Part shown: one piece after another, positions 1 through 64,000 of the stretch
Layout: each line of letters begins with the position of its first letter
Numbering within the stretch: position 1 is the stretch's first letter
NCBI GenBank assembly: GCA_030267965.1
Contig: BRYA01000023.1
Location: 1-64,000 of the forward strand
Direction of reading: 5' to 3'
DNA from: Triparma columacea
Lineage: Eukaryota > Sar > Bolidophyceae > Parmales > Triparmaceae
Length of the DNA stretch: 64,000 nt
Program-made: the position numbers and the translations under genes
The notes under the pieces: model-generated
What the model saw: the letters and a program-made list of their open reading frames with translations, nothing else
Databases searched by the model: none
What the model was told of the DNA's origin: nothing

Positions 1-2278
1 TTGAATGATGACTCCAGGTATGGCCTCAGCAAACATCTCCGTCATTTTCATACATGTCATCTCAAGCATTGGATCCAATGCAGTCCCAATTTCTTGTTTT
101 GAACCAGTTGCTACCCTGTAAGCATCAACTGCAGGCTTGTATCCAATCAAAATAGGAAACCACTCCCTAATCACTTTCAACATCCCCAGCTTCCTGTTTG
201 ATGCCCAAACAGTAAGCATCTGGATCCCAATTGACACTGCCAAACTTGCCAGAGAAGCCTTAAAGTACCCATACTTCTCATCACTCCAAAACATGGATGT
301 CACATAAACATCAGTCACTAGGTCTGTCATACTAGTGATAGCACCAACAGTCACTCTCATCTTCAACCCCCAAGGAACTTCCTCCAACAGCCTGTAGCTA
401 ATTGTCTCAAGCATAGGTCTGAACCATTCATACTCCTCATCAAGCTCCTGCAGTGCAGGGAAATTTAATATGAAGGCATCTACAGCAGCTGCTGGCTGGG
501 TATTGATAGCCAAACTCCTCGCTAGAGACTCTCCAATCTCCCTTCCATCCTTCTCCACCAGCTCTGCAGCCCTGCCTCCTACTTTCCTCAACTTACTCAG
601 CTTGTTTTTGACAACGGCGCCAAGCATTGGTGTGACAAACACATATTTCTCTGCAGCCTGTCTCAGAACATAGTTTGACCCTATAAATGACCTGACAGCT
701 TCCTCCTTTGTCATTCCCTTTTTCCTGAAACTCAATGCAACCAACAGTTGCTCACCCAACAACTTTCCTATTTTGTTGGGATCTAAATCTGCATAGTCTT
801 GTGTTGTATCATTCACAGCATTTGAAGTAACCAATGCACCTCCATTGTCCAAGCCAACACTTGCTCTCCTAATACTTGCTCTCAAAGCAACTGCTAAACC
901 ACCCTCAGCTTCAGCATCAACACTTGCTCTCCTAACACTCTCTCTCCTTCTAGCATCTCCATCTGATGGAATAAAATCTACAGGTACTTTAGCCTTCATC
1001 ACATCAGTAAACCACTCTGGCTGCTCCTCTTCCCATTTTGCCCAGTTTAAGCCAACCCATTTCTTAACTTCTCCTTCAATCGAGATCCACTGATGCCTTG
1101 AGTTATCTAAAACCATAAACTTTACTGCTTCACTTTCTTCTTCAAGGAAAAAGGCCATTGAATATTCCTTGCCTTTCTGTGTGCTCAAGAAGGTGTGCAA
1201 GTACTTCTTTTCAATGTTCAAAAAGAAGACAGCAAAGCATAGGGTAGTTATAAGTATGATATACTTCATAACCAATGATGCTATATCAATTGCCTTCTCA
1301 TCAACATAAGGTGAAGCTAAAGATATTGACACTGGCAAGCTTCCCATTGTCAACACAAAACCAAACAACCAGTACACTCCCCCAACTTCATTAGGATGTC
1401 GCAACTGCGCAAGTGAAGTGAAGTCTGTGATGATCTTTATAATCACTCTGAATAGTATACTAGTCACAATCTCTATGTTTCCTCCCAATGGCAACCAGTA
1501 CCAAAAGTCTCCCCTCAATATCTTAACCAACATGTACAGCCCAAAGTCGACTCCAATGTAAAGAAAGGCCCAACTACCTCCCATCAACCCAAGAAGAACT
1601 ATTGTTGTACACCTTATTAGAAGCATTCCTGCAGTGAATAGTAACATGGACACAAATGCTAATGTTCTCTTTCTTGCATTTGCTGGTATATAACCATAGA
1701 AATCAGGTGATTCTTCTCTGTTAGCAGGGTCTGTGTCCCAGTCATAACTAATTGTTGCAGAGGCAAAGCCTGTTGTAATTGCTGACACTGCAACTGAAAG
1801 CCATGCTGAAGTTCCAACCTCTTTGTCACTTGACACTATAGCCATAAGTTGGATGATCACTCCAGGGATTGCCTCAGCAAACATCTCAAGCAGTTTCATA
1901 ACTGTCAACTCATGCACTGGGTTCATTTTTGCCCCAACCTCTTGTTTTGCTCCAGTTGCAACTCTGTAAGCATCAACTGCAGGCTTAAACCCGATCAAAA
2001 TAGGAAACCACTCCCTTAGCACTCTCAACATCCCCAACTTCTTGTTTTGTATCCAAACCAAAAGCATTTGAATCCCAATTGACACTACTAAACATGCCAA
2101 AGAAGCCTCAAAGTACCCATACTTCTTTTCAATCCAAAACTTATACGTCACATACACATCAGTTAGCAAATCGACCATGCTTGTGGCAGCACCAAAAGTA
2201 ACCCTTGCCTTTAAGCCTAAGTTAGACTTCATAAATAGATTCATAACAATCTCCTCAAGCATTGGCCTTAACCACACT
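1..2278 (-). repeat. Internal coding duplication of the membrane module
   Basis: Two copies of the same module lie in frame in the START protein, offset by 1848 bp (ATG of MLETISYR at 414, ATG of MLEEIVMN at 2262). They share REWFPILIG, KPAVDAYRVATG, KQE-G and MFAEAIPGVIIQ at matching positions, and the + strand DNA around 120-250 and 1970-2100 is visibly alike. The DNA similarity suggests a fairly recent duplication or gene conversion within the gene; more copies may lie beyond the left edge. Confidence 0.85.
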
Positions 2279-5200
2279 TGTTCATTCATGACTTCTTGCA
2301 CTTCAGTGAATTGATTCGCCCACTCATCTACAGCATGAGCAGCAGTCAAAGTAGTCAACATTGTTACTGCCATTGCACTCCCAATCTCCCACCCCCTGGC
2401 TCCTTCCTCACTATTATCCTCTCCCTCATTTGTCGCTCTCCTTTTAAATTTGTTCATAACCAGAGCATACAGCAGTGTTGTCATGAAACCATGCTGTTCT
2501 GTAAGCTCTCTCAGTGCCCTATTGACGGCAATAAATTGCCTCACAGCCTCTACTTTACTGTCCCCAACATTCCTTTTCTTCACTTTCTCCATCAGCTGCT
2601 CTCCAAACCTCCTCCCATCCTGTTCCCCTGCTTCATTGCTCTTCAGCAGATTATCAAAGTAGTAAGCAGCATCAGTTGTCATGCCCAGGTGCTTAACTAC
2701 ACTCTGTTTGCTAACAGCTTTTCCTAACCCCTCCTGTCTAGTCATCATTTCAACCTCTGTCTTCATCTGGCCAGCCTCTGAGAACCTTACAGCTGTGAGA
2801 TGCCCTTTGTGTTCAACTGTGATTACAAGTGTCTTGTTGTTAACTCTGTGAATCACAAGCTGGGATTCAACTCCACTTTTAAGGTCCCAGAAGAATGCTG
2901 CAACTTCCTTGTGAGATGCTCTCGCAGTTGTTGAAGTCTTCCCCCATCCAATTCCCTTCTCTGCCTTTATCAATGTCTGCCCAGTCAATCCACTACTGAT
3001 CTCTTGAGCTCCGTCAATCTCGTCAAAGTGACTTTCAATCCCTGATGCTCCCTCAATCGCAATCTCCTCAAACTTTTCAATAATCTGCTGTTGCTTAAAG
3101 GCGTCAATCTCTTTGCTCTTGTCAAACCTTCTCCTTATGTGAATCATATTGCTGGCTGTCTTAATTGCCAGTCTGTTCATCAACCAGACTGGCACAGCTC
3201 CCTTAATGTCGTATCTTGAAGCATAAGAGGCACGTGTTTGTTTGATTGTCCCCCAGTTCTCCAAGCTTTCAAACAACCAAGTTGTCCTGAATGAAATTAG
3301 AATATTACGTCTTCCAAGTGGCATGTCATCCATCAGCTCAGTTGTATCTTCGTAGATAATCCATGCCTTATCTCCCTCCTTTTTCCAGATTATTTTGCTG
3401 TGTCCTTCCCTGAGTGCAAATCCAGCTCCAAAATTCTGGATTCGCAAATAGAGCTGCGAGTGATTGTTTAACCTTTCCACATGTTGTTTGACAACATTTT
3501 TATTTTTTAGGCCGGCTTGCCTCTTTCTGCTGTCCTTGATAAAGTCATATGCAGTACATTCTTCAACAGGTGCATCCAAAACAGCTTCGCAAAGAAGTAC
3601 TCCATGTGTGTCTCCTTCTAGATGTACAAACTTTGACTTGACCCTCTCATCAGGACTCTTCAGTTCATCAAAGTTTTCCTCGGCCTTGCACTTCTCATAG
3701 AACTCCTTCCCTTTCCTGATTGCATCCTCCTCCTCATCTGCATAATCTTGGGGTTCATTCTTGATAATGTTGGCCAGAGAGGACAGTGCACTTTCATCGA
3801 CCTCTTTGTCTCTTTCGAAACATGTTCTTAAGTCAGCAACTGCACCCAGGGCGTTTGGTATCTTTTTGTCAACAAGAGATTTAGGTAAGTAGCCTGACGC
3901 ATCAGCATGCTGCAGTAGCTCAATCTTACACTGAGGAACTCTACCAACATTTTCAATGTTAGTTGCAATAAATATGGCTTGTGTTGTTCCTCTTACGAAT
4001 GTCCCAGCACTCCCACCATAATCAACCTCATCTTTGAAAGGCCAGACAGCAACGGAAATGTTTTCTTGTACATTCTTTCCCAGTATCAGCTTGTTGACAA
4101 ACTCTCGATTGCTAATATACTTTGGAAATTTCTTCACGGTCGCAACCACTTTCTCGTTGGATTTGCCCTTGTATGTTTGTATCTCTAGTCTAGCCAAGTT
4201 CCCTTGCTCCCTGTGAATGGCCATCCTCTCCCTGCTGCAGAACTCAAAATACCAAGCAGCTGCTTCTTCTGCAGTGCAGTCAGCTTCACAATGAGCTCTG
4301 CCTAATGCAATGCTAGTCTCTCCCTCCAATTGCTGTCTATATTTGATCTCCATCTTCACTCCCCCATAAGGTGACTCAAGAGGCCCCCACCCTTCTTCAT
4401 CCTCCCCACCAAAGAGCTTCTCCAACTCCCAAAACACCTTCTTCTGGTCCTCCTCCAACTCAATCCCTTCCCTCATCCTCTCCACCAAGGCCCCCCTGAC
4501 CTCAGCATCAACATCCTTCCCGTTCCTCCTAAACTTCTCCTGCAACCTGTTGGCCTCAACAAGCTGACTACTTGCAAGGTAGTCAATTGCTTTGTCCATC
4601 AGTGTCTTTTGAAGGCCTTTGAAATGCAGATCGACAGTTTGAATGCGTGTCAACCTACAGACATTTGGAGCAATCTCCTTGAAGAAGTAGGCACCTGTAG
4701 TCTCTGCCAGCACAAATCCTTCCTTACTAAGGTCCTTGAAGCCTCCTCCTGGGTACTCTGTCAGTGGCACAAAAGCTAACACGTATGAAGTCAGGCCATT
4801 CTCAAGTTTGACTTCCTTCCACACAAACCAATTCTCAAATAGTCGATTGGTGGCGGCAGGGACCTTCACACCAAAATGTTGATGCAAGCTTCTAGTTCCG
4901 TCAACATCCTTCCTGATTGCCCTTGGCAAGTTCCCATCATTTTTGAAGTGCTTCTCAGATAGTGCAAATGTGTCAAGCAGAAATTGCTCTGCCAATACAC
5001 CCTTTGTTGACTTGTCCACAGTGACTCCAAAGGCTGCCCACACATTGTCCCCGTCTCTCCACAGGAACTTGTCAATGCCCTCCTTCAGTGTCCCCTTGAC
5101 TCTTTTCCCCTTTGTGTAAAGTTCCTTCTCTAGGCTCCCAACCCTCTCCAACATTGCCTCCTCCTCTATTCTCAGAGGCGGTGCCCTTGGCATGATCTCC

Positions 5201-6036
5201 ACCATAAAGTGTCTTTTCCTCCTCTTATCAATGACACCAGGCTGTCTGAACTTCTTCCTGACCTCCTCCATAATACCCTTTACTGCTGTATACGCAACCT
5301 TGGCGTCTCCCTTCTTGGTCCTGCCACTGTTCCTGCCTTCAACACTAGATCTCATGGATCTCACACTCTTAAAGCTTTTGATTGTGCGAACATCAACTTC
5401 TGGTTTCATCTCTGTTGCTCTCTCCTCTGCCTTAAGAGTTCCCACCATGGTGACTGCAGTTTGTCCAAACTCAAAGTCAGTGAAGCTGAGCTTGCCCTTA
5501 ATGACACCTCGTTTGACAGTCTTGGTCTTTATTGACGCTAGAATTTCGACAAGCTTTGCAGTTGCCTCATTAGAAAGATCGTCCTCATCAAGGGGTGCCA
5601 ACTCCATGATGTTCGTCGATTCGTTGGAAGAGATGACACTGACGTCTAGTAGAAATTCGACAAACTTATTCCCGCTGCCGTAGTGCTGCCAGTAGACGAG
5701 TCTGTGAGCGACTCCTTCCTTTTCGTCATACTCCTGGAGGGTCTTCCTTCGGAACTTGCCCTGCTCGCAATCGGTGAGGAGAAAGTCAATGATCTTGTCG
5801 CGCTCGTCGTGGAAGACACCAGCGAGCTCTATAACTTTCACATCGACACCGGTAGAGTTGTCGATGAGGCCTTCAACGGCTCCTCTCTCCTCAAGAAGCT
5901 TCACAAGTTTGCCTTGCTCGGGTCCAAGAGCTGAGTAATCGATATCTACGGGGCCATGTATTGTGGAGGGTGTGTGATTGGGGCTGGAGAGGGGCTGCGG
6001 GGAGTCTTTATTTCTGACGCCAGGATCTAATGTCAT
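1..6036 (-). CDS. Giant multi-START-domain membrane protein (partial, C-terminus off left edge)
   Basis: A single uninterrupted frame runs from the ATG at 6036 to the window edge (2012 codons, no stop, no intron). The N-terminal half holds several START-like lipid-binding regions (roughly residues 310-490, 555-740, 800-970 and 1020-1100); the second and third show the late-START pattern of a WxxW/Q-x-ADxxGYLP-like strand followed by a long amphipathic helix (LPKSLVDKKIPNAL, VPVWLMNRLAIKT). From about residue 1250 the protein turns into hydrophobic helices (for example VSIGIQMLLVWI) with a conserved block REWFPILIG that occurs twice. START domains bind sterols, phospholipids or ceramides; the likely role is lipid sensing or transfer at a membrane. 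The true C-terminus is outside the window. Substrate and location are not visible. Family call is from fold-level motifs, so the domain boundaries are approximate. Confidence 0.72.
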   Translation of the reverse strand, partial: MTLDPGVRNKDSPQPLSSPNHTPSTIHGPVDIDYSALGPEQGKLVKLLEERGAVEGLIDNSTGVDVKVIELAGVFHDERDKIIDFLLTDCEQGKFRRKTLQEYDEKEGVAHRLVYWQHYGSGNKFVEFLLDVSVISSNESTNIMELAPLDEDDLSNEATAKLVEILASIKTKTVKRGVIKGKLSFTDFEFGQTAVTMVGTLKAEERATEMKPEVDVRTIKSFKSVRSMRSSVEGRNSGRTKKGDAKVAYTAVKGIMEEVRKKFRQPGVIDKRRKRHFMVEIMPRAPPLRIEEEAMLERVGSLEKELYTKGKRVKGTLKEGIDKFLWRDGDNVWAAFGVTVDKSTKGVLAEQFLLDTFALSEKHFKNDGNLPRAIRKDVDGTRSLHQHFGVKVPAATNRLFENWFVWKEVKLENGLTSYVLAFVPLTEYPGGGFKDLSKEGFVLAETTGAYFFKEIAPNVCRLTRIQTVDLHFKGLQKTLMDKAIDYLASSQLVEANRLQEKFRRNGKDVDAEVRGALVERMREGIELEEDQKKVFWELEKLFGGEDEEGWGPLESPYGGVKMEIKYRQQLEGETSIALGRAHCEADCTAEEAAAWYFEFCSRERMAIHREQGNLARLEIQTYKGKSNEKVVATVKKFPKYISNREFVNKLILGKNVQENISVAVWPFKDEVDYGGSAGTFVRGTTQAIFIATNIENVGRVPQCKIELLQHADASGYLPKSLVDKKIPNALGAVADLRTCFERDKEVDESALSSLANIIKNEPQDYADEEEDAIRKGKEFYEKCKAEENFDELKSPDERVKSKFVHLEGDTHGVLLCEAVLDAPVEECTAYDFIKDSRKRQAGLKNKNVVKQHVERLNNHSQLYLRIQNFGAGFALREGHSKIIWKKEGDKAWIIYEDTTELMDDMPLGRRNILISFRTTWLFESLENWGTIKQTRASYASRYDIKGAVPVWLMNRLAIKTASNMIHIRRRFDKSKEIDAFKQQQIIEKFEEIAIEGASGIESHFDEIDGAQEISSGLTGQTLIKAEKGIGWGKTSTTARASHKEVAAFFWDLKSGVESQLVIHRVNNKTLVITVEHKGHLTAVRFSEAGQMKTEVEMMTRQEGLGKAVSKQSVVKHLGMTTDAAYYFDNLLKSNEAGEQDGRRFGEQLMEKVKKRNVGDSKVEAVRQFIAVNRALRELTEQHGFMTTLLYALVMNKFKRRATNEGEDNSEEGARGWEIGSAMAVTMLTTLTAAHAVDEWANQFTEVQEVMNEQVWLRPMLEEIVMNLFMKSNLGLKARVTFGAATSMVDLLTDVYVTYKFWIEKKYGYFEASLACLVVSIGIQMLLVWIQNKKLGMLRVLREWFPILIGFKPAVDAYRVATGAKQEVGAKMNPVHELTVMKLLEMFAEAIPGVIIQLMAIVSSDKEVGTSAWLSVAVSAITTGFASATISYDWDTDPANREESPDFYGYIPANARKRTLAFVSMLLFTAGMLLIRCTTIVLLGLMGGSWAFLYIGVDFGLYMLVKILRGDFWYWLPLGGNIEIVTSILFRVIIKIITDFTSLAQLRHPNEVGGVYWLFGFVLTMGSLPVSISLASPYVDEKAIDIASLVMKYIILITTLCFAVFFLNIEKKYLHTFLSTQKGKEYSMAFFLEEESEAVKFMVLDNSRHQWISIEGEVKKWVGLNWAKWEEEQPEWFTDVMKAKVPVDFIPSDGDARRRESVRRASVDAEAEGGLAVALRASIRRASVGLDNGGALVTSNAVNDTTQDYADLDPNKIGKLLGEQLLVALSFRKKGMTKEEAVRSFIGSNYVLRQAAEKYVFVTPMLGAVVKNKLSKLRKVGGRAAELVEKDGREIGESLARSLAINTQPAAAVDAFILNFPALQELDEEYEWFRPMLETISYRLLEEVPWGLKMRVTVGAITSMTDLVTDVYVTSMFWSDEKYGYFKASLASLAVSIGIQMLTVWASNRKLGMLKVIREWFPILIGYKPAVDAYRVATGSKQEIGTALDPMLEMTCMKMTEMFAEAIPGVIIQ

Positions 6037-6083
6037 GGACTGAGCGGCAGTGGCATGGCTGACAGTCGCAAGGCCGTTTTTAG

Positions 6084-6636
6084 AGTCTGCGGTAATGGCG
6101 ATTATGGTGTTTGTTAGTCAACATGACGAGATTTCCACGCGTGCTCCTCATTTCTGTGTAGCATATCAAGCGCTCCACGCGGTCGCCGGAGACGGAACCC
6201 ATGCGGTCGCCAGAGACAAAACCCATGCAGTCGCCGCAGAAGCGCCCCATGCGGTCGCCGCAGACGGAACCCACGCGGTGGCCGGAGACGGACCCCATGC
6301 AGTCGCCGCAGACCGGCGCGCGCGCACATGCACCGTGGCCGCCACCCGTCGAGCTCAACGCCGAGGGCCAGGCCCTCCGCGAACGGCTCCGCGCGTTCCG
6401 CACGCAGGCGGTGAGAAAAAAACTACAAAGTTTCAACGCGCCCTCCCGCAAATCTCCCGCTCTCCCCTAGAGTATTAAAATGTATTTTTCTTTTCCAGCT
6501 CTCAACGCACAACTCACCTCGTCCCGCGTCATCATGACCATATTCAGAGTCTGCGGTAATGGCGATTATGGAGTTTGTTAGTCAAAATGAAAAAGATTTT
6601 CACGCGCGCTCCTCGATTCCCTGTAGAATATCAGGT
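6084..6636. repeat. Duplicated upstream segment (6084-6170 and 6546-6636)
   Basis: Both stretches begin agagtctgcggtaatggcga, continue ttatgg-tgtttgttagtcaa and then share cacgcg-gctcctc and tgtag-atatca. They flank the 24-bp minisatellite as direct repeats. They may be promoter duplicates of the START gene or remnants of a mobile element. Confidence 0.75.
6176..6316. repeat. 24-bp GC-rich minisatellite, about 6 copies
   Basis: The unit reads approximately catgcggtcgccggagacgg + aacc, repeated about six times with point changes. Because 24 is a multiple of three, it creates spurious open frames on both strands (MRSPETKPMQSPQ.. and the antisense). It sits directly upstream of the START gene, between two other duplicated segments. 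Confidence 0.85.
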
Positions 6637-6849
6637 ATCTCCCCCCCTACGACTCCCTGAATCGAACTTACCTTGGTCTTCTCCAGCGTCCTCGTGAGAG
6701 CTTTTAGATTTAGAGACTGTGAAGGCGATATCTACGGGACCATGTATTGCAGAGGGAGTGTGATTGGGGCCTGAGGGGGGCTCGGAGGCATAGTTGGTCT
6801 TGCCGGCGTCATTCACGACTCCCGCATCTGCTTCAACCTCGCCCTCCAT
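6631..6849 (-). pseudogene. Truncated copy of the START gene's 5' end
   Basis: The 72-codon frame from ATG 6849 contains GPNHTPSAIHGPVDIAF, matching SPNHTPSTIHGPVDIDY near residues 18-34 of the START protein that begins at 6036; the DNA agrees at 6730-6785 versus 5941-6000. After this block the frame diverges (SKSKSSHEDAGEDQGKF) and soon stops. It looks like a broken tandem duplicate of the gene start. It could also be an alternative upstream exon, but the order of the repeated blocks argues for duplication. Confidence 0.55.
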
Positions 6850-7017
6850 GACGATCTTGATTGGGTGCTGAAAATCATGCGTTCGTGATCGACGTGCGAA
6901 AATTGACGGTGGAGCGGCGTTTTTTGGTGTGAGTGAAGAAATCGTAAGTTGGCATATTCGTAAGGTGAGCACATTATATTTTCCAAAATCAGAGAAATTT
7001 TGCTCATTTTTTCCCAT

Positions 7018-7583
7018 GCTCTTCGGTTTGCTCGAAGAGCTGTTTCTCCTCTCGGACTTTTCCGATTCGGACTTTTCCTTCTTCCTCCTCCTCTCTTAAC
7101 GTTTTCCTACCCTCGCTACTTCCTCTCTACTCTCCCCCCCCTCCACGGATCGCCCGCCCTCCCAACTTACCTCTTAACTACACGTCCTGTAGCCCCACTC
7201 CTCCAAGGGTCCCAAGAAGTTGTCGACAAGGAAAGCCTCGGGATGTCCTAGATTTTAAATCCCTTGTCACCGCGCTTCGTCAATTAGTTTGTGTTTAGGT
7301 GGTTCTTATTTGCTTTGTTAGTTTTGTCACACGCTAATAGACGATAATCTCTCCTCACAGCGAGTTTAGCCAAGGCAAAACAAATTTGCCCTTATCCTTT
7401 CCAATCCTTCCCAACTCACAACAACCAAAACCAGCCAGCAAGTTCGTAGCATCCACTCGCCCTCGGTGCTGTCCGCCTTCCTCCCCTATATTAAAAAATA
7501 CTATAGCTTTGAAACAACAATACAGCTGCTTCCTCTTCTTCCCCCCCTCTTCCCCCATTTTCCTCACTCCTCGTTCTCTTATT
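7018..7583. other. Intergenic, no gene seen
   Basis: Only low-complexity pyrimidine-rich sequence and short chance frames on both strands. It holds the upstream region of the truncated START copy and the 3' flank of the LPCAT-like gene. Confidence 0.6.
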
Positions 7584-9491
7584 CTAGATCTCCCCCGTCG
7601 TCATTTTCGCGTCCCTCTCTTCCTCCACCTTCTTTTTGATGCTCTCGAAGCAGACGCCGAATTGTGATTTGATAACTTCCACGGCTGGCTCGATGATGCT
7701 TTCTTTGCTCGCCACTAGCTCCTCATATTCTGCTAGAGAAAGTCGACCGTCCTTGTCCTTGTCGAACTCGTCGATTGCCTTGTCATCGACGAGGTATGGG
7801 GCAATTTCGTCAATTAGACCCAATTTTTTGGCCTCCTCTGCAGCAGTGTTGATGTTCTGTGCGGTGACGGATCCAACACCCTGTTTGTCACTGAACACGA
7901 AGGCTAGGGTGGTCTTCTCTGCGACCGTCGAGCTCGACGACACGAGGGCGACGCCTTCCAAGAAATCCTTGAATTCTATGGCTCCGTTGTCAGCAGTGTC
8001 GAAGAAGGAGTAGAGCCTCCTCGTGTGCTCCTCCTCGGCGGTCTGGAGATGAAGGAGGGTTTTGAATGATTCGAGGCTGATGGATCCTCCCTTCTCCTTG
8101 TCAATTTCGGCGAATCTCTTGAGGAGGAGCTTGCAATCGTCCAACTCCATGCTGTACATCTTCTTCACCTCGCACATTTCGAACGTAGCGTCGAAGTAGT
8201 AAGGCTCTTTCCAGGACGCTCCTTCCATCCCTAGGAACATGTCGGGATAGCTATGCTCCGTGGTCGGCAAGTTCAGCTCCTTAGCCATGTAATCCCTAAC
8301 ATTTCTCGCATATTTTTCTGGGTCGGCCTTCTCCTCCTCGTTGGGCTCATACGCATCGAGAATCACTGCCTTCATCCGGTTGTGGAATTGGAAGATGCAC
8401 CTAATTAGGCTCATATCAGAGCCGTTGCGGCCCGAACACGCGCAATTATAGTACTCGTTGGGGTACGTGAGAAGTATGGGCGTGACGGGCTGGCCAGGGG
8501 TGAAGGCCCCCTTTTTGAATTGCATCACGCAGCCCCCATTGTTCGTTGTCCCCTCAGGAAAGATGCACATCCTTGGAAACTGCGTGTCGTTGCTGCGCAC
8601 CTTCATGGTCTCGATGACTTTCTTCCTGCGATGTAGGAGATAGGGTTGATGAGGGTGAGAAGCGGGAGGAGAGCAGCGTTAATATCTAGACAGACAACGC
8701 CGCGTCCATTCTCACCTTGAATAGGGCCCTTCTTTGGAGTTGTCTCTGTCAACAAAGATAGTCTGGGAGGGGGGGGCGAGGGGGGGGTTGTGTAAGGAAT
8801 GGTAGGGTGCGATGCTTCGCTCCGTCTCAGCATGAGCTTGTGTGTTGCACTCCTTTCCTCACCTGGAGGGCGATACAGAGGCTCCCAAAGATGGGAATAT
8901 TGCGGACTGCTGATTTCGAGATGGGCGAAGGTAGGAAGTACCATGTTATGAAGAAGCTATCCATTAGCCCAGTGTGGGGCGCGATGACCACCATCTGCCC
9001 CTTAGTTTTCTGGCGATCATCTGCGATGTAGGAGAGAGGGTTGATGAGGGTGAGAAGCGGGAAAAGAGAGCAGCGTTAATGTCAAGACAGACAGCGCCGC
9101 GTCCATTCTCACCGATCTCGATCCAGTGAAAGCCGGCACAGAAGAGCAGGCACCTCGAGAAGAACATAATTGGAGTCGCCACCCAGGTTCGCCACCTTGG
9201 CCACGGTTTCTGAGGGTCAGGGTCAACCCCGATGGCAGCGACCAGTCCACACAGACCACCCAACAGAAGGAACACAATGAAGAGGACGACTCGAATTAAG
9301 ACCACACCGGATAGTACGAGGGTCCAGAACTTGACCTTCTCGTACGTCGAGTCAGGTAGATCATTCAGGGCCCAATCCGGCACCTTTCTGAGCTTGGACT
9401 TCAATTTCACACATGGCACACCCGACCCTGGATCGTCAATATCCAGGGAGATCTGAGTGAGTTCGGTCGCGTTGTCAGGGTCATTGTTCAT
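7584..9491 (-). CDS. LPCAT-like lysophospholipid acyltransferase with EF-hands
   Basis: Four exons join in phase: 9491-9113, 9020-8863, 8762-8716, 8625-7584 (541 aa). The start at 9491 gives a cytosolic tail, then two hydrophobic helices (about residues 52-115). Exon 2 carries the acyltransferase HxxxxD motif as APHTGLMD (His142, Asp147), exon 3 the IFVDRDNSKEG motif, exon 4 the FPEGTTNNG motif (about 217-225), all PlsC/LPCAT hallmarks. The C-terminus has two EF-hand loops, DTADNGAIEFKD (about 403) and DKDKDGRLSLAE (about 480), as in LPCAT1/2-type enzymes. The protein should re-acylate lysophospholipids at the ER or a related membrane, perhaps calcium-modulated. Introns 1 and 3 are near-identical to each other (see separate entries). 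Confidence 0.88.
8626..8715 (-). repeat. Introner-like intron copy A (LPCAT intron 3, 90 nt)
   Basis: The intron begins GTGAGAATGGACGCGGCG, contains ATTAACGCTGCTCTC and ends CTACATCGCAG. It matches intron 1 of the same gene along its whole length with only a few substitutions and a 2-nt length difference, while the flanking exons are unrelated. Confidence 0.88.
9021..9112 (-). repeat. Introner-like intron copy B (LPCAT intron 1, 92 nt)
   Basis: Near-identical to the intron at 8626-8715: same 18-nt donor end GTGAGAATGGACGCGGCG, same CTTCTCACCCTCATCAACCC block and same CTACATCGCAG acceptor end. The repeat boundaries coincide with the splice sites, which is what an intron-creating insertion leaves. 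Confidence 0.88.
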
Positions 9492-9788
9492 GTTGATTCC
9501 GGTTGTAGTTCCTATAAGAGGCCTCCTCCCTCAAAAACTGTGTGTGCCGTCGGGGTCTCAATGAAACCAGGAATTGGGTTAAGGATTGGGGAGGAGGGAA
9601 GGTCACAGATGGAGCGAAGCTAAAGTGCCCTCCTGGAGCCAGTTGTGACCAGAAGCGCTTCCCGACGCCCCATTTTGGCCTCAACTCCCCCGTGCATCCC
9701 TATCTTCGCCCGTGCATACCGCTTAGATCATTCCGCTCGAGGTGAAAGAGCATTAGAGGTCAGGATACTTGTGAACCTCGAAGCACGG

Positions 9789-12574
9789 ATGGCAACCTTA
9801 ATTCGCTCTAGTGGCGGGAACTTAAGAGGTGTGGGTACCTCCCGGGTTATATCGGACAGCGAAGCCCAGGAGCTTGCTGTCGAAATTACTGCCGAGCTCA
9901 TTGGGGAGGAAGATGATTTCAGAGGCGTGGACGTTGATACTTTGGAGCAACAGAATGGCCTCATTAAGTGGCTTGATGGGGACGAGAAGGTTTTAAGAAG
10001 TATTAATTCTACAAGTGAAAGCGAAGGGAATAAGAGGAGGGATCATTCAGCGTAAGTAAATTGGAAAATGGGAGAGGGGACAGAATCGTTGGGGTGGGGT
10101 GGCAAAGTGCAACCATATCAGTGGCTCTATCGGCCTCAGTCGAAGGTGTCTCCGGGTTTGGGTAATTTATAGAAAACCTGAATGCAGGTCCGAGTCGTCT
10201 TCCAGCGGGCCCCGGTCAACCCTCACTCTTTCTCCACACCTCGCACGCATGCAGCTCCATGACTAAGGAGGAACGCCGGAACCTCCGCCTTGCCAAGGCC
10301 AAGATTTGGTCCGAGAGAATAAGAATGAAGAATGCTGTGGCTAGAGCCAAGGGCGAGGTAAAGCAGATACAAATATTGAATAAGCAGCTGAAGAGGCAGT
10401 GCAAGGCCACTGGGGGGGGGGGGAGGAATGAGCCCATCATGGTCGTCATGAAGGATGAAGAGGTGAGATTTTGAGGACAAGTGGCGGGTGGCGGGTGGGT
10501 ACAAATGAGGTAGGGGTTCTTATCTAACAAATCGCATTGTCTTTGCTCATCTCAGCGGAAGCTCAAGGCGACAGCAAAGGAGAAGTCAAAGGCGGCCAGG
10601 AGGGCAGACAAGACTTTTGTGAAGGTAAGGGTAGGAGGGGCGATTGGGGGGGGGTGCGGCTGAAGGTACCGACGGGATGGACTTGTTAAGTTTCGGTGAA
10701 ACCCTCCTTAACCAATTTTTTTTTACACCCCTAATACGCCCTTTTCGCTCGTTCCCCCTCACCTCAGGACATGGTGAGCCTGGGGAAAGAGTACGGCCTC
10801 ACGTTGAAGGTGCGAAAGAAAAGCAAGGGCAAATGTGTTGACTCCAATGGTCTCAAAAAAGAGACTGCCGTCTCGGAGCCTCTGGAGGTGCCTGCGGCTG
10901 GTGCCGCAGCTAGCGGGAAGAAGGTCGCTGGTACTGTCGGCGATGGCATATCACCCCTGGCTTCCCGTTCCCCGACACCTACCTGCTCCTCCTCGGCGAA
11001 GCTCAGCCCCCCCCCTTCTCTCCTCGCCGTGGGTACGTCGGCGTCGGCTTCGTCTTCCCCCCACGGGTTCGTGTCCATCAGCAAGACCGCGTCCTCCCCC
11101 GCCTCTGGTGCGGGTGGGGAGGCGGCCGCCGAAGCGATCGCGTCCGAGGCGGGTGCGGGCGCTAGCTTCTCGGAGGGTGCGGAGGAGCCTGGTGCTGCGT
11201 GCTCACGGGATTCTCAGTCGGGGCAGGCGCATAAGACGGCGTTCGAGCCCAACTTCTTCAAACCAACTCGGTGCAGCTCTATCAACAACTCGAGCTCGAA
11301 CCCTTCGTCCCCTCGGAACGCCACCCCCAACCGGAAGGGCCGGGGGGGGGCGTCGCAGAGGAAGAAGAAGAAGACGCCTTCCCGGGTTCACGAGAGCCCG
11401 CTTCCGCACTTCATGACGCCGAGGTCGGAGCTCGATGCGGCGTCCCCGAGCTGCAGCTCCAAGTCGATCTCCGCCCTGGAGGCCATGCTGGAGAAGGAGA
11501 AGGAGGTAAGGAGGGAGCGGACATGACGTGAGGTCAGGCAATGGCCGTGGCAAAGGCGTGGCTTCCTACCCCAACCCTCGATTCAAATTCCTTACCATTC
11601 CACCTCCCCTTTTCTTGCTTTCCCCGATTCCCCCTCCTCGCCTTTAGGACTCTCGGCTAGCTAGGCTGGAACGGGGCCGGCAGTGGATGAAGGACCAAGA
11701 GAACGGTCGCCGGTCAGCTAAGCTCCTGAACGAGAAGGAGAGGATGAGCCTGGAGGAGAAGAGGGCAGCGAGCTTGAAGAAGCTGGAAGACGAGGTCTAC
11801 GAGGCTTGTCTTAGGGGGATGCAGAGGGTGGAGGCCAACAAAAAGAAGGGAGGTGATGTGGGAGAACACGTTCACAAAATTGAGCAGGAGGAAGAGGAGG
11901 GGGTGGTAGGGAGGGAGGAGGGGGTGGTGGTTGAGAGGGAGGAGGGATTCAACAGCGACGAGAAGGGCAACAATGATAATGACGATGGCGGCAACAATGA
12001 TAATGACGATGGCGACAACAACAACGACGACGACGACGACAGCAACAACAACGACAACAACGACAACAACGACAATGGTGGGGATGGGGAGGAGGAAGAG
12101 GAAGAGGAAGAAGAGAGAGACGTTGTGGCTTCTCACGCCAAGATTCACCAGTCAACAACAGCCCCGGTCGATGCCTACACAGAAAGCTCGAACGAGGAGA
12201 AGAAGAGCGTTTCTCCCGTCAGCACACGTCTGGCCGTCAGGAAGGTCAGAAAGGGTGGGGGGAGAGAGAAGGAGAGGGAGAGGGAGGTAGAGAAGGAGAC
12301 TGCGGAGAGGGCTCAGAAGCTCATTGGTAAGCTGGAGAGCATCACGTCAAACCTACACAACATTGCTAAAAAAGTTGTGACTTCACCAAGGAAGGCTCAA
12401 GGGGGCGGGAAGAAGAAGGCTACAATGGTGAAACCAACCATTATGATGAAACCAACCATTATGATGAAGCCGGCTAAGACTGCTACGAGGACATCACTGA
12501 AACACCAGAAGAAAGTCCAGAAGAAAGTCCAACAGAAAGTCCAACAGAACGACTGGGACAAATTGATCCTGTAG
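9789..12574 (+). CDS. Hypothetical coiled-coil, low-complexity acidic protein
   Basis: Five exons in phase: 9789-10051, 10255-10462, 10556-10624, 10768-11505, 11648-12574 (734 aa). I do not recognise a family. Residues about 88-200 are a basic coiled coil (RRNLRLAKAKIWSERIRMK, then KSKAARRADKTFVKDMVSLG) interrupted by introns; the middle is Ser/Ala/Pro-rich; around the last junction a second helical stretch appears (KEDSRLARLERGRQWM). The C-terminal part contains an Asn/Asp run encoded by aac/gac repeats (about 11960-12085), a Glu run, and short tandem peptides MKPTI and KVQ. Nuclear or cytoskeletal roles are both possible. The exon structure is supported only by frame continuity. Confidence 0.6.
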
Positions 12575-12732
12575 ATTTGCTGTTAGTTAAGTTAATAGTT
12601 ATTTCTAGATGAAATTTGACGCTATGTCAACTTCCTTTGTTGCGTTAGAATCTGTCGAAGGGGTTTCTAAAATGGAGGTCAAAAAGATCCGAAGATTTTA
12701 CAGGGCTCCTGCTTATATTAGGCATTTTTAGC

Positions 12733-15235
12733 ATGAGAGTGAATTTGTTTCTAATCTTAGTTTCAATTCCCCAAATAAGTTCATTCGTATCAATATCACT
12801 CCGTAAATCAAATATATGTAACTCATATCGTGGTATATACTCCCAATTTGGAAATAAGAAGCAAAGCCAAGTTGCTTCCGATGATGAGGGAGGCTTCTTG
12901 GGTACAAACTTTGCTCAAAATAAGGATATATTAGATGATAATGATGATATACTTAATGATAATCGTAATGAGGATGACGAGGAGGATAAAAATGCAGAAG
13001 ATGACAAATTTCAATGGAGGAGAAAAAAAGCTAAAAAAAAGACAACCAAAAAGACACAACTTATTCAATGTAACGACCCAATACTACTTAGAAGAAGCCT
13101 CTGCATGCAGGACTCTCAACACGTTAAGGAGTCAGCAAATCAATCTGCTAATCAGGCTACAAATCAGAGTAAAGGGGTAGACTTGACTGACTTTGAAGGT
13201 GAGTTAAGTTTGTTAAAGTTCGTTAAAGCTCTATCACCCCCTGTCCACCCACCCACCCCCAACCCCCCCCCCCCACCTCGCAGTGAAAGAGGAGGTGTTT
13301 GAGTTGTCCTCCCTGTTAAACGACCACGCCGTCCTCAACCTAATAGAGGCCCGCTACTCCTCCAACTCCAAGCCCTTCAACCGCACGGACATCTCCCATC
13401 TGTCCCTGTCCCTCGAGGGTGGGGGCATGAGGGGTGCCGTGTCAGCAGGCATGGCTAGCGCAGTGGCCGTCCTAGGAATGTGCGACTGCTTCGACTCGGT
13501 CTACGGATCTTCGGCGGGGTCAGTGGTAGGGGCGTACATGATATCGAGGCAGATGTGCGTGGACGTTTACACGAAGCTGCTTATCAGCAATAGGAAGTTT
13601 GTGAAGAAGGACAAAATTATAACGAGTGCCGCCAAGAGCTGGGTAGGGATGAGGTGAGGATTTAAACCCTAACCTAATGGAGTAACGCCCTTGTATCTGA
13701 CTCCACCCCCACCCTACCCCGCCCCTCAGGAAGTACGTTAAGTCTACTCCGGCCCCTCCTCCTCCTTCTTCATCCCCCCTTGTTCGCTTCATATCCACCA
13801 ACGGCACTTCCAGCGATGCCTCCCCCGTCCCTGACCTCACTGAGTCCCCTCCCTTCCCCTCCCCCGACCCGGAGAACCCCATCTCTATCTCCATCGATGA
13901 CACCCCAGGGATGAACATATCCTACGTCCTGGAGGGGATAATGTCAAAGTCGGGCCTTCGACCGTTTGACTTCCCAACCTTCATCCACAATCTACCTCAG
14001 CAGTCCCTCAACGTCATCGCGTCGGCGTCGGACTTCACTACCGCAGTTTTCTCTGACGCGAACGGCGATTTCTTCTCCAAGTACTCCAAGTCAACAGGCA
14101 TAATACATCCCACTATCACCGTCAACAACGACACTCGCGGGATGGGGAGCGGTTTCTTCTCCTGTCTCGCCGCCTCCATGGTCGTCCCCGGCGTCGGTGG
14201 TTCCCCCATGCACCTCAAGCGCCCATCTGACGCCTCCGACAAGCTGTACTTTGACGCTTTCGTCTTTGAGCCCATCCCTTACAGGTCCGCGGTTTACTCT
14301 AAAACACACGAACCCGCGACGCACGTTCTGGCACTCAGAACCAGGCCGAACGGCTCCCCGCTCGAGACCGTCCCGGGGATCTACGAGAAGTACGTGGGGC
14401 CCTACTTCTTCAACAAGAACGGCATGAGGGAAGTCGCAGAGTGGTATCTCAAGGGGGGTCAGCAGTACATTTACCTTGAGGATATCCTCACTCTTAACTC
14501 GGGCTTGAACAGCACTTCTGAGAAAGTACCTGTCCCTCCCCCGGAGGTAGTATACAAGAGGGAAGATTTCAACGGTACCCCGATTGAGGAATGGAGGTCC
14601 GCCCACCTCGCTTCAATAATGCTCCCCAATAGCATCCCTGAGACGTCCCCCTTGGAGCAGAGGCCCGAAGTAGTGATCGAGTGCGTTAGAGACGGGTTCG
14701 TGGCGGCTTATGAAGCTCTGGTTGGGGCGACGGAGGTTGAGATTGGGGAGGGGTGGACGGCTAGGAAACTGGCGGAACTCATTTTTCCTATTGATAAGGA
14801 GGGGGGGAGGGGAGGGAACGAAAAGATGAGGAGGTGAGCGCGTAGGGGGGAGGGGGAGACGCTCCTCGACCTTTGAACTCAAACGCACCCCCCCTTTCGC
14901 CCCACCTCAGGGAACAAACTACCACGGTCCAAGTTGAAGGGAACAGGATAACGACGAAGGACCTCCACAGGAACCCGTTCCTGGCCAAGCAGCGCTCCAA
15001 GCGGGGGCGGCTTAAATCCTTGCTCTCCCGTAGGTACAGGCAAAAGGAGCTGCTCCTGGAAAAGCGCAGGTCTTCCAGAGTGCCAGATCCGAAGCTCGAG
15101 GAGGTCCTGGCGATGCTGCCAGGCGTAAGCGGGGGGGCGTTCTCGCACCTGACGGTGGAAATTCGGAACCGACTGAACAAGCAGGAGGAGGAGGAGATGC
15201 GGGAATTGGAGTTGAACAATCCAGAAGAAAAATAA
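12733..15235 (+). CDS. Patatin-like phospholipase, probably plastid- or ER-targeted
   Basis: Four exons join in phase: 12733-13198, 13284-13653, 13730-14833, 14911-15235 (754 aa). A signal-like start (VNLFLILVSIPQISSFVS) is followed by Ser/Arg residues, consistent with bipartite plastid targeting. Residues about 30-150 are acidic and lysine-rich. Exon 2 has the patatin oxyanion loop LEGGGMRGAVSAG and the nucleophile elbow GSSAGS (GxSxG); exon 3 supplies the second dyad residue in FDAFVF (D-A replacing the usual D-G). It should hydrolyse acyl esters of phospho- or galactolipids. The last 100 residues are basic and helical with no recognised domain. Catalytic dyad complete, so activity is likely. 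Confidence 0.85.
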
Positions 15236-15265
15236 AGCGTTGTTGTCACATGAAAAACTCTTTCG

Positions 15266-16506
15266 TCATACCGTTCGCGGGTCCAAGTTCCAGTCTTTAA
15301 ATGCCTCTCGTATCAAAGGCTCGACGTCCGCCGCCAGCGGCTTGGTCACCGAAAGCCTCCTCCCCTCTAAGTCTCCTGCATGCTCCTTGAATGCAGGAGC
15401 AACCAATACGAAGTCGTACTTCTGGGGGTTTGAAATGACTACGTTAAGATGACCCTTGACGTCCTCATTCAGCACCAAGATTTCCACTACGCACACGCAA
15501 ATGCTAAGAAGTGCGTTCCTGAATTTCATCGCTGCGCCGTCTGTCGGTGCGACAACTAAAATCCGAGGGAGGGCAAAGAAGACTGCGGTTGATCCGGAAA
15601 AGCTGTCGTCAGGGACTCTCATCCAATATCCGGCTGCCGGAAGTTTGTCATTCCACAGCCCTGAGGCGTGGACCTTGACTTCGACCTTGGGGGTCCCATC
15701 TGCTGTTGCTGCTTCCTTTTCCAGCGCGTCGAGCACCTCGAAGCCCGCTACGACTTCCCCGAAAACCACGTGTTTCCCATCGCATTGCGGTGCGGGTCCG
15801 AAGGTGATGAAGAATTGTGACGTGTTGCTGTTTTTCCCGGAGTTACCCATGCTCACTACGCCCCTCCGGTCATGCTTCAGCGCAAGCCCCGCCCTTTCGT
15901 CCTTGAACTTTTTACCGTACACGCTCTCCCCCCCACTGCCGTTGCCGAAGACAAAGTCCCCAGTCTGCATCACGAAGTTAGACTGAATGCGGTGCACGTT
16001 GCAGCCCGAGTAGGTCTGAGGCTTGCCGCTCTCGCCTACCAAGCCGCCGTTTCCGACGCACAGCTTCTTGAAGTTCTCAGTCGTGAGGGGGACCTGGAGT
16101 GAGCGAGGCGATTCGCGGGGAGGGTTGCGTTAGAGACCCCAAAGGATTTGAGTAAGTGGCGGACTCAACTCAACACACACATCCACTCCATCAACTCCTT
16201 CCAACTTCCATCCATCCATCTGTCCTACTCTAGAAACGCACCCCACTAACGCACCCACCCCTTCAGCGACTCGCTTCGCTCGTCGCACACGCTTCGATGG
16301 CATTGGGCCCCTTGTCTCACCTCGTCGTCGTAAAGTTTTATGATAATCCTAGACCTGTTGGATTGGGGAAGGATCGCCTCTATCTTCCCCTTCCCGCAAA
16401 AGTCGTGATCTGTTGAGTAGTAGTCGTCTATCCTTTTCACCTCACTCCCACCGAGAAGCTGCAACGAGGATGACGAAAAGCCATAACGCGTGTCGGTAGC
16501 ATTCAC
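15266..16506 (-). CDS. Cyclophilin-type peptidyl-prolyl isomerase with C-terminal extension
   Basis: Exon 16506-16321 joins in phase to 16093-15266, giving IIIKLYDDE + VPLTTENFKKLC, the classic cyclophilin entry. The catalytic Arg region HRIQSNFVMQTGDF, SMGNSGKNSNTSQFFIT and DGKHVVFGEV are all present. The cyclosporin-contact Trp before DGKH is replaced (PQCDGKH). About 100 extra residues follow the cyclophilin fold with no match I recognise. Upstream of 16506 the frame stays open (RSRAAAFVNA, a plastid-transit-like stretch) to about 16570 but has no in-frame ATG; the coordinate 16506 is a GTG used only as a boundary. A short upstream coding exon or a sequence error is likely. It faces the coiled-coil gene at 16664 across a short divergent promoter. 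Confidence 0.82.
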
Positions 16507-16663
16507 AAATGCCGCCGCTCTCGATCTTGCTGCAACTGTGCATGAGTGAGTGAGAAGAGGGAAGGAAATAGGAGGTCTCGCCGATAGGGAATCGAAATGG
16601 GGTAAAAATCTTCGTCAAATTAAGTTTATCCGTCGATCTAGTAACTTAAGTAAGAACTTAACT

Positions 16664-19564
16664 ATGCCCCAATCACGTACCACCATCGGAGATGTCGAGA
16701 TCTATGAAACAGAACGAGCTCATTTTTCCTTCTCTTCTTCTCCCTCAGCTCAATTTTTTTCTCCTCCCGGACCCTCCTCTCCTGGACATTTGAAAAATCT
16801 GATGTCGTCGTCGTCCTCATCATTGGTCGATTGGGATGCCCTCGGTCGGGCCGTTGAGGAAACATCTGACGACTACTTTCGTAGACTTTCTCCTCCTCCT
16901 GCTCCGCCATTGCCCCATCCAAGCTCCTCCTCTTCCGAGAGGCCCTTATTGTTGACAAATACTGGATCTTCTGATGGGTTACGCTCCTCTGTTCCCCTTG
17001 CTGAGAGATCTATTGGAGGTTCTGATACTAACATAATACTGGATGCGTTGAGCGCTTCAACAAACAGCTTCAAGACGGACCTTCAGCAGCTTGCCTCAAC
17101 CCACTCAAACACTTTCAGTTCCATCTTCCAAAGCAACAAGGAGAACCGCACCTCGATCCAGGACCTGAACTCACAGCATAGCAACTTGGCCAGGTTGGTC
17201 GGGCAGCTCGAGAGCGAGCTGCAGATGCTGAAGCAGAGGCAGATGCTGGGGGTGGAGACACTGGATCATGCCAACTCCCTCTCGGCCAAGCACCAGCTCT
17301 GGATAAGCCACGCCGACAATGTCATGGGGGAGTACGAGATGAAGCATAAGCTGCTGCAGCAGCAAATGGTGCAGCTGAGCATGAGCACCCAGAACTTTGT
17401 GGGAAGGAGCGAGCTCGACGCCACTCTGGGGAACTTCATCGGCAGCAACAAGTCGCAGTGGAAGGGGGTAACGGAGGCTTTCGAGGGGAGGATGGGGGAC
17501 ATGGAGAGGATGCAGACCACGATCGCCAAGGAGGTGGCCTCAGTACGGACAAGCGTAGAGGGACTGCTGGGGGGGGGAGTGGGGGGGGTTGCCCTCGAAA
17601 AGAGCAAATTCGCCGACGCCATATTTGCCAAGGTTGAGAAGATGTTCGAGGACAGGGTCGGGGTAGTCCTGGAGAAGATTTTGGCCGACAAAGCGGTGAA
17701 GGACAGGAGAGAGGAAGAGGCTGGGGGGGGGGGGCTAAGATTGGAGTTGGAGGCAGTCAAGAGGAAGCTGGCGGTCGTCGAGGAAGGACTAGGCAAGACT
17801 CAGGAGGGCTACTCGAAGGATATCGAGAGGATCGGCGTAAAGGTCGACCGCAACGGGAAGGCCATCGAAGACCTTGCTGAGCTCAATATCTCGGACAAGG
17901 GAGGGGTGGGAGAGGAGGTATTAGCCGCTTTGAAGAATGAGATTGCGTCGCTGGATGACAGCGTGAAGGCTCTGGCGGAGGATATCGAGGGGGACAGGGA
18001 GAGGAGCAGGGCGGGGCAGAAGACGATCGGGAGCGCCATGGTTGAGATGAAGGAGAACGTCGAGGACGTTAAGAACCTACTCAAGAAGAGGGGGGAGGAG
18101 ATCGAGGTGATCGCGAAGGAGATCAAGGGACTTAAGGACAACGAGAAGAAATGGATGCTTGGGCTCGGGGCGGTGGAGAAGCTGGGGAAGCTCGAGAAAA
18201 AGCTCGAGGTGGAGAAGAAGGGAGGGGACCTGGCGCTCAAGAAGGTGGGAGAACAGCTGGACAAGCTAAGCATGACGGTTAACAAGTTGAGTGGGGGGCT
18301 AGAGAGGGAGGAGACTGAAAGGAAGGAGGGTCTGGAGGAGGTGGGGCTGGATTTGGGGGTGTTGAAGTTGAAGTTGGGGGATTTGGAGGGGGGAGTGGGG
18401 GGACAGGGGGGAAGGATCAGGATCGTCGAGGAAGATATCAAGGAGTTGAAAAAGGCGGGCATGGGGGGGGGGGAGAAGGCGGGGGGAGGGAAGGGGATGA
18501 GTGTGGATGATAAACTCTCTGCTCTGCAGGCGAGGGCGGGGGGGGGGGTGTCGTCTCCTGGGAGGAGGGTGGAGGAAATGGTCGCGGTGGGAGACGACGT
18601 GAATGATAGTTTCGAGAGCGACGCTGACGAGATGGTCCATAAGGCCAACGTTGAGAGGGAGAGGGAAGGGACGGGGCTGAAGAGTGTTGTCCCTGTTAGG
18701 AAGCCTAAAGTTGTGGAGGAGGCGGTGGTGGATGATGAAGAAGAGGTGGTAACAGAGGAGGAAGAAGAGGAAGAGGAGGAGGAGGATGATGAGTTTGAAA
18801 CGTTCTGCGCTACGAACCCTGTGCCTGGTCCAATATCTGTAAACACTTGCGATATCATCGAGGACATCGTCTTCCACAGAAAGTCTTCCATTGTCGGAGT
18901 GAGCGAGGGGGCGGTGGACGAGACCAGCAAAGTACCCAGGGTAGGCGATAGGGTCAAGGCCAGGTGGAAGGGACTCAGGAGCTGGTTCAAGGGGGTGTGC
19001 ATCGCAGTCAACGACAAGAACGCAGAGGGAGGGGGAGGGGTCATGACGTGGAATGTGCAATACGATGATGGGGCGATAGACAAGTTTGTGAAGAAGGATT
19101 TCATCGTTCTAGATGGGGATTATTACGAGGGGAAGGGGAAGGGAAAGGTGAAGGTGGGGGGAGTCGGCGGGACAGGAGGGGAGAAAGAGGAACTCAAAGA
19201 GAGCACCAAGATAATGTTCCCGGAGCACGCGCTGGTAATGAAGTGGGACGCTGTGCATGTAAAGGCGTGGATAACAAACATCGTGAAGCTCCCTGACGTC
19301 GCGGATAAGTTTCACTCGAAGCTGATGAACGGGCAGATGCTCCTGGACAAGGCTTGGACGCCTAGGGACATGGAGAAGAACTTGAGCGACCCGAAGGAAG
19401 GGATGGGGATAGGAAACGCGCAGAAGAGGGCGAGGGTAAGCGCGTTCATCAAGGCGCTGAGAGAGACGGACATCGAGAATAGGAGGGCGAGGATAAGGAA
19501 TTACTTCAACATCTGGAAGGACATGGACGAGGTGGGGGACGAGGAGGAGGAGACGAATTTCTAG
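16664..19564 (+). CDS. Long coiled-coil protein with Tudor-like and SAM-like C-terminus
   Basis: One intronless frame of 966 aa from ATG 16664 (the frame extends upstream without another ATG). Residues about 150-640 are heptad-rich coiled coil. A Glu run (about residues 705-720) precedes VGDRVKARWKGLRSWFKGV..WNVQYDDGAIDKFV, which resembles a Tudor/Agenet-type barrel, and then VHVKAWITNIVKLPDVADKF..GQMLLDKAW, a SAM-like helical domain. This order suggests a scaffold that oligomerises and binds a methylated or chromatin partner, or a centrosomal/ciliary scaffold; neither can be decided here. Many Gly codons are GGG, giving long G runs on the coding strand. Confidence 0.75.
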   Translation: MPQSRTTIGDVEIYETERAHFSFSSSPSAQFFSPPGPSSPGHLKNLMSSSSSSLVDWDALGRAVEETSDDYFRRLSPPPAPPLPHPSSSSSERPLLLTNTGSSDGLRSSVPLAERSIGGSDTNIILDALSASTNSFKTDLQQLASTHSNTFSSIFQSNKENRTSIQDLNSQHSNLARLVGQLESELQMLKQRQMLGVETLDHANSLSAKHQLWISHADNVMGEYEMKHKLLQQQMVQLSMSTQNFVGRSELDATLGNFIGSNKSQWKGVTEAFEGRMGDMERMQTTIAKEVASVRTSVEGLLGGGVGGVALEKSKFADAIFAKVEKMFEDRVGVVLEKILADKAVKDRREEEAGGGGLRLELEAVKRKLAVVEEGLGKTQEGYSKDIERIGVKVDRNGKAIEDLAELNISDKGGVGEEVLAALKNEIASLDDSVKALAEDIEGDRERSRAGQKTIGSAMVEMKENVEDVKNLLKKRGEEIEVIAKEIKGLKDNEKKWMLGLGAVEKLGKLEKKLEVEKKGGDLALKKVGEQLDKLSMTVNKLSGGLEREETERKEGLEEVGLDLGVLKLKLGDLEGGVGGQGGRIRIVEEDIKELKKAGMGGGEKAGGGKGMSVDDKLSALQARAGGGVSSPGRRVEEMVAVGDDVNDSFESDADEMVHKANVEREREGTGLKSVVPVRKPKVVEEAVVDDEEEVVTEEEEEEEEEEDDEFETFCATNPVPGPISVNTCDIIEDIVFHRKSSIVGVSEGAVDETSKVPRVGDRVKARWKGLRSWFKGVCIAVNDKNAEGGGGVMTWNVQYDDGAIDKFVKKDFIVLDGDYYEGKGKGKVKVGGVGGTGGEKEELKESTKIMFPEHALVMKWDAVHVKAWITNIVKLPDVADKFHSKLMNGQMLLDKAWTPRDMEKNLSDPKEGMGIGNAQKRARVSAFIKALRETDIENRRARIRNYFNIWKDMDEVGDEEEETNF

Positions 19565-19714
19565 GGCAACGAGCGAAGCAGGGGAGGGGGGTGGGGGGGC
19601 AGGGAGGAGCATGGGAGGAGCAAATGAACGACTCTCATCATCAAACCCGATCAAACCCTTTTCTATATGAAATACACCTCTGACTTTTGCTGTTGTAATT
19701 AAACAACCTTAGGT

Positions 19715-19894
19715 TTACTCTTCAGCGTGAACCCTCTTAGTCCCGTTGTACCTCTTGGCAAACCTCTGGTTCCTGAGGAACTTGGGGTCCATGCCCTTGG
19801 TGTTGATCTTCTTCTGGTTCTTGGCCTTCTTGATTCCGCGGCGGAACGCCTTGGCGGAGTTGTTGTGGTGGCAGGTGTTCTTCGACTTGACCAT
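19715..19894 (-). CDS. RPL29: 60S ribosomal protein eL29
   Basis: The 59-aa product starts MVKSKNTCHHNNSAKAFRRG and contains the family signature GIKKAKNQ and KGMDPKFLRNQRFAKRYN. Length and composition (very basic) fit eL29, a small protein of the large cytosolic ribosomal subunit. The ATG at 19894 is preferred over the longer open frame because family homology begins exactly there. No intron is seen in the coding part; a 5'UTR intron is possible because the frame upstream is G/C-rich low complexity. Confidence 0.95.
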   Translation of the reverse strand: MVKSKNTCHHNNSAKAFRRGIKKAKNQKKINTKGMDPKFLRNQRFAKRYNGTKRVHAEE

Positions 19895-20908
19895 TGTTTT
19901 TTTTCTACGGCGGGAAAGGGGGGGGGAGAGGGGAGGAGAGGGGGGGGGAGGGGTTAGGTGAGGTGGGGGGTGAAGGAAGCAGGGGAGCGGGGTAGTGCGA
20001 TTGCGTGCACGGCGGTAATTGGGGGTAGAGCGTATGCCTCGCAGTGTCGCCCTAGGTTGAAGTGGGGTGTGTTCATCATAATTCTCAAACCACTTGAACA
20101 GGTCTGATCGGGGATGCAACATATTCTAGCCAATTAGTCGTTTGTGGTATGTCGTCACATATGAAGGAGTATTAAGTGTGTATAATGGTCGGATACTGGT
20201 CCTGAAGCAGAATGAGGTGCAGGCAGGAGGGTACATTTGGTGAAAGTCTGGATCGAGATCGGTTCCATGATGGAGTTGTTCATTGGCTGGTGGCACATTC
20301 ATCGGGTTTCTTTCTATCAATACGACTTGTATTTGCACAGGTGGCACATCGCTTGAACATGAATGACAACTTCGCACGTTTGGTCCCAGACTCACTGTCG
20401 ATTTTGGCTTTTTCTTGATGAGGAAATTGGGTGATGAGACATGTTGGAGAGCTCTTCAAAATTGTGATGGTCGTGACGGGTGGGAAGGATGGGGGTGGAG
20501 GGGGGGCGTTGGTGCGTTGCGATGTGTGCAGTGTGTTTGGTTCGGGCGGGGAGGTGCGGGGAAATTGAAAATTATGAAGTTCATGCCAAAAGTGGTGAAC
20601 GTCAAAAGCAAAACGCAGTTGCGGTGACGGGGAAGAAAAGTGTGGTGGAATAGAGGAGGTGATGGGTTGCATTAGGTGCAGGTGTGTTGACACGAGAGCT
20701 TGAACGTGACAGAAGTGGAAACAAATCGGTTTCATCTGATGTCACATGCGATGAGTCGAAATTTTTAAGGGAAGAGAGAGAGGGACTGTTACGACAAAAA
20801 TAGGGAAATGATGAACTCAAATGAATGTTCTCACGCAAAAAGCTATAGTCACAACAATTACAAAAGTTCCATCCCATCATTCCCAATCCACCCCTCCCAA
20901 CCGTCCCA
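19895..20908. other. Intergenic, about 1 kb, no supported gene
   Basis: Frames on both strands are short and Pro/His-rich or Phe/Ser-rich with no recognisable motif. It contains the promoter of RPL29 and the 3' flank of AP4S1. A noncoding RNA cannot be excluded. Confidence 0.5.
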
Positions 20909-21820
20909 TCACTTGAAGATACTCTCGTCCTTGCCTGACTCCCTCGCAAGAAGCGCCATGGGTCTGAGTATATTCCCCTTGTTCGTTTCCACAATCATCC
21001 CGTTCATGACCATTTCGTCCAGTATAAAGTGAGCCTTCTCCAAGTTGAACATTATGTCAAGCTCGCAGACGGATTCGAAGTACTTGTCGAGGGTCTCGAC
21101 TAGGGTGTGGATGAACTCAAGCATTCCAAGCTCGTTCTCCTCCTCGCCGTCGGTACCGACAATGAAGAAGAGGGAAGCATAGCGACGGTAGGTTATGCGG
21201 TAGCCGCGGAACTCTAGGAAGGAGCACTGCAGGGGAGTGAGGTAGAGGGGAGAGGGGGGGAGGGGGGGAGGGGGGTTGGGGGGGTAAGTTGCAATGCTGC
21301 TTTGCCATCGTCCCGCATAGTCGTATCGTCGTATCTAGCGTCCGGCCCTCTCATTAGTGTCATTCCTTCCCCACCCCCTCATTGCCTGTCTAGATCACCA
21401 TATTCCACTGAAATCCAAAATAACGTCATGAATTCCGTTCCCATAGACCCCCAATCTTCCTCTTATGCGTCTGAGACTAGCGCTCACCTGTAATTCAGAC
21501 CTTGATAAACATTTCCTGATAATCTCTGTGGGTTTGGAGAGGATAATGTGTCAGATTTTGAGTATCAAGGGTAATTGGGGGTAGTTGGGCCTTTTACGGT
21601 GGTGACTATGAGATAAACATTGAGTGGGATGATTGTATGGTAATGAAAGTGTGATAGATAGAGATAAAAATGGGGCAGTTCTTTCAATCTCTCCGATCGA
21701 AGGAGCTGTATCACACTCACCTGACTCGAGAGCGACTCTCTCACTCATTGAGAGCCATGAATAATACGAACTAAGCCGGGTCTGGCCTTGCTTGTTGACC
21801 ATCAGGATGAACTGGATCAT
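20909..21820 (-). CDS. AP4S1: AP-4 complex sigma subunit
   Basis: Three exons in phase: 21820-21721, 21525-21488, 21226-20909 (151 aa). Exon 1 reads MIQFILMVNKQGQTRLSSYY; the 38-nt exon 2 adds EIIRKCLSRSELQ; exon 3 adds CSFLEFRGYRITYRRYASLF and ELDIMFNLEKAHFILDEMVM. The NGMIVET segment near the end is typical of AP-4 rather than AP-1/2/3 sigma chains. The protein is the small subunit of the AP-4 coat that sorts cargo at the trans-Golgi network. Length is close to the human 144 aa. The tail after LARES is slightly longer. Confidence 0.93.
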
Positions 21821-21984
21821 GACTGCTTGTGGTTTTTTTGGAAGGATTCGCGATGATGTGAATTTGTTGAGAATTTGATGCGGGGTGTTGAGGCGTCGTC
21901 ATGTTTGAGAATAAATCGTAGAGCTCCGCATACCAAAAATATTTTCTTTGTAGTTTCAATGCACCCCCCCGTTCGCGTCTCTCC

Positions 21985-23085
21985 TCACATGAGAATATCC
22001 CCAAGGTACTCCCTCGCCCCCTCCCCCCTCCCGCTCTTACTCCTCGGGCTCGCGAATTTCACGCTACTCTTGCTCTTCATCGCGTTGATGATCGCCCCCG
22101 CGTGCTCCGTAGGATCGCCCCCGCTCTTGAAAAGGCAATCTGACACCCAAACAGACTGGTACCCCCCGTCACGGAGCTTCCAGGCCTCCTCAACCTCCTC
22201 GAGGGCCTTGTTCTGGTTCGCGTTTATGAGGCACACCGCAGCGACGTCTTCGGGGATGTGCTCGGACCTCCACGAGCACTTTGTCTCAATGTCGTCGGCG
22301 GAGTTTATGAGGATTATGGGAGCGGACAAGGATGATACAGCGAGCTTTATGCCGTCAAGGTTGTTGACCTCGATCACTGACTCCATTGATAGAGCGGCGG
22401 CAGCGGACATGAAATCCTTGCACTTCTCCTCCCCCAACAACCCCAGCTGCAGGTTGATGGCCCCTGCCCCGCAAGCCTTGGCCCTAGCGATCTGCACCTT
22501 ATCAACAATCAAATCCGAGCAGATGACAGGAAGCGGTCCCGGAACATCCCCCCTAGACTCCTCCTGTTCCTTTGCTACCGTCATCAGGTCCTCGTAGTCG
22601 CATCCCCCCATTCGCTTATCCGTCATTACGGCGGTGGCGGATGCCCCAAACTCACGGAACACTGGGGACATCAACTCGGGCTCGAAGATATCGTTCACGA
22701 AACCCTCTGCGTTCAGCTTGCGCTTGTACTCGGCAATAACCGTGAGGGTTCCCTTGCGCTTGGTAATAGAGGTCTTCAGTAATTCTGGGGGTGGCAGAGA
22801 AGAGGGGTTGGAGAGGGTGGACATGTGGCCTTTTACTACTTCGTCGTCCAGTGTTGAGAGATATACTTTTACTTCGGCTTCTTTTGCCTTCCTAGCTAGT
22901 GCTCCAATGGCAAATAGCGACGTTGAAGTGGAGGTTTTGACAGGGTGGCGAGAAATGAAAATTGAGGCCGATGTCATCGTTTGATATTTTGAGAGGAAGC
23001 TATGTTGAGGGAGGTATGATGTGGTGGGAGATAATAGAATTGAAATGGTTGCTATGATGACGAAGGCAAGCATAGAGAACGTCAT
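21985..23085 (-). CDS. Indole-3-glycerol-phosphate synthase-like barrel protein, probably catalytically altered
   Basis: ATG 23085 gives a strong signal sequence (MTFSMLAFVIIATISILL) and a Ser/Thr-rich stretch, consistent with plastid targeting; an in-frame ATG at 23268 would add 61 residues. The body follows the IGPS TIM barrel: TVIAEYKRK (strand with catalytic Glu and Lys), AVMTDKRMGGCDYEDL, LPVICSDLIVDKVQI, GAGAINLQLGLL, SVIEVNNLDGIKLA. In ordinary IGPS the third motif is VLRKDFI with an essential lysine; here it is VICSDLI. The usual late Ser/Gly phosphate-binding segment is also poorly kept. It may be a non-tryptophan paralogue or a regulatory barrel. Confidence 0.72.
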   Translation of the reverse strand: MTFSMLAFVIIATISILLSPTTSYLPQHSFLSKYQTMTSASIFISRHPVKTSTSTSLFAIGALARKAKEAEVKVYLSTLDDEVVKGHMSTLSNPSSLPPPELLKTSITKRKGTLTVIAEYKRKLNAEGFVNDIFEPELMSPVFREFGASATAVMTDKRMGGCDYEDLMTVAKEQEESRGDVPGPLPVICSDLIVDKVQIARAKACGAGAINLQLGLLGEEKCKDFMSAAAALSMESVIEVNNLDGIKLAVSSLSAPIILINSADDIETKCSWRSEHIPEDVAAVCLINANQNKALEEVEEAWKLRDGGYQSVWVSDCLFKSGGDPTEHAGAIINAMKSKSSVKFASPRSKSGRGEGAREYLGDILM

Positions 23086-23353
23086 GAGAGCCAAAAAAAA
23101 GAGTTGGGAATGAGTTCTGTGGTGAAGTTCTGGTCGTTTTGAGGGTCGATTTGAGTCTTTTTGAGGGAGAAAGGGGGGTTGGGTGATCTGTGGGAGAATG
23201 TTTGCAGAAGACTGTTCCATTATAGCAGTTTTGACGAATAATGAAGCATAATCGCTCCACTGCCGCATTCATGGCAGCTTGGGAGAATGTGGATACCCCT
23301 TTGGTGAGTGATTGTTGATAAATCTCCTTTTTTGGGCCTCAAAGAACGATTGC

Positions 23354-23447
23354 CAGGATCAACGATGTAATCCCTCAATTTACACCTTCCTAACACATCT
23401 AGGATCAACGATGTAATCCCTCAATTTACACCTTCTTAACACATCTA
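23354..23447. repeat. Tandem duplication, two copies of about 46-47 bp
   Basis: The block ggatcaacgatgtaatccct + caatttacacctt-cttaacacatct occurs twice back to back with one C/T difference. It lies between the IGPS-like gene and the next forward frame. Confidence 0.9.
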
Positions 23448-23478
23448 CGTATCACAGTCCAAGCTACCTGAATGTATA

Positions 23479-24090
23479 ATGGAGAGAATATTCGAGTACG
23501 CTGCATCAGAAAGGCCTGATAAGGTTGTAGTATGCTCAACAGGGGGAAGCTTAACTTCCCTCGCCAGGGAGGATTTCAGGGTTGATGGGGAGGAGAAGGA
23601 AGAGCTGAAGGAGGCGATGGAAGAACAGAGAGTAGAGCTGGGGGAGGAGCTGAGGGAGAACTACTGCGACTATGATGGCTGCAACTATGACTACAATCAC
23701 TCCCGTGAGGATTCCAAGTCAGAATACGAGGAGCAGAGGTTAAGGAAGGGTGGTTATACTGTCCTTGTCAAAAAGAGGGGCGGAGGGGAGAAGATTCAGC
23801 AGACACATACCGGCCCTAGCAGGGCGATGGAGGCGTTCGTGTGCGGGGCGCTTATTGTTGGGGGGGCTCGGGAGATAAAGGCTGAGAGAGGGGGAACCTC
23901 CTGTCCGCCTCCCTCCCCACACTCGCCGCCCTTATCGTCCTCCCCGACGTCCGTCTGTGAGATGATACGTTGCTGGGGTATGTGCCCAGGGGGTCTATCC
24001 CTGCCCCCGCCCCCGCAGCAGGCAATGGGGAAGGTCGAGGGGGCTTGGCTTGGGGATCTGAGGGAACTCAAGGAGGACTTGGGGTTCTAA
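23479..24090 (+). CDS. Hypothetical protein, 203 aa
   Basis: One open frame from ATG 23479. No family recognised. It has an acidic charged stretch (GEEKEELKEAMEEQRVEL), a Tyr/Asp/Asn cluster (CDYDGCNYDYN) and a Pro/Ser-rich C-terminal third ending WLGDLRELKEDLGF. Codon use resembles neighbouring genes (GGG, AGG, GAG frequent) and the downstream flank is A/G-rich. It could be the last exon of a longer gene or a chance frame. Confidence 0.4.
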   Translation: MERIFEYAASERPDKVVVCSTGGSLTSLAREDFRVDGEEKEELKEAMEEQRVELGEELRENYCDYDGCNYDYNHSREDSKSEYEEQRLRKGGYTVLVKKRGGGEKIQQTHTGPSRAMEAFVCGALIVGGAREIKAERGGTSCPPPSPHSPPLSSSPTSVCEMIRCWGMCPGGLSLPPPPQQAMGKVEGAWLGDLRELKEDLGF

Positions 24091-24256
24091 AGGGAGGGAA
24101 GGGGAGGAGAGGAGGTGGTGGTGGGAACCACCAATGACACACACGACACAGGGCAAATAGCGACGACGACGACAAAGGCGGCGACGACGTTTGAAGGAAG
24201 GGGGAGGATTATTTAATGACGGGATGTTCTAAACGAAACAACGAAACTCTATATTT

Positions 24257-26089
24257 TCACCCTTGGCCCCTCCCCCCCTCCCCATCGTATGGGTTCCCGA
24301 ACTTCAGCTTCGTTGTGATCAGGGTCGCTCTGATCCCTTGCATCACCGATATGCCTGTCCACACTGCCACTAGTTCGTCTCCTCCTCCCCACCCCGCCGC
24401 GGCAACCGCCGCTGCCGTTCCTCCCGCCGCCGCCACAGCCATAACTTTTGCCTCGTACTTAAAGAGCCTGAGACCCTGGAGGATACCATCCCCGACGAAC
24501 ACTACCCCGTTCACAATCTGCATTCCCGCCACGAATCCCACGACCTTCTGGAGGTCATCCTGCACGGACTCGTCCCCGGGAGTCAGCATTCCTAAGTGCG
24601 GGCTAGCGATCATGATCCCCGTCCCTAGTACCGCCCCGATGACCACCCCCATAGCCATTCCGTCCCTCCCCACCCCCCAGTCCCTCTCCTTGGCCGTCAG
24701 GGTCTGCACCCCTCCTGCAACGCTGTCCGTGATGGAGGACGAGAAGAACCACAGGCCGGAAGCTATTACGTGGGCCTTGATGTAGTCGGTCTGAGCCGTT
24801 AGGTAGGCGGACGATCCGAGCAGTGTGGCCTGGAGGAGGAGGGAGCGCAGGAAGCTCGCCCCGACGTTATCACGGATCGTTATCAGGAGGTTGGAGTCTT
24901 CGGCATCTTTCTCCTTAGTTTCATGGACAGCCTCGAGGCTCCCTGAGGTCTCCATGAGCCCCCTCTTCTTGAGTACCGTATAGGCCCTCCAGAGTCCCCC
25001 CCCCTCTGCGAGCATGGTCCCAACCCCTATCAGCGAAGCCCCCTGCAGCGGGATTCCAACGTGGGTGAGCACGAAGCTAAGGCGGAAGGGGAGCCGTGTT
25101 AGTGGTCGGATCAATGAATTCAGGTGTCATTGCCGCCTCGCCATTGTCTCTGCTGCTCCACTTTCTTCCCTCCTCACCTGAATCCCAGGTTGGTGATGCA
25201 GGTTTGTGCTAAGACTTTGGCTGGTGTTTTGGTGTCTAGGGTACCTCTCAAGATGGAGAGTGAGGTCGTGAGGGTGAAAGTCAAGGGGAATGTAAGGATG
25301 GAGAGAGATGCGAAAGGGAGGTAGGGTGGGGGGACGATGAAGGCGAGAATCGGGAGGGCCAAGAGGGGCAGCAGCGAAGCCTTGGGGGAGGGGCGCAGTG
25401 GGTTAACTTGATTGTTCTCTCGTGCATTGAGGAGGAGCACGGGGTCACAACCCTAACTTTGTCTTCCTTGCGCTCTTCCCGCGCTAACTTCTCACCTTGA
25501 CGGCCAGCCCAATCAGCGTCCTCGGTAGTGTCGGGTTGTCCTTGAGGTCACCCCCCACAATGCTCGGCACCACCGTCCCTGCAAAGCTCGCCGAGAACAG
25601 GAAGTTAACGAAGTTAACGTACGGCACGGTGGCGCTCACAACCTCGAGGTTAGATATATGGGTTGGGGGGGGAGAGGAGGGGGAGGAGAGGAGGTCTGTG
25701 TAACTAGCGAGGTAGGCGTCGGTGAGGCTTATGACGCTAGGGAGAGCGATTGTCAAGAGGGTGGGGATCGCAAGGGCGCTCAAACGTCGGACGTTTGAGC
25801 CCAATGGGGATGTGGATGGGAGGAGGGGGGTCAGAGTGAGGTCTTCTGGGTCGTTGGGAGAGGGGTTAATGCGGAGTTGCGTTGACTCCTTTGCTTCAGG
25901 GTAGCGAAAGGGTGAAATAGATAGGTGTGATGGGGGGTGAAGGGACGGTGGCGGTGGTGGTGATGACGACGACGATGGAGTGCCAACATTGGTGAACATT
26001 GTGGGAGGTATTTTGAAGGATTTGATGGATAACGGGCCTCTAACAATGACTAGTAGCCCCACTAGTAACACTTTAATCCCTGTGAACAT
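24257..26089 (-). CDS. MATE-family efflux transporter, plastid-type
   Basis: Three exons in phase: 26089-25496, 25380-25178, 25076-24257 (538 aa). The first residues (IKVLLVGLLVIVRGPLSI) form a signal-like segment, followed by a Ser/Pro-rich linker to about residue 100. The transporter body has about 12 hydrophobic helices, with MATE-like features LSALAIPTLLTIALPSVIS and ITDSVAGGVQTL. MATE/DinF carriers export organic compounds in exchange for H+ or Na+. An alternative start is ATG 25999. Exon 2 is nearly all membrane (LLPLLALPILAFIVPP). Confidence 0.75.
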
Positions 26090-26288
26090 GCGCAGATCTC
26101 CTATTCCTCCCCTTAGTGTTGAATAATTGGACCCCGATGAGAATCACGAGGACAAATGATACGCCTATGAGGAGCTTGAGGAACTGCTGGGACGAGCTTA
26201 TACGGTAGTCCTGTTGTATGGAATTCAAAAAGTCCTTGATTACGGCCGAGGGGTCGAAGTCGAGGTTTGGGTGGGTTTTGATGGGCAT
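26073..26288 (-). CDS. Small single-pass membrane protein (71 aa), overlapping the MATE start
   Basis: ATG 26288 begins MPIKTHPNLDFDPSAVIKDF; one hydrophobic helix near the C-terminus (LLIGVSFVLVILIGVQLF) is followed by a basic tail (KGRNRRSAH). This is the arrangement of a tail-anchored protein. Its end overlaps the proposed MATE start at 26089 by 17 bp in another frame. Either two overlapping genes exist, or the MATE gene starts downstream at 25999. Family unknown. Confidence 0.4.
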   Translation of the reverse strand: MPIKTHPNLDFDPSAVIKDFLNSIQQDYRISSSQQFLKLLIGVSFVLVILIGVQLFNTKGRNRRSAHVHRD

Positions 26289-26355
26289 TTTTTGTTGGGG
26301 GAGAACAAGAAAGGACTGAATGGGGGGCGAGAGAGTTGTCTGGAAACGTCGAACA

Positions 26356-26436
26356 TCGACGCAGATACAGATGGAGACGCAGACGCAGACGCAGACATAG
26401 ACGCAGATATAGACGCAGACGTAGACGCAGACGTAA
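26356..26436. repeat. Hexamer repeat (gcagac)n
   Basis: Imperfect cgcaga/tagacg hexamers run for about 80 bp just upstream of the small membrane ORF, producing spurious frames such as (DADA)n and (VCVCV)n. Confidence 0.85.
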
Positions 26437-26473
26437 AATAACACCAAATTATGTTATTCCTCAACTTTGCTTG

Positions 26474-27547
26474 CTAAGTGCGATTATTTTCTTCGTACCT
26501 CTGAAACTTCTCCCAAACCACCAGCCCATCGGGGACCCACTCCACCCTATCCACAACATCGTCCAGCATCCCGTTGAAAACCTCAACGACCTCCTTATCC
26601 TCCGCGGCCTTCGCCCCCTTCATTACAATAGAACGGTCAACCCAACCACCCCAACAAATCTCCTCCTCCTGGTGCTTCACAGTCTCCCCCTCCCCAAATT
26701 CGTACGCGTAAAAGCTCACTATGCACCTGTTGTACCCCGTGGCAACTCCGCACTGGAATAATCTCTTTGATAAATTTCCCTCGTCCACAAGACCCAGCTC
26801 TTCCCCGAGCTCCCTGGACGCTGTCTCACGGGGAAGCTCTCCGCTTTCAGAAACGCCGCCTACCATCATGTCGAAAAGGTTGGGGAACAACCTCTTGGTT
26901 GGGGACCTCCTGTGGCAGTAGAAATGAGTGGGGAGACGAATTATCACACCAGCGCCAAGGTGGAGGAGGTTGTGGTCGTGGATGGTGGAGCGGGGGAGAG
27001 TCAGGAGGGAAGTTGTTGAGGGGGTGGGGGAGGGGTGGACGAGTGACCAGGATACTTGCTCAGTTTTTGAGGTATCTTGAGGGGAGGAGTTTAGAAGGGA
27101 GAGGAGGGAGATTAGAGAGGGAGAGGAGGGGGAAGGAGAGGACCATTTGCCAGTGGATGTCCTTTTGAGGGTAGACTCGTGTTCACATGTTTTGAGAATA
27201 GATTGTACCTTGTTAGATATTTTGTTGGGGTGTGAGGTTGAGGATGAGGTAAGGGGAAGGAGAGTGTGGTCAAATGTTGCATCTAGTAGTGTTGCGTATG
27301 TTGATGTTGAGGGTGGTATTAGTACATGGATAGTTGAAGAAGATGAGACCTCAGATAATGGTGATGATAGTGGAGATGTCGATGAAGATGTCGTTGAAGG
27401 GGGAAATGAAAGGATTCTATCATTAAAGAAAGTGTATGAATGGCAAAGGGGATTTATTGGAGAAACAAGCATCGAAAGGAGAAGAATTACGTGAAGATAC
27501 AAGTGCTGCTGCTGGTTGGTTAAGGAGGAGGAGGAGGAGGAGGGCAT
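26474..27547 (-). CDS. Nudix hydrolase with signal sequence
   Basis: Intronless 357-aa frame. The N-terminus (YLHVILLLSMLVSPINPLC) is a signal sequence, then Ser/Thr-rich sequence. The Nudix box is intact at about residues 228-251: GGVSESGELPRETASRELGE followed by ELGL, matching Gx5Ex7REUxEExGU. The residues downstream (GYNRCIVSFYAYEF, WVPDGLVVWEKF) resemble the family of eukaryotic Nudix proteins related to DUF4743/thiamine- or tetrapyrrole-linked enzymes, but the substrate cannot be read from sequence alone. Targeting is probably secretory or plastid. Confidence 0.85.
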   Translation of the reverse strand: MPSSSSSSLTNQQQHLYLHVILLLSMLVSPINPLCHSYTFFNDRILSFPPSTTSSSTSPLSSPLSEVSSSSTIHVLIPPSTSTYATLLDATFDHTLLPLTSSSTSHPNKISNKVQSILKTCEHESTLKRTSTGKWSSPSPSSPSLISLLSLLNSSPQDTSKTEQVSWSLVHPSPTPSTTSLLTLPRSTIHDHNLLHLGAGVIIRLPTHFYCHRRSPTKRLFPNLFDMMVGGVSESGELPRETASRELGEELGLVDEGNLSKRLFQCGVATGYNRCIVSFYAYEFGEGETVKHQEEEICWGGWVDRSIVMKGAKAAEDKEVVEVFNGMLDDVVDRVEWVPDGLVVWEKFQRYEENNRT

Positions 27548-27715
27548 GGAGGAGGAGGAGAGATCTGTAATATGCTGTGTTTGACGAAGGAGGATGCGCG
27601 GGAGGTGGTAGCGGAGAAACAGCGGTAACTGGAGTCGGAGCGGAAGTGATGCGGTTGCGATTGGGTGCCAATTGCGCTTGGGTCAAAGCCCTTTTTGTTC
27701 ACCCAAAAAGTAAAA

Positions 27716-29763
27716 ATGCCTAAAAGACCAACAAAACGACAAGTAGCTGCAGGTAAGTCCTGAGATTCGTCTTCAAATCGAATAGAAATTGATGTCTTGT
27801 AATATATCTACATACACTCTATAGTATCTCCCAAAATATAAATCACCCCCACTCTCCATCCTGCCCCACAACCCTCTCTCTCTGCTCTGACGTTGTCTCA
27901 CTCTCGTGCAACCACTATCCCCCCCTTTTTCCCAGTCCCGGGAGTCTGTACCCTCGATGTCGATATGACTCTCCTTGCAGAGTCATTAATTCGCAATGTT
28001 GCTCGTGCCTTCTACGGTGACTCTGAAGTCTTTCTAGTTGACGTGCTATTGCGCGACAAGTACCTTAGGGACGACTCCGACCTCGCTAGCAGGTTGAAGC
28101 TTCCCACGCAGAACATTCGTGGGATACTAACAATGCTCAATCAGGAGGGGCTGGTGGAGAGGGAGAAGGTGGACGATCTAGATGAGGGGGGGAGCAGGAG
28201 CACGGACTACTGGTACATAGACCTATGGAGAGCGACGAAGGTGATCGCACTGAGGACGCACCTCATGATCAGGAAGATTAAGGACAGGGAGGCAAGAGCC
28301 AGGGGGACGGGGCAGTATGAGTGCCCCAACTACAGGTGAGGGGGGGGGGGAGGGGCGAGGGAGGGGGCGTCAGCGGAGGTGGCGATAGAGCTGGCGAGCG
28401 AATTGCGCGGTGGGAAAAAGTTGAAGGGCTGTGCGCACCCAGGGTCAATTGTGGCATCGAATCGGGGAAAAAAATACTCTCGCTGCCGTACTTAACCCCC
28501 TCTTTCAATACTTGCCTCGCTCCTCACGACAGCCTGGGAATGTGCAACGGGCTGTACGGTAACTTGGAGGCGCAGAATTGCGTGGACCCCATCTCCAAGA
28601 TGTTCGTCTGCGCCATCTGCAAGCAGAGGAACGACGGGGAGCTGGAACCTGACGATGTCAAGAGCTACACCCTCTTCGTGAAGGACGACAAGGAGAGGGT
28701 GAAGGAAGCGGTGGATGACCTGAAGAGGGTCCAGATGGAGTGCACGGAGGAAACAGAGGGGAGGGGGAAGGCCAAGGTGGAGCTAAAGCAAGGGGGGATG
28801 CTGGGACAGGTGGATAAAGGGGAGGATGGTTGGACGACGAACTACGGGGGGGCGCCTGGAGGGGGGTTAATCAGGGGGGGTATCATGGAGGTAAGAAAAG
28901 AAGAGGAGCGAAGCAAGCCTCTGAAGGTGCTGGAGTATGAATCATTATGTTGCTAACCTTTGGTCTCCCCATTGCAGCTCCTGCAGAAGGTTAGGAGCTC
29001 CTCTCGGACGCTCAGCAGCAACTACCCTTCCGATAACTACGCGCTTGGTAGGGGAGCGAAGAGGATCGAGGGCACGGGTAAGACCGCAACGGCGCTGGCA
29101 AAGAGATTGAAGAAGGAGGGGGAGGAAGAGGAGGAAGGAGCCAAGGTGTACAAGGAGAGCGACACGAGCCTGCTGTACGTGAGGGGGGCGGGGGGAGCGG
29201 AGAGCAAATTGAAGGTACAGGGGGGGGGGCAGGATGCGGCCATGGCGGCGATAAGGAATTTGAGGGGGGAGAGCGGGGGGGGGACTGCAGTTGACGCGCA
29301 TGAGGAAAACTGGGAAAGGGAGAGGCTCGGGAGGGTCAGGGAGATGGAGAGGCTGGAGAAGGAGGGGAGGAAGAAAAGGAAGGTCGACGGGGGGATGGAA
29401 TGGCTGGTCGATGAAGGGATTAGGGGGGAGGGCGAGAGGGACCCGAGGCTGCGGAGGGGTGAGGGGGAGGAAAAGGGGGAGGAGGAAGAGGAGGAGGACA
29501 GGAGGAAAGAAGTGCTAGAGGAGAGGGACGAGGAACAGAGGAGGTACAAGGAAGCGTACGAACTAGAGTTGGAGAGGCAGAAGAAGCTGTTGCTGGGGAG
29601 TGACAGTAGTAGTAGCGAGGAGGAGGATAGTGAGGAGGAGGGGGAGGGAGAGGAGTTGGAGGAAGAAAATAAGGAGAAGACAAAAATGCAGGTAGAAGCA
29701 GGGGCGGGGGCGGATGCGGAAGAGGAGGAAAGTGACGACGATGTGAATTGGGAAGACGCGTAG
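27716..29763 (+). CDS. GTF2E1: Transcription initiation factor TFIIE, alpha subunit
   Basis: Four exons in phase: 27716-27752, 27936-28335, 28533-28890, 28978-29763 (526 aa). The winged-helix part reads LLAESLIRNVARAFYGDSEV..LVDVLLRD..LASRLKLPTQNIRGILTMLNQ, the classic TFIIE-alpha N-terminus, then YYID-type strand YWYIDLWRATKVIAL. A zinc-ribbon follows, but the first knuckle is spread (ECPNYSLGMC across the exon 2/3 junction) while the second is normal (FVCAIC). The C-terminus is strongly acidic and ends DDDVNWEDA, like other TFIIE-alpha tails. It recruits TFIIH to the RNA polymerase II preinitiation complex in the nucleus. Confidence 0.88.
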
Positions 29764-29801
29764 GAGGTGATAAGCACCGTCCCAAACAGGGCATTTGAAT
29801 T

Positions 29802-31160
29802 CTACAAATCTTTATTTAAACTTGCCGCACTGCCTATGTATTTATCTCCTGTCGTCTTCTTAGCTAACATTACAATATCACCACCTCCGCCTCCTTTTCT
29901 CCCCTTATTCAACTTCTCCTTCCTCAACAAAAGCTTCAAAACGAGCGAATATCGAGGCCTGTTGCCGCCCGCACTTTCAGCAGGCGTCGTGACTCGGTGG
30001 GTAATGTCAGAGTCAAGCAGTACCACGCGTCCAGGCTCCACTTGCGTCGTGTACGTTTCGGAGGTCGGAGGGTCAAGGAATTCCGTCCCGCCGTCCCATT
30101 CTGGCTTCCACTCTTCGTTCAGGTACACCAAAGCGCTGATGAACCTGGGCTTGTCTCCGCCCAGCCTATTTCCGTAGAGGCCGTAACAATCTCGGAATGC
30201 ACCAGGAGGCGTCAAATTTGGATCTCCATCAATGTGCCACCCGAATGCGTCAGAGTCACCCTCACTGTCAGCGTGAGTTGGAGCGTTGCCACCGAGCGGA
30301 GCGACTTGCGGACCGAAAACCGCTGATGGCAACTTAGTCAATCTCACGGCTTCGCCGTCGTTTACCTCCTCCAAGTACATTTGAATCCTCCTCCCGAGCT
30401 CCGTCACAGCGCCCGCACCGCCCCCCTCGTCCTGCTTATTCAAAACTTCCATCATTTCAGGCTTCAAACCGTACCCTCCGCTGCTCTTCCCAGCGACATC
30501 ATTGTAAGCTCCCTTCGTCCAAAATTTTTCATCCACTCGGTTCTCCCGAGCAATTTCGTCTCCGGGGGAGATAATATCCAAGAGATTTTTCCGCAATGAA
30601 GAACAAACCAAGCCATCGACACAAACAATTTCGCTGACGTCCTGGGTGGCCTCCTCCAGATCTATAAACGCATGATCGACCACTTTGCAGTCCGAGACAG
30701 AGAACGGTGGGGAGGAGGAGGATCGACACAAGACGCACTCCTGTGTGTTCATCGGTTTGTCCAGGAGGTACGTTTTCAAATGTCTTATCCGCGCTCGCTT
30801 GAGGATCGAGGCCGGATTCGGGGGGGCGCTGCCCTGCTCGAAATTGCTTGCAGTCACGAGCACTGATTTATCCTCTTCGATGACCTCGTCTAGGCTTATG
30901 GCGAAGTCCAACGAAATTTCGTCGAGCTGCTGCTGTGTGAACTTCTTCTTCTTACTCGCCAGAAGTAAATGCACGTGAGAATCATCGCCATCGAGTTCGT
31001 GTACGAGCAAGTTCTTCGGGAGCTTCGAGGTCGTGATTCCGGTTGACATCGCAGACTTGGTTAGTATGATTTCACGAGCTGCTGGGTTAAGCTTCAGTGC
31101 AAACGTTCGAGACAGGAGAAATAAGCTGAAGCCATACACAAGTGACATTCGAGCGGCCAT
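29802..31160 (-). CDS. 2-oxoglutarate/Fe(II)-dependent oxygenase, plastid- or ER-targeted
   Basis: ATG 31160 is chosen because it places a signal sequence (MSLVYGFSLFLLSRTFAL) at the N-terminus; the frame is open further upstream. The 452-aa protein has the HxD metal motif in FGWHIDGDP (about residue 310), a distal His in LLDSDITHRV (about 387) and the 2OG-binding Arg in RPRYSLVLKLLL (about 403), spaced as in prolyl-4-hydroxylase-like enzymes. A Cys-pair segment (ECVLCRSSSS) precedes the catalytic part. Substrate is unknown; hydroxylation of a protein or small molecule is expected. No introns. Confidence 0.82.
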   Translation of the reverse strand: MAARMSLVYGFSLFLLSRTFALKLNPAAREIILTKSAMSTGITTSKLPKNLLVHELDGDDSHVHLLLASKKKKFTQQQLDEISLDFAISLDEVIEEDKSVLVTASNFEQGSAPPNPASILKRARIRHLKTYLLDKPMNTQECVLCRSSSSPPFSVSDCKVVDHAFIDLEEATQDVSEIVCVDGLVCSSLRKNLLDIISPGDEIARENRVDEKFWTKGAYNDVAGKSSGGYGLKPEMMEVLNKQDEGGGAGAVTELGRRIQMYLEEVNDGEAVRLTKLPSAVFGPQVAPLGGNAPTHADSEGDSDAFGWHIDGDPNLTPPGAFRDCYGLYGNRLGGDKPRFISALVYLNEEWKPEWDGGTEFLDPPTSETYTTQVEPGRVVLLDSDITHRVTTPAESAGGNRPRYSLVLKLLLRKEKLNKGRKGGGGGDIVMLAKKTTGDKYIGSAASLNKDL

Positions 31161-31380
31161 CCCTAACCCCTTTCTATCCTTCCCACTCCTTGACAAGAGT
31201 AATTCCCTGCCCTCGTGCCGGTGCCTCGAAAATGGAGAAGCTTGGTCTGAAGCCCCAAGTACCTCCTTAGAAAATATAACGTAATACGGCTGATTGAATA
31301 TATATATGGAAGACTTCGATGTGTACTTTGACTGTATAAACAAAGCAGTACGGTGTTCAGTCGAAAATTAGAGAAGTTAT

Positions 31381-31740
31381 TAAAGGAAATCTTCTCATTA
31401 AAACATTTAATATAATTCTACATCAAATTATAGTACGATACGTGTTTTTAAACTATATTGTCTCAGTTTCAAAACCTCAAATTATTTCCTTTGTATTGAT
31501 CTACTGATTTTCAATAATCTAGCAATAATATATTTACTAATAAAATCGAATACAGAATGATTATTGATCGCTTAAAATGAAAAATGAAAATATTGAATAA
31601 ATTTATATGTTTCATTATGATCATTGACTTGTATGAATTATAATTATAGATATGTAATCATTAAAATTATAAATAAATATTAATTAAGAAGTTCAAATTA
31701 AATTCAGAATACGAAATTTTGTCACAGATTTTCAAAATCC
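31381..31740. other. Extreme AT-rich island
   Basis: My line-by-line count gives 13-27 percent G+C per 60 bp, about 20 percent overall, against roughly half G+C in flanking genes. There is no open frame and no obvious repeat unit. It lies in the divergent spacer between the 2OG oxygenase and the SH3 gene, so it may be a promoter or replication/centromere-type element. Confidence 0.8.
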
Positions 31741-31854
31741 AAATTTTCGGCCTGCGTGGTATATTTCGTTCATTAACGAGTGTCACAGCTCCATACTTAC
31801 TTCTTTTACACCTTCACATATCTCCTGTAAAACTCTTAAGCTGACAATACACTC

Positions 31855-33143
31855 ATGATCAATGCAGCATTAACAGACGACCAAGGCCCACCACCTCCCA
31901 TCCCCTCCTCGAAGCCCCCCCCTCCCATCAAGCCCTCCGTCCCCCCCCCCGCCGTCCCTTTACCCACCCCAATAACTCAGTCGCCTTCCACCTCCTCCCT
32001 TTCCCCATCCTTGCAACCTGATGGATCTTCCCAAACAATCTTACTGAAACCAGTTCATGCTACCCTTGATCCTCAAATGCACGTAATAAACGATCCGTCC
32101 CTCGCTATTGGGACGGGTAAGAAAGATTCTATGAAGAAGTCCTTTATGCGAGCTCACACCACTATTGGCTTTGGTGCTGCAACTGATAAAGATTGCCCTG
32201 AGGAGGACCTCAATAGGATGTCCGACTTAGACTCGTGGTTAGCCCAAGATGAAGTCGATATAGCAGATGAGGATGAGGGGAGGGGAGATGAGCAGACAAA
32301 ATTACCGCCAACCTCTCTTTTTCGTAGAATGTCTTCATCCCTCACTTCCTCCGCCCCTAAGCGCCCTTCCTTGCAAGGCATCCAGACTGGTCTCCGCCGT
32401 GGTATCGCTAACATTAAAAAGCGGGGGTCGAAGACTTCTGCCGCCTCCTCTTCCGTCCTGACCTCCTTGCACAAGAGGGCTTGGATGTCAAGAAAGTCGC
32501 ATTCAATGCCAGTGCCAGGAAGGCGGCGATCATCAAAGCTGTCTGCTACCTACACTGCTCTTGAGGATGTGAGATAAACAAAAAGGAACGGCAAGAAAAT
32601 TCTAAGCACACTAACGCAACTCTTTATGGTCGCTCCACCCCACCCCCCCAGATGCTCCGCCTCCGTCTCGACCGAATGTCTCTCCAGCGTGCTCTTTGCG
32701 CTAAGTCCTTGACCCCCTCACAGAAGGAGCAAGTCCGAACCTTCATGATAACAGTTTCCTCCAAAAGTTCCCCCGATCCTGGCGAGACCGTTTCCAGAGA
32801 CGACCCTTTAGTATGCACCGTTCTACACCCATTCGTGGCAGAGGACAAGTGGCAGGTGACCGTGCAGACATCCGATGTAATTTATGTGGGCTCACGGTTG
32901 AAGACAGGTTGGTGGTTTGTGCACAAGGTAAGGATATACGGGTGGACGGCATCGCCGTGACACCGTGGAATACTCACTCAACCCCTTCCCCCATACCGCA
33001 GCTTTGTCCCACAACGGATGGTAATTACAGGGTCAGGGGGGGGGATGGCAGCCGGGGCATCCTCCCAGGAATATGCTGCGAGTGGAAGCAACGGGATTTC
33101 AAACGATCAGGGGACTCACCACCCCCAACGACCGAGGAAATAG
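31855..33143 (+). CDS. Proline-rich protein with C-terminal SH3 domain
   Basis: Exons 31855-32568, 32652-32941 and 33002-33143 join in phase (381 aa). The N-terminus is polyproline (PPPPIPSSKPPPPIKPS). The end is an SH3 fold: VLHPFVAEDKWQVTVQTSDV, then GWWFVHKVRIYG joined to FVPQRMV by a 60-nt intron with an unusual GTGGAC donor. That join is chosen because the more obvious donor (GTAAGG at 32928) would destroy the last SH3 strand. SH3 domains bind proline-rich peptides, possibly including its own N-terminus; endocytic or actin-scaffold roles are likely. Basic Ser-rich middle region (PGRRRSSK). Confidence 0.7.
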
Positions 33144-33215
33144 TGTTGTGACGTAAAAAGCAGTACTTTCATTGCAAACAAGTACTGTTCACTTTTTGTC
33201 TTCTCCGCTGCTTAA

Positions 33216-35095
33216 TTAGGATCGTCTCATCTTTTTACTTTTTTTCATATTCTTCAAGATGACCTCCGCCTCAGTGCATATCACTACATCAAGCCTCCCC
33301 ACCTCTTTCTCCTTCTCCCCCCCCCCCACGACTCTCTGAACCGCCTTTTCCTTCCCCCTCTTTATAGCTTCTATCTTCCCTTCCTTAAACGCCCTTCCTA
33401 GTCCCCTGTACGTTAGCCACACGCCCACGGCCCTGGACTTCCAGTTACACTTCATCAGCGCAATCGTCAAGTTTGCGATGTTGATGTACCCCCCTTCCCT
33501 ATCCGCTGCCTTCTCCAGGGCCGCCACCCCCTCCTTTACCTTGCCCTCCATCATCAAGCCAACCCCCTCCCAACCCCCCACGACTCGACTCGCCTCAACC
33601 TTGCCCTCTGCTTCCAGCCTCTCCTTCAAGGTCTTAACAATTTCCCCCCACCCCTCCTTTCCGAACCCTTCCTTTGCCTTCTTGTAATCTTCGATCCACC
33701 CCCCCTCCGCCTCCCCGCTCTCCATGAACTTCCCCCATCCCATCCCGTCGATGTGCTTCACCCTCCCCCACTCCCCCGCCCCCGCTCCCCAGTTCCAGAC
33801 CCTGCCCTCTGCCTCCCTCGACCACCCCTCCTCCTTGATCCTACCCATGCACCACAGCCCGAGCTCCATGCCCTCCCCCCCCCCCCTGCAGCACGCGACA
33901 TTCCACGCCGCCACCGTCAGCCTGTGGTTGTCCCGCGATACCCCAGTGAGGGATTCTTCGTACGCCACTGCCTGCAACGAATCAAGAGACGGTTTAGGGG
34001 TGAGAACGGTGGCTGTGGTTCAGGGGGAGGAATCGCCTTGACTTGTCCAATATCTCACCTCCTCGAACGCCCTGCACGCCCCGCCCCTGTCGCCGAGGAC
34101 AATGCGGGCGCATCCCTCAAGGTTCTTGTAGGCTTTAGACGTTGACGCGCACCTGTACATTTTTGAGGGGGGTTAGAATCAAGCAAAGGGAGGGTGCATT
34201 TTTTCAACACACTGCGCTGTAACTCTGCTGTTGTTTGTTCCTCAGAATCCCCCTCACTCACCTCCTCACAACCTTGTAAATCTCCTCCCCATCCACTTCC
34301 CCTCCCTCCAACCCCCTCTTGACCAGCAAATAATCCTCCCCCCCCTCACCGCACTTCTTCGCCGTCTCGTCCCCCACCCCCCCATTCCCCATGTTCTTGA
34401 TGATCTCCCACCCCCTCCTCCATCCCCTCTCGTACTCCTTTACAACCTCCGCCCCCCCCCACCCCGTTCCCTCCTCCGGGAGCGCTTCAAGACCCCCCCC
34501 CCCCTCGCCCTCCCACCTCCTGAACAAAGCCAGGGCGAGGGGGGAGAGGGATCCGGGGTCGGGCTCGCAGGTTATGAGACGCTGGAGCTCGCAGTACACG
34601 GCCCCGTGCTTGCAAGCGGAAATCTTCGCGAGGAGGTAGTTGCTGGGTGGGTGGGTGTGGGGGGGGGGGATGTTAGGGGAGGGGGGGGGGGAGCTTGCTG
34701 GCGTTGAATCATTGCGTGTGTCTCCGAAACGCACGTCGCACATCATAAAGAGTTGTCGCTGTTGTTGTTGTTATTGTGGGTTATCTCTTCATCGGAACAA
34801 ACAACAACTCCCCCTCCCCCTCCCCCACTCACCTCTCCCCCTCCACCCCCATAACCTCGTCAACCTTCTCAACAAGCCCCAAATACCCATCTCTGCACTC
34901 CCCCCACGTCCCCCCTCCCTCCGCCACCATCCTCGCGACCCTCAAATCGTTCTCTCTCTCCATCTCACCCAAGCTCCTCACTCCTACTTCCCCCCCCCCA
35001 CCATAAACTCGACCAGCTAGGACCTTGTACGCCTCTGAGTGAAGACCAAAGTTCCACGATCGAAGCACGTCCTCTCTACTACCATCTTCACTCAT
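33216..35095 (-). CDS. Hypothetical helical (TPR/SEL1-like) protein
   Basis: Four exons in phase: 35095-34833, 34642-34262, 34152-34059, 33971-33216 (497 aa). No confident family. The chain is a succession of Trp/Gly/Ala-rich helices (SWNFGLHSEAYKVLAGRVYG, YKNLEGCARIVLGDRGGACR, VAAWNVACCRGGGEGMELGL, INIANLTIALMKCNWKSRA), a pattern typical of TPR or PPR-like solenoids. It has no signal sequence. Its first intron carries a repeat shared with SMC4. A basic C-terminus (KNMKKSKKMRRS) may be a nuclear or organellar signal. Confidence 0.62.
34153..34261 (-). repeat. Intron 2 of the helical gene, carries a family-2 terminal block
   Basis: Near its donor the intron contains TCTGAGGAACAAACAACAG, matching the right-hand terminal block ACTGAGGAACAAACACA of the SMC4 intron element. 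The rest is not obviously related, so this may be a decayed or truncated copy. Confidence 0.45.
34690..34803 (-). repeat. Introner-like repeat, family 2, inside intron 1 of the helical gene
   Basis: On the gene strand the intron (34832-34643) contains GTTGTTTGTTCCGATGA, then TTTATGATGTGCGACGTGCG and TTTCGGAGACACACGCAATG, then ATTCAACGCCAGCAAG. The same blocks, in the same order and orientation relative to transcription, occur in the SMC4 intron at 50288-50585. The best stretch of about 55 bp differs at four internal positions. Confidence 0.85.
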
Positions 35096-35359
35096 TTTAG
35101 TTTTGTATGGGGATGGGTATGTGAAGGAAGGTGAAATTGCCGCCGACGAGAGATTGTGTAATTTTAGTGAAGGTGACGATTCAGGTAGATATTTGTTTGA
35201 CTACACAGTTACGACGGCGTCAACTTGATTGTTACGATATTATGATAATATTATGACGATATTCCCCCACTTTCTGATGTGGGACCAAAATCAGGGATTA
35301 TTGAAGAAGAAGAAGGGCAAAAAGAAGTTAAGAAAAAAGAACAAACAACTACAACAAGC

Positions 35360-36619
35360 ATGGGAACGGCATGGTCACACCAGAAAGCAAGTAAGTGGTA
35401 GCCACGTAGTGACGATTTTCGACGCAATTGAGACCGTCATTGAAATATTTTTTAGGTCTTGTTTGCTCGACAAGAAATTTCTTTATGAGTAATAATTAAC
35501 CACCGGCCATTTACCCCCCCCTCAGACCTCAACGAGTGGATGATCGTAATTCGCGACGGCAAGATGACAAAGTGTGGGGTTGGACTGAGGACACATGTCA
35601 ATCCTTTCAAGGACACCGTGGCCAAGTTCCCCTCAAGTGTTCGCAAAGTGACCTTCTCGGCTCAACAGGTATCGAAGGAGATCCAGGGAATCGAAATCAC
35701 GGGCGTCGTGCTGTGGTCCGTCCACAGAAGCGAGGACGGCCCATTCAAGTTCTTCAAGTACGCCGGGAACGAGGGCGATGCTGCAAACGACAACCTCAAG
35801 ATGGTCGCGGAGAGCATCGTCAGGAACACGGTAGCCAATCACAGTATCAACGAGATCCTCTCCCAGAGGGAAATGATAAGGGGCACCTTGAAGAAGGGCA
35901 TTATGGACGCCGTGGAGGGTTGGGGCATGTGGGTGGAGACTGTCGAGCTGACCGACGTTAAGATCTGCTCGAGGACTCTGTTCGAGGACCTTCAAGCCAA
36001 GTTTCGCCAGGAGACCCACCTTGCGGCCGAGAGGACGAGGTTGGAGACCAACCAGAAGGTCATCGAGGAGCGCCTCGCTTCCGAGCTTATCCTTTCCGAA
36101 AAGAGGTGCAAGGGTGAAATGGAGAAGAAGCTCTACGCGTCGCAGACGGCGGTTCAGCAGCAGGAGGCCGAGGGAAAGCTCTTCGCGAAGGAGTTAGAGT
36201 TGAAGCGCGCTAAGCTCGAGCAGGAGAAGAAGTTATCCTTGGAGAAGATCGAGAATGAAAGGCAGCTCGGGGTCGAGCGCCTCAAGGCGAAGGAGGAGAT
36301 TGAGAAGAAGCAGAGGGAGCTCGCTATCAACCTCCAGCAGATGGAAAGCGACTCCGAGAACAAGAGGGCGAGGGAGAGGTACGAGACGGAGGATAAGATG
36401 GGAGAGACCTCGAGGCAGCTTCACACCATTGCGGCGACGAAGGAGATCTACAAGTCTCTCCCTCTCGAGAAGGTCATGCTCCACAACTACGTCTCACCTG
36501 GGGAGAACGGGCTAGGGAAGGCTGGCGGAGCTGGCGGAGGGCTTGGGCTGCCGCTAGAGCAGATCTTGCCGGCCCTCAACTCATTCACGGAGGCTTGCAA
36601 CTCGGTTGCGACAAAGTAG
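35360..36619 (+). CDS. Flotillin-like SPFH/Band 7 protein
   Basis: Exons 35360-35390 and 35526-36619 join in phase (374 aa). The start MGTAWSHQKA puts Gly at position 2, a possible N-myristoylation site. The SPFH part (VIRDGKMTKCGVGLRTHVNP..KVTFSAQQVSKEIQGIEITG..LWSV) is followed by MVAESIVRNTVANHSINEIL and a long charged coiled coil (residues about 175-320) as in flotillins. Such proteins form membrane microdomain scaffolds. The Gly-rich tail (GKAGGAGGGLG) resembles flotillin C-termini. Upstream frames around 35229-35390 are read in a different frame and are probably 5'UTR. Confidence 0.8.
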
Positions 36620-36806
36620 GGGGGGGTAAAGGGGAGGGGGAGTGAAGGGGGGGGGGAATCCATATCTATAAAACCTAGAAAAAGGGTAATTCATATCGTA
36701 ATCAAAATAAAAGTATTATACCATTTCACCTGTTAGCCATTTTAAATGACGGGATAATTGAATATATATATATATATATATGAAAGTGTTTCCTTACTTG
36801 ATTTAG

Positions 36807-37526
36807 TCACGAAAGTTGCTCAAGAGCACTTCGAGGGAGAGGCTTCTTCTTCTTTGCCTTAAAAGGCGCGTGGAGGATCGGTGTGGGACCTAGTAGCCCC
36901 TCGTCGCGAGCGAGCTCCACGAGCTGCCTTTGAAAGCCCTCATTGCATATCGCATGATTCCCCCGTAGCAAGCGTAACCTCTTTACTGTCTCCAAAACAT
37001 TCTGTTGCGAGTGAACCATCAAGTATGCTGCAACCAAAACGCCAGAGCGATTCAATCCAGAGACGCAGTGCACAAGCACTTTAGCGTCGGCGTTGGATTC
37101 AACAGCATCTTCGACAAATTTCTTGAAACGTTCAAAGTGAATTGGAAGCATTGGATAGTCTTCTTCGTCTTCAGCCGGATCGTGCATCTTGATAATGTTA
37201 TGAGATGCATAGTCGACATCGTTGTTGTGAGAAATCAAGGAGGTGACATTATATACGTGCGTGATGCCAAAATGGTTTAGTCGGTCAGTGTCTCTCCCTT
37301 GAACATTTGCAGATAGATAAATATGAGGAAGAACTTCAACTGGAAGTTGGCATTGACGAGCGGCGTGCCGAAGAATCTCTTCCGAACTTTTCCCAGTCTT
37401 CCAGTTCGTCGCTTCTGGGTCTTGGAGAAAAGCCAGAAATGGAATTAAGTCTTGGTCAAGGTCGAGGTGAGGGTTGCAATCTGCGACAGGATCGTCACTT
37501 TTGTTAGAAAAGAACTGATTTCCCAT
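36807..37526 (-). CDS. Dual-specificity protein phosphatase
   Basis: Intronless, 239 aa. The signature loop is VHCVSGLNRSG (HCx5RS, Cys about residue 152), preceded by the general acid region MHDPAEDEEDYP and the LPHIYLSANVQGRD entry typical of small DSPs. MGNQFFSNKS at the start is a good N-myristoylation candidate, suggesting membrane attachment. It should dephosphorylate Ser/Thr/Tyr residues (MAP-kinase type) or possibly phosphoinositide; substrate unknown. A (TA)n run lies just downstream at about 36763-36782. Confidence 0.9.
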   Translation of the reverse strand: MGNQFFSNKSDDPVADCNPHLDLDQDLIPFLAFLQDPEATNWKTGKSSEEILRHAARQCQLPVEVLPHIYLSANVQGRDTDRLNHFGITHVYNVTSLISHNNDVDYASHNIIKMHDPAEDEEDYPMLPIHFERFKKFVEDAVESNADAKVLVHCVSGLNRSGVLVAAYLMVHSQQNVLETVKRLRLLRGNHAICNEGFQRQLVELARDEGLLGPTPILHAPFKAKKKKPLPRSALEQLS

Positions 37527-37880
37527 GACGTAAGATAAGAGCAGAGGGGTGGGTCAGTACGTGTGTGTGGACTAAAGGTTTTTCTTGAGCCAGACTGGAA
37601 TTTTCTCCAAACCCAAACAACTTCCGATCCAACCGTGCCCCAGAAAAGCATAATTTGTGTTATTTATTATCAAGAAATCAACTCTTTCATTCAGAATCGG
37701 CCACACAATCATGACAGCACCGCTTCCCGTCTGCTCAGCGAAGTTAAGCATGACCTGGCTCTATTAGTACTACGGTGGGGGACCACGTTGGAACACAGAG
37801 TGCTGATTTTTTTTTGCATTTTTTTTTGCATCTCAAATTTGTATTTCCTTTCGGACTTCTGTTCCCAAAGAAACTTTCTC
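37527..37880. other. Intergenic, nothing supported
   Basis: No motif-bearing frame. It holds the divergent upstream regions of the phosphatase and the first MYND gene; the duplicated promoter block begins at about 37885. Confidence 0.5.
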
Positions 37881-38010
37881 AGAGGTGGACTCCAATATAA
37901 GCACCTACACGACCCTTCTGCCTAAGTGGAGTAGCTTGAAGGCTTTGTAGATCACTTTCACATCGTAATTTGCCGCTATAAACTTACACTTGGGGTAGGT
38001 TCGCTCAAAA

Positions 38011-39156
38011 ATGGAATCGCAATCAGAAGTACAGTCGTCACACAATTCATCAGTATCTAGTTTGGACGAATTGACAGACGGTCAGCAGTTGTGCTTGAAG
38101 TGGGCTCATAAGCAAGACTGGGATCTCATCAAGGGGTATGCCAAGGAACATGGTCCTGAGGTTTTGTTAGGCGTTTATTCAGGAGTTGTTGATGAGCAAT
38201 TGACGGTAGTTTCAGTCCTCTATATCGCCTCATATCACCAAAATGTTGAGATGGTCAAGCTTGCCTTAGAGGCCGGCTTCGACAACAAGGAAGCCATGTA
38301 CGTGGCCGCAGATTTATCAATGAGGAAAAGTGACAATTCAACAATCTTGAGATTGATCTTAGAACATGGACTTGACCCTGATATGGACCTCCGAGTCGAA
38401 GGGGTGTTGAAACACTCTTCCAACCTTTTGTTGGCTGCTGCTGAAATAGGACACATAGATCATGCCATAGCACTTCTCGATCATGGAGCAAATGTGAACA
38501 AAACAATAGTGGTTCACTCTGGTGATGGACCTGTTCTTTCACCACTTACTAGTGCCTTCTGTTTTGGAGCACACGACTTATTTAGGCTGCTTTTCGCGCG
38601 CGGTGCTATCTCAACCACCAACATCGTGCTTTTAGTGTTTAGTCATTGCCTCACAGCGTGCAAAGGAGAACACCCTCACCTTAGTAGAGATGTCGCAATA
38701 AAGATGTTCGCAACATTTCTTCATCTCGGAAAGCCCGATTCCGACGTAGTTCAAGACACATTCAATTATTTCAATCCTTCCTATCACGATCCTACAATCA
38801 CCAACATCATGAAACATTACCTTCAAGGCCGTCCCTTCTGCTGTTTTGTTTGCGAGGCTCTTACAGCTAAGTCACGCGACAACCTCCTAATGTGTCCCTG
38901 TCGCACTGTCGCTTACTGCTCGAGGGAGTGCCAGCTCAAACACTGGAAGAAGCACAAGGTGCTATGCACGGGACCGCTGAACGAAAGGGGGGAGAGTGAG
39001 GCAATGGTCAAGAAAAGATCAAAGACAGGGAAGGGAGCGGCGGCGGGAGAAGCGGATGTGGTAGTAGCGGATGTGGGAGTAGCGGAAGGAGCAGGTGCGA
39101 CGGGGAAGAATGGCAAGAAGGGGAAGAAGGGCAAGAATAGTAGGGGTAAGAAGTGA
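38011..39156 (+). CDS. Ankyrin-repeat protein with C-terminal MYND zinc finger (copy 1)
   Basis: Intronless, 381 aa. The middle is built from ankyrin-like repeats (VSVLYIASYHQNVEMVKLAL, NLLLAAAEIGHIDHAIALLD, HGANVNKT). The MYND finger is complete at about residues 276-316: CFVCEAL..LLMCPCRTVAYCSREC..KHWKKHKVLC. The tail is a Lys/Gly/Ala repeat (GKNGKKGKKGKNSRGKK). MYND fingers recruit partner proteins, so it is probably a protein-interaction adaptor. This family is often expanded in stramenopile algae. The intact neighbour copy shows this is a local gene family. Confidence 0.9.
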   Translation: MESQSEVQSSHNSSVSSLDELTDGQQLCLKWAHKQDWDLIKGYAKEHGPEVLLGVYSGVVDEQLTVVSVLYIASYHQNVEMVKLALEAGFDNKEAMYVAADLSMRKSDNSTILRLILEHGLDPDMDLRVEGVLKHSSNLLLAAAEIGHIDHAIALLDHGANVNKTIVVHSGDGPVLSPLTSAFCFGAHDLFRLLFARGAISTTNIVLLVFSHCLTACKGEHPHLSRDVAIKMFATFLHLGKPDSDVVQDTFNYFNPSYHDPTITNIMKHYLQGRPFCCFVCEALTAKSRDNLLMCPCRTVAYCSRECQLKHWKKHKVLCTGPLNERGESEAMVKKRSKTGKGAAAGEADVVVADVGVAEGAGATGKNGKKGKKGKNSRGKK

Positions 39157-39455
39157 ACGAAACAATACAGTAATGCGGCGGCTACAAGCAATTTTTCAGA
39201 ATTCTATGTACATCAAATTGCTCATTTTTTAGCGATTAGCGTGAGAATGAACAACAACAATTTCATATTTCTTCATATTATTTTGTCCTCAATTTCGACT
39301 CCTGCTTCCAAGAAGAACTTTCTCTGAGGTTGACTCCAATATTAGCACCTACACGACACTTCTGCCTAAGTGGAGTACTTTTAAGGATTTAAAAATAAGT
39401 TTCACATCGTAATTTGCCGCTATAAACTTACACTTGGGGATAGGTTCGCTCAAAA

Positions 39456-40667
39456 ATGGAAAAACAATCAGAGGTACGATCGTCACACAATTCATCAGAG
39501 ACCACAAATGCAGTATCTAGTTGGGACGATTTGACAGACGGTCAGCAGTTGTGCTTGGTATGGGCTAGTGACCAAGACTGGGATCGCATCAAGGGGTATG
39601 CCAAGGAATATGGTCCTGAGGTTTTGTTAGGCGTTTATTCAGTGCTTGTTGATGAGAAATGGGAGGTAGGTTCAGTCCTCACACACGCCTCATATCACCA
39701 AAACATTGAGGTGGTCAAGCTGACCTTAGAGGCCGGCTTCGACAACAAGGCAGCCATGTACCAGGCCGCACAAATGTCAATGAGGAATAGTGACAATTCA
39801 ACAATCTTGAGATTGCTCTTAGAACATGGACTTGACAAACGTATAATCATCTAGTATTATGATCCGATTCTTTCTCTCTCTCCGATTGATTGACATGGAC
39901 TTGACCCTAATATGGACCTACGATTCGAAGGGTTGGTGGAATACAGTTCCAACCTTTTGATCCTTGCTGCTAAAAGGGGACACATTGATCAGTCCATAGC
40001 ACTTCTCGATCATGGAGCAAATGTGAACAAGACACTGGTTGACCCCAATGGAGTAGTTGCTTCACCACTTACATGGACTTTCTTTCATGGAGAACACGAC
40101 ATATGCAGGCTGTTTCTCACGCGCGGTGCTACCCCAACCACCAACGACGTGGATATTGTGTTTTATCATTGCCTCCAAGCGTGCAAAGGAGAAAGCCCTA
40201 GGCTTAGTAGAGATGTCGCAATAAAGATGTTCGTAACATTTCTTCATCTCGGAAAGCCCGATTCCGACGTAGTTCAAGACGAATTCAATAAAATCAATCC
40301 TTCCCAACGAGATCCTACAATCACGAACATCACGAAACATTACCTTCAAGGCCGTCCCTTCTGCTGTTTTGTTTGCGAGGCTCTAACAGCCAAGTCCCGC
40401 GACAAGCTCCTAATGTGTCCCTGTCGCAACGTCGCTTACTGCTCGAGGGAGTGTCAGGTCAAGCACTGGAGGGAGCACAGGGTGCAATGCACGGGACCGC
40501 TGAATGAAAGGGGGGAAAGTGAGGCAATGGTCAAGAAAAGATCCAAGACAGGGAAGGGAGCGGCGGCGGGAGCAACGGTGGTGGGAGTAGCGGAAGGAGC
40601 AGGTGCGACGGGGAAGAATGGCAAGAAGGGGAAGAAGGGTAAGAATGGTAGGGGTAAGAAGAAGTGA
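39456..40667 (+). pseudogene. Ankyrin-MYND protein, copy 2, interrupted by a 69-bp insertion with an in-frame TAG
   Basis: Residues encoded from 39456 match copy 1 (DDLTDGQQLCLVWASDQDWD) until EHGLD at 39836; then 69 extra bp bring the in-frame TAG at 39852-39854. Homology resumes at MDLRFEGLVEYSSNLL (39912) and runs to an intact MYND finger (CFVCEAL..CRNVAYCSREC) and stop at 40667. Apart from the insertion the reading frame is preserved on both sides (69 is a multiple of three). Either this is a young pseudogene or the insertion is removed or tolerated at RNA level. I give no joined product. Confidence 0.8.
39825..39905 (+). mobile_element. 57-bp insertion flanked by 12-bp direct repeats
   Basis: catggacttgac occurs at 39825-39836 and again at 39894-39905; copy 1 of the gene has it once (38367-38378 region). 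The 57 bp between (starting aaacgtataatcatctag, with a pyrimidine run tctttctctctctcc, ending gattgattga) have no counterpart in copy 1. This is the signature of an insertion that duplicated 12 bp of target. It has no GT..AG pair that would excise it cleanly. Confidence 0.8.
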
Positions 40668-40844
40668 ACGAAACAATGCAGTAATGCGGCGGCTCATAAT
40701 AATTTTTCAGAATTCGATGTACATCAAATTGCTCATTTTTATTGCGATTAGCATAAGAACAATTTCATACGCGTAAAACTTCCTTTCAGTTGGGGTTGAT
40801 CATTCTCCCCCCTTTCCTTGCCTCCTCCATTCTCTCCCAAATAA

Positions 40845-42921
40845 ATGCCAATGGAGGGAATTGGCATGAGGGATGAGTACGACTCTGAGGACGAATATAC
40901 ATTTACTAGTGGCCCTTTATCAACAGATCCTCTCGGTTCATCATTACAAGACTTTGAATCTTGTCTTAGATGTCCAATTGTGAGTCACAGGGAAAGTTGG
41001 CGAGGAACGGAGGGAGGTTTTATGCTCTCAATTCATCACCATAATTCAATACATCCATTCCTTTTATCCATTTATACACAACCCTAACCCTAATAACCCC
41101 CACACCTACCTACCTAGTGCCACTCTTTCTTATCAATCCCTTTAACAACTCCCTGTTCCCACACCTTCTGTTCCACCTGCATCCGCTCCTCCATCCGTTC
41201 ATCCGTCGCTGCCCTCAAGGGTAAATCCTCCCGCGCTACCTGCCCGGTGTGTAGGGAAGACGTGGACGAGAGGAAGCTTCAGCCGGCCAAAAACATGGCT
41301 AACATCGTCTGCAAGTTCAAGAGCATTCGTAAGCAGCTCGTAGACAGGCTAGGGAGGGGGGAGAAATCATCGGAGGAGGTGAGAATGATGGGGAGGAAAA
41401 GGGGTAGGGATAAGGCAAGGAGGGTCTCCTTTCGCAGCCTTTCACTTCCGCAGTAGTCTTCAATTATGACGTATTTGAGCTTTCAACCCCTCACCCCCCC
41501 CCCCCTTCCCTTACAGACTTTAGTAGCTGACCACTCCTCGACGACCAAAACAACTAGATCCACCTCCGCTTCCGCCTCCGCCTCCGCCTCCGCCTCCGCC
41601 TCCCATCCCAACCCTCCCGCCTCCCCCCTTCCCACCACCACAACCTCTACCTCCACCTCTGCCCCCCTCCCCCCTCCCCTTCCCTTCAAACCCCCCCCCC
41701 TCCTCTCCAACCTTAAACCACGCGAGCTCAAGAACCTCCTAACCTCCCACTCCCTCCCTACCACCGGATCTCCCCGTTCCCTCAAGGCCCGAATGATGCT
41801 CTACATGGACGTTTACAACAGGGAGCGAGACCGCTACAATACCGACTCGACCAACCCGGACTTCCAGGGGTGCACGACTAGAGACATCGTTAGGGAGGTC
41901 AACAGGATAGAGAGTGAGAGGGCGAGGTGAGAATTTGGATGAGGGGAGGAAAACAGACCACACAGTTGGATGGGGAGGGGACAATTTTGGGCACACTAAC
42001 GCAACCCTTTCCACCCCACTTTCCTTAAAGGTGTAAGAGGAATGACGAAATAGGGGGCAGCAAGGCCGACTGCGAGGCCCTCCGTAAGATGCAAGACAAT
42101 ATGAAGTCGGGGGAAGGTGCCAAGAAGACTGGCATCGGGGCGTTTGACGAAAAGATGAAGAAGGGGTTCGACGATCTCATCAAGATGGGGAGGAAGAAAA
42201 ACAAGGAGGGGGGAATGGCTACGAAACCAGCAACAACCGATACAAACCAGACGAACCAATCACCGACCTCTCAGGCACCACCTAGCGGTAGTAAGGGGAA
42301 GGTGAGAGTGGTGTAAAGACAACTTTAAAAGAAGACATTAAGAGCTACCTCCCTCCGTTAAGAACTACCTCCCTCCATTAAGAACTAGCTCCCTCACACT
42401 TTCCACTGACTTAATCCTCGCTGCCGCAGATTATTACCCCGTTGACAAACGCAGACAATACAGACGAAACTCCCTCAAATTCTTCACCGCCCCAACCGAC
42501 CGTCAAGACGAACCCTCAGACACCGGGGAAGGAGGAATCCGTAGAGGTCGAGACTGAGTCCCTCTCGACTGAGTCCCTCTCGACTGAGTCCCTCCCCCCC
42601 CCCCAAACAGAGCAGGTGAGGACAGACAGAAGCGCAAAGCCACATCAATCTAAAATCCTAAACCAACCCCCTCCCCCCCTGCCCCCCCTTCAGGTGAAAA
42701 AATCAACCAAGCGCCCCCCTGCCCCAACCAGAGCCAAATCTGACTCGGACTCCATAACCGGTCCTTGGGATTGCCCTCGTTGCACGTACCACAACAAGAC
42801 CAGGACGAACCCCCAAGCCAAGTGCGAGATGTGTAACTTTGAGAGGAAGAACATCGTCAGGAAGAGGAGGAGGAGGGGGCTGAGGGGAGCGGAGGACGAC
42901 AGGGAGGTTGTGGTACTATGA
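40845..42921 (+). CDS. RAD18: RAD18-type E3 ubiquitin ligase with RING, SAP and RanBP2 zinc finger
   Basis: Six exons in phase: 40845-40979, 41118-41378, 41517-41926, 42031-42301, 42430-42615, 42694-42921 (496 aa). The C3HC4 RING is completed by the first splice: CLRCPI + CHSFLINPLTTPCSHTFCST..CPVC. The SAP domain (LSNLKPRELKNLLTSHSLPT, about residues 197-235) and the helix after it (DIVREVNRIESERAR) match RAD18. No UBZ finger is seen between RING and SAP; instead a RanBP2/NZF finger (WDCPRCTYHNKTR..CEMCNFERK) ends the protein. RAD18 monoubiquitinates PCNA with RAD6 for DNA-damage bypass. A Ser-Ala run (about 41562-41605) lies in the linker. The last intron (78 nt) could be retained without a frameshift. 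Confidence 0.88.
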
Positions 42922-42989
42922 CGACTCGCCCCGACACCCACCGCGCGCTACATTTGCCAACAGATTTGGATGAAATACCTCTCTATTTT

Positions 42990-44718
42990 TTAGCACCCTA
43001 GTCCCCCTCTGCCCCCCGCCCAAACCCCCACCTTCACGACCTTCCCCCCCAGGTGGCACCACTCCTCCGTCTGCGCCCCCTCGTCCTTGACGGTGTCCTC
43101 CATGCTGTATTTGCAAACGTGGTTCACCTTGTACTGCCCGCACCTTCCGCACTTGTAGTTGCCCCTCTTCCCCTCCGCCCCTAGCCCCTCCCCCCCCCCC
43201 AGATCCTGACGTGGGCTTATCATCACCTGCGCCGACGCCTGCATGGTCGCCGCCCCCGTCGCGCCGGCTTTCCTCCCCTTCCCCCCCTTCCCCCCTCCCC
43301 CCCTCTTCCTGCTCCTACCGCCTCCTCCCCCCCCCCCCCCCCCCTGCTGCTGGGCGAACATGAAGGCCGCGGCCTTTTCCTCGATCCCCCCCATGATGTT
43401 CGTGGAGAAGTTGGCGTACCCGCTGGCAGAGTAGCCCCCGGCGAGCCGAGGGCCGCCATTCTTGCCGCCGTCTCCGATGGGCGTGGGGAGCGGAGCCCTG
43501 TCGACGGCTCTAATGACGAGGGGTTAGCTTTCACAACAAGACGCGTCGCACACTACTTCGAGGACAAACAATAGAATGAGAATAACGCTCCTCCTTTGCC
43601 AAGACTCACCTTCTTTCCTCGCTGTCGCTCTTAAAGAACTGGGGCGTCTCGTTTGGTACGTCCAGATCGTCGCCGCCAGGCAAAGGACCGTTACCGCCCC
43701 CCTTCCTCCCCTCACCTTGCTTTGGGGAGTTCGAAGCTGCGACGAGAGAGAGAAAGCGACACGAGCATAAGGCGGCGTTAGGAGGTTTTTGTTTCGCAGG
43801 GTGTGGGAAGGCTCCCTTAATTCGTTCATCGAATTTGCCCGAATTTTCCCAAGTCGTACCTAACAAACCAATCACATCCTCCCCCAAAACGTCCTCGCCC
43901 CATTCCTCAATACTAATTTTGTCACTCCCGACCCCAACTCCAACTTCAGCCCGCCCCTTGTTCCCCTTCCCATTGTCCCTGCCTTTACTCCTCCCCCCTC
44001 CCTTCCCCTTGCCCCCCCCCCCCCTTTTCCCCCTAGCTTTCGTCCTCCCCCCCCCACTGCTGTTGTTGTTCTTAACCTTCTTCCTTCTCTCACTCCCATC
44101 TATATCCCAGTCGTCCCTGCTCCCCTGTTGCAGCAGCTGCTGCTGCTGCACGGAAGACAGGGAGTTCGCCCAAGCCATCGATGCGAACACCGCGGTAGAG
44201 TCGGAGGAGGAGCGGCGGTGCCCATTAGCATTGTTCGGACGACTTGTTGACATTGAAGGGGCGAAACTGGGGGAGGGGCAGCGGAGAGGTAGGTGGGTTA
44301 GAATTGTCCGGTGGGTTAGAATTGTCCGGTGGGTTAGAATTGACCAACCCTCAAGCCGCCCCCACATACGAAGCACACCCGCCTCGCTGCATTCTGGTGT
44401 GTGTGTGCCCCACTTGCCCCCTCCCCTCGCCTCCCCTCCCCAACTCTATAGCTCTCACCTTGAAGGAGTGTTATTATCCCCCTCGAAGCCCCCCCCGAGA
44501 AGGCTCTCACCAAAGAGCACATTAGAGATCTCATCATTTCCGGGATAGTTTTCGAGGTTGAAGTCGAACATATCCAGCCCATGGTCAACAGGCCCCTGCC
44601 CGGAGCCAGCTAGGAGGGCATCAGTTGGGTTGAATGGGGAGTATCTACTACCGCCTGTAGAACCAATAAGATGGCTAGGGTCAGACTGACTTCTTCGGTG
44701 CTTACGACCAGCGCTCAT
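42990..44718 (-). CDS. Hypothetical Ser/Gly-rich protein with C-terminal CxxC motif
   Basis: Four exons in phase: 44718-44459, 44266-43860, 43736-43610, 43509-42990 (437 aa). N-terminal SAGRKHRRSQSDPSHLIG is a basic Ser-rich stretch with possible kinase sites; a long basic Gly/Lys region follows (GKRGGGGKGKGGGRSKGRDN). Near the C-terminus YKCGRCGQYKVNHVCKY forms a small Cys cluster (CxxC then C and H), similar in style to short zinc knuckles seen in stramenopile regulatory proteins. A nuclear DNA/RNA-binding role is plausible but not shown. It converges with RAD18, with only 68 bp between stops. Confidence 0.65.
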
Positions 44719-44880
44719 TTATCTTGTGGGTAGAATATCTACCTGGCTTCTGGGCTGTCCATGCTGCTCGCCAAAAAAACATTGAGAAAAATCTCAATCT
44801 TGAATAATCTTGAAGTGGTTCTTTGTTGTTCAACGTTTGTTTTCCAGAATTGTTTGGGTATGGCGATCCTCTCCTTGCCG

Positions 44881-45609
44881 TTAAAATAACTTCTTCTTAT
44901 CCACCTCTTCCTTCTCCTTCTCCTTCTCCTTCTCCTTCTCCTTCACCTTCTCCTTCCTTTCCCCCTTCTTAAAAAGTTCCTCAAGTTGCCTAATCCTCTC
45001 CTCCTGAACCTTCCTTTCCTCCTCCTCCCTTTCCCCCTTCCTCCCATCGTCCTCGTCCAACACCACAGCGTCCTCCATCCCTAGCCTTTTAACCTTCTGT
45101 CGAGCCACCAGTTCCATGACGGAAGCAAGGTCAGGGAAGTGCCGCAGCATTTCCCGAAAGTCCTCAGCCTTAAACTTGAACCCTTCAACTACCTTCGTCC
45201 CAGCCTTTGCCGTTAACGGTTGAAGTCGTACGGTCGATGGGAATATCAAAGGTAGCTCCCCAACGTAGCTGCCCTCACCTACCCTTCCATAGTCGTCCGT
45301 TGCTTGTGAAATTGATACGGTGCCTTTACGGATGAAGTACATCTCTACGGGTACGTCACCTTCCTGAATAAGGACGTCACCGAGGAGGAATATAGCCTCG
45401 GATAAACGGGAGGATAAGAAACGCTGGAGGGGGGGAGGGAAGAAAGAGGAGTTGAAGACGGGGGACTTGGATAACATGCTTGAACAACTTGATAAACTCA
45501 ACTCCTTACGGAGGGAGGGACTAAGGCCACTCAGGATCTGGGTTGGGGTGGGTTGGGTGGTTGGGGTGGGGTGTGGGGGGGGGGACAGGGCAGGAGGGTG
45601 AGCTTAAGG

Positions 45610-45659
<50 letters not shown>

Positions 45660-47232
45660 CGTTTGGTTTGCGTTCCCCCCCCCTCCCTTCCCCCCCCCTT
45701 CCTCTCCCCTCACCTTTTCCTCGTCGTACATTTTGAGTCCGTTTAGCTCAAGGTCGTCCTCGTTGACCTCCTCGTCCTCGTTCTTTTGCTTGGACCACTT
45801 GGAGTAAAGGTAGTGAGTTACCTTAACCTGCAGCTCCGGGGGGATCTCCTTGTGCTTGAAGTAAGCGTTCACCTCGTTAATGTAACCCTGAAAGTTAGCC
45901 GATGCCGAGTCCAGCGATAGTAGTACGGCCGTAATCGACCCGACGATGCATGCGAAAAGGCTCGCCCCGATGCTCATGGAAAGTATGATTGCCCAAACCT
46001 CCCCAACCGTCTCTGGGGGGTGGACACCGTACCCTATGCAGAGCATGTGGCTTATGCTCATGAAGAGGGCCCAGCTGTACTGCTCCCTTACGGGGTCGTC
46101 CGCGACGCCTAGGACTTCGACCCATGAGTTTGAGCTGTCTTCGACTGTGGCTACGAGGAAGAGGAGACAGGCGTTCCAGTGGGAGAAGAGGAGGAGGAGG
46201 AAGAGGAGCTTGAGAACGCGGAGGTAACCGACGTGGAAATCCTCGGTGAAACGACGGACGTAACGGAAGAGACGAGGGAGACGGAAGAGACGGATTAATC
46301 TGGGGTTTAGGGGAGGGGGGGGGGAGGGGGTCAGATGCAAGCATGACCGATATTCTAGCGCCTTTGAGGGGGGGGGGGCCACTCTTCTCACCTGAATATC
46401 CTCAATACTCTCGCAAACTTCGGTGCCTTGGTTAGCGTAGATCCCCCCCCAGCGTTGAACGCGAAGTAGTCTACAGGTATTGACGCTATGGCGTCGTACT
46501 TAAACGAGTTCTTGAAGTAGTGCTTCGAGCACTCTGGGGGATCCATTATTACCTTACCGTGGAAGTAGAAGCCGGTGCGGAAGTTTAGGATTATGTCGAG
46601 GATGAAGAACACGTCGAAGATACAGTTCACGACGAAACCTGCGTTCACCTCGATGGTGGGGTAGAAAGCTGAACATAAAAACGGTGTCAGGGGGAAGGGG
46701 GGGGGGGGGGAGTTAGGGGCGTACAGACAAACTCTTACAAGGGGAACTATCTCACCTATATCCATCGGCAAGTCCCAGGAGCAGTACAGGATAACCGCTA
46801 GGGCAGCGAAATCCCACCTGAAACAATAAAAGTAGTAGAGAGTGCCGAATCACGAGTGTAAGAGGTTAAGATAAGATAGTTGTTCGTGCTTCCCTTCTCT
46901 TCACAAAGGTAACAAAATCCTCACCTTCGTCTAAAGTCGCTATCAGGATGTAGTATCCCCCAGTCACCTTCCCCCCCCTCCTCCCCCCCCACGTTTTTGC
47001 TGAAGCTTTCATTAGATCCCCATAGTCTATTCCCAATCAAGCTCCTCGGTGTAAGTGTCCTCGAAGGTGTAGTGTTAACTATATTCGCTTCCCTTAACGC
47101 TTGCGAGTGTGGTGAAACTACCAAGGCGGATGGTAGTAACGATGGTTTACGGCGTCCTGAAGGTGGGTCAGTATCAACACGGGGTGGGGGGGGGGGGGGA
47201 GACGTAGGGTTCTCCTGTGTTGTTAACTCCAT
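44881..47232 (-). CDS. HCN-like cyclic-nucleotide-gated cation channel
   Basis: Five exons in phase: 47232-46925, 46817-46756, 46668-46392, 46299-45714, 45537-44881 (629 aa). S2 (FFILDIILNFRTGFYF), S3 (YDAIASIPVDYF), an Arg-rich S4 completed across a splice (VLRIFR + LIRLFRLPRLFRYVRR) and S5 (LLFSHWNACLLFLVA) are clear. The pore is HMLCIGYGVHPPET, the CIGYG filter of HCN pacemaker channels. A C-linker and a cyclic-nucleotide-binding fold follow (GDVLIQEGDVPVEMYFIRKG), though the phosphate-binding cassette is atypical (GELPLIFPSTVRLQ). The tail is a Lys/Glu coiled coil. It should conduct K+/Na+ at a membrane; ligand gating is uncertain. Confidence 0.9.
45613..45656. repeat. (GT)n microsatellite in an HCN-gene intron
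   Basis: About 22 uninterrupted GT dinucleotides within the last intron, next to long G and C runs. Confidence 0.95.
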
Positions 47233-47583
47233 TGGAGCGAGGGTTTCAAGGAAGGAAGGGGGGGCTTGGGCTTTGCTTTGAAAGGGGGGTTCAAACGTGG
47301 TGGGGGTGGTTGGAGGAAGGAAAAGACTGAATTGGAACGCACGCTTTGCTGAATACTTGCGGAGAAGCGAGTTTGACTTTTGTCCTAAGAGGAGGTTAAA
47401 AATGAATTTCCTCCAGCAGGACTTGCCTTTTTTGAAGGGAGGAAAAAGCTGGGGAGTAGGAGGAAATAAGAAGTGATTTCAACGAAACAGATTAGAGAAG
47501 GGCTAGATAACATTCTTCAAACCTCATCCCTCCTGCCTCGCCTCCCCGCCCCTTTAAAATCAATATTCCCCCCCTCCTAAAAT
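47233..47583. other. Short intergenic region
   Basis: Promoter side of the HCN-like gene and 3' flank of the ferredoxin-like gene. No further gene seen. Confidence 0.5.
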
Positions 47584-48036
47584 TCACAGAGTCTCAATCT
47601 TGCACGTCCCCTTGGGCACGATAGCCTGGCAAGCCTTAGCCTTCCTCCCATTAACCTTGACCATGCAAGTCCCGCAGTCCCCCTTCTGGCAGTTGTATGA
47701 TATTTTAACCCTCGCCGCGTTGGCTACAATGGAAAGCTTCTGACCAACCACTGCGTTCTTGCAGGGTTTACCGTTTATGGTTACGGAGTCGTTTATTGTG
47801 GGACCGTTCTTTAGACCGGCGTTTGGACGGGCGCCGAGATCCTCGTTTGAGAAGGCTTTGTCGAAGAAACCAAATAGGACAAGGTTGGGATGATGATTTG
47901 ATGAATGATGGTTTGATGAATGGCGATGGAAGGTAGTAGAGGTAGTGGGTGTGAGAAGGAAGGAAGTTGATGTTGGGATGTTGTAAATGCAGGCCAGGAG
48001 GAGGGGGAGGAGTAGGGGGAGGAGTGTGTTTGTCAT
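47584..48036 (-). CDS. 2Fe-2S ferredoxin-like protein, plastid-targeted
   Basis: Intronless, 150 aa. The N-terminus (LLPLLLPLLLACIYNIPTST + SF) is a signal sequence ending at a Ser-Phe, followed by a His/Ser-rich transit-like stretch, typical of bipartite plastid import. The cluster loop is YNCQKGDCGTCMVKV (Cx4CxxC). The fourth Cys comes only 13 residues later (KACQAIVPKG) instead of about 29 as in photosynthetic ferredoxin, so this is a related small beta-grasp 2Fe-2S protein rather than PetF. It probably carries electrons in the plastid; partner unknown. Confidence 0.82.
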   Translation of the reverse strand: MTNTLLPLLLPLLLACIYNIPTSTSFLLTPTTSTTFHRHSSNHHSSNHHPNLVLFGFFDKAFSNEDLGARPNAGLKNGPTINDSVTINGKPCKNAVVGQKLSIVANAARVKISYNCQKGDCGTCMVKVNGRKAKACQAIVPKGTCKIETL

Positions 48037-48577
48037 GTTTGTGTAGTTGTTTGTGTCGTTGGTATTGAGATGAGGCTTGAAATGAGGCTTGAAATGAAGC
48101 TTAAATTGTAGTGACTGCGGGTAGTGAATGCGGGGTGTGCTTGGGGTTAGTTGTGAGATTTATTGACACAGAAGAAGGGACAGAAGAAGGACAGAAGAAG
48201 GGCTTTACAAATAGCTCAATAACTACTACTATATACTTATTGAGGCGTTTGTTGGTGTATGTGGGTGCATGTGTGTGTGTGTATATTTGTGGATAGGTGT
48301 GTTAACATAGAACAGCTACACACACACATTTCTCCAATGTCCGAGGTGGCCACTTTGGCCATTTTTGACCCAAATCGACATATTTACGATATAAATATAT
48401 ACACATGTATACATATCATCAATATAATCATACTTATAAGCCTCAAACACGCTATAACTTACATATTGAGAATTAAATGAGATAATCAGAATGAGAAATG
48501 AATCAGATTTTGTTCGGACCGGAACAAGGAGACGAGGACGAGGAGCCAGAAAAGGAGCAAAAAAGGTTCAAATCTAA
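48037..48577. other. Divergent promoter region, ferredoxin-like gene / SMC4
   Basis: TG-rich and AT-rich segments, a repeated acagaagaagg motif at about 48165-48200, no coding signal. It serves both flanking genes, which point away from each other. Confidence 0.5.
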
Positions 48578-51500
48578 ATGGCTGAACCAAAGTCTCCAAA
48601 TGGCACTTCAGCCGTGCCAAGATTGATGATATCCAAGATGGTAAGACGATAATTCTATATATAGCCATAAATTTGTTTCTAAACTTTCAAAACCAACAAA
48701 ATTGACTCAACTTGTTCGAATTCGATTCAATCGATACTTCTCAACAATTACTCATTAATTACTCTCAATACACTCCTCACAACTCAATACACCCATACGA
48801 CCACTCAATACACCCACCCCCACCCCCACAGGTCGTCGAAAACTTCAAATCATACGCAGGAGTTAGAGAAATTGGACCATTCCATAAATGCTTCACATCT
48901 ATCGTGGGACCTAATGGATCAGGCAAATCAAACAACATTGATGCCATGCTATTCGTCTTCGGTAAAAAGGCTAAGAAGTTGCGCCTCAATAAGGTAAGAC
49001 TATCATGGGAGGAACAATAGAGGAACAAGCCAGGGACAAGCAAGGGACATTGCAAGGGACAAGCAAGGACACCAACAAAAGAGGAACAAGCAAAGGAGAA
49101 AACGACACCACACACAAATATTGATCAAATCGAGGAGGAGAAGAAGAAGTAGGGAAGAGGGACTACACACACACACACAACCAAGCCAAACAGAGCCTTC
49201 AACAAGCAGACACACACACCCAACTCACCTTCGCCCCCCCCCCCCCCCCTCCCAAACCCCCCCAACCCCCCAAACCCCCCAACCCCAGATGTCCGAGCTC
49301 ATCCATTCCTCCGATGCCTACACCGGGGCCAATGCCCTCCAGTTTGCCCGCGTGGGAGTCCACTTCCATGAGATCATCGACACCGGCGACGGCGACGCTG
49401 ACTACTCTGTCGTCCCCAACTCCCAGTGCACCGTCGAGCGCGAGGTCGTAAGGGGGGACCCTGAGATGAAGATCCCGGACAAGAGCAGCTACTACCTCAA
49501 CGGGAAGGTCGCCAAGTTCTCCGAGGTCGCCAAGTACCTGGGGGACAAGGGCATCGACCTCGACAACAACAGGTTCCTCATCCTCCAGGGAGAGGTGGAG
49601 ATGATCTCCATGATGCCACCCAAGGGCAAGACCGAGAACGACGAGGGCCTCCTCGAGTACCTCGAGGACATAATCGGGAGCAACCAGTACGTCGCTGACG
49701 CAGACGCTGCCATGAAGGTCGTGGAGGCACTTACGGAGTCCAGACAGGAGAAACTCAACAGAGTCAAGGCCGTGGAGAAGGAGAAGGACACGCTCGAGGG
49801 AGGCAAGATGGAGGCGGAGGCGTTCATGGGCAAGGAGAAGGAAATCAGGAAGAAGAAGAACGTACTCTACCAAATGAACATGGTAGAGGTCAACCAGGAG
49901 AAGGAAACCACCAAGGAGAAAAAGGAGGAGACCACAGCCAAGCTCGCAGCCGAGCAGGAGGCGCTGAAGGAGTCCACGGCGAGGCTTAACTCCATCGAGG
50001 AGGGCCACTCCGCCCAGGTTGCAGAGTACGAGGCCCTGGAAACGGCGCTTAAAAAGGTCAAGGACGAGTTCGCGAGCTACGAGAGGAGGGACATCAAAAC
50101 TCGCGAGGACGTTAAGTTCTCCAAATCCCAGATTACCACGCTTAAGAACAAAGCGAAGGAGGAAGAGAAGAAGGGGAGAGACATGAGGGAGAAAAGGGAT
50201 AAGGCGGAGAAAAGCGTACCGGTGCAAGAAAAGAATGTGGAAACGGCGGGGAGGAGCAAGGATCTGGAAGAGAAGAAACTTGAAGAGGTGAGAATTTGGG
50301 GGGGGGAGGATGTTGGCAAAGTTGTTTGAGATGTTGAATGTCGTTTGTTCCGCTGATGTAAATATACCACAAGAATGGAAGGTTTATGATATGCGACGTG
50401 CATTTCGGAGACACGCGCAATGATTAAACGCCAGCAAACAACCAAACGGCTGCCAAACGACCATACTGAGGAACAAACACATGACAACAAGTACATAAAT
50501 ACATATAGCTATCTATCTTATATTATTATACACACTCTAACACCTACGCGCCATCCACGTCGCACCACGATATCCCTCCCCTCAGATATACGAGGAGATG
50601 AAGGGTACCACCGCCGCCCTCAGGTCCGAGCTCGAGAGCAAGAACACAGAGCTGGCCCCAGTCAAGGAGGAGCTCAGCGTCTTCCAGGCCTCCCTGGAGA
50701 CCGCTCAAACCGAGTCCAACCTACTCTCCGACGCGACCACGCGCTCACGCCAGCAGCTGGAGGACGCGGAGACGGAACTTGAGAACCTCGACACCTTCCA
50801 GGCTGACAAGGAAGAGGAACTCAAGGAGGCCAAGGAGACCCTCTCCTCCAGCAAGGCCCGTCTAGGGGAGGCGGAGGAGGAGGAGGAAGAGCTCGCGGAT
50901 TCCGAGGTATCACTACAGAAGGAACACTCAACCCTTGTAGCAAAGGCCGAGGAGGCGAAGGCTAACCTACAGTCAGGAAACACAAGGTCACCGGCTGTCA
51001 GGGGTATCCTAAAGGCCGCAAGGTCAGGTGAACTACGCAACGCAGGCATCAAGGGGAGGCTTGGGGACCTTGCGACGATCACGGAGAAGTACGATGTTGC
51101 GGTTAGCACGGCGTGCGGGATGCTGGACCATATTGTGGTGGAAACAACTGCGGGGGCGCAAATGGCACTGAAGTTCTTGAGGAAACATGGACTGGGGAGA
51201 GCGAACTTTATACCGCTTGATAAAATGAAGAGAGGGAGCCACGATAGGGTGGTTGAAACACCTGAAGGGGCACCGAGATTGTTCGACCTTATATCACCGA
51301 AGGATGAGACCATTACGCCGGCGATCTTTCTAGGGGTTGGACAAACTATCGTCGCACCGGACCTTGAAACTGCGACAAGGTGGGCGTACGACTTCGGGAA
51401 AAGGTGGAGGGTTGTCACGGTTGGGGGGCAACTCATTGAAACCTCGGGTACTATGGCTGGGGGAGGTAAATCCACCAGGAGGGGGGGAATGAAACTCAGC

Positions 51501-53324
51501 AGCAACGAGGATATGGAGGATGGGATGGACATCGAGGAACAGGGTGAGGACAACGACGCGAGGGAACTTGAGAGTAGGGCGGAGGTGAAGATGAAGGAGA
51601 TTAAAGATAACAGGAAAAGGAGGAGGGAACTACAGGAGGAAATTCACCAACTCAAGAAAGACATCAAAACACTGACTGTCAAAATACCCAAGCTTGAGAT
51701 GGAGCTAGCGGGGGTCGACACCACGAGGACGGAGCTAACGAAGTCCATACCAGAACTTAGGGAAGCCTCAACACTCTCCAAGGACGACGCGGCGAAGTTG
51801 GAGACACTCAAGGCCAAGGTAACCAAGTGCGAGAGGGACATGAAGAGCACTGCGACGTTGGCTGCGAAACTTGAAGGGGAGGTTGGAGAACTTCAGAAGA
51901 AAATCGTCGACGCGGGAGGGGTGAAACTTAAGAAACAACAGAAGGCTGTTGATGGAGCGATGAAGAGACTCAAGGATGCGAAATCTAAGTTGAACGAGGC
52001 CAAGGTTAACATCGGGACTTACGAGAAGAACGCCATCAAGGCCGAGGAGGAGGCCGTTGCCGCGAGGGCTCAGATTGAAGAGGAGGAGAAGAAGCTGGAA
52101 GAGAACTCGGAGGCGCTTAAGGTTATTGAAGAAGAGGCTTTTAAGGTTCATGAAATGTTCGAGGAAGCTAAGGAGGCGACGCAGAAGAAGAAGGAGGAGC
52201 TGGATGAAGCTGCGTTGGAACTTGGGGAACTTAAGAAGGACATGAGCAAGGTTAAGATGATCGAGGTTGAGCTGCTGGGTAATTTGGAGAGGTACGAACA
52301 GGAGATGAAGGAGCATAACGGGAGGGTCAAGTTCTGGAGGGAGGAAATTGGGAAACTTAGAGATGCTGAAGAAGCTGATGCTGAATACGATTTGAGCGAC
52401 GACGAGGAGGAGGAGGAGGAGGAGGGTGAGGGAGAGGAGGGTGAGGAGGAGGAGAGCGTGCAGGAGAGCGTGGAGGAGGGGGAGAAGGGAGACGACACCT
52501 CCGTCGATACCGAGGGGGAGACGAAGGTGACCAAGAAGAAGTCCAAGATGAGCAAGATCGACCCCCTCCCAACCTTCACCGAAATGGCCCTCGCGCAGTT
52601 CGCGCGCAGGGAGCTCAAGAGGGAGATAGAGGAGCTCGAGAAGGAGAGGGACCTCCTAGCCAAGACCGCCAACATGACCGCCATCGCCGAGTACAGGAAG
52701 AAGGAGGCGGACTACCTCGAGAAGGTCGCAGAGCTCGACAAGATCACGGACGAGAGGAACGAGGCGAGGATGAAGTGGGACGAGCTACGTAGGCTCAGGC
52801 TCGAGAAGTTCATGGACGGGTTCGGGCAGATCACCCTGAAGCTGAAGGAGATGTACCAAATGATCACCCTAGGAGGGGACGCGGAGCTCGAGCTCGTTGA
52901 CTCACTCGACCCCTTCAGCGAAGGCATCGTCTTCAGCGTCCGCCCCCCCAAGAAGTCTTGGAAGAACATCGCTAACCTAAGCGGCGGGGAGAAGACCCTC
53001 TCCAGCCTCGCCCTGGTCTTCGCCCTCCACCACTACAAGCCCACCCCGCTGTACGTGATGGACGAGATCGACGCGGCGCTTGACTTCAAGAACGTTAGCA
53101 TAGTTGCGAACTACATCAAGGAGAGGACGAAGAACGCGCAGTTCGTTATCATCTCGCTAAGGAACAACATGTTTGAACTCGCAGACAGGCTGGTGGGAAT
53201 CTATAAGACACAGAACAGCACGAAGGCGGTATGCATCGACCCGAAAGCATTCGGGAAGAATAAAATTATGGAGGAGGACAAGAGGCAACAGGTTGCACTG
53301 GGAGAAGTCACGAACGTCGTGTGA
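48578..53324 (+). CDS. SMC4: SMC4, condensin ATPase subunit
   Basis: Four exons in phase: 48578-48640, 48832-48993, 49289-50287, 50586-53324 (1320 aa). Exon 1 ends PRLMISKM and joins [19 protein letters not shown], the SMC4 start. Walker [10 protein letters not shown] is at about residue 46. [20 protein letters not shown] and [12 protein letters not shown] are SMC4-specific. The hinge is at about 540-630 ([20 protein letters not shown]), between two long coiled coils. The signature [20 protein letters not shown] (about 1204) and Walker [12 protein letters not shown] (about 1231) complete the ATPase head. With SMC2 it forms condensin for mitotic chromosome compaction. Intron 3 (50288-50585) hosts an introner-like element; intron 2 has aggaacaa-type short repeats. 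Confidence 0.97.
50343..50478 (+). repeat. Introner-like repeat, family 2, with terminal inverted repeats, in SMC4 intron 3
   Basis: The element begins GTTTGTTCC (50343-50351) and ends GGAACAAAC (50470-50478), a perfect 9-bp inverted pair about 136 bp apart. Internal blocks TTTATGATATGCGACGTGCA and TTTCGGAGACACGCGCAATG recur in the unrelated gene at 34690-34803, in the same orientation relative to transcription. No coding capacity; the pattern is that of a non-autonomous MITE-like element living in introns. Confidence 0.75.
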
Positions 53325-53861
53325 AGGAAAAAAGAAGAAGGGGGAAAATGAGAAACAAGAGGGGGGGAAAAAAAGAAAAGAAATAAAAAAAGGAAAGGGG
53401 AGGTGAAGTGTTGTTCGGGACGAATAACGACACCAAAAGTCTTAGGGAATAGTCGGCTTGAAAGCGAGAGAGGGGAAGGGGGGGGGGGAGTGGAAGGGGG
53501 AAAAGGGGAAGGAAGTGAGAGGGGAGAGTGAAGGGAGAGGGGAAATCTAAGTTAGGGGGTTTGACATGAACGTTATATACTACTACGCGAGTGCATGAGC
53601 CGAGTAAGGACTGATTTACAGGAATGTTCCTTACATTATTTTTGGACATTTCGAAGAGGAATAAATTCATCAACTTTTTTCCATCTTCATCTCTCCACCT
53701 ATTGATCTGACAGTTTCATCACGCTTTAGATTTTCATACCTGCGCCTTTCACTACTTTCACTCCCATCTTCCAGAAGAATTGAAGCCTATTGAGCCTCAC
53801 ATTACACACCCTAGAAAATCCTTCTTCGACCACCCACCTTCAATTCAACTCATAACATATC
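53325..53861. other. Intergenic region between SMC4 and the SET gene
   Basis: A purine-rich 3' flank (gaaaaaagaagaaggggg type) followed by an ordinary promoter stretch. No gene seen. Confidence 0.5.
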
Positions 53862-55479
53862 ATGGACCTTTTTGGAGATAGTGACTCGGAAGACGAGAAT
53901 GTTAGTGTCGGACCCTCCCAAGAAACCTTGAAGATAATTGCAGAAAAACAGAAGTCTACAGAGAAAACGGCAGAGGAACAAGAGGTCCACTTTCCGACCC
54001 CAATTCCCCTCCCAGCCTTATGGCCGGAGCCCCTATTTCAGGGCCCTGTAGTATTCAATGATGACTCGGAGGAGTTTGGCGGTGGACGGTGAGTCAGTTG
54101 TCCGATTTGATGTTGAAGAAGAAGAAGAAAACCGAACATTCCACCCTCATCCACCCCCCCTCCCCTCCCAGATCATTCGTAGCGCAAGTCGACCTGCCTC
54201 CGGGTACCCTTCTGATGAAGGAGCTACCGCTGTCTACCTGGCCGTCCGAGGCAATCGGTAAGGCGCTCTCTGTTGACGTCTTGAAGTCTGTGCCTAATCT
54301 GGGCCTTCTCGACAACCTTTTCCCCTACAAGCTCTCAGACGTTCCCGCCTCGGTGGTGGAAGAACGAAGAAGCTCCATGGACGCCGAGCTGAAGCACCTC
54401 TCGAGCGAGATTAGCGTTCCAGCCGACGACCTGCTCCGCTACTACTTTACCCTCACCTGCAACGGTTTCGATTCAGGAGTTTACGGCCACCTCTCCATCT
54501 TCAACCACTCGGAGCTGCCGAACTGCATCAAGTTCAGCCCGACCGACGGGGTCCCGTACAGCGAAGTCAGGACGGTCAAGCATGTCAAGAAGGGCGACCA
54601 CCTTACCATATCCTACATGAACCCAAGGGAGCAGAGGTGAGGCTTGGTGGGAGACCAGCGACGCCCTGTGTCTCGCATCCGCTAACCCCCCCCCCCCTCT
54701 TCCCCCTCCCTCCCTCTCCCAGCTTCGCTCGTCGGCGAAAGTACTTCCTTGACCAGCACAACTTTGACATTGCTGATGAAATTAGAGGCCTCTCCACTGT
54801 GCAGAAGTTCGACTCCACAACGCGCTCAGCCGAGGAGGTCGAGAACACGGAGAAGACGATAGATGAGTTCACGAAAATGTACGAGGAGTTCAAGGCGGTC
54901 AATGACGAGGCTGGAAAGGCCAGCGTTGAATTCGCATCGGAAATCAAGGAGAAGGTGAGATATATTGGGAGAGCTTCCGAAACAAGAAAAATACGTCCTA
55001 ACCCCCCCTCCCTCCCTATCCCCACTCCTCCCACCACCCAGTTATCGCTCAAGTGTAGGGATCTTTACGCCGCTTCCTTGCAGCTCGTTTCCACCGTCCT
55101 TTCAATGTTCCCTTCTCATGTAATTCTCCTCCGTTGCCTTCGCCTTCACACTAACCTTTGCGCTTTAATGCTCGACCTCGCCTCCACCTCGAGGAACGTT
55201 TTAATAGACGAAATGGAAGGTATTAACATCCTTAGTGACTTTGTTGAAAACACAGGTAAACTACTGGATCTACAAGTGGAATACCACGAGGGTGATACAC
55301 ACCCTGACGTTGGGGCGACGGTATTGGACCTGGCGGAAGGGATAAACGGAATGCTTGGGAAGGCACCTGGTAGACTTTTTGATTTGAAGGTTTATAGACT
55401 GGAGTCGATTGTTGCTTCTTCTAAGTACGAGAGTGAGCTGAGGGCTACGCACCGTCGAATAGAGAAGATGTTCAAGTGA
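53862..55479 (+). CDS. SET-domain (SMYD-like) lysine methyltransferase
   Basis: Four exons in phase: 53862-54088, 54172-54636, 54723-54954, 55042-55479 (453 aa). Acidic N-terminus (LFGDSDSEDENVSV). The SET core has the family's catalytic pieces: GVYGHLSIFNHSELPNC (equivalent to NHSCxPN) and KKGDHLTISYMNPREQ, with the junction REQ + SFARRRKYFLDQHNFD like the post-SET entry of SMYD proteins. The cysteine zinc cluster after it is missing, and no MYND finger is present. The C-terminal half is helical (LQLVSTVLSMFPSHVILLRC). It should methylate lysines on histones or other proteins; substrate unknown. Confidence 0.85.
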
Positions 55480-55570
55480 AGATGTCGACGAGATTAAATC
55501 TTCAGATTTTCTTCATTCAAAACACTCACTTCTCCTTATGTCCCTCTCCCCTTCTTTCGCTCCCTCCCCC

Positions 55571-58500
55571 CTAAATATCTTTGCTGGTAACGATAGTCCC
55601 AGACCCGTTCCTACTCGTCCTCCCCCCTCTCGCTCTCGTGCTTGTTGGTCTTCCCTTCGTTCCCGCCGTGCTTGGTCTCGGTGACTTAGGTCTGCTGCTC
55701 GTCGATGCTACTGATCCCCTCCTAGACTTCGGTGATTTGGCCCTCTTTACAGCCGCGGAAGTCCTCCTGCTTGGTGAGTTAATCTCTTTCTTACTAACAT
55801 CTGCCAATGGCAAGTTCGCGTCCGGTCCTATGGATGACCTCCTCCTCTCTGGGGGCTTGTTGATGCCGGTCTTTGCTGCGTTCTCGTCGTTTTCGCGCTT
55901 CTTTATCTCCCTCCTCTCTTTCTCGACTTGCTTGATTTTATCTTCGATTGACATTAGGTCAACGACCCCTATCTCGACCGGTACCTTGACGGGGGAGACT
56001 CCCTTCTCCAGCTTTTCCTGGTCGTCCTCGTCGAACTCCTCGGCGATGGCCTGGGATGGGGCCGTGGCGTAGACGAACTCGTCGACTTGGTAGAACTTCA
56101 TCTCTGGCGCGTCCGAGACGTCCTCCTCACACTTAACGATCTCGTCGACGTACTTTCTGTTCTGCCCCTCTAGTTTCTCAACCAGTTTCAATCCCGCGTC
56201 ACGGTGAGCGTTTGCCTTAACCATGTTCTCCTCCGCTCTTTTCTCCGCTCCTTCTTGGTTCTCCTTAACGTCGTTCTTCTGTCCCTCGATCGCAGCGTCG
56301 ACTTCTCCGATGGTCCCCATGCATGTTTCCCCGAAGTCGTTCGTCTCCTTAACGACAGTGTCCACGCACTCGTTCAGCTTACTGACGCCACCCTCGAGTT
56401 CCTCCGTTACCATGTTCGCCCCCTCGACGACCTCTTCCTTGACGGTCTCCCTAGGGTCCTTGATGGCAGTAAGGTCGCTTGAGAAAGTCTCTAGGTTACT
56501 CTTTGCGAACTCAGCCGCCTTCACTCCAGCCTCATGGACAGCCTCGATGTTCGATAGGTTCTTAGCAAGCGATTCATCCTTGACTTCCGTAGCGAGGCTC
56601 CCAGCTGCCTTGGTCGTCTCGCCGACGCTCTGAGCGTACTCGTCGCTGCTGCTGACGAACTCGCCTACGTGTTTAGTAGCGGTCATTACGTTCGTGTTGA
56701 AACCTTCAAGTAGGTCAATCTGTTCCTTCTTAACCTCCTGTATTTCACGAAGCGGCGCCGTGGAAAGGGGTGGGGTGTTTACGTGTAAGTGTATAAGTTT
56801 TGAGGATTCCCCCTAGTATTCCCTCGTTCGCTCCCCTCCTCCCAACTTTCTCACCTCAACTCCCTTGACAGTCTCTCCGAGTGCTCCAATCACGATTTCG
56901 TCGTTCTCCATCGCTTCTTTAATGAGTCCTCCCATAACATCCCCTCCCTCTTTCGCCTTCTCTACGTACTCCATAACAATAATCTCGTTCTCCCCCGCGA
57001 TCTTCTGGACCTCTTCGTTCTCCCTTTGCTGTTGTTCGTACGCCTTGGTAGTCATGGTTATGATCTTAGAGTTCTGTTCGTTCATGAGTTTACCAATACC
57101 CTCCATCATGTTGGCTACGAACTCGTTCTGGGCCTTTATCTGCTTGACCTTGGAGAGCTCTATCTCCTTCTCCTGCCTGGAGATGATCTCCTGCTGGGAC
57201 TTTATCTGAGCCATAAGTGAGCTCGAGAATGAGGCAAGGTCGGAGGCTGAGGTAGTGTTCAAACCCTCCATCTCGGAGTGCTTGTTGTTTCCGGCGTAGG
57301 TTTCGGATGAGCCCTTTGCCGCTAAGATCACTCCGTCGCACTTTGTGGAGAGGGACCCGAAGCCTTCCTCTGTCGTGTCCTTGAGGTTGTCTAGGGCCTT
57401 TGTGATGAGCTCGTTGATGGTTTGAGAGCTCTCCTTCGACGTTGCGGTAGCGGCGGATAGAGCGGACTCGAGGTTCGTGATTTTGGAGGAGAGCGTGGAC
57501 ATCAGAGACGTCGCGGAGGCGTTGGCGGCGACGAAGTTGGAGTTCAAGTTCTGTAATAAGGTGTGTGTGTGTGGGGAGGTATAGAGGTGGGGGGGTTAAG
57601 TAGGGGCTTATGAGTGTGGTGGTGGCTACTACATCCTCACCTTCTCAATCTCGTTCTCTAATTTCTCCCCGTTCTTCTCCACCCTAATTTCGCTCGCCCT
57701 AACCTCTCCCTCAAGTAGTATCTCCCCCTTCTCGAATCCTTCCAGCATCCCCTTAAGTTTGTCCTTAGTGGTCTCCCCAATGTCCTTAGCGACGTGACGA
57801 ACGTTATCCTGTACCTGGGTACCGACCAGGGTCTTGTAATTGTCAACGAGTGAGCTGACTTTACTGACGAGTCCTGAGACCTTGTCGAGTCCTTCGGAAG
57901 CAGCTTTGGCGTTGTCCTTGAAAATCGTCATTTCCTCATTCTTCACATCCTCGAGGTGCTTGTTGAGGTCGGCGAGGTCCTCTATGATTCCCTCCATGGT
58001 GATGTTAGATTCGACCTTGAACGCCTCCGCCTCTTTCTTGTACAGCCTCATTTCGTCGACGTTGCCGGAGAGGGCTGCGTGGAGTTCGGTGTTGGAGGTT
58101 ATTGAAGTCTTCAACGTCGAGAGGAGGGAATGGGACGCGGACGTAAGGGCAGCCTCGGTGTTGGAGGTGGACTAAGAGGGGGAGTGGAGGGGTGGAGAGC
58201 GATCGAGCCATGGCGAGCCATGGGGGGTTAGGGATTTTTTAAAAGGGGCGATGGAGTTAAGGTTCGCTAAAGTCGCTAAAGGCACAACCAGGGCCCTCTC
58301 ACCTTGAGTGTGAACTCCGTCTTCTTCAAGACCTTGACCGTCTCCCCTAGTTTCCCCTCCAGTTCCTCCGTCATTTTCTCCGCCTTCTCCGCCCTCATGA
58401 CGAGCTCTTGCTGCTGCATGTGCTTCCTGGCCAGGGCGCTCTGCGCCTCCTCGACCTGGCTCTGCATGTACTGAAGCTTGCACTCCATCTCGTGCCAGTG

Positions 58501-60205
58501 CTACGACGATGCGTTGTTGTTGGGTGGGGGGGGGATTTTTCCTGCGCGTTAGCCTTGTGCAGCTCGGTTGTGTCTTCTTCCTGCAAACGTTGTACTTTTC
58601 GTCAACTTCCCCTCTCCTTCTCACCTGCAGGCTCTGTTCCCTCGCCCCTTCCCCCGTCCCAGTAGACGCTTGACTCAGCGGTCCTCCCCCCACGTTAAGG
58701 TAGCTCGTAGCCACCGGTTTGTTAACGATACTGTTGGCGCTCTGCGCGTAGTTAAGCGTAGAGATCGACTCCTCAATCGCAGAGACAGAGGGTGAGAGCG
58801 TGGCGACGATGACTGTCTTACAGCGACCACCGAGTGACTCCTGGAGGACGCGTGTGAGCTTCGAGTCGCGGTATGGTACTCTAATGTTGGAGTTTTTCTT
58901 CTCCGATATTTCCTTCAAACAGCTGATGACTCTTCCAAGTGTGAGTAGGCTCCTGTTGATGTTCATCCTTTCCCTCTCCCTTGCCGCGGTCGCCTTGTCG
59001 GCCTTGTCGAGGCTCGCGGTCTTGGCGCACTCGCTACCGGCGAGGTCCACGAGGTGGAGCTTGCCCTTTACCTCCATTACGCCGTCGGGGTACTGGACCT
59101 TGGCCTTGACAAGAATGGTGAAGAGACAGTGCGAGCGGGAGGACTAAGGCGTAGAGAGAGAGGGGGGGGGGGGGGGGGAAGAGGGTTAATGTTAAAGGTG
59201 CTTACACAATTCGTCGTGTTGGTGTTCCCTCCTCTCTCACCTGCTTGTTCATCTTAGTCTCCCCGACCATCCTCTGCGTCTGCGCCGTCTGCAGCTGCTT
59301 CAACACGTCCTCCGCCGAGTGAACCTCGTGCTGGCTGAGGCCCTTGACGGCTACGCCGGTCTTGGTGTCCATTATGGACAACTTGGGGTTCTCCTTCTTG
59401 GCTGAGAGGGTGGAATTGTCAACAAAGAGGTCAGAGAGCTCCTGTTATTTTGGGCGAGAGGGTAAGGGTTAGGGCGGACAAAGATGAAGGCGTAAACCCC
59501 CCCCCGAAAACTTCAATGGAGGACCTCACCTCGTTGTAGATCTCGAGGTACTGGACAGTCACGGAGGACTCAGAGTATTTGGGGTCCTTCAGCTGATCGA
59601 ATATAGAAGATGCTGAACGTGGGATAATTCCACGGTGCTGGGGTGGGGATGGGGGTGTGGGGGGGGTAGAGGGTTGGGTTAGGGTTAGCGGAGAGTGTCC
59701 TCGGGTCTGCCATTTTCTGAGCTCCTCCCCCCCCCCCCAATTCTCACCTCCTCCTCGTGTATTGATCCTTCCATGGTGTGAGTTTTCCCCGTCCCCGTCT
59801 GTCCGTACGCGAAAACCGTGCTCTCATACCCGTTAAGGACGTCCGCAATGACCGGCTTGAGGGTTGAGTCGAAGACCTCCTGCTGTGTGGAGTAGCAACC
59901 AAAGACGTTGTCAAACTGGTAGTTTGAACGCTGCTGACGGGAACCTGAACCGCGAATTACGGTGATTGAACGATCAACTGTAGAAGCAGTCTATTGATTA
60001 GCGCATTGTTTTTTGTAATATTGGGTTAGATGGTTGGTTTTATGATGATGGAAAGAGGAGAGGGGTCGAGGGCGAGGTTGAGATAGGGTGAAAATGAGGG
60101 CATATTACTCACCACTACGGGTAAAGTGTCACCCTGCTTCTCTCTATCATTAAGTGGCCTCAAGCGGGCAATAACTTGTACGGTTGATGTTCCAGCTTTG
60201 CTCAT
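55571..60205 (-). CDS. Kinesin-5 (BimC/Eg5-type) motor
   Basis: Nine exons in phase: 60205-60113, 59990-59748, 59637-59530, 59441-59241, 59143-58625, 58500-58303, 58171-57641, 57550-56855, 56737-55571 (1251 aa). The N-terminal motor has [16 protein letters not shown]-loop [22 protein letters not shown] (switch I), LVDLAGSE (switch II) and [13 protein letters not shown]. The neck reads [14 protein letters not shown], the kinesin-5 NKP pattern, followed by [17 protein letters not shown] long stalk and a basic Ser/Thr/Pro-rich tail ([19 protein letters not shown]) follow; I do not see a clean BimC box. It should be a plus-end motor that crosslinks antiparallel spindle microtubules. The acceptor of exon 6 (58500) is the least certain. 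Confidence 0.92.
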
Positions 60206-60300
60206 ATTGAGGTTAATAGTAAAATTGGAGCAACCGCTACAAAGTGAAAATTGGGAAAAAAAGCCAAAAACATGGGCAAAAAGAGGCAAAAAAGGAGAAA

Positions 60301-62961
60301 ATGGGAGCAGTATCTCCATCAATGTTAATAGCCGTGTTAGTGTGTGTGTGTGTATTTATAGTGAATAATGTGTATCATACAGAGGTTGAGAACGTATTGA
60401 ATGAGTGTTATCAACGTTTAATGTCAACATTTGGACAATCTTCACTCAGTGCTATCGTCAGCAACTCATTTTATTCAACAAAACTAACGATACAACATAC
60501 TACACAACCTACAATTGATAAACATTATATTGATATAGCCATACAAATGATAAACGAGCAAAATTATAGGTAAGTTGAAGGAAAAATGGGAAGCAAAATC
60601 AGCCATCACCGACAGCTATCAGACAGCCATCATCCACAGCAGTCATCATCCATCATCCACCACCCACAGCAGCCATCACCATCCACCACCTCCATCCATA
60701 ACCCTAACCCTCTTCACCCCTTAGGTCAAGCATGTTAATATTCCAGGAGTTGCATTCCACCATAACCTCTTCCCCTACCTACCCCTTAATCCACCCTTCC
60801 GATTTGCTCGTAACCTCCAACTACCTCGCAACCTCTGTAATGTCCTCCTCCCCCCAAGCCGTAACCGCGGCATTGAGAGACTGCTGGAAAGGTATCCGAG
60901 ATACTTGCTTCAATCAAACACATACAACACAAACTTCCATCCCCGATATTAAGGGGGAGGATGATGGTGTAGACCAGGGGCACTGTGGGGACGCTTTAGC
61001 TAACTTCGCCGTCGCCCTTGAGGTCGCTGCTGACGGTGATGGTGGGTTAGGTTTCTCCCTTGACTGGGACTCCCGACAAACTTCTTTAGAGGGTGCGGTA
61101 GGGAGTGCAAGAGCGGCTTTACTGTTGGCTGAGAGGTGCTATGTTAGAGCCATGTTAAGAGGGAGGAAAGGACTAGAGGGTAACATGGAGGGGCTGAGAA
61201 GGAGGATCAAAGAAGCGGGTGAGGGGGGGGAGGATGAGGGTGAGGTGGGGGGTAAGGACTCCGCCTCTGACGGGGACGTGGAGGAGGGGAGAAAGCAAGA
61301 AAGGAAACAGGAATCAGAGGTTATAAGATCGCTAAGGAAGAAGGTCTCGCAGGACGCTTTAACCCCCAGCTTCCACTACGCTCTCGTCTCCCAACTCCTC
61401 CCTACAATAGCCTCGGGGGGAGGGGGGGCGGTGGAGGAGGTCATGGATCTGCTGAGCGAGGGGATTAAGATTAGCAAGGAACAGGGGAACGGGGAGGGGG
61501 CTAGGAGGGGGGAGGATATGCTGGAGAGGGTTATGAGGGAGATGGGGGAGGGGGGGATGGGGGGGGAGGGGACAAGGGGAAGGAGAAGGGAAGAAGGAAT
61601 TGAGAGAGAGAGACAGAATGGGAGAAACAGAGAGACACAAGGGAACGAAAGAAGAACGGAAGAAGGGAGGAACGGAGACCAGGACGAAGGCAAACACGAG
61701 GTTGAAAAACTCAAACTCGAAATGGAGATACAGAGACTTAACCTTAAAATCATGGAGCAGAGGGTGGTTATGCAGGGGGGGGGAAGTGGGGGAGGTTTCG
61801 AAACTCCGATGCGAACCGAACGCGTAGCCGAGGCAACGTATAAAGAAGAGGTTAGGGGAGGGGAGGGGGAAGATGAAGAATACGGGGAGACGAAAAGGTG
61901 GCGCGAGACACACGAACAGCAGCAGCAGCAGCAGCAGAAGAGACCGTCACTCGTTAAGAGGAGGGGAGGGGAGCGGGGAGGAGGGGGGGTTATGGGAGGG
62001 GGGGAAGGGGGGGGGGAGGAGAAGAATATGGAGAGGGACGGAACGGAGGATGGTAATAACGGACAGAAGGGGGAACGGGAGCGAGTACAGATGGAGGAAA
62101 TGAAGGAGGGAGAAGAGGTGAGACGAGGTTCTGCTGTCTGACGAATACACATCCATCACAACGAAGGAACTAACTAACCTTTTTTTTTCTCTTCGTTTGC
62201 AGGTGGTGGAAATGACCGACAGGTCCCCTCCCCCCTCACCTCCTCCTCCTACATCCTCCTCCCCCCCTCCTCCCCCCCCTCCTCCCCAACTCTACCAACC
62301 CCGTAACCTCCCATCCCCCCAACCCCCCCTCCCCGCCGTCGCCCAGTCAATCCTAAACACCGCTAACGCCTACATCGACAAGGGTGACTTCCAAGCCGCC
62401 GTCAAGCAGTTCGCCAAGGTACTAAAGAAGGCACCGGACCACCTGCCTAGCTTAATAGGGAGGGCTACGTTCCTTGAAAAGGTGGGGAAAAATTCAGCGG
62501 AGGTTACTAGGGCATACGTTGACGCCGCCAGGGTTGCGGTTGACCTAGGTAATGGGGAGCTTGCGGAGAAATTATGGGAGAGGGTGGAGGGAGCGGTTAG
62601 AGGTGTGGGGAAGGGTAAGGTTAGGGAGGTTGGAGATTACGCGAAGGGGTTCGCTGATAGGGTGGAGGTTATTGAGGGGATTGAGAGGGCTGTTGAAGAG
62701 GTCGAGAGGGGTACGGGGGGGGAAGGGAAGGGGGGGAGAGGAGGGATCATGAAGGGGGGGGGAGTGGGAGGGGGGGGGAGCGTATTTCAAAAAAGGGAAG
62801 GGGAAGGGGAGGGAAGGGGGGAGGGGGAGGGGGACGCACTTAACAGACTTGAGGAGGGGGGGAAGGCATATGTTAAGGGGGAGGAAGTTACGGGAGACGA
62901 GGGAGGGAACGGGAACTTGGGGGTCGCTAGTAATAGAGAAAGTAGGGGGAAGTACATTTAG
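60301..62961 (+). CDS. TPR-like protein with signal-anchor start
   Basis: Three exons in phase: 60301-60569, 60725-62117, 62203-62961 (806 aa). The start SPSMLIAVLVCVCVFIVNNV is a signal or anchor. Exon 2 contains an N-terminal helical segment (LRDCWKGIRDTCFNQ, ALANFAVALEVAADGDGG, AALLLAERCYVRAML) and a very charged Gly/Glu/Arg linker. Exon 3 starts with a polyproline run and then a clear TPR pair: LNTANAYIDKGDFQAAVKQF, AKVLKKAPDHLPSLIGRATF. TPRs bind peptide partners. The gene diverges from the kinesin-5 gene with only 95 bp between the two start codons, so they may share a promoter. Confidence 0.72.
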
Positions 62962-63834
62962 GGGATAACCACGAGCTGTCCAACAAGGTGGAGACGTCAG
63001 GTTTGGTAAAAAACGAAAGGGAGTTGACGGCAAATTTAATGGACCATTATTATACGTAATAGCTCATATACCGGGGAGGTCTGGGCGGATACTCCCCCTT
63101 GTAACCCTTTCAGCGCTATGGTGACCGAAGGTGAATGAGGGTGGGCACCGGTAGTAGGCCTGGGAGTTTAGTAAATTCAACCAACTTTGAACCACATTTT
63201 TTAATTTTGGAAAAAACCCAAGAAAAGCGAAAACTTAGAGGTGAGGACGTACAAAGAGTGACCGCTGTCTATTCATTGGCGCATTTGATTCATAAGAAAC
63301 ACAAATTCGGCCGTATATAGAAATCTATCAGAGCTCCCCCGAAACCAGTAAATTCCGAATCCAGGGATTATTCATCTTCATGAGATGCCCGACGGGGATT
63401 TTAGCTACACTCCCGGGCTTACAGTACCCTACGCCCGGACTTATTGAGGTTCTTTGACGAATATTATCACCCTTTATCCCTCACCACCTCCCCCTCTTTC
63501 CCCTTCCCGTCCTCAGCCAAAGTAAACCCCAAGAATTAGCCCCTGTAAAAGCTTCGTTGAAGGTAAGAATGTGCATGGAGACCCAAGCTCGGGGGATACG
63601 AGGCGTAAATTGAGGAAGAAACGACCGCAACGTAAAAATACAAGGTCAGCTCAAATCCACCTTGGTGCCTCGACCAGGAGGGTGGGGTTGGTTGACTGCA
63701 CTGGAATCAATCGCCGTATATTATTTAGCGACAACTGTTGTTGCCCCTCATTATCTCGCCGCGGCCGATACCGTTTCAAAAATCACCCCACTTATCCCCA
63801 AACTACCCTACCACCTTCCCCCCCCTCTTCAGCA
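62962..63834. other. Unassigned region before the right-edge gene
   Basis: There are donor- and acceptor-like sites (for example aag-gtaagaatg at about 63557, cccgtcctcag at about 63516) but I could not build a phase-consistent exon chain. A G/C-rich stretch near 63380-63440 has no gene call. Small upstream exons of the next gene are possible. Confidence 0.4.
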
Positions 63835-64000
63835 TGAGAGTTAGCCCAAAGCAGGAGGACGAGCAAGTCATCGCCGTAAACGACAACGAGAGGGGCCCCA
63901 CTGACCAAGAAGAAAATGTCGACGTAGAGAGCGAAGTAAACGAGGAGATTGTTGGTGCTCCTGACGATATTATTGAGTTCATCAATGACAATGATATGGA
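63835..64000 (+). CDS. Partial acidic protein, runs off right edge
   Basis: Open to the end of the window from ATG 63835 (MRVSPKQEDEQVIAVNDNER, then DQEENVDVESEVNEE). It is preceded by a C-rich tract and CTTCAG at 63832, so the ATG may be internal to an exon that begins at 63833. Very acidic; family unknown. Confidence 0.5.

Follow-up and report, generated by a model that had tools for sequence, protein, structure and literature searches.

In Oikopleura dioica, four near-identical intron pairs were reported among about 75,000 introns, each pair lying within one gene, and were ascribed to reverse splicing (PMC3879977). Introners, such as those of Micromonas (PMC3879977) and those surveyed in PMC9860276, resemble one another from splice site to splice site, and terminal inverted repeats (TIRs) and target-site duplications are common among them but not required (PMC9860276). 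Fungal introner-like elements decay into ordinary introns (PMC3443670, PMC3879977, PMC9860276), and a conserved secondary structure has been reported for them. For intron transposition, reverse splicing into the intron's own mRNA followed by partial recombination is one route under discussion, the process itself being unproven (PMC3443670).

The gene analysed here, a lysophosphatidylcholine acyltransferase-like (LPCAT-like) gene of Triparma columacea, compares with each of these systems in part. It resembles the Oikopleura cases in that it holds two nearly identical introns and such pairs are few; it differs in its lineage, the Parmales being sister to diatoms, and in that the 5' signature of the pair is common to a large degenerate class of introns. 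As in the described introners of Micromonas and PMC9860276, likeness spans the whole intron between its splice sites, the introns have sense orientation in genes and the class occupies many unrelated genes; in contrast to those introners, neither a multi-copy family at the BLAST level nor a TIR was found, and the near-identical pair occurs in one gene only. Similar to the fungal introner-like elements, the class lacks TIRs, is biased towards genes and is degenerating, but it shows no excess folding and belongs to another lineage and sequence. Within the openly accessible literature, judged by titles and the opening lines of abstracts, we found no published report of such a class in Parmales, and the Parmales genome paper does not mention introns or splicing in its main text (PMC10328945).

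The window, a stretch of 64,000 nucleotides from the start of contig BRYA01000023.1 (C23), has a mean G+C content of about 52%; this value and the genome size of 37.85 Mb agree with the eight Parmales described in PMC10328945 (31.0-43.6 Mb; 49.8-52.4% G+C, apart from one at 64.8%). Parts of its first 6850 nt (1-6850) also occur where contigs C1 to C4 begin (L018-L021). Since the C2 sequence (L019) opens with CCCTAA repeats, this segment resembles a subtelomeric block, and it carries long open frames. A repeat of about 110-145 nt lies at 34694-34808 and 50343-50490 and was scored at 40 places genome-wide (216 candidates); in L025 its copies follow one another in tandem about every 295 nt, and as far as seen it is no intron family. 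A tandem duplication of about 85% identity (37849-40759) adjoins a 5S rRNA gene (37693-37811).

The LPCAT-like gene, which also encodes EF-hands, extends on the minus strand from start to stop codon over 7584..9491, as supported by Pfam, homologues and a gene finder. Its four coding exons yield a protein of 541 aa, with PF01553 at residues 128-245 and the EF-hands C-terminal of it. The closest named homologues are from Triparma strigata (58%) and other Parmales, and a further sequence, P0001, is 73-74% identical at full coverage and stems from a 1658-nt contig that is probably a transcript. Exon 1 (9113..9491, placed by protein alignment with homologues) is followed by intron 1 (9021..9112; 92 nt, phase 1), hereafter copy A, which sits at the junction TCG|ATG instead of the usual AG|. 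Exon 2 (8863..9020) and exon 3 (8716..8762), both aligned to homologues with their ends set by arithmetic, enclose intron 2 (8763..8862; 100 nt), called by the gene finder. Intron 3 (8626..8715; 90 nt, phase 2), copy B, lies at AAG|GAA and precedes exon 4 (7584..8625, including the stop codon), as delimited by the gene finder. By eye, introns of this genome repeatedly contain the motif GCTTCGCTC or the reverse-complementary GAGCGAAGC, in many cases close to the 3' end, for example at L014:1665-1772, at L022:7180-7334 and in LPCAT intron 2 (8862-8763).

The original prediction described introns 1 and 3 as near-identical from donor to acceptor with few substitutions, and the alignment bears this out. 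The two are 92.5% identical over 93 columns including the preceding exon G and differ by five substitutions and one 2-nt indel; the match is recovered in self-BLAST of the window (E = 1e-31), in which intron 2, located between them, has no similarity to either. The predicted lengths and order are likewise correct, and the likeness stops exactly at the splice sites, flanked by unrelated exons (TTCAAG and GATCG upstream, GAAGAA and ATGATC downstream of introns 3 and 1, respectively) and breaking the reading frame in different phases. As in introners, similarity thus reaches both splice sites of both introns and, as in the Oikopleura type of same-gene pair, whole introns recur at two sites with unrelated flanks. 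Of the 11 homologues aligned to the spliced protein, eight extend to the first junction (GFHWIEI/DDRQKTK) and 10 to the third (GPYSR/KKVIETM), and the alignment is ungapped at both. A simple gene finder, not given the sites and with a donor score that favours GTGAG, returned introns of 92, 100 and 90 nt. On the protein alignment, introns 1 and 3 are therefore predicted to be spliced in RNA.

A whole-genome DNA search (37.85 Mb) with the LPCAT intron, in which a missing match is no proof of rarity, listed two matches, both in the LPCAT-like gene and hence no near-identical third copy. The many copies expected of an introner family were thus not recovered; what stands of that claim is an intron copied from donor to acceptor and, as described below, a 12-mer common to introns of many unrelated genes. 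Five class introns used as a joint query against the whole genome likewise listed only themselves at E ≤ 10. With only two near-identical copies in one gene, the pair is not a recent multi-copy introner family at the BLAST level, and it falls short of a definition that asks for at least four BLAST-alike introns (E ≤ 1e-5) after removal of pairs in similar proteins. The screen described in PMC9860276 kept families of at least four introns and removed pairs in similar proteins, and would therefore drop it.

Both LPCAT introns open with the exact 12-mer GTGAGAATGGAC (minus strand, 9101..9112 in copy A and 8704..8715 in copy B, from a 12-mer search), which marks a class of degenerate introns that lie in sense in unrelated genes and that have, besides this 5' end, a CTAACGCAACCC block and a terminus resembling TCGTCGCAG. 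The exact 12-mer occurs at 258 genome sites compared with six for its reversed control, and at up to one mismatch at 1286 compared with 294. The reversed control ignores that GTGAG is a donor; chance from about 8,600 GGTGAGAA sites, a figure extrapolated from 26 in 114 kb, would give about eight exact 12-mers. Among 158 predicted GTGAG introns that were not picked for the 12-mer, AATGGAC comes next in five (two being the LPCAT pair), where 0.14 would be expected for independent positions. Within 3-kb loci, the gene finder called 24 of the 27 exact sites intron donors, in sense and at exon junctions. Thus, GTGAGAATGGAC opens introns in many unrelated genes, pointing to a wider set of related introns. 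A single pattern compared with viral contigs gave no matches, which is little informative about viral spread.

Loose patterns yielded 39 candidate class introns, of which two were left out and five had their acceptors set by hand. For the site comparisons, 39 exact 12-mer sites with flanks were set against 177 control introns, which are the output of our own simple gene finder, errors included. AG| precedes 36 of 39 exact class sites and 112 of 177 controls (Fisher P = 2e-4); among sites with G at -1 the figures are 36 of 38 and 112 of 147 (P = 0.01). Open, coding-like frames (coding score above 2, best of three frames) are joined by 29 of 35 class introns, while three of the remaining spliced flanks are open with lower scores and three contain stops. 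Ten spliced peptides, including four whose introns differ from the 12-mer by one letter, were scanned against Pfam: six matched at E ≤ 1e-3 and four did not. Matches above cut-off cross the class-intron junction for HSF DNA-binding, glycosyl hydrolase 31 (GH31), ephrin-receptor-like and EF-hand models, the junction-spanning EF-hand model sitting at its cut-off; a helicase C match crosses the junction below cut-off, and a U-box match just above cut-off lies beside it. In the list of 12-mer sites, class introns seemed to cluster in the same gene, and two or more per locus also occur in L040, L055 and L057.

The resemblance appears to extend beyond the splice signals. In 34 of the 39 exact sites (32 loci; excluding the two LPCAT copies, two introns of L034-paralogous genes and one without G at -1), conservation in register is found at +14 to +17 and, more weakly, at +13 and +21 to +23. 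The summed chi-square over +13 to +32 is 205; over 2000 resamples of the 177 control introns it averages 68 and never exceeds 115. In mutual likeness, class interiors score 15.5 on average against 14.4 for their own shuffles, the excess in control introns being smaller (14.3 against 13.9). The two ends also co-occur: of 36 introns whose 5' match is good, 19 end in TCGCAG, TCGTAG, TTGCAG or CCGCAG, as do 24 of the 133 whose 5' match is poor (P = 6e-5). The branch motif [CT]TAAC alone does not differ significantly between these groups (20 of 36 and 52 of 133, P = 0.09), and TAACGC in the expected stretch occurs in nine of 39 class and 11 of 177 control introns (P = 0.003). The joint pattern of AGGTGAGAATGGAC, 18-48 bases and TAACGCAAC has 10 genome matches and none in the control; TAACGCAAC is present in five of 177 control introns and is thus not confined to the class 5' end.

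A profile of 89 positions (R3), built from 12 class introns with the LPCAT pair left out, matches over its full length in left-out introns of L051 (E = 3e-9), L014 (E = 2.7e-6), L034, L058 and L006, and over positions 1-80 in L022; the L014 and L006 introns were not chosen by the 12-mer. In six sources not chosen for introns (the window and L018-L022, 114 kb), R3 has three matches at E ≤ 0.02, two of them partial, a density that scales, as a rough figure, to about a thousand matches in the genome. The LPCAT introns themselves reach only 9.9 and 8.8 bits (E = 0.1 and 0.22), and each of the 13 left-out introns with an exact 12-mer scores higher (15.4 to 34.1 bits; 34 sources searched). Placed among 133 control introns, their branch block ranks 11th and 12th and their 3' end 21st (upper 9 and 16%); their high scores in R2, a 14-intron profile of which they are part, are built in by construction. 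Given an exact 12-mer but a poor fit to the rest of the profile, membership of the LPCAT pair in the GTGAGAATGGAC class is likely, though not proven, and is suggested mainly by the 12-mer.

Paralogues bear on whether the class sites reflect gain or retention. A genome search with 11 of the 29 usable spliced peptides (775 aa; three of the 11 derive from introns that differ from the 12-mer by a letter) scored 58 of 187 candidates. In it the C5 gene is interrupted at its class intron, and all 14 listed paralogous places, which are 38-50% identical and in many cases near contig starts, cross the site ungapped. For the GH31 gene, the one listed paralogue, on C37, also crosses the class-intron site; the remaining peptides found their own gene alone at E ≤ 1e-5, with the ambiguous matches of repeat-protein peptides (C38) set aside. 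The LPCAT paralogue L029 runs in one frame across all three LPCAT intron sites, L032 crosses them in a weaker alignment, and the L031 alignment is fragmented. Class-like introns (GTGAGAATGGGC) were observed in L031 (C195) and L032 (C340), at positions unlike those of the window gene. Together, the alignments favour gain over retention at the class-intron sites, with loss in the paralogues possible because those compared are old (about 29-50% identity).

Both LPCAT introns (8626-8716 and 9021-9113, minus) fold such that the donor GGUGAGAA pairs with UUCUCACC, hiding the whole 5' splice site, with a z-score of about -3.4, or about -1.9 when the inside alone is shuffled. As 10 of 100 sampled introns of this genome have z below -2.5, the hairpin does not exceed what ordinary introns show here, and a regulatory role would be speculative. 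Its presence in both introns counts as one observation, being shared by descent, and the hairpin was rejected as a class trait (mean z -0.05 against shuffles over 31 class introns, LPCAT included). We also dropped a reading of the GGTGAGAA...TTCTCACC pairing as a TIR, as it occurs at background level: 15 places genome-wide compared with four in outward order, where about 9-13 are expected by arithmetic from the GGTGAGAA density (26 in 114 kb, four of them LPCAT's). In the 114-kb sample, an 8-nt test gave four inward counts over both strands, as many as the two LPCAT introns alone supply, and no outward ones.

We give about an even chance to the explanation that a single spliceosomal intron is present twice, as introns 1 and 3, and that one of the two is a recent gain through intron transposition within the gene itself. 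Exact ends at splice sites, sense orientation, location in the same gene in different phase, and the lack of a third copy and of end repeats all fit such intron transposition. By analogy with the described cases, the route would probably be reverse splicing: an excised intron RNA would insert into another site of the same transcript, the product would be reverse-transcribed, and the cDNA would recombine with the gene over a short stretch, so that intron 2 stays. Intron 3 may be the source, as it sits at AG| like 36 of the 39 class sites and intron 1 at CG|, a weak indication. The same-gene copy is rare but of a kind already known. The earlier claim of a recent gain by copying holds for the whole-intron copy, the recency being part of this evenly balanced explanation.

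Gene conversion offers a different history, in which both sites received old-class introns earlier and were later kept or made alike. That both LPCAT introns open with the class 12-mer, lie about 300 nt apart and have counterparts in other loci with several class introns would suit it. Conversion, however, requires initial similarity, and the same-locus class introns of L040, L055 and L057 are not comparably alike by eye; moreover, the alike stretch stops exactly at both splice sites, and we consider this history rather doubtful.

Local hopping of a DNA-transposing introner, a non-autonomous element, into the same gene would agree with the conclusion of PMC9860276 that most introners spread as DNA. 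The AG| preference of class sites could hide a 2-bp AG target duplication, as the two are indistinguishable at splice sites, and GATCG is found on both sides of intron 1, but offset by 2 nt and within conserved codons; no target duplication adjoining both LPCAT copies was seen by eye. Neither LPCAT intron carries a terminal inverted repeat: the 8-nt stretch complementary to the 5' end sits 28 nt inside the 3' end, and the GGTGAGAA pairing is close to the expectation from density. As the class, in addition, folds no better than shuffles and occupies exon junctions in sense at 24 of 27 sites, we regard DNA transposition as unlikely. It is quite improbable that the class represents extended splicing signals that are not mobile and the LPCAT pair a one-off duplication, for example by template-switch repair: five class introns have no BLAST-alike partner, conservation is strongest at the 5' end and around the branch site, and the pair fits the class profile poorly, but positions +9 to +12, +13 to +17 and +21 to +23, which lie outside the usual U1/U6 pairing, are conserved in register, left-out introns of five loci align over all R3 positions, and 5' and 3' features co-occur.

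Under the explanation by intron transposition, the copied LPCAT intron is probably derived from an older introner-like class that has since degenerated. We tentatively propose, as a possibility, that the Parmales lineage underwent a large introner-like wave of gain, driven by RNA-level reverse splicing of sense-oriented introns that lacked terminal repeats, of which some thousand degenerate introns would be left and the LPCAT pair would be a rare late copying event in one gene. The mode of spliceosomal intron gain is an old question, and source and copy can rarely both be identified. A same-gene pair with different phases, exact ends and a retained intron 2 allows the model of reverse splicing and partial recombination to be examined cleanly, and the degenerate class suggests that the sister group of diatoms gained introns in a wave.
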